The notes under the pieces were generated by a model. That model ran no database searches, was not told where the DNA came from, and saw only the letters and a program-made list of their open reading frames with translations. Of a DNA stretch of 36,927 nucleotides, positions 1-36,927 are shown in pieces. Source of the DNA: Spiroplasma sp. AdecLV25b (GTDB lineage Bacteria; Bacillota_I; Bacilli_A; Mycoplasmatales; VBWQ01). The stretch spans positions 1-36,927 of the forward strand of contig NZ_JAQYTS010000018.1 in NCBI RefSeq assembly GCF_030913225.1, read 5' to 3'. How positions within the stretch are numbered: the stretch's first letter is position 1; every line of letters starts with the position of its first letter. Position numbers and translations under genes: made by a program.

Positions 1-268
1 ATTGCTTAACTACTTTGTATTAAAATTTTATTCTTTATAAATAACTGCATTTCTTTAAAATGACTTTTTGTTGTGATTATTTAGAAAAAAATAATTTATA
101 AACCTATAAACTTTGTAAAATTATTAACTATAAGAATTTTATAATTAATTTTAGATAAGATTAACCTACCAACTTTTAAGTATGGTACAATAAATTAAAC
201 TAAATTTATTTGATATGAGAAATATTGCTCTGTAAAAATAAATTTACACAAGATTCGGGACTTAACCA
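1..268. other. AT-rich non-coding stretch at window start
   Basis: No convincing reading frame on either strand. A possible extended -10 element (TGG followed by TACAAT at 186-191) lies about 80 bases before the remnant frame at 269, but no good -35 box accompanies it. Nothing else is recognisable. Confidence 0.4.
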
Positions 269-562
269 CGAATCAATATTAATAATATTAATGATGAACT
301 TGAACAACTTAATAAATTTAAAGTTACATCAAAAACTAGCATTGAACAATTAAAAAAACAAGTATTTATAATTAAAATGTTTATGGAAAATCAAATTTTC
401 CAACCTGATTTTAACGATTGCATTAATGAACACTATACGAATAGTTTTCAAAATAATTTAGCCAAAAGTATTAAAAAATTAAAACTTTATATTAATAATG
501 AAAAATTTCAAAATATAATGGGATATTATGATGAACTTTCTAACAGTAATATAAATAAATAA
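269..562 (+). pseudogene. Probable gene remnant, helical hypothetical protein
   Basis: A frame of about 97 codons is open from just after a TAA at 263-265 to TAA at 560-562. The first ATG in it (377) is 36 codons in and has no Shine-Dalgarno sequence before it. The upstream part (reading INNINDELEQLNKF) has the same Lys/Asn/Glu-rich helical character as the rest, so coding content seems to extend past the only start, which suggests a 5'-degraded gene. It has no membrane segment and no signal peptide. Its 3' end overlaps the 3' end of the convergent gene at 526-1482 by 37 bases. I do not recognise a family. It could instead be a genuine 61-aa protein starting at 377. Confidence 0.35.
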
Positions 563-1482
563 GCATCATTTGTTAGCATATTAGTATAAACTGTCGTGTT
601 ATTATTAAATGCTGTATATCCTCCATTCATTTGCAATGGTACTAGTTGTGGCGATGATTGATTTAAATCCAATAAATAACTAATACTTAAATCTTCATTT
701 TCATAACTAATTATTCCTTGTTGATCATTTAATCTTGTATAATCATTACCAATAATATCTAAAGCATTGTATTGCAAAGTTTTAAGATTGAAAATTGCTA
801 CTTGCTTAGTAGCCAAATTATTTACTAAAGCAAGATTATCATTAATTCGTCAATAAAAACCAGTTTTTCTCAGTTTGATTAAATTTTTAGTATCAAAATT
901 AAAAAGATAAGATTGAAGAGAAGCATCAAGAACAATAGCTTGTTGTTGATTAATTTTAGTAAACTTTAATCCTTGAAAATTTAAATCAATAAACTTTAAT
1001 GCCAAGGGGTTATTTGAATCTAATCAATAAGCTTCGCTTTTTTTACCAATGAAACAAATACCATTAGTATCATTAATAGCAAAATAACTAACAATTGGTT
1101 GGTTGATTAATGAAACTTGATGACCAATTGGTTGATTAAGATCTAATAAGAGAGGTTGGTCAGAAAAAGAAAATTGCTGTAAAATTGCCATATGATCATT
1201 AATAACAAAAGTATTAATAATTGGTGCTATTTCTAAATCAATAAATTGTGAACCAACTGCTTTGCTACTATCGAACAAATAAAGTTTAAACCCATTATCA
1301 ACAATTAAAGCTTGTTGTTGATTGATTTTTTTATAATCAAGAATTCTTTTATTTAAATTAATAAATTCATAACTGCTATCTTGTTTTAAGTTATTATTTT
1401 TTAGTTGATAATTAATTACAGTTGGTATTACTGAACTACTCAAAGCAGCAATAGTAATCACATTTAATATTTTTTTAAACAT
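526..1482 (-). CDS. Secreted or anchored protein with seven ~40-aa repeats, predicted beta-propeller
   Basis: This is a 318-aa protein with several TGA-coded tryptophans. Start: ATG at 1482, preceded by GGAGG 7-8 bases upstream; a GTG at 1497 lies inside that Shine-Dalgarno region and is less likely. Residues 1-24 form a basic-then-hydrophobic N-terminus (MFKKILN...) with no lipobox cysteine, so it is a Sec signal or uncleaved anchor. The rest falls into seven units of about 36-42 residues. Each has a core I-N-(D/Q)-x-x-A-(I/L) followed by a strand ending in LFD, LLD or a variant; the cores sit near residues 53, 94, 136, 177, 213, 251 and 292. Unit length and number are what a seven-bladed beta-propeller would give. 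Function is unknown; an extracellular binding or adhesion role is inference. It has its own promoter at 1562-1590. Confidence 0.75.
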
Positions 1483-1561
1483 ATGTTGTTCCTCCACTAA
1501 TTTATTTTATTATTTTAATAAGTAATCATTAAATTCCTTTCTTTTTATTTAATGTATTTTA

Positions 1562-1590
1562 ATTATAATTAATTTAGTTTTATTTTTCAA
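1562..1590 (-). promoter_or_regulatory. Sigma-A type promoter for the repeat protein
   Basis: On the minus strand, TTGAAA (1590-1585) and TATAAT (1567-1562) are separated by exactly 17 bases. Expected transcription start is near 1555, giving a leader of about 70 bases before the ATG at 1482. Confidence 0.65.
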
Positions 1591-1721
1591 TATTATAAGT
1601 GTTATTACTAGATAAGTAAGATGGTATGATTTAGTACTTGACAGATTGTATCAAAATTAAGTTGAAATTTTATTATGTGTTTTTTATGTTATGAGATATA
1701 CTCATTTGACTAAAATAAATT

Positions 1722-1748
1722 TAATAAAAATAACTAATATTTATTAGT
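1722..1748 (-). terminator. Weak terminator-like hairpin after the 664-aa lipoprotein
   Basis: On the minus strand ACTAAT pairs with ATTAGT around a 4-base loop, followed by TATTTTTATT. It begins 14 bases beyond the stop codon of the gene at 1762-3756. The stem is only 6 bp and AT-rich, so this is tentative. Confidence 0.35.
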
Positions 1749-1761
1749 CACAGTTATATTA

Positions 1762-3756
1762 CTAATTTAATAATGTAATAGATTTAAATTTAAAGTTACG
1801 CATACCTTGAAATGTACTTAAACTTTCAGTATCAATAAGACTAACTACAAAATGATAGGTAGTATTATTATCAGTATAAATAAAATCATAACTTAAATTA
1901 ATTGTTTGAATATTATCATCAGTTTTTTTATTTATGACAATATTAGTAATAGTATTAGTTTTTTCACTAAGATATTTAGTATAGTGTTCTTTAATTCAAT
2001 CATCATTTTGTTTAGTGATAATTGTTGCTAAACCTTTTTTATCATTATTGTCAATGATGATGTTAATAAGATTGGATAAGGGGCTAGTAGTATCATTAAT
2101 TTCTTTTTGTAAAACATTAATTGGTGAGTTAGGTTTAAAACCTTTATTAGAATCTGGCTGACAACCTAAAGCATAAAATAGTTTGCTAATGTCATTAGGA
2201 TTAATATTGTGATTAGGATCAACAATTTGTTTTAATGTTTCAATTGTTGTTTGTAAAATTACTAGTAATCCACTATTTTTGTCAGTTAAAAATTGTGTTA
2301 ATTTTGTTAAATTTATATCAATCATGTCATCTCCATGATATTGTTGTGAAACAGTAGCAATTAAATTAAATATAGTATCTAAAGTTGTAATAATAGTACT
2401 AGAATTTAACATAGTTGTAATTTTATCAATTAAAGGATTAATGTAAGTTTCAGGAATTATCTTTAATAATACGCCTAATGGTTGTTGCACATCACTTATT
2501 TTTACAATAATATCATAAGTAAAAGTATCGAAACTATTTTCTTTAATACCAAGCAGTTCTTTAATAGTATTTGCTAATTGTTTAGGGTTTTGAAATAACG
2601 TTTTAATAGTATTAATGACATCTAATAAATTAAAACTGCCACTGCTTGGATTGCTTGGTTTATCAGAAAATATTAAATGTTTAATTCCTAAATTAATATT
2701 AGGCATTGCTAAAAGTCATTTTTTAACAATCGGGATTACAGCTTCGATAATAGTAATTAAATATGTCGGGTTAGTTAATACATAATTTAAATATGGAGTA
2801 ATATCTTTTATTAATTGATCAGTATTTATACTTAATCCATCAATATTTTTACTAATAATTTCTCCTAAATATTTTCGTTCAACTTGCGGATTATCATTAC
2901 CTATTTGTCAAAATAAGTGATTAATTAAAATCCCACTGCGGTATAAACTATATGCCTCAGGAGTTCAATCTTGAACTTTATGACCTAGATTACTACTAAT
3001 ATTTCAACCACCATTTTGATTTCATTGGCTGTAAGGATTATTATCAACATCTTTTCAATTAGTCATAAAAGTAGTTAAACCACTAACATCATTAGGAACA
3101 CTGTGGTCTTGATTTCAATCACCAGTAGTTACATTACTTAATAATTGGGTAATAGCAGTTAAAAATTGATTGCTATAATAATTAAGTAAATTACTAACTA
3201 GTTTCATACTTGCTGTTGAATTTTTTAAATTATTTTGCAACGTAGTTAAAAACGTCATAATTGGTCCTTGTAAAATAGGACTGTTAATTAAACTATTCAA
3301 ATTACCATTACTAATAAGTCCAATCGTTTTAATTTCTTTAGCATAACCTAAGATATTATTAATATTTTTTTTGCTATTAATTGTCTTGGTTAATGTTCCA
3401 GTTCCTGAAGCAACAAAAAACTGATTAGGATCAAAACCGTTAATATCAATTTTTTCATTGACACCTCAGTTATTTGCTAAGTCACCTCAGTTATTTAAAG
3501 TTTTACCAGAAGTACCATTAACAATAGTATTATTTTTAGTTTGATTCATAATATCATCGTTAGTACTAATAGTATCGGCGTTTAAATCTTTAGACATAAC
3601 AAGACTTTTAATAATTGACGATGTTTCATTAGCAAATTCTTTAGCACTACCATTAATACTATGATTAACATAAAAGTTAAAACTACAAGCAATTAGTGGC
3701 ATACTACTGGTGCTTGCTATTAAAATAACACCTAGTTTAGTTAATAATTTTTTCAT
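1762..3756 (-). CDS. Large surface lipoprotein, 664 aa
   Basis: A single open frame with many TGA tryptophans runs from ATG at 3756 to TAG at 1762-1764. A strong Shine-Dalgarno (AAAGGAG) lies 8 bases upstream. The N-terminus is a lipoprotein signal: MKK, a hydrophobic stretch, then the lipobox LIAC with Cys24 as the predicted acylated residue. The mature part is long, Asn/Thr/Ile-rich and probably mostly helical, with no membrane segment, so it should be tethered on the outer face of the membrane. Size and layout resemble the large mollicute-specific lipoproteins sometimes called MOLPALP, but I cannot confirm membership by reading. It is divergent from the FtsX permease gene at 4034, sharing a 277-base intergenic region. 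Function unknown. Confidence 0.8.
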
Positions 3757-4033
3757 AGTGTCTTTCTCCTTTTTAGAAAGTTATAAGTAAAAGTGTTAAA
3801 GTATTATTTTCTATTTTTTCTTTTGTGTTTATTATGATAATATAATTAAATAGATTAAATTAAAAACTATGACCATTTATATTCTAGCATTGAATAATAA
3901 CTTTTGAAACTATAAATTTAATGTTAAAATTTATCCAAATATTATTTTTGGTCTAATTATGCTATTATTAACATAAATGTAGATTGATTATTAATAAATT
4001 TAAAACCTAAAAATGGATTAAGGAAAAATTAAA

Positions 4034-7000
4034 ATGCCAAGATTAAAGAAACGTAGTAGTAAAGTAGAATTAAAGACAACTGTTAGTAGTAAAAATAAGA
4101 AAAGAATTTTTAGGGGTGATACTTTACTATTAAAACAAACTTTAATAGCAACTTGAAAAAGCAAGCTACAATTAGTAATTTTGCTTTTATTAACTGCATT
4201 TGCTACTTCTTTAGTTACAGGTTGCTGAATTTCTTATGACCGAATGATTGATGGTAGCAAAGAAATGGGATTAGATGATCTTAAATTTGATGCTGTTTTA
4301 CCCTATTCACCAGTTCCCCAAGGAATTAAACAAATCGCTGATCAAGCTTTTAGTTTAAAATTGGGGCGTTTATATTATCAAGAAACAGGGAAGAGTACTA
4401 GTAAAGCCCTTTACTTTGATAATACTGTAATTGGTAGCAATCAACAAATTAACGCTATTACTGTCAATGATGTAATTGTTGATTTTAATCATGATGTGAC
4501 AGGAAAAATTACTGGTCTTAATAATTTTAACTGAGCTAATCCTACTAATCCATTAACATTTAATTTAAATAATTCTGAAGTGAAAGCCAGTATTTATGGT
4601 CAACTACAAGTTAAAGCGGTTGCCGCCACAACTTTAAGCCTAAAAAATCACTATTTACAAGCAGCATCAGACTTGTATCGTGATATTTTTATGCGTTTAT
4701 CAGTACCTAATATTACGACAGCCGTCTCAGATTTTATTAAAAGTTGAATTGTTCAAAATTCCACATCACCAGAATTGTCGAAACCAGATAGTGAGTTCAT
4801 TGAATGAATTTTAGAAAACAAAGTTAATTTTCAAAGTGATACTCCTGATTCTACTATTATTCCTGATGCAACTAATCTATTTGATGATAATGCTAGAAAT
4901 AGTTTATTCACTACTATTAAACAAGGAATAGGTTCAAATAAAAGTGATTTTGATAATAATACCGACCCTCGAGCTGCTACTACTGCTACCTTTGGTATGA
5001 ATGGTCACTATATGCGTATTGGTCGTACATTTGATAATGTTGCTACAAGTGATATTTATTCTAATCTTCATAATTATTTTTCTCCTGCTGGGTTTAATCA
5101 AATTGGAGATGGTCGCGAAACTGATGCTTATTCTTTTTATTTAGCACGTGCAGCAGCAGCTTTACAAGAACGTGATATTTATGTTCGTAATCAATTTAAC
5201 GCTATTGTCAAAACGGAAAATACTGTTCAAACTAATACCAAAGTTATTGATATCGGTATGCCTGGTGCCATTAATCATGCTAATTTAAAAATCTTTGAAG
5301 GAGTAGCTCCAACAAGTAGAAATGAAATTGCTATTACTCCACAATATGCACGAAAACTTCATTACAAACCAGGCGACAGTATTGTTATTAACAATAGTAG
5401 TTTTATAATTACCGGCATTGGTGGCGATGCTTATGATATTTATCCTACGATTAATGATTTAGACCCAGTTCCTAATACAAGAACAGAGTTTATTGCTTAT
5501 GCTCCACCAATAGCATGAAGTAATAGTGACTGATATCCTAGTAAAGAAAAAACTGATACAACTTTAATGTATTTTACACCGTGAAATGATCGAGATAATA
5601 AATCCGTATTTAACACTGATTACTTTGATGATTTTTTCCAAAAAACTATTTTCAGTGATAATGGCAATAGTGAACATAATCAGTTTGACTATAATAAGTA
5701 TTTAATTGATAAGTATACTGCTGGTAAATCACCCACAACTATCTATCATATTGTTCCTAATCCAGTTATTGCTAGCGATAATAGCCAGTTTTCTATTTAT
5801 AGTGGACGTAAGCAAATCTTTGAAAGTTCAGTAAAAGGTTTTTTATACGCTTCCATTATTGCTGTTTTATTTTTAGTGTCAATTGTTATTTTTATTACAA
5901 CATTAATTGTTAAAAAAGCTATTCAGCATGGGCAAGTATCAATGGGGATTTTAAAGTCTATTGGTTATAAAACTTGACAAATTACTCTTTCGTATTTATC
6001 ATATCCATTAATTGCTTTAGCAATTGCTATTCCTGTTGGTTGGATTGCTGGTTTAGTTGTCCAAGTTTATTTAACTGAAATTTTTAATACTTTATTTGTT
6101 TTACCTTATAATGTTTTTAATTTTAATGTGGCACCATTATTTGCTTCTATTGCCTTAATTATTGGTTTTATTGCCATTGCCACAGTATTAACCGCCTTTC
6201 GCGTTTTAAAGAAAGACCCATTATTATTAATTAAGAAAGATAGTGATTTAGCTCTTTCTAATAACACGAAAAAAAAGGCAAGTGGGTTTTTAAAAAATCA
6301 TTTTCGTTGACGTTTTTTATTATCTTTATCAAAAACTAGTTGAAAAAAAATTCTTGTGACCTCTAGTGTCATTAGTTTAGCTACTTTATCAATTGTAGCA
6401 ACAACTGCTATTCCTGCTACTATTTCTAGTTTAAAAACTAGTTATTTTAAAACACAAAAATATAAAAACTACTATGAATATCAAACTCCTATCCCTAATT
6501 TACCTGTAAGTAAATATGGTTTATATGCTTGAAACTTTTTTGATAAACCACAAGATGAACAATATTACCCTGTTTATGGAGCAATGCCATGACCAGAAGA
6601 TAAAATTATTTATGATAGTAATGATGGTAGTCGTGTTGGTTGATATGATCCTTTAAGTTTTAAAGCCAATGATCCAAATCAAGATTTTGTTCATATCTTT
6701 AACTTTGACCCCAATTATAATAAAGACAAAAATGTTTTTACAACTGCTATGACTAATTATTATAACGGTCTTGCAAATGGAACACTTAGCATTAATGATT
6801 TAGCTTGATCATATAGTTGATTAGGTGGTAAAGCTTTTAGTAATGAATTATTAACTGAATTAAGTAAAAGAGACCAAACACCTGGAAGCACCTTTTCTAG
6901 TTCGTTAGTTAATTTTGTAAGTACTGCTTTACCAACTATTATTGGCGTTTCTAACCCTGGAGTTGCTCCTGGTCCAGATGCTATTAAAGAAATTTTAAAA

Positions 7001-8743
7001 CAAACTTTACCTGGTTATGTTTGTCAAAGTTTAGATAGTTTACCTAAAATTGGCAATCAAGATCCATATGATTATTTTTCTATTGGTCACAATACAGTTG
7101 CCTTTAATCCTAACCATAGTAAAGAAAAAAATGCTCCAGATGGTCCAAGTGAAGAATTAGTAACGCAATTTAAAATTGGTTCTAATAATTCAGATTTAGC
7201 ATCAAAAGGATTAATGGATACCATTGGTATTAATCCTGATACCAAAATGATTGTCTTAAAAAATAATGAAGCTAACTTATTACATTACAGTAGTACTGCT
7301 ACTGTGATTCCGATGGTTATTAATAAAGCCTTTCAATCTAAATATGGTTTATCAGTAGGTTCAACATTTGATGGTGCTCCTGATATTAATACTTTATGTT
7401 ATAAAAATGAAAATGGCAAAATGATTCCATTACCAAAAGATAGTTGATATTATGGTGATAACCCTGAAAATGCTCCGGATAATGGTGGTATTTGGTCAAA
7501 AAATGGAACTAAATGAAATTATCGTGAAAACGAACAAATCGGAAATACAGGTTATACTGATATTCAAGGTTATGAATATGGTGGCATGTATGGCAGCAAT
7601 GGTAAACCTATTCTTGATGAAAATAATCCTAAAGCCTGAAATGATATGAACAAAGTATGATTAAAAGTACCTGATAAGATTGATAAAGGTGCGTTAAAGG
7701 GAACCATTAGAAAAGCTGATGGTAGTACTTTATTTCCCTTTGATATTAACAGTATTGCAAAAACAAAAGATAGTAAATGAATTAAACCTTTCTCATTTAG
7801 TTTATCTAATAGTCCAACACCAGAACCATCAAAACCCATTGATCCAGTAGGACTTTTAACTAATCGTAATCCAGAATGATTTATGGGAATGATTGATCGT
7901 GGTATCCTTGAAAAACAAAATACTTTAAGTGGTAAGGGTAATTTACAACAAGTTATTAAAGATATGCCACTATGATGACAAAATATTATTGGTGATGCTA
8001 ACCCTATTCATAGTTATCAAATTGTTGGAATTCAAGATTCTTATGATACACCAAAAGCTTATATTGACCAAAAATGAGCTAATCAAATTGTTGGCTATAG
8101 TGCTTATGATGATAATCCATACTATGATGGAACAACAGTTCCACAATGATTTAGCGGTAAACTAAGTGCCGATAATAATATCTTTGACTTGATTGGGCGG
8201 ATGAGTTTTAAACAAAACGTTGATGACTATAGCATTTATGGAACAGTTGGTCTAAATAATAACGGAACAGTTCCGTTAGTTGCCAATAATGACTTACTAT
8301 CAAGAAAACAAGCTATGCTTAATAAAATGTCTGACATTTCCTTTAGTGCTAGTGCATTATTTATTGTGACAACTATTATTTGTTCAATCTTAATTGTTAT
8401 TATGATTACAGATTTATTTACTGACCAATTCCGACGATTTATGGCTCACATGAAAGCAGAAGGATATACTAATCGTGAAATTAACTCCTTTACTTTAGGT
8501 ATTTTTACGCCATGAGCATTATTAGGATATTTAGCAGGATTTGCTATTGGTTTCTTAGTTGTATATGGTTTAGTAACAACTATTACTGCTGCTACTGCTT
8601 TGGCATTGCCATTTACTATTACGTGATGAATCTTGCCTGTATCATTTGTGGTAATTGGTGGCATTTATATCTCAACCTTTATTATTAACAATAGTGAATT
8701 AAATAAAATGAATTTAATTGAATTGTTGAAATCAGATGAATAA
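4034..8743 (+). CDS. Large FtsX/MacB-type ABC transporter permease, 1569 aa
   Basis: One frame with dozens of TGA tryptophans runs from ATG at 4034 (AAGGA 8-9 bases upstream) to TAA at 8741-8743. It consists of two permease halves in tandem. The first has a membrane segment near residues 44-65, an extracellular domain of about 530 residues, then an FtsX three-helix unit near 600-735 containing LKSIGYKTWQI. The second has a membrane segment near 775-795, an extracellular domain of about 640 residues, then three helices near 1435-1552 containing MKAEGYTNREI. The external parts show MacB core-like patterns, for example NEIAITPQYARKL followed by KPGDSI and a TGIGG strand. These proteins normally pair with a separate ATPase and act on lipoproteins or envelope substrates; none is nearby. 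The two external domains are much longer than in ordinary MacB or LolE. Substrate unknown. Confidence 0.85.
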
Positions 8744-8881
8744 GATAATGATAAAAATACAACTTTTAATAGTAAAAATTATTGAATATTAACATTATAT
8801 GAGTTATAATTTATATGACCATTATAGATATTTAAAAAATATTTAGAGGTTATCTGTTATTTAAATTTAATATTTGACTTT

Positions 8882-8920
8882 AAGTCTTTCTATAAAATAA
8901 ATATTATAGAAAGACTTTTT
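8882..8920 (+). terminator. Rho-independent terminator after the FtsX permease
   Basis: A 14-bp stem (AAGTCTTTCTATAA, 8882-8895, with its complement at 8904-8917) around an 8-base loop, followed by a T-run. It lies about 140 bases after the permease stop codon. Confidence 0.85.
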
Positions 8921-8941
8921 CTGCACATTTGCACAATATAT

Positions 8942-8972
8942 TTGATAAATAACTTGTAAAAATTTTTATAAA
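8942..8972 (+). promoter_or_regulatory. Candidate promoter of a short non-coding transcript
   Basis: TTGATA (8942-8947) and TATAAA (8967-8972) are separated by 19 bases, longer than ideal. Any transcript from here would run about 180 bases to the terminator ending near 9165 without a recognisable reading frame. Confidence 0.25.
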
Positions 8973-9124
8973 AAAGGAGGAACTTAGTTAAATCTTTACT
9001 TAATATCAAAACAATTTCAAATTTTTACTTTTCATAAAAATATTCCCCCATTATTATTTTCTTAGTATGTTAAAGTTATTAAACATACTCTACTCTTTTC
9101 CAAAAAAACAAAAAAATAATTATT

Positions 9125-9165
9125 ATGTGTCATAACACAGATATTAAGGTTATGACACATTTTTT
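9125..9165 (+). terminator. Rho-independent terminator
   Basis: A perfect 12-bp stem (ATGTGTCATAAC, 9125-9136, with its complement at 9149-9160) is followed by TTTTTT. The left flank is A-rich, so it may also work in the other direction. No protein gene on the plus strand ends just before it. Confidence 0.75.
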
Positions 9166-9308
9166 CATTTTCCTTGAAATGTAAATATGAAGAGAAACTT
9201 TTTGCGTAAAACCAGTTACATTAATTCCTTTGTACTTCTTACAATTAAGTAATTTAGAAAAAATATCAAATATAATATAATAAGATAAACTTAGAAAGGA
9301 ATCTATAT

Positions 9309-9584
9309 ATGACAAGGATTATATTTATTAAGTCTTTCAACTATCAAACATTTAAAAAAAATGAAAATCAATTTTTATTTTCTTATATTCAAATTAAAAT
9401 ACGTTTAGCATTGCCAGCTTTTTCTCATCATAATCAAAAAATTATTTTAAACGATGGATTACCATTAGAATTTATTGTTAATGGTTTTAGTAGCAATTGT
9501 ATTGTTAATAATCGCGACATCATTATTCATGATTTATCTGTTAAAACCTTTAACCATGACGAACTATTTCGTCATTTAAACTAA
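9309..9584 (+). CDS. Upstream part of a split phosphodiesterase frame, 91 aa
   Basis: ATG at 9309 has a good Shine-Dalgarno (AGAAAGGA, about 7 bases upstream). The frame ends at TAA 9582-9584. The next codon is TTT and then ATG of the downstream phosphodiesterase in the same frame, so both parts would make one continuous protein of about 541 aa if the TAA were a sense codon. The product has no signal peptide and no membrane helix and looks beta-rich in its second half. Taken alone it matches no family I know. Most likely it is the N-terminal part of an ancestral single protein; alternatives are a real small protein, a recent inactivating mutation or a sequencing error. Confidence 0.5.
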   Translation: MTRIIFIKSFNYQTFKKNENQFLFSYIQIKIRLALPAFSHHNQKIILNDGLPLEFIVNGFSSNCIVNNRDIIIHDLSVKTFNHDELFRHLN

Positions 9585-9587
9585 TTT

Positions 9588-10937
9588 ATGCAAACATTTA
9601 AAACTGATAATATTATTGTTAGTGGTGTTAGTGGTAATGAGGATAGTCTTAGTGATATTGAAATTGAAGTTCCTGTTTTATTCATTGGTGACTATTTTAA
9701 AAATACAGTTATTAGCAATGATATCACTTATACGATTAATGATTTATATCATACTAAAGTTGCTAATGCTCGTGGCCAAGTAATTCAATTTTATGATAAA
9801 ATTCCTACCGTTAATAAAGTTATAGTTACTAAACAAGAAACATCAATTAAACACATTGTCTTGTTTGCTAGTGACGCCTTTGGCAGTTATTTATTACAAG
9901 ATAATAAACTACCTAATTTAAATAAAATTATTGCTAATGGAGCAAGTACGTTGCAAGTTCATAGTGTTATCCCTACCGTTTCAGCAGTTAATTGAAATAG
10001 TATTATGTGTGGTTTGTCCCCTAATCTCCATGGATTTTTAGAATGAAATTCCTTTCCTGCTGAATTAACACCAGTTTTAAAAACCAAAGATAATGTACCG
10101 CCTAGTTTATTTTCGCTAGTTAAAACTGCTAATCCTACTGCTAAAACTTGTGCCTTTTTTCGCTGACCGCAATGACAACACATTATTGAATTAGAAAATG
10201 TTGATTATTATTACAATTCTATTCAAGCAGAAGATATTAAAAAGTGAGGACAAACTCCTAACAGCAAAATTGTTCCCAAACAATCTAATGAATTAATTAA
10301 TGAAGACATTGTTAACACAGCCATTAGTTATATTAAAAAAGAAAAACCCTTTTTATCATTGATTTATGTGAATGAACCTGACACCACAGATCATGAATTA
10401 GGTCATCAAACTTCTGCCATTAATAAAATGACAACTACGATTGACCAATGAGTCGGGCAAGTTGTGACTATGATTGAAAATGAAAAAACCATGAAAGATA
10501 ATACTTTATTTGTTTTTTTAGCAGACCATGGCGGAATAGGTGTTGGGAGTGAATGTCATGGTGGTATTAGTAAAAGCGAATTAGAAGTACCATTAATTTG
10601 TTATGGTAGTATGGTTAACAAATACAAAATTCCGATACCATTAATGCAATATGATTTTGTTAAAACACTAGCATCATATTTACAATTAGAAGTTTCTAAA
10701 CAATGAAATAGAACTATTATTCCCCATTTATTTATGAATGAATATAAGTTATCAGGGTTAGTATTATATGCTCGTAAGATTGGTAATTATGCCCTTTATG
10801 ATAATGGTAAAAATGTATTTTTAATGTTTGGTTATGAACAAGCATTAAAAAGATTAAAAGAATATGCCCAAATGCAAAATATTAAAACTTATCAATTTTA
10901 TGATATTAATCATAACTTAACAGTTGTTGAATTATAA
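9588..10937 (+). CDS. Type I phosphodiesterase / nucleotide pyrophosphatase-like protein (alkaline phosphatase superfamily)
   Basis: The 449-aa product carries the superfamily metal and nucleophile motifs in order. They are D96 in FASDAFG, then PTVSAVNW, where S132 takes the place of the usual Thr nucleophile and is followed by GLSPNLHGF. Next come EPDTTDHELGH (metal-binding Asp and His), LADHGG and finally CHGG. Such enzymes hydrolyse phosphodiester or phosphomonoester bonds using two Zn ions. No signal peptide or membrane segment is visible, so a cytoplasmic location is likely. Residues 1-85 precede the catalytic fold and resemble the tail of a second superfamily domain (SDIEIEVPVLFIG compared with SKSELEVPLICYG near the end). 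There is no Shine-Dalgarno before ATG 9588, which lies one codon after the stop of the upstream frame; expression would need reinitiation, stop readthrough or an internal start. A terminator follows. Confidence 0.75.
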
Positions 10938-10978
10938 GTTACCAAGTGAAGAAATAAATTTTAGGAGTAAACAATAAT

Positions 10979-11010
10979 AAAATGTGGATGTCAATAGGCA
11001 TTCATTTTTT
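10979..11010 (+). terminator. Terminator after the phosphodiesterase
   Basis: An imperfect stem with a 2-base bulge (AAATG..GATGTC pairing with GGCATTCATTT, loop AATA) is followed by a T-run. It begins about 40 bases after the stop codon. Confidence 0.55.
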
Positions 11011-11066
11011 AGCTTAGTAGAGTTTTCAATTTTTAAAATTAAGGCAAGTTGAGTTGGTAAAATGAG

Positions 11067-11100
11067 CATATTTATCATTATATATATAATGATAAATATG
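11067..11100. repeat. Perfect 34-bp palindrome upstream of a lipoprotein gene
   Basis: The left arm CATATTTATCATTATAT (11067-11083) is followed directly by its exact reverse complement at 11084-11100, with no spacer. It sits 58 bases before the lipoprotein start. No T-run follows, so it does not look like a terminator. It could be a regulator operator, an mRNA leader hairpin or a cruciform-forming site. Confidence 0.8.
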
Positions 11101-11104
11101 AAAT

Positions 11105-11124
11105 GTATCACTAATAAGTGGTAC
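11105..11124 (+). promoter_or_regulatory. Leader hairpin in front of a lipoprotein gene
   Basis: GTATCACT (11105-11112) pairs with AGTGGTAC (11117-11124) around the loop AATA, with one G-U pair in RNA. It lies immediately after the 34-bp palindrome and before the Shine-Dalgarno AAAGGAGG, so both structures would be in the same leader if transcription starts upstream. Confidence 0.4.
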
Positions 11125-11158
11125 TTTCTATTTAAATATACAAAGGAGGTAGCAACTT

Positions 11159-12772
11159 ATGAGAAAACTATTATCTTTATTAACAGTTTTAACTCTGACA
11201 GTACCAGTTCCATTAAATGTGATAGCATGTGGTGGCAAAGCAAATCCTGCTCCAGATACTGAGGGTACTGATTATTCAACATTAGCACAAACGACAAAAG
11301 ATAAAATTCAAACTGAGTTTGCAAATTTGGTTAATGATGGTTCAAACCTAAGAAGAGAGGATGATGTTACAAATGGTGATAAAATCATGACATATTTACA
11401 AAGTATTGGTCAAACTACTGATACAGTTATTAAACAAAAAGATAGCAAAGAAACAATTGATGGGTTTTTGGAGGTTTTAAAAGCACAAGTTCTTAAAATT
11501 AGTAATAATTTAGTTAACAAGTATCCAGAATTAAAACCACTATTTAATGGTATTAATCCTAATGATATTTTAAAAGTAAATACTAATGACTTAGATACAC
11601 TTTTAACTAACAAAAAATTTGATTGAAAGAATAATGATTTTGGTTTAGCAAATTTTGATGCAACTACAGATCCTTATAAGGTTACTGATTGATATTATAT
11701 TAGTGCTAACTTGAAATTATATTTTACATGTTTAGATGAAAATTCCAAAGCAAATACAACTACTATTAGTCAAACATATGATATGTATTTTGCTAACCAA
11801 GATTCTAATTTAAATCAAGTAGTTGAAACTATTAGTGCTAATGTTCAAAAAAAACTAGATAGTATTAAATTTGTTGAACTTAATTATCCACAATGAAATG
11901 ATAGTTTTGTTAATCAACAAACTAAGGTTTTAACGGATATTAATCAAAAATTAAAGAAGGCATTGGTTAGTATTCAGAACTTGGAAATTAATACAAATTC
12001 AATTGCTAATCCTTATGGTAACGACTATAATTATATGAACTTTGGTGGATTAAAAGATTTAGATAAATATGATGCTTATCCTTTAACTTTACTTAATTCA
12101 CAAAACTTTGTCAAAAATTCTCCAGATTTTAATAATGCCTGAAATCCAATTATTACTGCTCGAGAAAATAATTTTGTTAATCAATTGAACGCTTGAAAAA
12201 CTAAACACAGTATTATTATTAATCAAGAAAATGTTTTTGTATTTGGTGAGTATCAGACAATTAATTGAAAGATTAGTGGTTTGGAAATTAAACCGTTATC
12301 ACTTCCTTACTATATAACTAGTCAAGATACAACTAGAGCAAGTAATACTAGTGAAAGTTTAAAAATTTTAGAAAAATTGTTTGTTGGCCCTGATGCTTTA
12401 TTTCAATATGAAAAAAATTATGCTATTGAACAAACACTTGGTTTTAAAGTTCTTTTGAATCCTGATGCTTATGATGGTTTTATTAAGAGAAACGTAACAA
12501 ATCAAACAGTATATGATTATGTTACTACACAAACAAAAGATTTTGGAGTAAAAAATAATTTTATTAAATCTAGTGATGAAATTTACTGAACCACAAACAG
12601 TCATGATTGACTAAGCAAACCAATGATGAGTAGAGGATCACATAACGGGTATGCTATTCAGAATTTTCGCTTGATTGTTAATGGTAATGCGTTTATTCTA
12701 AGTTTAAATACTATGTATTGAGCAACATTTTATGTTGGAAGATCTGACACTGATGTCTGACCTACTATTTAG
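11159..12772 (+). CDS. Surface lipoprotein, 537 aa
   Basis: ATG at 11159 follows the strong Shine-Dalgarno AAAGGAGG, and the frame runs through many TGA tryptophans to TAG at 12770-12772. The N-terminus is a typical lipoprotein signal with lipobox VIAC and acylated Cys24. The mature protein starts with a short linker (GGKANPAPDTEG), then a helical part to about residue 150, then a mixed domain rich in aromatic residues (for example DWYYISANLKLYF near 180). No further membrane segment is visible, so the protein should face outward, anchored by lipid. It stands alone: a palindromic leader region precedes it and a strong terminator follows. No family recognised. Confidence 0.8.
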
Positions 12773-12802
12773 ATAATAATCATTGTATAAATATCTAAAC
12801 TA

Positions 12803-12840
12803 AAACAGATAGTGCTTTTAAAAGCACTATCTGTTTATTT
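12803..12840. terminator. Strong terminator between convergent genes, probably bidirectional
   Basis: A perfect 17-bp inverted repeat (AAACAGATAGTGCTTTT at 12803-12819, complement at 12820-12836) is followed by a T-rich stretch. The two arms abut, so the real loop is formed by the central T/A bases. It lies between the lipoprotein stop (12772) and the stop of the minus-strand membrane protein (12851). Confidence 0.85.
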
Positions 12841-12850
12841 TTATTTTATA

Positions 12851-13657
12851 TTAAACATCATTGTCTCTTAATATCACCATTGATTTATTCTTTTTTTTGT
12901 ATAGTAAATTATTATACAAAGTAAACAATGCAATTAAAACTAAATATAAAGCCAAAATCACACCAATATAAATAAAAAATGTTGGTAAGCCATCATGAAA
13001 GTTTAAAAATGAATATGGAAATGAATAATCAATTTCAGTTTTACCCTTTGGCACCATCCCAACAAAATTACCTTTAGCAAGCGCATACCCTAAGTATGCA
13101 AACATGTAAATAGAAATAATTGGTGTTCATAAATAAGCTTGTTTCTTATATTCTCAGTAATATTTTCCAGCAGTTAGCAGGTAATATAAAACCATAATTA
13201 CTGGAGTAACTAAATGTAATAAAAAAGTATTAACAAAGTTAGTTATACTAATCGGATCACTTGTATCTAAACTCTTTAACAAGGGTTTAAATAAAACGCC
13301 AAAGAAGACAACACCAGTTATAGTAATATATGTTGTAATAGCTAAACCAAATCTACCATGAACAAATAAACAACGATTCTCATAAAAACGATTAGTTAAA
13401 ACAAAACAAAAAAAGAATAAAAGCAATAGATTGCTTTGAATAGTAAATGTAGAAAGCAATGTTCATAACCCTACTCAAGCACCATCTGGAGGAATTCAAA
13501 GTTTATGGGGATTTGTTACTGTAGGTGGCATTTTTGTATACCCAACTAGGATTGTTGTAAACTGAACAATTAAAGCAACAATAATAACAATAAGCCCAGT
13601 TCATAGTAAAAAATCAGAAAACTTCGCTTTAAAACCCACGCTTTTACCAAGGCCCAT
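12851..13657 (-). CDS. Pr6Pr-like integral membrane protein, 268 aa
   Basis: The frame runs from ATG at 13657 to TAA at 12851-12853, with several TGA tryptophans. It predicts six or seven membrane helices: a first near residues 18-38, then segments with the pattern FTIQSNLLLL, a TTYITITGVVFFGVLF helix, HLVTPVIMVLYYLLTAGKYY, a WTPIISIYMFAYLGYAL helix and a last helix near 225-250, ending in a basic tail. The order 'FT-x-x-SNLL', then 'HL-x-x-P' with a following Tyr-rich helix, fits the Pr6Pr family of mollicutes and other Firmicutes-related bacteria. That family's role is not established. The Shine-Dalgarno is weak (GTGAG). It is divergent from tsaB. Confidence 0.7.
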
Positions 13658-13711
13658 ATTTATCAACTCACAATTCTATATTTTATCTAGTTATTAATTG
13701 TGTTTAATTAC

Positions 13712-13742
13712 ATTATACATGATATTATATTAAGTATGTAAG
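13712..13742 (-). promoter_or_regulatory. Candidate promoter for the Pr6Pr-like gene
   Basis: Minus-strand TATAAT (13717-13712) lies 18 bases after a TTACAT (-35-like) hexamer. This would give a leader of about 50 bases. Confidence 0.4.
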
Positions 13743-13793
13743 ATATTACAAAAAACAATGCTAACTTTTAAGGTAACAATACATAGGTGGATT

Positions 13794-14372
13794 ATGTACC
13801 AATTATTTTTAGACACAACAAATAAAAAATTAACAGTAGTACTATTACAAAATAATAATATTTTAGTAAGTACTTCATTTGACGCTTGACAAAAACAAAC
13901 AGAATTAGCACTCACTACTATTGATAAGTTACTAGTTAAGTGTCAATTAAAATTAAAAGATATTAATCAAGTAGTAATTGCTTCTGGGCCTGGTAGTTAT
14001 ACTGGAATTAGAATAGCGTTTACTTTCGTTAAAACTTTGAAAGTTTTAAATCCTTTATTATCGATTTTTATTGTTAATAGTTTATTATTACAAGTAGGGT
14101 TACAAAAAGCCGTTAGTATACTCCTGGCATACAATAAGAAAAGTTATTTAGCAGTTTATGATAAAGGTAAAATCATAATTGCACCACAACTAGTAGATAA
14201 TAATGCTAAAATAGGAATTGTTAGTGATTTATTGAATTACGTTTTGATTGAAGATTTACAAGGTTGCGATATCGTTAGTAATTTTCAATCTCTAGTACCA
14301 CACTTTACTGAGATTAAATCAATTAATGAGTTACAACCATGTTATATTAATGATCCTTTTTCACAAGCATAA
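13794..14372 (+). CDS. tsaB: tRNA threonylcarbamoyladenosine biosynthesis protein TsaB
   Basis: The 192-aa protein begins with the ASKHA-fold strand MYQLFLDTTNKK and carries the TsaB hallmark ASGPGSYTGIRI at residues 63-74. TsaB is the non-catalytic partner that binds TsaD and TsaE in the complex making t6A at position 37 of ANN-decoding tRNAs. It is shorter than the ~230-aa enterobacterial protein, lacking much of the C-terminal part, as is common in mollicutes. ATG 13794 is chosen for GGTGG five bases upstream. It leads a run of plus-strand genes and ends 39 bases before the RpiR-type regulator. One TGA tryptophan (near residue 36) lies in the N-terminal region. Confidence 0.9.
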
Positions 14373-14411
14373 CCTAGTAATAATATTTTATAGTAACTAA
14401 AGGAGTCTTAA

Positions 14412-15254
14412 ATGCTTATCAATGATAATTTTTGATCGCGTGTATCAAAAGAACAGAATAATTTTACGAAGAAAGAAAAAAATATTATTAACTATATTAA
14501 TAAAAACAGCCAAAAAATGGATTCAATTACCATTAGTGCTTTAGCCAAAGATAATGCTGTTGGTTATAGTGTTGTTTATAACTTAATTAAAAAACTAGGA
14601 TTTAAAGGATATCGAGAATTTATTATTAGTTTAGCAGCACAAGAAACAACTTTCAAAGCTTTAAATCGTGAATTTTTTGGTGACCGTAGTGTTTTAAAAG
14701 ACCACTATAAAAAACTAATTGATTTAAATGATTCAACCATTAATTATTGTGATTTGCAAGAATTTATTAATTGATTAGATGATAATAGTAAAGCTTGCCT
14801 TTATATTGCAGGAGTCGGTAATTCAGGATTAGGTGCTGAAGATTTAGCTAATAAATTATATCGTTTTGGTTTACGTTCTATTTGTTTAAACAAAGATGAT
14901 GATAGCATTTTAATGCATGCTTCATTAATTAAAGCCGAAGATGTATTAATTCTATTTTCTTTATCAGGAAAGACAGCTGCCATTGTTGAAGCAGCAAGAT
15001 TAGCTAAAAGAAATAATGCTAAAATCATTGTTGTTACATCACAAGATAAATCAGAAATATCGACTTATGCTGATTGAACTTTTAATATTGTTTCATCTGG
15101 ACTTTATGAAGCTCAAGAAATATTTATTTCACCATTGTTTGCCATTACCTATTTTAATGATTTAATTACAACATACTTATTAAAGTCAAAAAATCGCGAT
15201 TGGTATTTAGAAAATCGGATTAAAACTAACAAAGTTATTAAAAAATTTAATTAA
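14412..15254 (+). CDS. RpiR-family (MurR/RpiR) transcriptional regulator, HTH plus SIS domain
   Basis: The 280-aa protein has two parts. Residues 1-80 form the RpiR-type helix-turn-helix, with SALAKDNAVGYSVVYNLIKK as recognition region and GYREFIISL after it. Residues 120-260 form a sugar-isomerase (SIS) domain, with YIAGVGNSG and the phosphate loop LFSLSGKTAAIVEAA. SIS domains of this family bind phosphosugars. The start is supported by AAAGGAG seven bases upstream of ATG 14412. It lies 74 bases upstream of the fructose-family PTS gene and is followed by manA in the same direction, so it probably regulates hexose uptake in response to a sugar phosphate. Activator or repressor cannot be told from sequence. 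Confidence 0.88.
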
Positions 15255-15328
15255 AATTTATCATTTTACTTTAAATTAATTTATTATTAATATGTTAGAA
15301 AAATAACACCAAAAGGAGATGAAGTAAA

Positions 15329-17416
15329 TTGTCTAAACAAGATATTCTAACACCACAACAAGTTTTTTTTGATGATTCTTGTACAACACAAGATGAAGTA
15401 TTTACAAAAATTGCCCAAGAAGCGCAAAAATTAGGGCTTTTGAGAAAAGGTTCTAGTATCGATACGCTAGTGCAAAGTTTTAAAGCTCGTGAAGCAGAAG
15501 GAACAACTGGTTTTGGTGATGGGGTAGCTGTACCGCATGCCCGAAATGAAGATATTGTTAAAGCAAGAATTTTTATTGTACGCTTTAAAAAACCTGTTGA
15601 ATGAAAAGCCATGGATGAACAACCTGTGCAAGCTATTATTGCTTTAATTGTTCCGTTGAAATCTGCTTCTAATGAACACTTAGCAATTTTATCTAAAGTA
15701 GCGCAAAAATTAGCTAAACCAGATTTTCAAGAACTATTATTAAAATCAAATGATAAATCTGCTGTTATTGCTGGTCTTGCGATTGATGAAAAAGATGCAA
15801 AACCTGAAACTATGAAACCAGAATCACCAACAAGTAAAAATGGTAAGAAAAAAATTGTTGCTATCACTGCTTGTCCAGTGGGAGTAGCACATACTTATAT
15901 TGCCCAAGATAAATTGGAATTAGCAGCTAAAACTTTAGGTCATGATATTAAAGTGGAAACCCATGGTAGTATTGGAATTAAAGGTACTTTAACCAAAGAA
16001 GATATTACTAGTGCTGATTTAGTTATTATTGCAGTAGCTGCTGGAGCTGCTGATTTAGGTTTAGAGCGTTTTGCTGGTAAACCATTATATCAACTAGAAA
16101 TTACCAAAGTTATAAAAGACCCTGAAGGTTCTATGAACAAAGCGTTTGCTGAAGCTAAACCTTTTGAAACTAAAGGTGGAGATAGTAAAAATAGTTCAGG
16201 CGATGTTGCTGGAGATATGTTTGCTACTGACAAAAAAGGAATTATGAAACATATTATGGCTGGTGTTGGTTATATGGTTCCTTTTGTTGTCTTTGGTGGT
16301 ATTATGATTGCGCTATCAATTGGATTAACGAAAGCTATTTACGGTCCAAGTGCTGACCCTGGTACTTTAGAACCTAACTTCTTATATTTCATGTTTAAAG
16401 CAGGAGTTGCTGGGTTTACATTAATGATTCCGATTCTGGCAGGATATATTGCTTATTCAATTGCTGGAAGAGCGGCATTAGTACCAGCAATGGTTAGTGC
16501 CTTTATTGCTAATACTGTTGGTTTAGTTTATCCGATTGCTGGTCTTGAGTCTAATGTTTCATCAGGATTCTTAGGAGCCTTGTTAATCGGTCCGGTTGCT
16601 GGTTATTTAGTAAAATGAATGATTAGTTGAAAAGTACCAAAAACAATTGCTCCAATTATGCCAATTTTTGTTATTCCAATTATTGCTACATTCTTAATTA
16701 GTTTTACATTTATGTATGCAATTGGTGCACCAATTGCTTGACTAATGCAACAACTACAAGATGGATTAACTAAATTACCAACTGCTGCGATGGCTGGTAT
16801 TGGATTATTATTAGGAGCCATGGTTGGATTTGATATGGGTGGTCCAATTAATAAAATTGCTTTCTTAACTGCTTCTGGTTTAGTTGCTAGTGGTAATGGT
16901 GACCCAAATACCCAAATTTTCATGGGTGCTGTTGCTGCAGCGATTCCAGTTGCGCCAATTGGTATGGGATTAACAACGATGATTTTCCGTAAGTACTTTA
17001 ATGAAGGTGAAAAAACTTTAGGTTTAACAGCTTTATTAATGGGATGCATTGGGATTTCAGAAGGAGCAATTCCATTTGCGGTAAGAGATCCAAAACGTGC
17101 TATTATTAGTAACATTGTTGGTAGTGCTGTTGCTGGATGTATTGCTGGAGCATTCTTTTTAACCGATGCTGCTGCTCATGGTGGTCCCATTGTTGCAGTA
17201 TTAGGTGCTGTGGGTGCTTTACATTATCATCAAGGAATTGGAATTGCTTTATTCTTTCTAGCTATTGTTGTTGGAGCACTTATTACTTGTTTTATGTATG
17301 GCGGATTATTAATTATCCAATCACGTAACATCCGTGTTTTTAAAATCATGGGTGATAAAGTTAATAAAGTTTTTAAGAAGAAACCAACAATAGCTAATAT
17401 CCAAAACCAAAAATAA
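15329..17416 (+). CDS. Fructose-family PTS transporter EIIABC, 695 aa
   Basis: The domains are in the order A-B-C. EIIA (about 1-155) has the phosphorylated His70 in GVAVPHARN. EIIB (about 172-270) has the phosphorylated Cys182 in ITACPVGVAHTY. EIIC (about 305-680) is a multi-helix channel that starts at HIMAGVGYMVPF and includes GFDMGGPINK. It takes up and phosphorylates a hexose at the membrane with phosphate from HPr. The start is TTG at 15329: AAAGGAG lies 10 bases upstream and the nearby ATG at 15319 is followed at once by a stop. The gene lies between an RpiR regulator and manA; there is no fruK next to it. This arrangement resembles manP-manA in Bacillus and suggests mannose as substrate, though fructose remains possible. 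Confidence 0.93.
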
Positions 17417-17441
17417 ACTATTAAATTTAGGAGAATGTATT

Positions 17442-18380
17442 ATGGGTAATAACCCTTTGTCGCAAATAATTTTTTTAATTCCTGCTTTTGTCCATAAAAT
17501 CTGAGGTAGTCAAAAGTTAGCACATAAGTTTAACTTTGACTTACCAAAGAACACTGCTATTGGTGAAGCATGATTAATCAGCGCCCATCCCAATGGTATG
17601 AGTTATGTTTTAAATGGCACTCATAAAGGTTTAAGTTTAGCACAACTATTTAAAGATTTCCCACACTTATTTGGTAATCCTCACGAGGCTGAATATCCAT
17701 TACTAACTAAGATTTTGGATGCTAATGATAGTTTAAGTGTTCAAATTCATCCTGACGATGAATATGCGCAAAAACATCATCAAAGTTTAGGTAAAACTGA
17801 ATGTTGATATGTTTTAGATTGTTTGCCAGAACCAAAAGGTCAAGTTATTTTAGGCCACTTTGCTAAAACAAAAGACCAATTTAAACAGTGAGTAGATAAA
17901 GGTCAATGGAATAAATTATTGAAGTACGTTCCAATTAAAGAAGGGCAATTTATTTATGTTCCTTCTTTAAAAATTCATGGATTGTTAGCCCACACTATGG
18001 TTTTTGAATTACAACAATCATCAGATATTACTTATCGCTTATATGATTATGACCGTAGGGATGATTTCGGCAATCCTCGAGTTTTACACTTAAAAGAAGC
18101 AGAAGATATTATCATTACTCCTGATAAAGATAATAGTGATACTAATGCTCATGATAATTACTTAGTTGATAATCAATTTTATAAACTAATTAAAATTACC
18201 AATGATGGTATTAAAAATTATAGCTATCCTGATGTGCGATGATTACAAGTTTCGGTTTTAGATGGTAAAGGAACAATTGATGGTGAACCAATTAAAAAAG
18301 GTGATTCATTTATTTTACCTCATGGCTATAATAGTTTTACTTTAGATGGTAATTTAATGATGATGATAAGTTATTGTTAA
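17442..18380 (+). CDS. manA: Mannose-6-phosphate isomerase, class I (short form)
   Basis: The 312-aa cupin-type enzyme interconverts mannose-6-phosphate and fructose-6-phosphate in the cytoplasm. The zinc ligands are visible: Q101 and H103 in VQIHPDDEYA, E120 in GKTECW, and H179 in PSLKIHGL. The nearby ELQQSSDITYRLYDYDR stretch is also typical, holding the substrate-site Arg. The length fits the short bacterial form (about 315 aa). The start has TTTAGGAG nine bases upstream and lies 25 bases after the PTS gene, so the two are co-transcribed. This links the PTS with mannose. A strong terminator follows. Confidence 0.93.
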
Positions 18381-18392
18381 AATATTAAAATT

Positions 18393-18436
18393 AAAAACTC
18401 TTATTAGAAAATAGTTTTCTAATAAGAGTTTTTAAT
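18393..18436. terminator. Very strong terminator after manA
   Basis: A 19-bp stem (AAAAACTCTTATTAGAAAA at 18393-18411, complement at 18415-18433) has the 3-base loop TAG. A-rich and T-rich ends allow it to serve both manA and the convergent gene ending at 18455. Confidence 0.9.
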
Positions 18437-18454
18437 GTCTTGAACTAAGTTTAA

Positions 18455-19297
18455 TTATACAATAAGTGATGGTTGTTGCAACATAGGACGATTTTGTTCC
18501 CCATTTCTTTCTAAATCATTACATTCTTTAACAGTAGTTCTGTTTCAAGGATTTTTAATTAATATAATAGCAACAATTCCAGTAGCTACAGTTCCATAAA
18601 TTAATGCGTTATTTCTAGCGAAATTAACAGGTTTTGAAATTTGTTCATAATTTGAAATTAAAGGATAAGTAAGATTAAATGAATGAACAGAATTAATTGA
18701 ATCAGCTGCTTTAGGTGTATGTTGATTTTCTAAAGTAGAAATATTACATTTAGATGCTAATCCTGGTCTTAATACATCACAGTAAGATTGTTCAATAATT
18801 TTAGTGTTTAAATCATAAAATTCAATTGAATTTCATGTAAAGTTCATATTAATTTGCAATTCTTCTAATATAGTTTTAAACCTAACAATATTAGTGTCTA
18901 TTGTTTTTTTATCAATGTTTTGATGAAGAATTGTGAATTTTTCCTTAGCATTTTTCAAATTATAAGTAATTAATCCTAGTTTTGAATCAATATTAAATGA
19001 ATAATTTAATATACTTTTTAAATTTAAAAAGATAGATTCACTTATGTGTATGCTTGTACTATTAGATGAATTTTCTTCTAATATTGAATTTAATTCCTGT
19101 CTTTTTTTAGTAAGAAAATCGTTTAAATTCTGATTTATAATAGGATTGCTGAAATAGTTATAAAAGTTTTGTAGTTGGATTACTAAATTATCAATAATAC
19201 TACCATATTTTTCAATGCTTTTTTCTGTAGTAGTATTAATTTCTAAATTAAATTTGACAGTTAAATCCACAACATTACTTTTAAATTTTTCTATCAA
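18455..19297 (-). CDS. Hypothetical helical protein with one C-terminal membrane segment, 280 aa, start uncertain
   Basis: The frame is open from a TAA at 19298-19300 down to TAA at 18455-18457. The first usable start is TTG at 19297, with no Shine-Dalgarno and directly after the stop, so the 5' end may be lost or the true start may be an unusual internal codon. Residues 1-160 are Asn/Lys/Ile-rich and probably helical or coiled-coil, without a signal peptide. A single membrane segment lies near residues 232-248 (YGTVATGIVAIILI), followed by a short polar tail with ECNDLERNGEQNRP. I recognise no family. Its neighbours (manA and trxA) are unrelated housekeeping genes. It could be a tail-anchored surface or host-interaction protein, or a decaying gene. 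Confidence 0.5.
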
Positions 19298-19370
19298 TTA
19301 ATATTTTAAGAAATTGTTATCATGGAAAACTAAAAAAATTTGGACTACACTTTAATTTGAAGTAATATTC

Positions 19371-19397
19371 AAACTATAACGCTTATTTATAGTTTTT
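19371..19397 (+). terminator. Terminator-like hairpin upstream of trxA
   Basis: AAACTATAA (19371-19379) pairs with TTATAGTTT (19387-19395) around a 7-base loop, followed by TT. There is no plus-strand gene to terminate, so it could be a leader structure for trxA. A second small inverted repeat, TTTGAA / TTCAAA, lies just upstream at 19357-19373. Confidence 0.3.
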
Positions 19398-19503
19398 ATG
19401 AATTAAACTAATATTTTTTCTTTTCTTAAATCTTTATTATAAGAAAAAAGCAAAGTAATGATAAAATTAATTAGTAAACAACTTAGAAAAGGTAGTGAAA
19501 AAA

Positions 19504-19836
19504 ATGAGCGTACAACATATTAATGATAAAAAACAAGTTGCTGAGATTTTAAACTCTGGTAAAGTATCAGTTATTGATTTCTCTGCAGAATGATGTGGAC
19601 CTTGCAAAGCATTAGGCCCAAGATTTGAAAAAGTAGCTAATGATAAAACTAATAGTAATATTAACTTCATTAAGGTTGATGTTGACCATGCTAAAGCTTT
19701 AGCAGAACAATATGAAATTGCTTCAATTCCCACTTTAATTTATTTTGATAAACATGGAAATGTTGTCAATCGTGTCTCTGGTTTAGTAAATGAACAACAA
19801 ATTACAAGTAATATTGAAGAAGCTAAAGGAAAATAA
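19504..19836 (+). CDS. trxA: Thioredoxin
   Basis: The 110-aa cytoplasmic thiol-disulfide oxidoreductase has the active site WCGPC at residues 30-34 (Cys31, Cys34), with the tryptophan encoded by TGA. The rest also fits: an IDFSAEW strand before the active site, the VDVDHA strand, and the cis-proline loop SIPTLIYF. The length is standard for TrxA. It supplies electrons to ribonucleotide reductase and repairs oxidised proteins. ATG 19504 follows an AAAAGGTAG stretch. The next gene, a HAD phosphatase, begins 11 bases after the stop, so the two form an operon. Confidence 0.96.
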
Positions 19837-19847
19837 GGTAATTAATC

Positions 19848-20672
19848 ATGCCAATTAAGTTAATTGTTCTTGATTTAGATGGAACATTATTAAAAAACCG
19901 TTGAAAAGTACATCCTAAAAATTTAGTAGCTATTCAAAAAACCCAAGATAAAGGAATTAAAGTTATCATTGCCACTGGGCGAGCTCCTAGTTCAACCATT
20001 GATATTGCTAAAGCATGTTTAATCCATGAGCAGACAGGACATATTATTTGTTATAATGGTGGTAATATTATTGATATTACTAAAGAAAATAAAATGGATA
20101 TTTTATACGAAAAATCTTTAAGTACAGAACAAATCCAAGCAATTATTAAATTTGCTAATGATAATAACTTAGCTATATGAGGATATAGTACTGATAATAA
20201 AACAGGGCTTATTAACCGTAGTTCATTACGAGTAAAGATTATGGAAAATTTTAATCACTTACCAAGTAAACAAATTGATGAAACTACTACTGAAGGTATG
20301 TATAAAATTCTATTATTTTGTAAAAAGAAAAAACAAGTTAATCCTATCTTAGAAAAATTAAATGACATTAAAGATTTAGAACTTGCCACATCTTCACATA
20401 GCGTTATTGAAATTAATCCACTTGGTGTTAATAAAGCAACAGCAGTTCAGTTCTTATGTAAAAAATGAGGAATTAAAGCTGATGAAGTTTTAGCATGTGG
20501 TGATGGAATGAATGACTACAAATTAATCCAATGAGTAAAATATGGAATTGCTATGAAAAATGGCCATCCTAACTTAAAATTAGCAGCTTATGATGTAACT
20601 ACGAAAAATACTTGTGGTGGAGTTGCTAAAGCCATTGATAAGTATGTATTTCCTATATCAGAATTTGATTAA
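19848..20672 (+). CDS. Cof-type HAD-IIB phosphatase
   Basis: The 274-aa protein has the HAD motif I DLDGTLL (nucleophile D9, acid D11), motif II in IIATGRA, a Lys of motif III in the INPLGVNKATAV region, and motif IV GDGMNDY at 218-224. The insert between motifs II and III is the C2-type cap, which defines the Cof/YkrA group. These enzymes dephosphorylate sugar phosphates, nucleotides or flavin precursors, and substrate cannot be read from sequence. The GNPLGVNKA-type region also shares the 'GVNKG/A' feature of the family. It is translationally close to trxA (11 bases apart, AAGGT upstream of ATG) and is followed by a strong terminator. Confidence 0.92.
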
Positions 20673-20692
20673 TGATTAACTTTATGAAGTTT

Positions 20693-20722
20693 AAAGTACG
20701 ACCATATGTCGTACTTTTTTAT
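20693..20722 (+). terminator. Terminator of the trxA-HAD operon
   Basis: A 10-bp GC-containing stem (AAAGTACGAC, 20693-20702, with its complement at 20708-20717) has the 5-base loop CATAT and is followed by TTTATTTT. Confidence 0.88.
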
Positions 20723-20760
20723 TTTAGCAAATGAAGAAAATGTACTATGAATAATTAATA

Positions 20761-20788
20761 TTGATATAATGTTATAAATTGATATAAT
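20761..20788 (+). promoter_or_regulatory. Promoter built from a tandem 14-base repeat, upstream of the surface operon
   Basis: The 14-mer TTGATATAATGTTA occurs at 20761-20774 and again at 20779-20792, a period of 18. TTGATA of the first copy and TATAAT of the second (20783-20788) are 16 bases apart and make a good sigma-A promoter; both TATAAT boxes carry the extended TGn. Expected start is near 20795, about 47 bases before the first gene. Confidence 0.6.
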
Positions 20789-20841
20789 GTTACAGACATA
20801 AAGTAAAAATTATTGAATTTATTGATTAAGGAGAAAGTAAA

Positions 20842-21576
20842 ATGATTAAAAGTAATTTTAAATTTTCTAAGATTTTCTTTTATACTTGTATAAGTTTAAG
20901 TATTATTTATTTTGCTTGTAAAGTTAGTATTATTCATTGTTATAATCAAAACAATGTTTTAAAAATTATTAGCGAATTAAAGAGTGTTTATTTAATTGTT
21001 AGTATGATTTTTATTGTCGTTTTTTTAGTTTATTTATCAAAAATTAATAAAAAAATTAAAATTTTATCCTTAAAAATAAAAAAAGACTTACAAATCAAAG
21101 GTAAATTAAATTATTTGTTGCTAATAGTTTTAATTGTTTTACTAGTTCATTTTATAATTATTTTAGTTTTAAAAATTTCTTTTATTAATAATATATCACA
21201 AACTTTATCACCACTGATTAGAAGTTTTCTAATTATTAACTTGGCAGTATTACTATTAAGTGTAATATTTTATACTTTTTTAGTAAATTTTTCTAATTTT
21301 ATTAGTAAATTATATAAGAAAATAAAAATTAATATTTCAATTAAAAAGTCATTTCAACTATTTTTGATTTTAATAAAAAAAATAAAACTAAAATTGTTAT
21401 TTAATTTAAAATCATTTACTTTAAAATTATTGATTAATTTCAAGGTAAATTATATTTTAGTCAATGCTTTACAATGATTAGAAATTTTTCGTAAATCACA
21501 AAAATTAAATAATACTAAAAAGGCTTGTGCACCTGGCATTATCCCTGTTTTAACAGTCCAATCGTTTTTAAAATAG
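20842..21576 (+). CDS. Basic integral membrane protein, first gene of the surface operon, 244 aa
   Basis: ATG 20842 follows AAGGAG by 8 bases, and the frame ends at TAG 21574-21576, ten bases before the FtsX permease. Four membrane helices are predicted near residues 11-33, 50-66, 90-112 and 127-150. They are followed by a long lysine-rich, amphipathic stretch (about 150-215) and a distinctive end, ACAPGIIPVLTVQS, near the C-terminus. The Lys/Ile/Leu-dominated composition partly reflects the AT-rich genome. I know no family with this layout. Position and tight spacing suggest that it works with the downstream permease, perhaps as an assembly or membrane partner. It contains no ATPase motif. 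Confidence 0.7.
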
Positions 21577-21586
21577 GGAGAAGTAT

Positions 21587-24500
21587 ATGATTAAAATTAA
21601 ATTGTTATTTAAAAATAACTTTAAAAATACAACCAAAAATAAAATTCAACTAGTTAGTTTAGTTATTTTAGTTTTTTTATCTTCACTAGTTTTTAGTATT
21701 ATTGAAACTTCTAAAACGCGTGTTACTAATAGTTATAATGATTTTATTGCTGCTGAGCAAAGTAATCAACACGATTTTATTGTTGATTTTTCTAACACTA
21801 GTTATGTTGTTGATGGGAAAGATAACTTTACTAATGTCAGTAATTTAGAAGAACGTCAAAATGCCGTGCTTGATGATATTAATCAAAAATTAAAAACAAA
21901 TAATGCCATAGATAGTTTTACTTATGGCCGAGTAGAAGCAAGAACTTTTTATGCTGGTAATAATAATCAAAAAATTTTAAAAGCTGTTACTTTAAATCCA
22001 GAACAACAAACTGATAAGTTTATTGTGACGCAAGGCATGCCTTTAAGTTTATGAAGTAAGTACCAACAAGCTGTTAATCGTTATTCAGAACGATGAGTTT
22101 ATTTGAATTCTAAATTTGCTGCTAATAATAACATTAAGATTAATGATATTATTAGGTTACAAAGTGATAATTATGGTCATGCCATTCTAGTTAAAAATGA
22201 TCTCGATATTAGTAAATATCAAAAACAAGATATTAATCAATGATTACCTAATTCCCCTTATGCCAGTGCTAATTGATTTCGTGTTGTTGGATTTGGCGCT
22301 TCAGCTGATTTAATAACACCAATTATTGATGCTACTCATCCGATTCCTGATATGAAAAATCAAGGTTTAGTTTATCTTGATCCAATTTTGTTTGGATTAG
22401 AACAAAAAACTATTACTTTACCTGATAATTCTAAAGTTAATATTATTAGCACTAATCCTAATCAACAATTAGTAACATCAAGTTCTAGTGATCGTGAAGT
22501 TTATTATGTTGGTAAGTTTTACGATAATAAAAATCCAGTAGTAACAAGTACTAGAATTAATCAATTTCTTAATTCAAATGTTGAAATTGACAAAATTAAA
22601 TTAGGTTCACATTTTGTGAAAATTGGTGACGCTAATCATCCTTTAGCGACATATAAAGATGATCATAAATATTCTTTAGCAAGTCGAATTACCTTTTTAG
22701 AAACAACTTTAAAAACTTTTTCTTTAGGTTCATATTTAATTATTAGTACAACTTTATTATTATCAGTTTTTGCTTTAGTGCTGGTATTAAAAAAACAAAT
22801 TGAAAATACAAGAATTCAAAATGGGATTTTAAGAAGTCTTGGTTATCATAAACATAATATTATTTTAAGTTATTTTAGTTATCCGTTAATGATTGCTTTA
22901 ATTGGAGGAATTAGTGGGTATGTAATTGGTTTAGCATCACAGCAGTTTGTTATGATGTTCTTTCAAAATTATTTTAATTTTGTTTTTCAACCATTTGCCT
23001 TTACTATAACTTCGCTAATGGTTTGTGTTTTTGCTATCTTTATTTTATTAAGTTTAGTTACTACGATTACTTGTGCGATCATGATGTTGAAAAATCCAGT
23101 AGTAATGATTAATGGTGATATGATTAATGCTACCTTTATGATTAAACAAAAAATTAAAAAGAAAATAACTTTTAAAAATAATTTTAATAGTCGTTTTAAA
23201 GCTGCTTTATTTAGTAATTCAATTGGAAAAATGACAGGAGTATCATTAACAATGATTGTTGTTACTGCTTTAATAGCAGCAACCACCACGATTCCCATGA
23301 TTTTACAAGATAATTTGAAATATTCATATATAGGTGATAATTATCAAACCAAGATTGAATATTATAATCCTACCTATAATATTCCAACTAGCTTTTATAA
23401 AACCTATGATCCATCACAACCAGCATGAACTACTAATGATAATAGTTATTATATGCACTTTGCAGATGGTAATACCAACATGATTGATAATTTAGATCAA
23501 TTAATGAATCAATATCAAACAGGAAAAATTAATAGTGAAACTTACAGTCCCACTTTTAATGCTACTGATTTAACTAGTCTATTATATAAAAACATTAGCA
23601 AACAATATTTAACAAGTAATAAAATTACGATTCCCCAAACATCACAAATCCTAACACCAATCATTATTAGTAGCATTTGAAGTGATTATCATAGCATGGG
23701 TTTAGATAATTTTAATAATAAATCATCAGTTGAAACAATTGTTGGAACTTATCCAGATGCTCAAAAAAATGTTAAACAATTAGATTTATTAAGAAGTTTT
23801 TATTTAAAATATCGTACTACTATTGGTTTAGACCTCCAAAATCCAAAGTACTTCTCTTCTGATAAAAGTGCCATTAAAATTAATGATAATCCTGATGATT
23901 TTTTTACAAGTCTTGAATATCTTAATAAAGGTATTCTACCTGGTAATGATTTAACAGATGGTCATTTAACAGATGAAAAAAATGTTTATACACCTTTTAG
24001 CCAAATTGTTAATGACCCAGTTACTGGTTATGATACAGTAGAAAGGTTAACATATGATATTTATAATTGATACAAGGCTTATTTCATTAATAATATTGAA
24101 CAAGGATTTATGCAAGGGATTTACAGCCAAGCCCCCGACAGTTTACGAGCAACAATTGCGCAGAATTTTAAAAATCCCAATGCTAATTACAATATTTTAT
24201 TTGGTGTTGTTCCTTATAATCCTGTTAACGATGATTTAGGCACTTACTTTAATGCTAGTTATAGTAACCAAAATTTTAAAGTTTACGGTATTAAACAAAA
24301 TAGTAAAACTCAAAAATTAACTAACAATAGTAGTGATGACTTATTATTACAACTATATAATAGTGATGATAATGGCATTATTCTTAATGCTAGTTTAGCC
24401 AAATTATTAAATGTTGCCGTTGGTCAAACGATTACTTTAAACCAATCGCGTAATGTTTTAAAACAAAACAATCAAATAATTAATCCAAATAGCTGGGATA

Positions 24501-25687
24501 CGAGAGAATTAAGTGCAAGTGACCCGCTAGGTAATGATAGTTACACTAATAGTAAATACTTATATAGCACTTTATCAGGGAGTCATCTTAACGATAATGT
24601 CAATTGAATTAATAAAGATATTGTTAATAATAATCAAGATTTTGTTTTAAAATCAAATATTAATCCAACTAATCCAACTCCAGTAACAGCTACTTCAGTA
24701 GAAAAAGATGCTTCATCAGGTTCTTTAATCATTAATAGTGAAAAAGTACTTGCTAATAGCACTTATGTTGTGAAAGGAATTACTAATCAGTATGGTGATA
24801 ATAAAGCTTGAGTTAAAGAAACACAAGCAGAAAAAGTAGCAGGTTATAACGAAATTAAACCTACTTTATTTCAAATATTCTTAAAAGAATGAACTAAACC
24901 ATACGATGTTAATGCTTCACAAACCGTCAAATCTCAAGTCCAAGTTTTAAATAGTAGTGGTTTTGCAACTAATAATCTAGTTGATTATCAAGCAAAATAT
25001 AATGATTTCATAAGTAAATCAGTTAATGATCCCATTATTAACATATGACAACAAATCTTTAATAACGAATATCCTGTTTTTAATTATAAATTATCACAAT
25101 CTAATGTCATTGATGATTTAACTAATGGTATTAGTACTAGTCAAGTTTATGGTGATTACTCAGTTAATGGTTTAGTTGGTGGCAGTGATATTAGTGGTAA
25201 CCAATATAATGCTTATAAAATTAGTAGTGTTAATAATTTATTACCCATCACAACAGCACAAGGAATCTTACAACATATTTATCAAATTATTAATACTATC
25301 TTATTTGTTGCAATTATTATTGCTTGTTTGCTTGCTTTATTAATAATTATTTTAACAAGTAATGTCATTATTGCTGAGAATTTAAAAGTTATTTCCACAA
25401 TGAAAGTTTTAGGATATAGTAATAAATCTATTACTAAATTAGTATTAGGAATTTACTTTCCAATTGTTGTTTTAACAACCATTATTGGTTTTCTTTTCGG
25501 ATGAGGTTTATTATTATTTGGTACCAGTTTCTTATTGCATCATGCTATTGTTATTCCTTTAATTATGAAATGGTGATTACCACTTATTTCTATTGTTATT
25601 AGTTATTTATTATATTCTTTAGCTTATTTAATGAGTTGAAAAATTATGACTAAAGTTAATAGTTTAGACGTTATTACTGCGATTTAA
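21587..25687 (+). CDS. Large FtsX/MacB-type ABC transporter permease, 1366 aa
   Basis: The frame runs from ATG 21587 (AGGGAG 7 bases upstream) to TAA 25685-25687 through many TGA tryptophans. It has the same two-half architecture as the permease at 4034. The first half has a membrane segment near residues 22-42, an extracellular domain to about 375, then an FtsX helix unit near 376-508 with LRSLGYHKHNI. The second half has a membrane segment near 548-572, an extracellular domain of about 650 residues, then a second FtsX unit near 1228-1364 with MKVLGYSNKSI. External parts contain MacB-like strands (WVYLNSKFAANNNIKIND, FRVVGFGA, GIILNASLAKLLNVAVGQTI). The first external domain is about 200 residues shorter than in the other permease. 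No ATPase is nearby. Two lipoprotein genes follow directly, so lipoprotein export or surface processing is a plausible but unproven role. Confidence 0.85.
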
Positions 25688-25702
25688 AGGAGGATATAAT
25701 TA

Positions 25703-26641
25703 ATGAAAAAATTAATAAAAGTACTAGCAATATTTATTGCTAGCACTCCTGTTATGTTAAATGTTACAGCATGTAGTAATGAACCAAATTGAAATAACAT
25801 TCCAATTCCACCACCTCAAATTCCAATTGAAGTTACTGGATTTCAAGGTGTTGACTTTGCTACTATGAACATTAAAGATTATGATACTGTTGCTAGTTTA
25901 TTTTCAGCAATTAAAAATAAATTACAAGATAGTCCCTGAAAAGATAAAACAGCCACTACTTGAACAGGAACTAAAGATGGAAAGGTAATTGCTGATTTAA
26001 ATGCTTCTGATTTAAAACGTAATGCGCAATATACGTTTGAAATTAAATCAAACATTACTCTACCAGGTGACGCTAAATTTATCATTACCATTACTAGTTC
26101 TCATCATATTGCTGATAATATAAGTGTCACTAACTTAAATCAAATTGATGATACTAATGATAAAACTATCTTAATTGCTTGTGTTTTTAAAAATATGAAC
26201 TTAGTAAGTAAAATTAATGAAATTGCTGATGAATATTTAAATCATATTGCCATTAAAACTGATGGCAAGCCTAATTATGATAGACCAGTTACTGGTACAG
26301 CAACTTTAACTAGTCCTACTAGTGCTAAGCAAGAACCTTACTTTTATGGTTCAATTACCGTTAATTTTACTGTTAAACTAAAAAAATCACCAAAAAACCC
26401 AACTGACCTTAAGTCAGTAATCAAAGTTCCAGACTTAGGAATTATTCCTGATAATCGGCCATATACAATATTAATGTACGTTATTATTAAGAATTTCGTT
26501 ACTCAACTTGACTTATTAGCAGAAATTGTTAATAATTTAAACATTACTAATCCAACAAAAGACAGCGCTGAACTTAGTGGTGTTAAAGATTCGGAATATT
26601 ATAGTGGTCATATTACACTAAAATTCCAAATTTCAAAATAG
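25703..26641 (+). CDS. Surface lipoprotein, 312 aa
   Basis: ATG 25703 lies 15 bases after the permease stop, with AAAGGAGG directly overlapping that stop region, so it is in the same operon. The signal peptide ends in the lipobox VTAC with Cys24. After a Pro-rich linker (NIPIPPPQIPIE) come two related-looking segments, each with a helical part followed by beta strands, for example a DYDTVASLFSAIKNKL helix and later a KIILIACVFKNMNLVSKI-like one, then FYGSITVNFTVKLKK and GHITLKFQISK. The repeated 'helix then YxGxITxxF strand' ends suggest a tandem duplication, as in other Spiroplasma lipoproteins. Function unknown; extracellular, lipid-anchored. Confidence 0.78.
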
Positions 26642-26668
26642 ATTTTAAATATAAGGGAGAAAACAATT

Positions 26669-28207
26669 ATGAGAAAATTATTAAGCCTTTTAGGTGTACT
26701 AACTTTAGGAAGCATAACAACAACAAATGTGGTTGCATGTTCTAATAAACCACAAGTAGATCCAACAAACCCTGCAGATCAAAGTAAATTACCATTTTTA
26801 TACCATGAAGTTAAAGTTACTAACTTAGGTGATGTTAAAAATGATGCTCGTGATATCTTAACTGCTTTTCAAAACCAGAATTCTAATATTAAAGATGATA
26901 CATTAAAAGTAACAGATATTACTAATAAAACAGCTACTATTAATGTTGACCAATATGATACTCATTTTAAAAAAGGAACATTACATGTTACTTTTAATAG
27001 TATTGAATCAAAAGATTTAACAAAATTAATTACAGTAAAAAATGTCTATGCTAATAGAAATCTAGAAGGATTATTTCCTGTACCTACAAAAATTAAGGAA
27101 CAGGATGTTTTAGATGGAGTTAATGCTTTAAATGGTTTAAATTTAACTTTACAAGATGTTACAGTTACATTGCCTAATCAAGATAATAATCCTGCAACAT
27201 CAGCTACAATTACAGCAAAAGGGTCACAATATCAAGGAACAGACATTCCAGTAATTTTAAATAAAAATCTTGATATTGCTCAAATTTTTACTAATACCGA
27301 TATTGGTGATGTTTATTTACCACAAGAACTAATAGGTAAAATTAAAGAAGAAGGTTCTGCAATAGCAATTAAAGCATTTTTAACTGAATTTATTGGTGAT
27401 GCTAATCCTTTATTACAAGAATTTACTGACTTAGTTGCAGGAGTTCAATTTGTAGACGGTGTAATAACTTTTGATAAAAATCAATTAACTATTGATGCTA
27501 ATGTTAATCCCACAGATAATACTTTACATAAAGTTTTTACTAATAAAGTAACTTTTAATTTTAATATTAATGTTGATAATCGTCTAAGTATTGATAAGGC
27601 AATTAAAACTATTGATTTGAAAAAACCTGCAAGCACTAATTTAGTAACAATCAAACAAGCAATTATTGACCAAAATCAAGATCAATTAAAATCATTTAGT
27701 AGTGAAGAAGTAAATAATTATTTAATTGTTACACTGCCTGATAAAACTAATAGTGCATCAGTTAATGTTAGTTGATTACCTGGTTCAAAAAACTTTTTAG
27801 GTCATGATCCACTTGCTGCTGCTATTTCTGGTGTAACTAACATGCCACCACTAAATATTAATGTTTATTTTGGAATTATTAAAAACGATTTTGTTATTCA
27901 AAATGCAGCTACAGGAAAAACAATTTTTGATAATCTTCATAGTTATTTAAAAAATACTTATCAATTAAGCAATGATGATAGTGCTGCTGCCATTGCTGAT
28001 TTTGCGGTATGATACGATGGTGAAGAAATTAGTAATGATGATAAAACACAAATAAGTACTGAAGGTAATAAACCAGTAACAATTAAAATTACTTTAAAAA
28101 CAAATGTTGATGATAAGTATAAAACAGATTTACAAAAATTAATTGACAATGGATTTACTGTTGGAAAGACTTATGTTAGCAATACTGATGTAACTGATAA
28201 AAAATAA
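26669..28207 (+). CDS. Surface lipoprotein with repeated modules, 512 aa
   Basis: ATG 26669 follows AAGGGAG and lies 27 bases after the preceding lipoprotein gene. The signal peptide (MRKLLSLLGVLTLG...) ends in VVAC with Cys24, almost the same as the spiralin signal of Spiroplasma citri. The mature part appears to consist of modules of roughly 80-130 residues. Each has a helix near its start (DVKNDARDILTAF, QDVLDGVNALNGL, VTIKQAIIDQNQD) and then beta strands ending in patterns such as GTLHVTF or VTFNFNI. This resembles spiralin-type beta modules but sequence identity cannot be judged by eye. Only two tryptophans, both coded by TGA, occur near the C-terminus. It is the last gene of the operon; the guanine riboswitch promoter begins 20 bases beyond. 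Confidence 0.78.
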
Positions 28208-28227
28208 TTACTTTTCAATCCCACTTA

Positions 28228-28256
28228 TTGACTTTAAAATAATTATATAGTATAAA
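28228..28256 (+). promoter_or_regulatory. Promoter of the purine permease
   Basis: TTGACT (28228-28233) and TATAAA (28251-28256) are separated by exactly 17 bases. The expected start near 28263 places the riboswitch about 20 bases into the transcript. Confidence 0.75.
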
Positions 28257-28282
28257 ATAACTATAAAATCTAAACAATCTTT

Positions 28283-28350
28283 TACCCTTATAAGCTAGTA
28301 ATATGGACTATTGTATCTACGTTTAACCAAAAATTTAAACACTATGGGTT
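28283..28350 (+). ncRNA. Purine (guanine-class) riboswitch aptamer
   Basis: All conserved parts of the purine aptamer are in order. P1 is ACCC (28284-28287) with GGGT (28346-28349). J1/2 contains TATAA. P2 is TAGT/ACTA around the L2 loop AATATGG. J2/3 is TATCTAC (28314-28320). P3 is GTTTAA/TTAAAC with loop CCAAAAAT. J3/1 is ACTATG. GG of L2 and CC of L3 can make the loop-loop kiss. The specificity base in J3/1 is C (28342), which pairs with guanine or hypoxanthine and not adenine. J2/3 has the ordinary U and not the 2'-deoxyguanosine variant known from Mesoplasma. The gene behind it is a guanine/hypoxanthine-type permease. Confidence 0.85.
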
Positions 28351-28418
28351 TATTTATGAATTTTTTTCATAAATAAAAATCAACATTACTTCTGAGGAAA
28401 TGTTGATTTTTATTTTTT
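28349..28418 (+). terminator. Expression platform: hairpin plus terminator of the riboswitch
   Basis: A first hairpin (12-bp stem at 28349-28360 and 28366-28377, loop TTTTT) starts at the 3' strand of P1. A second stem (AAAATCAACATT region 28376-28387, complement 28399-28410) is followed by TTATTTTTTAT and is a proper intrinsic terminator, 20 bases before the start codon. This is the layout of a purine OFF switch by early termination. Confidence 0.7.
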
Positions 28419-28438
28419 ATAAAGATTAGGAGGACAAA

Positions 28439-29836
28439 ATGTTTTATAAAAAACAAATTAGTAAATTTTTTAAATTTGATAGTGTTAATGCTACTTTTAA
28501 AAAAGAAATTATTGGTGGTTTAACAACCTTTTTAGCGATGGTCTATATTTTATCAGTACAACCAAGTATTCTTTCACAATCGCCAAGTATTAATCCAGCT
28601 AATGGAAACATGAACTTTGGTGGTATCTTTATTGCCACGGCAATTGCTCCCTTTGTTGGAACAGTCATTATGGGACTATCTGCTAATTTGCCTGTTGGAT
28701 TAGCACCAAGCATGGGTTTAAATGCCGTGTTTACCTTTAATGTTGCCAAAAACGGCATTGGCTATGAAGGTGCTTTAATTGCCGTAATGATTTCTGCACT
28801 TTTATTTTGTTTAGTATCAGCTACTAAAATTAGAATATTAATTATGCAATCAATACCACAATCAATGAAACTAGCAATTGGTACTGGAATTGGTTTTTTT
28901 ATTGCTTACATTGGTTTTAAGGATATTGGTTTAGTAAGTGCTAGTGATAGTGGTTTGCCAATTGCTTCACTGTCACAGTTAAAAAACACTTGGCCATTAA
29001 TATTAATAGGAGTTGCTATTTTAAGTTTAATTTTTATTTTGTATTTTAAAAAAATACCTGGTGCGATTGCGATTGCCATCCTATGTGGGTTAGTAATATC
29101 TTTAATCATTGGTAATGTTGGGAAAAGTGAGTTTATTAAAGCAAACTTTGCCCATTGAACAAATTGAAGTTATAGTGATTTTAGTTCATGAAAAATTAAT
29201 TTTAGTAATACTTATCATGCTATTAGTAATCCTAAAATTTGAACTTCACCAACCATGTATATTGCTATATTTGTGTTTTTATTCGTATCTTTTTTTGATA
29301 CTACCGGTACTTTATATTCAATTTCTCATCAAATTAGTGACCAAACTGGTATTAATTATCAATTAAAGAAAAATGCTTTAATGGCTGATTCTTTTGGTAC
29401 ACTTACTGGTAGTTTAATTGGTTGTTCGCCAATTACTACTTATGTAGAGTCATCAACTGGTGTTGCACAAGGAGCAAGAACTGGTTTTTCATCATTAATA
29501 ATAGCAATCATGTTTTTAGTGGCTATTGTTTTATATCCATTATTTAAATTGATTACACCTTGTATATCTGGTTCTTGTTTAATTTTTGTTGGTAGTTTAA
29601 TGATAAAACAATTAAAAGATATTGAATGAGTAATTCCTGAAATTAGTATTGCTGCTTTTTTCACAATTATTACGATGATTATCACTTATTCAATTACTAA
29701 TGGGATTGCGATTGGTTATTTGGCCTATACTTTAACAGCATTAGTTAATAAGAAATATAAGGATGTTCACATCATTACTTATATGCTTGATGTTTTATTT
29801 ATTGGTTATTTTGCTGCTTATGCTTTTGTACAGTAG
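28439..29836 (+). CDS. NCS2-family guanine/hypoxanthine permease (AzgA/PbuG-like)
   Basis: The 465-aa protein starts with a short cytoplasmic end and then the signature of the AzgA branch, KKEIIGGLTTFLAMVYILSV, followed by NFGGIFIATAIAPFVGTVIM and the GLAPSMGLNAVFTF substrate region. Later parts include FVSFFDTTGTL and the second half-site CSPITTYVESSTGVAQGARTG. About 12-14 membrane segments are expected. The protein imports guanine or hypoxanthine with protons; mollicutes depend on purine salvage. AGGAGG lies 8 bases before ATG. Control by the upstream guanine-class riboswitch fits the specificity of this branch and argues against a uracil or xanthine carrier. Confidence 0.92.
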
Positions 29837-29941
29837 TAAGGATTAGTAGATTATCAATAGGCATAACAATGCCATACTTTAATATTAATTTCTAAATTAA
29901 GTGTAAATAATCATGATTTTAGATAATTAAAAATTACTAAC

Positions 29942-29947
29942 TATAAT
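29942..29947 (+). promoter_or_regulatory. Candidate -10 box for the small membrane protein
   Basis: TATAAT, with a poor -35 (TTAGAT-like, about 17 bases upstream). The leader would be about 90 bases. In the same gap, GGCAT/ATGCC (29859-29872) forms a small hairpin without a T-run. Confidence 0.35.
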
Positions 29948-30040
29948 TAATAGTGAACTAAATATAGTTTTTAACCCATTGTTTGTTTTTTAAGCATTGG
30001 ATTTTAGTTTTTAAGATTTAAAAGAAAGAGATGATTATAT

Positions 30041-30451
30041 ATGCCAAACAGTAATCAAAATGAATCAAATAACTTTAATATAAAATTACTAGTGTATAGT
30101 GGAGTAATTGGTGCAGCAGTAGGAGGAATGTCTGGATATTTATTAGCAGATAATATTCCTAATCAAATTATAGGTAACACAAACTTAGACAAAACATTTT
30201 TTTCTGCCATAGGAGGATGATTTTTCGGAAGTTTAGTAGGCAGTTGTTTAAATTTATGCAACTTATTAATTGATAAATTTTGTCCTAATGAAGTAAATAA
30301 TCAAAATAATAATAGATTTGCAAACCAAATAATCATCATTATTGATAATGATATTGATAGTGGTCATGGTTCTGATTTTGATATAGAAGCAGTAAATCAA
30401 TTTAATGATGAAGTACATGAAAATGTTGGACTTATTAGAAATGTTGTCTAA
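30041..30451 (+). CDS. Small membrane protein with acidic tail, 136 aa
   Basis: ATG 30041 is preceded by AAAGAAAGAG and the frame ends at TAA 30449-30451. It contains one TGA tryptophan at residue 60. Two Gly/Ala-rich membrane segments are predicted near residues 16-36 (VYSGVIGAAVGGMSGYLLA) and 54-76 (FFSAIGGWFFGSLVGSCL). They resemble the glycine-zipper hairpins of small membrane-inserting proteins. The tail from about 85 on is polar, with a short hydrophobic strand (IIIIID) and then many Asp/Glu residues. No family recognised. It stands alone between the purine permease and rpmB. Good Shine-Dalgarno spacing is arguable, so the start is moderately sure. Confidence 0.6.
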
Positions 30452-30519
30452 TCAAAAATAAAAAACGAAAAGACATGTTTTAAGATACAGGAATTTTAAA
30501 AAGAAATTTATTTATTTTT

Positions 30520-30550
30520 TTTACTAAATTATAAATAAATATGATATTAT
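30520..30550 (+). promoter_or_regulatory. Candidate promoter for rpmB
   Basis: TTTACT (30520-30525) followed by an extended -10, TGA then TATTAT (30545-30550). The spacer is 19 bases, but the extended -10 could compensate. Leader about 28 bases. Confidence 0.4.
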
Positions 30551-30584
30551 TTATTAGTTAAAACATTAATAAGGAGAAAAAACT

Positions 30585-30776
30585 ATGTCAAGAAAATGTG
30601 CATTAAGTGGCATTGGTCCACTTTCTGGAAATACGCGTTCACACGCAATGAACTCTTCTAAAAGAAAATGAAACCCAAACTTACAACCAGTAAAAATTGG
30701 TGGAAAAACTTTAATGATTAGTGCTCGTACTTTAAAAACTTTAAAGAGAAATAATGCTTTAGGTAATAGTAAATAA
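30585..30776 (+). CDS. rpmB: Large ribosomal subunit protein bL28
   Basis: The 63-aa basic protein begins MSRKCALSGIGPLSGNTRSHAMN and continues with KRKWNPNLQPVKI and SARTLKTLKR, the standard bL28 sequence. Residue 29 (Trp) is TGA, so the gene is missed under the universal code. AAGGAG lies 8 bases upstream of ATG 30585. It is a structural protein of the 50S subunit. It is a single-gene transcript here, with a strong terminator 35 bases after the stop. Confidence 0.97.
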
Positions 30777-30810
30777 TAATTGCTTTTAGTCTTTAGAATT
30801 ATGTGAGGAT

Positions 30811-30846
30811 AAAAATGTTAGGAATTAGTTCCTAACATTTTTTAAT
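30811..30846 (+). terminator. Terminator of rpmB
   Basis: AAAAATGTTAGGAA (30811-30824) pairs with TTCCTAACATTTTT around the loop TTAG and ends in a T-run. Confidence 0.88.
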
Positions 30847-30980
30847 TATCACCAAGAATTGAAAGCATAGTTTATTTTATCATTGATATTTCTGCTACAA
30901 TTTATTTTATATAAAAGCATATTTTTTATTGATTAATGAGTTTAAAATTGTAATATTTTTTTAATTTTTGTTAATTATCT

Positions 30981-30989
30981 TGTTATAAT
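30981..30989 (+). promoter_or_regulatory. Extended -10 promoter of the pst operon
   Basis: TGT followed by the consensus TATAAT (30984-30989). The -35 region is only TTAATT-like at 17 bases. Expected start is near 30996, about 40 bases before pstS. I see no recognisable Pho box. Confidence 0.6.
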
Positions 30990-31034
30990 ACGTTTATATA
31001 ATAATTAAAGTTCAAAGCTTAGGTGAATGTATAT

Positions 31035-32009
31035 ATGTGACAAAAACGAATCTTAGGTTCATTATGAATTATGACAATGCTTATTATTTTTATTGTCACA
31101 TTTGTTAATAATAAACCTTATTTTATTATGGGTGGTTCAACTTCTGTTTCACCATTAATGCACACTTTAATGGATGGTTATCCAGAAAATCATAAAGATG
31201 CTGATTTTACATATAATAGTTTGGGTTCTGATGCAGCTATTATTCCCGTTGATAAAGGCATGTTTGGTATTGGATGATTATCAAAAGAATATACTACTAG
31301 TAATCCAAACCAGATTAGTTTTGTATTGTCACTTGATGGGATGATTTTAGTTTATAATTTACCACCATCTGAACTGGGGAATGATAATCCATTGAACTTT
31401 AACCAAGAAATTGTTAAAAAAATGTATTTAACAAATGGTAATGTTTATTGAAAAGATTTATTTCCCCAAGACCCTGCTCATCCAAATGAAGGATGGGTTA
31501 AGCCAACTTCAACTTTAAAAGTTACAACTTATACGCGCGAAAATGGTTCGGGAACCCGTGATGTTTTTAATGAAAAAGTATTAGGTGATAAAACAGCATA
31601 TTATCCGCAAGCCACAACTGTCAATTCAAGTACCCAAATGTTTAGTATGGCACCTGGTGGTATTGGTTATAGTTCTTATTCTGACAAAAAACAGTTAGAT
31701 AGTAATCCTTCGTTTGCTAATGTTTATATGGGTAATTGAGAACATACTATTCCAACACTAGATAATATTAGTCACAAAAGATATGGATTAGCACGACCCT
31801 TTACTGGAGTAATTAATGAAAAATATAAACAAATCAATACATTAGTTAAATTTTTAAAGTTCTTGTTTTACCCATCTGATCCCAATCATCATATTGTTGA
31901 TGCTGCTTTTAGTGAAGCTAACTATGCCCAAGCAGCAGTACCATTAGATGATCCTAGTGGTGTGAATAATAAATTAGATACATGATTAAAGAAGTTTCCA
32001 GAGGTATAG
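31035..32009 (+). CDS. pstS: Phosphate ABC transporter substrate-binding protein PstS
   Basis: The 324-aa extracellular binding protein has the PstS start FIMGGSTSVSPLM (phosphate loop) and the second loop YTRENGSGTRDVFN near residues 165-178, followed by APGGIGYSSYSD. It captures phosphate for PstCA. Unlike most Gram-positive PstS proteins it has no lipobox: the N-terminus is a hydrophobic segment (about residues 9-26) with no Cys, so it is probably held by an uncleaved anchor. ATG 31035 follows TTAGGTGA; its second codon is TGA (Trp). It ends three bases before pstCA, so it heads a tightly packed pst operon. Confidence 0.93.
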
Positions 32010-32012
32010 TCA

Positions 32013-34061
32013 ATGAAACCCAAGTCTTTTCAAAACTTTTGACACAAAATAACATTCAATCGTTTTAATAAAAATTATGAAGTAAAAAATGTTGTCATTA
32101 GTGAACAAAAAAAACATATTCAAGATTTAATTGTTAAAATTACGATTTTAGGTTTATCATCATTAGCTTTAATTGCTCTGGCTTTATTAATTGGTTTTGT
32201 TGTTGGTCAAACATTTAGCGATATGAGTTTTTTAACTTGATTAAAAATGTTGGGCAGCAGCAAATGGTTACCTAGCGGCAATAGTTTTGGTGTAATTGCC
32301 TTTGTGGTCGCAACATTTTGAGTAGCATTAATTTCGATGTTAATTGCTGTACCATTAAGTTTATTAACATCATTATTTATTTGTGAGTTTTTACCACGAC
32401 GACTAAAAAAGGTAACTTTAACATTAGTTGAGTTATTATCAGGTATTCCTTCTGTTGTCTTTGGTGCGTTTGGATTAATGACCATTGGTCCCATTTTTGT
32501 CAAAATGGGTGCTCCCACTAAAGAAAATATGATGACTGCTAGTTTTATCTTATCAATGATGGCACTACCAACTATTATTTCTTTATCTGTGAATGCGATT
32601 AATAGTGTTCCTAAGTCGTATCGTTACGCATCATTAGCTTTAGGTATTAGTCATACTCATACTAGTTTTAAAGTTGTTTTTAAAGCAGCACTTCCGAAAA
32701 TTATTGGAGCAGTTATCTTTGGTTTTGGGCGCGTAATTGGTGAAACGATGGCTGTTGTTATGATTGCTGGTAATAGTACTTTAGTTCCTAATTTTAAAGA
32801 TGGTCCTTTAGGATTTATTTTCAGTTCCGTCTCCACATTAGCAGGGGTAATCGGACTAGAAATTGGTGAAGCTGTTAGTTCTCAACAAATATCAGCATTA
32901 TATGGCATTGGTTTATTTTTATTTATTATCGTTTCAGTTATTAATGTAGTAGTATTATTAATTTATAAACGTACAGAAAAGAAATTAAAAGGTCATCATA
33001 AACCACGTAACTATTATTTAAAAACTTTAAAGTTATCTAATCAACAAATGACTAATAGCATTCATGAAAAGAGTATTAAAAATCGTCAGTGAAAACAGTT
33101 TAAAGATTATGTTCGACTTTTTTTCATGAGTATTTCTTGTTTTATTACTATGGGTTTAATTGTTTGAATTATTGGTGATATTATTATTAATGGGATATTT
33201 AATATTAGTGGTACTGCTGGTAGTGGTGCTTTCAATTTTAATTTTCTGGCATTATTCCAAACAACGGGTGATGAGGGATATTTATCAATTGTCGCTATGA
33301 CGTGCTTATTAGTCTTAACAGCAATTACCATTGCCATGCCATTGGGCATTATTGGTGCCATTTACTTACATGAATATGCTAAAGATAATAAATTTGGAGG
33401 GATTTTACGATTTGTTTTAAACACTTTAGCATCAACGCCATCCATTATTTTTGGAATGTTTGGTTTTAGTTTATTTATTGTTTTTTTAGGAATGAGTTTT
33501 AGTGCCATTACGGCAGGTTTAACGTTGACAATTGTTGTATTACCACTTATTATTAGAGCAGTAGAAGATACGCTAAAATCAGTACCTGTGGAATATCGTG
33601 AAGCTTCATTAGCATTAGGTGCTAGTAAGTTTGAAACCATTAGAAAAGTAGTAATTCCGAATGCGATTGGTGGGATTGTTACGAGTATGATTTTATCAAT
33701 GGGAAGAATTGTTGGAGAATCAGCACCAGTATATTTAACATTAGGAAGTACAGTTGGATTTCCTAACAAAGGATTTCTAAGTTCGGGTCAAACTTTAACG
33801 ACTCATATTTTACTAATTAATAAAGAATCAAATGACCCTAATAAACTAGGAATGATGTACCAAACTGCGTTAATAACGGTGGCCTTAATATTTATTTTAA
33901 ATTTCTTAGCAAAACATTTTGAAAAAAGTTTAACAACAGGAGTGGGGGTGAAAACAAAATGTTCGATGGAACTAATCAAGGAAAAAATAACAGCAATGAA
34001 GAACAAACACCACAACAAACGTCAGACCAAAAAACAACTCAAAAGTGAAATGAAAAAGTAA
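32013..34061 (+). CDS. pstCA: Fused phosphate ABC transporter permease PstC-PstA
   Basis: The 682-aa protein joins both Pst permeases in one chain. The PstC half covers about residues 1-330, with the EAA loop YRYASLALGISHTHT near 202. A basic linker of about 40 residues follows. The PstA half covers about 365-650, with the EAA loop YREASLALGASKFET near 527. Each half has six predicted helices and forms the phosphate channel with two PstB subunits. A fused permease is also known in Mycoplasma (M. genitalium MG411 is of similar size). AGAGG lies before ATG 32013. The last 103 bases overlap pstB in another frame; the encoded tail is very basic ([21 protein letters not shown]-like). Confidence 0.93.
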
Positions 34062-34975
34062 TTGTTAAAATTAAAAACTGATTTAAAAAAATTAAAAACA
34101 TCTTTAAACAACAAAACCTAATGCCAGTAGTTATTGAACAACCACCAATAGTTACTAATAGTGCCATCATAAAAACTAAATCTTCAATCAAAAAAGAAAA
34201 AGAACTATTGCCAGAAAGTTATGTTTTTAATATCAACAATTTAAATTTCTTCTATAATAATGGTCAAAAACAAGCGTTATTTAACATTAATTTAAATATC
34301 ATTCGTCACCAAGTTACAGCCTTTATTGGACCAAGTGGTTGTGGAAAATCAACATTACTACGAACATTAAATCGGATGAATGATTTAATTGATGGTATTA
34401 AAATTAATGGTGAAGTTATCTTTAATAACCAAAACATTTATGAAAATAAAAAAAATATTATTTTATTACGCACTAAAGTCGGAATGGTTTTTCAAAAACC
34501 AAATCCTTTTCCAATGTCAATTTATGATAATATTGCGTATGGTCCTAGAAACCAAGGTATTAGAAATAAGAAAATCTTAAATCAAATTGTTGAGGACTCA
34601 TTAAAAAAAGCAGCCTTATGAGATGAAGTAGCCAAGAATTTATATGACTCAGCGTTATCATTATCAGGTGGTCAACAACAGCGTTTATGTATTGCTCGTG
34701 CTATTGCTCTAAAACCTGAGGTGTTACTAATGGATGAACCAACCTCGGCGCTAGATCCCATTGCCGCTGCTAAAATTGAAGATTTAATGAATGATTTAAA
34801 AAATGATTTTACTATTATTATTGTTACCCATTCCATGCAGCAAGCAGCACGGATTTCTGACAAGACTGCTTTCTTTTTAAACGGTGAAGTAATAGAATAT
34901 AATGATACAAAAAAAATCTTTTCACGTCCTAAAGATAAAAGAACTGAGGATTATATTACTGGTAGATTTGGTTAA
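33959..34975 (+). CDS. pstB: Phosphate ABC transporter ATP-binding protein PstB, N-terminally extended
   Basis: The 338-aa protein has a complete ABC ATPase from about residue 87. Walker A is GPSGCGKST (124-132), the Q-loop is [11 protein letters not shown], the signature is LSGGQQQR, Walker B is [11 protein letters not shown], and the switch His lies in [10 protein letters not shown]. Typical PstB is about 250 aa; the additional 85 residues are Gln/Asn/Lys-rich. ATG 33959 is chosen because AGGAGTGGGGGTG lies just before it, while the later ATG at 34121 has no Shine-Dalgarno. This start puts the first 34 codons inside pstCA in a different frame. It energises phosphate import in the membrane complex and lies upstream of phoU. 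Confidence 0.93.
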
Positions 34976-35017
34976 AACAAACTATAATTAAATTGTGTAT
35001 TGCAAAGGGGGAAAATA

Positions 35018-35710
35018 ATGAATATTATTAATCGACGATTTGATTTAGATATTGAAAATTTAAAACAAAATTTATTAAGTTTATTAACAGAAGTTAAAAA
35101 AGAGCATGAAGATGCCCTTGTGGCTATGGAAAATAGTGATTATGATTTTTCTAAAAAAATCATTCAAACTGACAAAGAAATTAGAAATATTGCTGAAAGT
35201 TTAACGATTACTGCTGTGTGAAATATTGCTCAACAAAATCCTTTTGCTCGTGATTTAAGAACTATTATTGGATATATGAATATCATTCGCGATTTAGAAC
35301 GTATCTCTAACTATGCGAAAAATATATCGGTTTTTAATGTTAAATATCGACCTGAAACAAAGTTAACTTCACAATTAGCGGGATTGATGAAAAAAACCTT
35401 TACGATGATGGATTTAATTGCGCAAGCGATTGATACGAATGATATTAAAAAAGCATATGAAGCAGCTGAGTTTGATGCATATATTGATGTTCATTTTCGT
35501 GAATCAATAAACAATATTGTTAGTATGTTTAAAAAAAATAAAAATGAAGAACAGTTTTCGCAATATACATCAGCTATGCAACAACTAAAGTATATTGAAC
35601 GGCTAGGTGACCATTTAGTTAATATTTGCGAAACTATTGTTTATATTATTAAAGGTAAATTTTATGATTTATCAACAACTTTATATGTGCCACCTGTTAA
35701 AAAGGGATAG
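35018..35710 (+). CDS. phoU: Phosphate transport regulator PhoU
   Basis: The 230-aa all-helical protein has two PhoU three-helix repeats. The first carries NPFARDLRTIIGYMNIIRDLERISNYA and the second QLKYIERLGDHLVNICETIVY; the E/D-x-x-R-x-x-D/N metal-binding pattern is visible in both. PhoU restrains the Pst transporter and phosphate signalling. No PhoR/PhoB pair is visible here, so it probably acts on the transporter itself. ATG 35018 follows AAAGGGGG by 6 bases; an in-frame upstream ATG (35000) lies before the Shine-Dalgarno and is rejected. It is the last gene of the pst operon, 42 bases after pstB. Confidence 0.93.
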
Positions 35711-35718
35711 TGGGGTAT

Positions 35719-35752
35719 TTAAAAACAGAAAGTTTAACTTTCTGTTTTTAAT
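35719..35752. terminator. Bidirectional terminator between phoU and the DegV gene
   Basis: AAAAACAGAAAGTT pairs with AACTTTCTGTTTTT with almost no loop (central TTAA). It is A-rich on the left and T-rich on the right. It ends 10 bases before the convergent stop at 35762. Confidence 0.88.
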
Positions 35753-35761
35753 ATATGTGGT

Positions 35762-36628
35762 TTATACTTCTGTTATTCATTGATTAGGAAGTAAGGTGAA
35801 ACCAATTGTATTATTACCAGTATGAGTTTTTAAAATATTACATAGTGGTTCAATCTTATATTTAGTAAATCCTAATTGTTGCACTTTACTAATAGCAATT
35901 TCAAGAACTTTTTTATCACATCAACCATCAATAATATAAATAGTTTCTTTGGTTGCATTTTTGATATTAACAATAGTTTCTAGTATTTTATCCATGGCGC
36001 CACTTAAGGTTCTAACGGTTTTAGCCATGATGATTTGTTCTTTGCATTTCAAAATAGGTTTAAATTTTAGAATATTTCCCATCAGCGCTTTTGTTTTTGG
36101 TAATCTACCACCGCGAGATAAAAATTTTAAGTCATTAGGGGCAATGAAACATTCATAATTTTTACGAAATTCAGTTAATGCACTTAAAATGTCATCAATG
36201 CTTTTTTGTTCTTTGGCTAATTTTAAGGCGATTAGTGACATATATTTTAGTGGCATCATAGCAGCACCAGTTTCTAAAACATGAACTTTATCTTTAAAAT
36301 TATCTTCTGTTTGTAACACCATAGCACTTTTATATTGACCTGAAGCATTATCAGCAATTGGTAAAAATAAAATTTTATCGTATTTAGTTAGCGCTTGTTC
36401 TCAATATTGAGCAAGGACAGCACGGTTAGTTTGACTAGTTTTTAAATGAGCGTGTTCTTTAATCATTTTTTGAAATATAGAGTCACTGTCAATTTCTTGA
36501 TTATCATCTTCATAAACTATACCTTTAGGGTCACTGATAATTAACGGAACAACTGTTAGTTCAGGATATTTTTTCATTTCTTCAAGTGAAAATCCAGTTG
36601 ATGAATCTGTTATTATACCAATCTTCAT
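35762..36628 (-). CDS. DegV-family (FakB-like) fatty-acid-binding protein
   Basis: The 288-aa protein begins MKIGIITDSSTGFS, the DegV start with the TDSS motif that contacts the lipid carboxylate. It continues with VVPLII, the KTSQTNRA loop (typical TSQPS equivalent), LKFLSRGGRLPK and GNILKFKPIL, all in the family order. FakB-type proteins present fatty acids to the kinase FakA for phosphorylation and use in lipid synthesis; DegV paralogues are common in mollicutes. ATG 36628 is chosen because TTAGGAG lies 7 bases upstream; an upstream in-frame ATG (36652) lies before it and lacks such a site. FakA is not in the window. Confidence 0.92.
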
Positions 36629-36668
36629 ATTTTTACTCCTAACATTTTTCAAAATAAATTATAATAAA

Positions 36669-36677
36669 ATTATAGCA
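36669..36677 (-). promoter_or_regulatory. Extended -10 promoter of the DegV gene
   Basis: On the minus strand TGC followed by TATAAT (36674-36669). No good -35 box. Expected start near 36662, leader about 35 bases. Confidence 0.5.
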
Positions 36678-36821
36678 AATTTATTAATCAATATATTATT
36701 TTGTTTATATTACTGTAATAGATTTATTGTATAACTTAAATTAAAAATTACTTATAAAAAATGATTTTAAATAAAGAGCAATTAAAGGGCGTATCAAGTT
36801 AATGGTTAGATTTAATAAAAT

Positions 36822-36850
36822 ATAAATGAGAGATAATACTCTCATTTTTA
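36822..36850 (+). terminator. Terminator-like hairpin near the window end
   Basis: A 9-bp stem (AAATGAGAG, 36824-36832, with its complement at 36839-36847) has a 6-base loop and is followed by TTAATTG. The left flank is A-rich, so it could end a minus-strand gene lying beyond the window. I see no gene in 36675-36927. Confidence 0.6.
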
Positions 36851-36927
36851 ATTGTTAAACAATTATAATTAATTATTTTGATAAATCTGTACTTTATTAA
36901 AGTAATTAATTATTACATAACTTAATA

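What the first reader, a model, noticed from the sequence alone, without database searches (positions are those of the whole stretch)
526..1482. Secreted protein made of seven degenerate ~40-residue repeats, predicted seven-bladed propeller
The core I/L/F-N-(D/Q/N) recurs at residues 53, 94, 136, 177, 213, 251 and 292, with spacings of 41, 42, 41, 36, 38 and 41. Each core is followed by a hydrophobic strand and an LFD/LLD-like end. Seven units of this size after a secretion signal fit a beta-propeller, possibly a surface binding protein. Two units are nearly alike (INQQQALIVDNG and INQQQAIVLDAS), which suggests recent duplication.
Basis: partly seen in the sequence, partly recalled or inferred. 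Interest (0 to 1): 0.6.

Follow-up and report, generated by a model that had tools for sequence, protein, structure and literature searches.

The report
Spiroplasma surface beta-propeller, adhesin-head relative
This is an exported protein of a Spiroplasma-type bacterium made of seven repeats that fold into a propeller-shaped binding module, and the same kind of module sits at the tip of adhesin-like proteins on Spiroplasma plasmids, so it probably binds something outside the cell, although no binding has been measured.

Summary
The ORF is on the minus strand (1482 to 526, genetic code 4, 318 aa), has an export signal, and consists of seven 37-43-residue repeats. The repeats far exceed chance. 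AlphaFold2 gives an all-beta repeat fold (pLDDT 78.6, pTM 0.72) and every listed solved-structure match is a beta-propeller. A closed seven-blade ring is not shown: the best matches are eight-bladed and the N-terminal strand is unpaired in the model. "Recent duplication" is not supported (71% DNA identity).

New here: the repeats belong to a family without a Pfam entry, found only in Spiroplasma-type bacteria in what was searched (core LSDTTGIF...yFFD...GFTdL). Members have 7 to about 10 units; the nine-unit homologue is predicted as a nine-bladed propeller (Z about 20 to eIF2A/eIF3b). Several copies are broken or decayed. The same repeats form the N-terminal head of an adhesion-related-protein (ARP)-like protein on a plasmid-like contig of this genome and on Drosophila-symbiont plasmids. 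The classical sarpin heads of ARPs are a different, Reg_prop-type propeller.

Best reading: a free-standing propeller head that binds host or surface ligands. Fold and kinship are well supported; function is inferred.

The parts
526..1482 (-). CDS, 318 aa, exported beta-propeller repeat protein (P0001), code 4
1408..1482 (-). N-terminal export signal (hydrophobic residues about 5-25, no lipobox Cys)
   Evidence: boundary is inference
1246..1365 (-). repeat unit 1 (residues 40-79)
1117..1245 (-). repeat unit 2 (residues 80-122)
   Evidence: unit not picked up by the external HMM
994..1116 (-). repeat unit 3 (residues 123-163)
883..993 (-). repeat unit 4 (residues 164-200)
772..882 (-). repeat unit 5 (residues 201-237)
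646..771 (-). repeat unit 6 (residues 238-279)
529..645 (-). repeat unit 7 (residues 280-318), lacks the trailing linker as the last unit does in the intact stand-alone members
1491..1495 (-). Shine-Dalgarno-like GGAGG
   Evidence: sequence
1562..1590 (-). promoter-like TTGAAA-17-TATAAT (11 of 12); such matches are common in this AT-rich DNA
1762..3756 (-). upstream neighbour, 664-aa lipoprotein; a second copy in this genome (contig C23) has a decayed single unit of the same repeat just upstream

Best explanation
P0001 is an exported seven-unit beta-propeller of a Spiroplasma-specific repeat family, acting as a free-standing binding module at or outside the cell surface. Shown by sequence: export signal, seven repeats, kinship with 8-10-unit lipoproteins and secreted proteins, and kinship with the N-terminal head of ARP-like, membrane-anchored plasmid proteins. 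Predicted: each unit forms one four-stranded blade, as in the confidently modelled nine-unit homologue. Inferred: the propeller face binds a host or surface ligand, as the repeat domain of the S. citri adhesin ScARP3d does (PMC3485318), although that domain is a different propeller type. The head is kept near the wall-less cell either by an uncleaved signal or by partners, or it is released.
For: Repeats. Fold: P0001 model pLDDT 78.6, pTM 0.72; the 50 listed Foldseek PDB hits are propeller proteins (E 1.9e-8 and up, prob 1.00); VIA Z 16.1, 265 residues, rmsd 3.4. Nine-unit homologue: pLDDT 82.7, pTM 0.80, Z 20-22 to nine-bladed eIF2A and eIF3b and to a centriole A-C linker protein. Family: unit HMM hits C35 (92 bits), G016 (77), G028 (274), sAtri7 (38), sAtri4 (23.5). 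P0001 units versus C35 units: hhalign 93%, E 3e-7, with sarpin-type and PQQ-type units as negative controls at about 0%. C35 has signal, eight units, a central region, a TM segment and a Lys/Arg-rich tail, next to Rep, VirB4/TraE-like, TraG-like and ParA genes. Its C-terminal half matches that of annotated Spiroplasma plasmid adhesins (hhalign 95.6%, E 1.1e-8). ScARP3d's repeat domain alone mediates bead adhesion and uptake by insect cells (PMC3485318).
Against: No binding data. P0001 is the most divergent member (14.4 bits). Its TM-scores to single propellers are modest (about 0.40-0.59), its ring closure is not shown, and it lacks the ARP stalk and any lipobox. Several relatives are broken or decayed, so it could be a paralogue on its way out. 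hhalign E-values on doubled unit alignments are inflated. Each model had only three sequences.
Confidence: 0.6

Rival explanations
1. It is a decaying paralogue: an intact-looking but functionless remnant of a birth-and-death family.
For: Copies on C36, C21 and C23 of this genome and in G004 are broken, truncated or single-unit remnants. P0001 departs from the LSDTTG consensus. At the matching place in G004, next to the same FtsX permease and lipoprotein, no copy was found. The gene lies 526 bp from the contig end.
Against: The 954-nt frame is intact with a good Shine-Dalgarno site, an export signal and all seven units in register; neutral decay of a gene this divergent would be expected to break the frame.
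Confidence: 0.2
2. It is a propeller with a housekeeping role, for example an extracytoplasmic scaffold or folding factor (BamB-like), or a ligand-sensing partner of the neighbouring lipoprotein and FtsX-like permease.
For: BamB is among the structural matches (4imm Z 12.0). The neighbours are a lipoprotein and a large FtsX-like permease.
Against: There is no outer membrane in Mollicutes. PQQ/BamB-type units do not match P0001 units. The family is patchy: absent from G001-G003, G005 and G006, while the neighbouring lipoprotein has matches in all nine genomes.
Confidence: 0.12
3. The repeats form an open, curved beta array rather than a closed ring.
For: Unit number varies from 7 to about 10 among relatives (and 2 in a remnant). 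P0001's model matches eight-bladed rings with about one blade missing, and its N-terminal strand is unpaired.
Against: The intact stand-alone members start with the FTxL-like strand and end after the yFEYK-like strand, the arrangement expected if the N-terminal strand completes the last blade. The nine-unit member superposes on whole nine-bladed rings.
Confidence: 0.2
4. It is a sarpin-repeat (ScARP-type) adhesin.
For: Repeat length and number fit the published sarpin domain (6-8 repeats of 39-42 aa; PMC2386487), as does the genus.
Against: The sarpin repeats of a 66%-identical ScARP homologue match Pfam Reg_prop and do not match P0001 units (hhalign about 0%). P0001 lacks the conserved region, TM segment and charged tail.
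Confidence: 0.05

Closest known systems
Spiroplasma adhesion-related proteins (SARP1/ScARPs) with sarpin repeats
   Same: Exported, surface-type Spiroplasma proteins with 6-8 repeats of about 40 residues that form a propeller-type head; the C35 relative also shares the membrane-anchored C-terminal half
   Different: Sarpin repeats are Reg_prop-type and unrelated to P0001 units at profile level; P0001 has no stalk, TM segment or charged tail and is not on a plasmid-like contig
Plasmid proteins of the Drosophila atripex Spiroplasma (CP117532, CP117535; annotated hypothetical) and own-genome contig C35
   Same: Same repeat type
   Different: Repeats are fused to an ARP-like stalk, TM segment and Lys/Arg-rich tail
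Uncharacterised proteins of Spiroplasma sp. JKS002669 (L023) and MAG A83_bin3_2 (L024)
   Same: Stand-alone, signal plus repeats only, same unit
   Different: Nine units, closer to the consensus; the JKS002669 protein is predicted nine-bladed
[quoted passage not shown] Nebria riversi symbiont; PMC12453411)
   Same: Exported propeller proteins of Spiroplasma with unknown function
   Different: Different repeat family; hhalign about 0%
RCC1-like propeller proteins of Hepatoplasmataceae (PMC10928387)
   Same: Mollicute-symbiont propeller predicted by ColabFold and suspected in host interaction
   Different: RCC1-like and multi-domain with Ig-like folds; no sequence comparison made here

Membership tests
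Beta-propeller fold | Tandem units of about 40 residues, four antiparallel strands each | tested here: met
   Units of 37-43 aa; about four strands per unit in the models
Beta-propeller fold | Fold resembles solved propellers | tested here: met
   listed PDB hits are propellers; Z 16 for P0001, 20-22 for its homologue
Beta-propeller fold | Closed ring | tested here: inconclusive
   P0001 best matches are eight-bladed and its N-terminal strand is unpaired; the homologue covers whole nine-bladed rings
SDTTG-type repeat family (unnamed, defined here) | Unit HMM or profile from other members matches | tested here: met
   14.4 bits versus at most 8.2 in 2000 shuffles; hhalign 97.6%, E 3.8e-12
Sarpin/ScARP adhesins | 6-8 repeats of 39-42 aa after a signal peptide | tested here: met
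   Seven units of 37-43 aa; definition from PMC2386487
Sarpin/ScARP adhesins | Sarpin (Reg_prop-like) repeat sequence | tested here: not met
   hhalign about 0% against units of ScARP homologues; the main one is 66% identical to an S. citri ARP record and matches Reg_prop. S. citri sequences themselves were not fetched
Sarpin/ScARP adhesins | Conserved region, TM helix, charged tail after the repeats | tested here: not met
   Protein ends with unit 7
Spiroplasma lipoproteins | Lipobox cysteine | tested here: not met
   Only Cys is residue 143; relatives on C36, C21 and G028 do have ...AC
PQQ/BamB-type propellers | PQQ-type repeat sequence | tested here: not met
   No Pfam hit; hhalign about 0% to PQQ-like units
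Adhesin (function) | Binds host cells or surface ligand | not testable with these tools
   Inference from head sharing with ARP-like proteins only

The most novel reading that the evidence does not exclude
Spiroplasma adhesion-related proteins are modular: one membrane-anchored stalk carries interchangeable propeller heads of unrelated repeat families (Reg_prop/sarpin or SDTTG-type), and some lineages also export the SDTTG-type head alone, with blade number changing by amplification and loss, as a variable set of binding modules.
Probability: 0.35. Interest if true: 0.55.

Novelty: new variant of a known kind. Interest (0 to 1): 0.4.

Why it matters
Surface binding proteins decide which hosts and tissues Spiroplasma colonises, and in the papers found only the sarpin-type heads have been studied. 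A second, unrelated propeller-head family, found both free-standing and fused to ARP-like stalks, gives defined domains to test for binding and a likely system of head exchange and blade-number change. It also suggests that the long-known sarpin repeats are themselves Reg_prop propeller blades, which the ScARP paper only hinted at through a COG3292 match.

Tried and rejected
Pfam, NCBIfam and PDB sequence searches with P0001: nothing significant. First genome-contig scan with P0001 alone: no relatives; the alignment query found two. Viral contigs and phages: none. tblastn of P0002 and of the G016 protein against plasmids: none. P0001's E 0.8 hit in CP117535 looked like chance at first, but this plasmid proved to carry an ARP-like protein with the same repeats. 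A Pfam 'Fascin' hit on the G028 relative (E 1.3e-6 with no stretch passing by itself) raised a beta-trefoil reading; it was rejected because the nine-unit model is one propeller and seven units do not make whole trefoils. A multi-register window alignment for folding failed because MAFFT put overlapping fragments in one register. Laying the whole genome in the script box was not available. A G004 match beside another lipoprotein (E 0.05) is only a signal peptide. Pediococcus and Carnobacterium glycoside-hydrolase hits (E 0.03 and 0.9) were not pursued.

Full report
THE GENE. The finding's coordinates hold a gene on the minus strand, which the finding did not state. Under table 11 the plus strand is full of stops; under code 4 the minus strand is open for 318 residues with TGA read as Trp twice. 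The genome is a code-4 draft of 965 kb whose relatives include named Spiroplasma genomes, so it is a Spiroplasma-type mollicute. ATG at 1482 follows GGAGG (1491-1495). The N-terminus is hydrophobic and lacks a lipobox cysteine, so the protein is very likely exported, but whether the signal is cleaved is open.

THE REPEATS ARE REAL. The best internal alignment scores 98 against a shuffle maximum of 62 of 300; unit against unit gives z 12.7, with 0 of 1000 shuffles reaching it. Independently, an HMM made only from units of other proteins scores P0001 at 14.4 bits (E 1.2e-6), the best of 2000 shuffles being 8.2. Units start at residues 40, 80, 123, 164, 201, 238 and 280. The stated cores are exact, but the bare motif also occurs three more times. 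The two most similar stretches are 71% identical in DNA over 56 nt, so a recent duplication is not supported.

THE FAMILY. Relatives were found by protein and profile searches. Intact stand-alone members: Spiroplasma sp. JKS002669 (L023, 420 aa, nine units), MAG A83_bin3_2 (L024, 419 aa, nine units), and G028 in another family (427 aa, about ten units, several nearly identical in sequence, which suggests recent blade amplification). G016, whose second contig matches the coordinates of a Nebria riversi symbiont plasmid, has a 470-aa protein with about nine 'WYLDFSNPKNPIWTDLGK' units. In the own genome, copies on C36 (frame broken), C21 (two units) and C23 (one unit) are decayed, and in G004 several are broken. 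Four other same-genus genomes have none. Beyond these Spiroplasma-type genomes, wider searches of the order and phylum gave only weak matches or none. No Pfam family fits.

THE FOLD. The nine-unit homologue models well from three sequences (pLDDT 82.7, pTM 0.80) and superposes on nine-bladed propellers: eIF2A Z 20.6, eIF3b Z 20.0-20.2, rmsd 3.4-3.8, 327-338 residues. P0001 models less well (78.6, 0.72), but the 50 Foldseek rows listed are propeller proteins. With VIA-align it fits eight-bladed dipeptidyl-peptidase propellers best (Z 16.1, rmsd 3.2-3.4, 265-271 residues). The N-terminal strand that should complete the last blade is unpaired in the P0001 model and is a strand in the homologue's. 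So: propeller yes, seven blades by sequence, closed ring not shown. Sequence order (first strand FTxL-like, last strand yFEYK-like) is what ring closure by the N-terminal strand would require; that is inference.

LINK TO ADHESINS. Contig C35 of the same genome (12.9 kb) carries a replication gene, ParA, VirB4/TraE-like and TraG-like genes (named from their translations), and a 724-aa protein with a signal, eight units of this repeat, a central region, a TM segment and a Lys/Arg-rich tail. The unit HMM scores it 92 bits, and P0001's own units match its units at hhalign 93%, E 3e-7. Homologues lie on plasmids of the Drosophila atripex symbiont. The C-terminal half of these proteins matches that of annotated Spiroplasma plasmid adhesins (hhalign 95.6%, E 1.1e-8). 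This is the layout published for ScARPs (PMC2386487). The head, however, is different: a ScARP homologue from a Nesidiocoris symbiont, 66% identical to an S. citri 'adhesion related protein' record, has Reg_prop repeats (Pfam E 1.1e-10), and these do not match P0001 units at all (about 0%), whereas they do match PQQ-like units (85%) in the same kind of comparison. The E-values of these doubled-unit comparisons are inflated; the contrast between positives and negatives is what counts.

MECHANISM. Shown: export signal by sequence, seven-unit array, propeller prediction, shared ancestry with ARP-like heads. Inferred: the propeller binds a ligand on host cells or matrix. The best support is by analogy: the repeat domain of ScARP3d alone makes beads adhere to and enter leafhopper cells (PMC3485318). 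The patchy occurrence, varying unit number and broken copies fit a fast-changing surface repertoire better than a housekeeping role.

NOVELTY. The fold and the idea of propeller-headed Spiroplasma surface proteins are known. A propeller-repeat family without a Pfam entry, shared between stand-alone exported proteins and ARP-like stalks, was not found described in the papers searched. I file it as a new variant of a known kind.

Noticed in passing
window 28266-28364 (+): Purine riboswitch (Rfam RF00167, 49.8 bits) ahead of a membrane-transporter ORF at 28439-29836, an ordinary arrangement.
   Followed up: no
window 31023-35710 (+): Phosphate-uptake (Pst) operon as read from the translations: substrate-binding protein, a 682-aa fused permease, ATPase and a PhoU-like protein.
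   Followed up: no
window 4034-8743 and 21587-25687 (+): Two very large FtsX-like permeases (1569 and 1366 aa), each next to lipoprotein genes; Pfam FtsX was confirmed for the first only.
   Followed up: no
L084:1250-1370 (+), own-genome contig C23: Decayed single repeat unit (QQYINLNKKGAVFQLNDQQGIFVQPTADIWLLNL) just upstream of a second copy of the 1762-3756 lipoprotein.
   Followed up: partly
L068:8884-11286 (-) and L065:6478-8145 (+): ScARP-type adhesins whose sarpin repeats score above the Pfam cut-off for Reg_prop, so sarpin repeats are very likely propeller blades.
   Followed up: partly
L026:1273-2553 (-): Nearly identical neighbouring units in the G028 relative, a sign of recent blade amplification.
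   Followed up: no
L002 1100-2260 (-) and G004 copies: Frame breaks in this family, one of them near an A-rich stretch by the start codon of the C36 copy; phase variation, decay and assembly error were not told apart.
   Followed up: no
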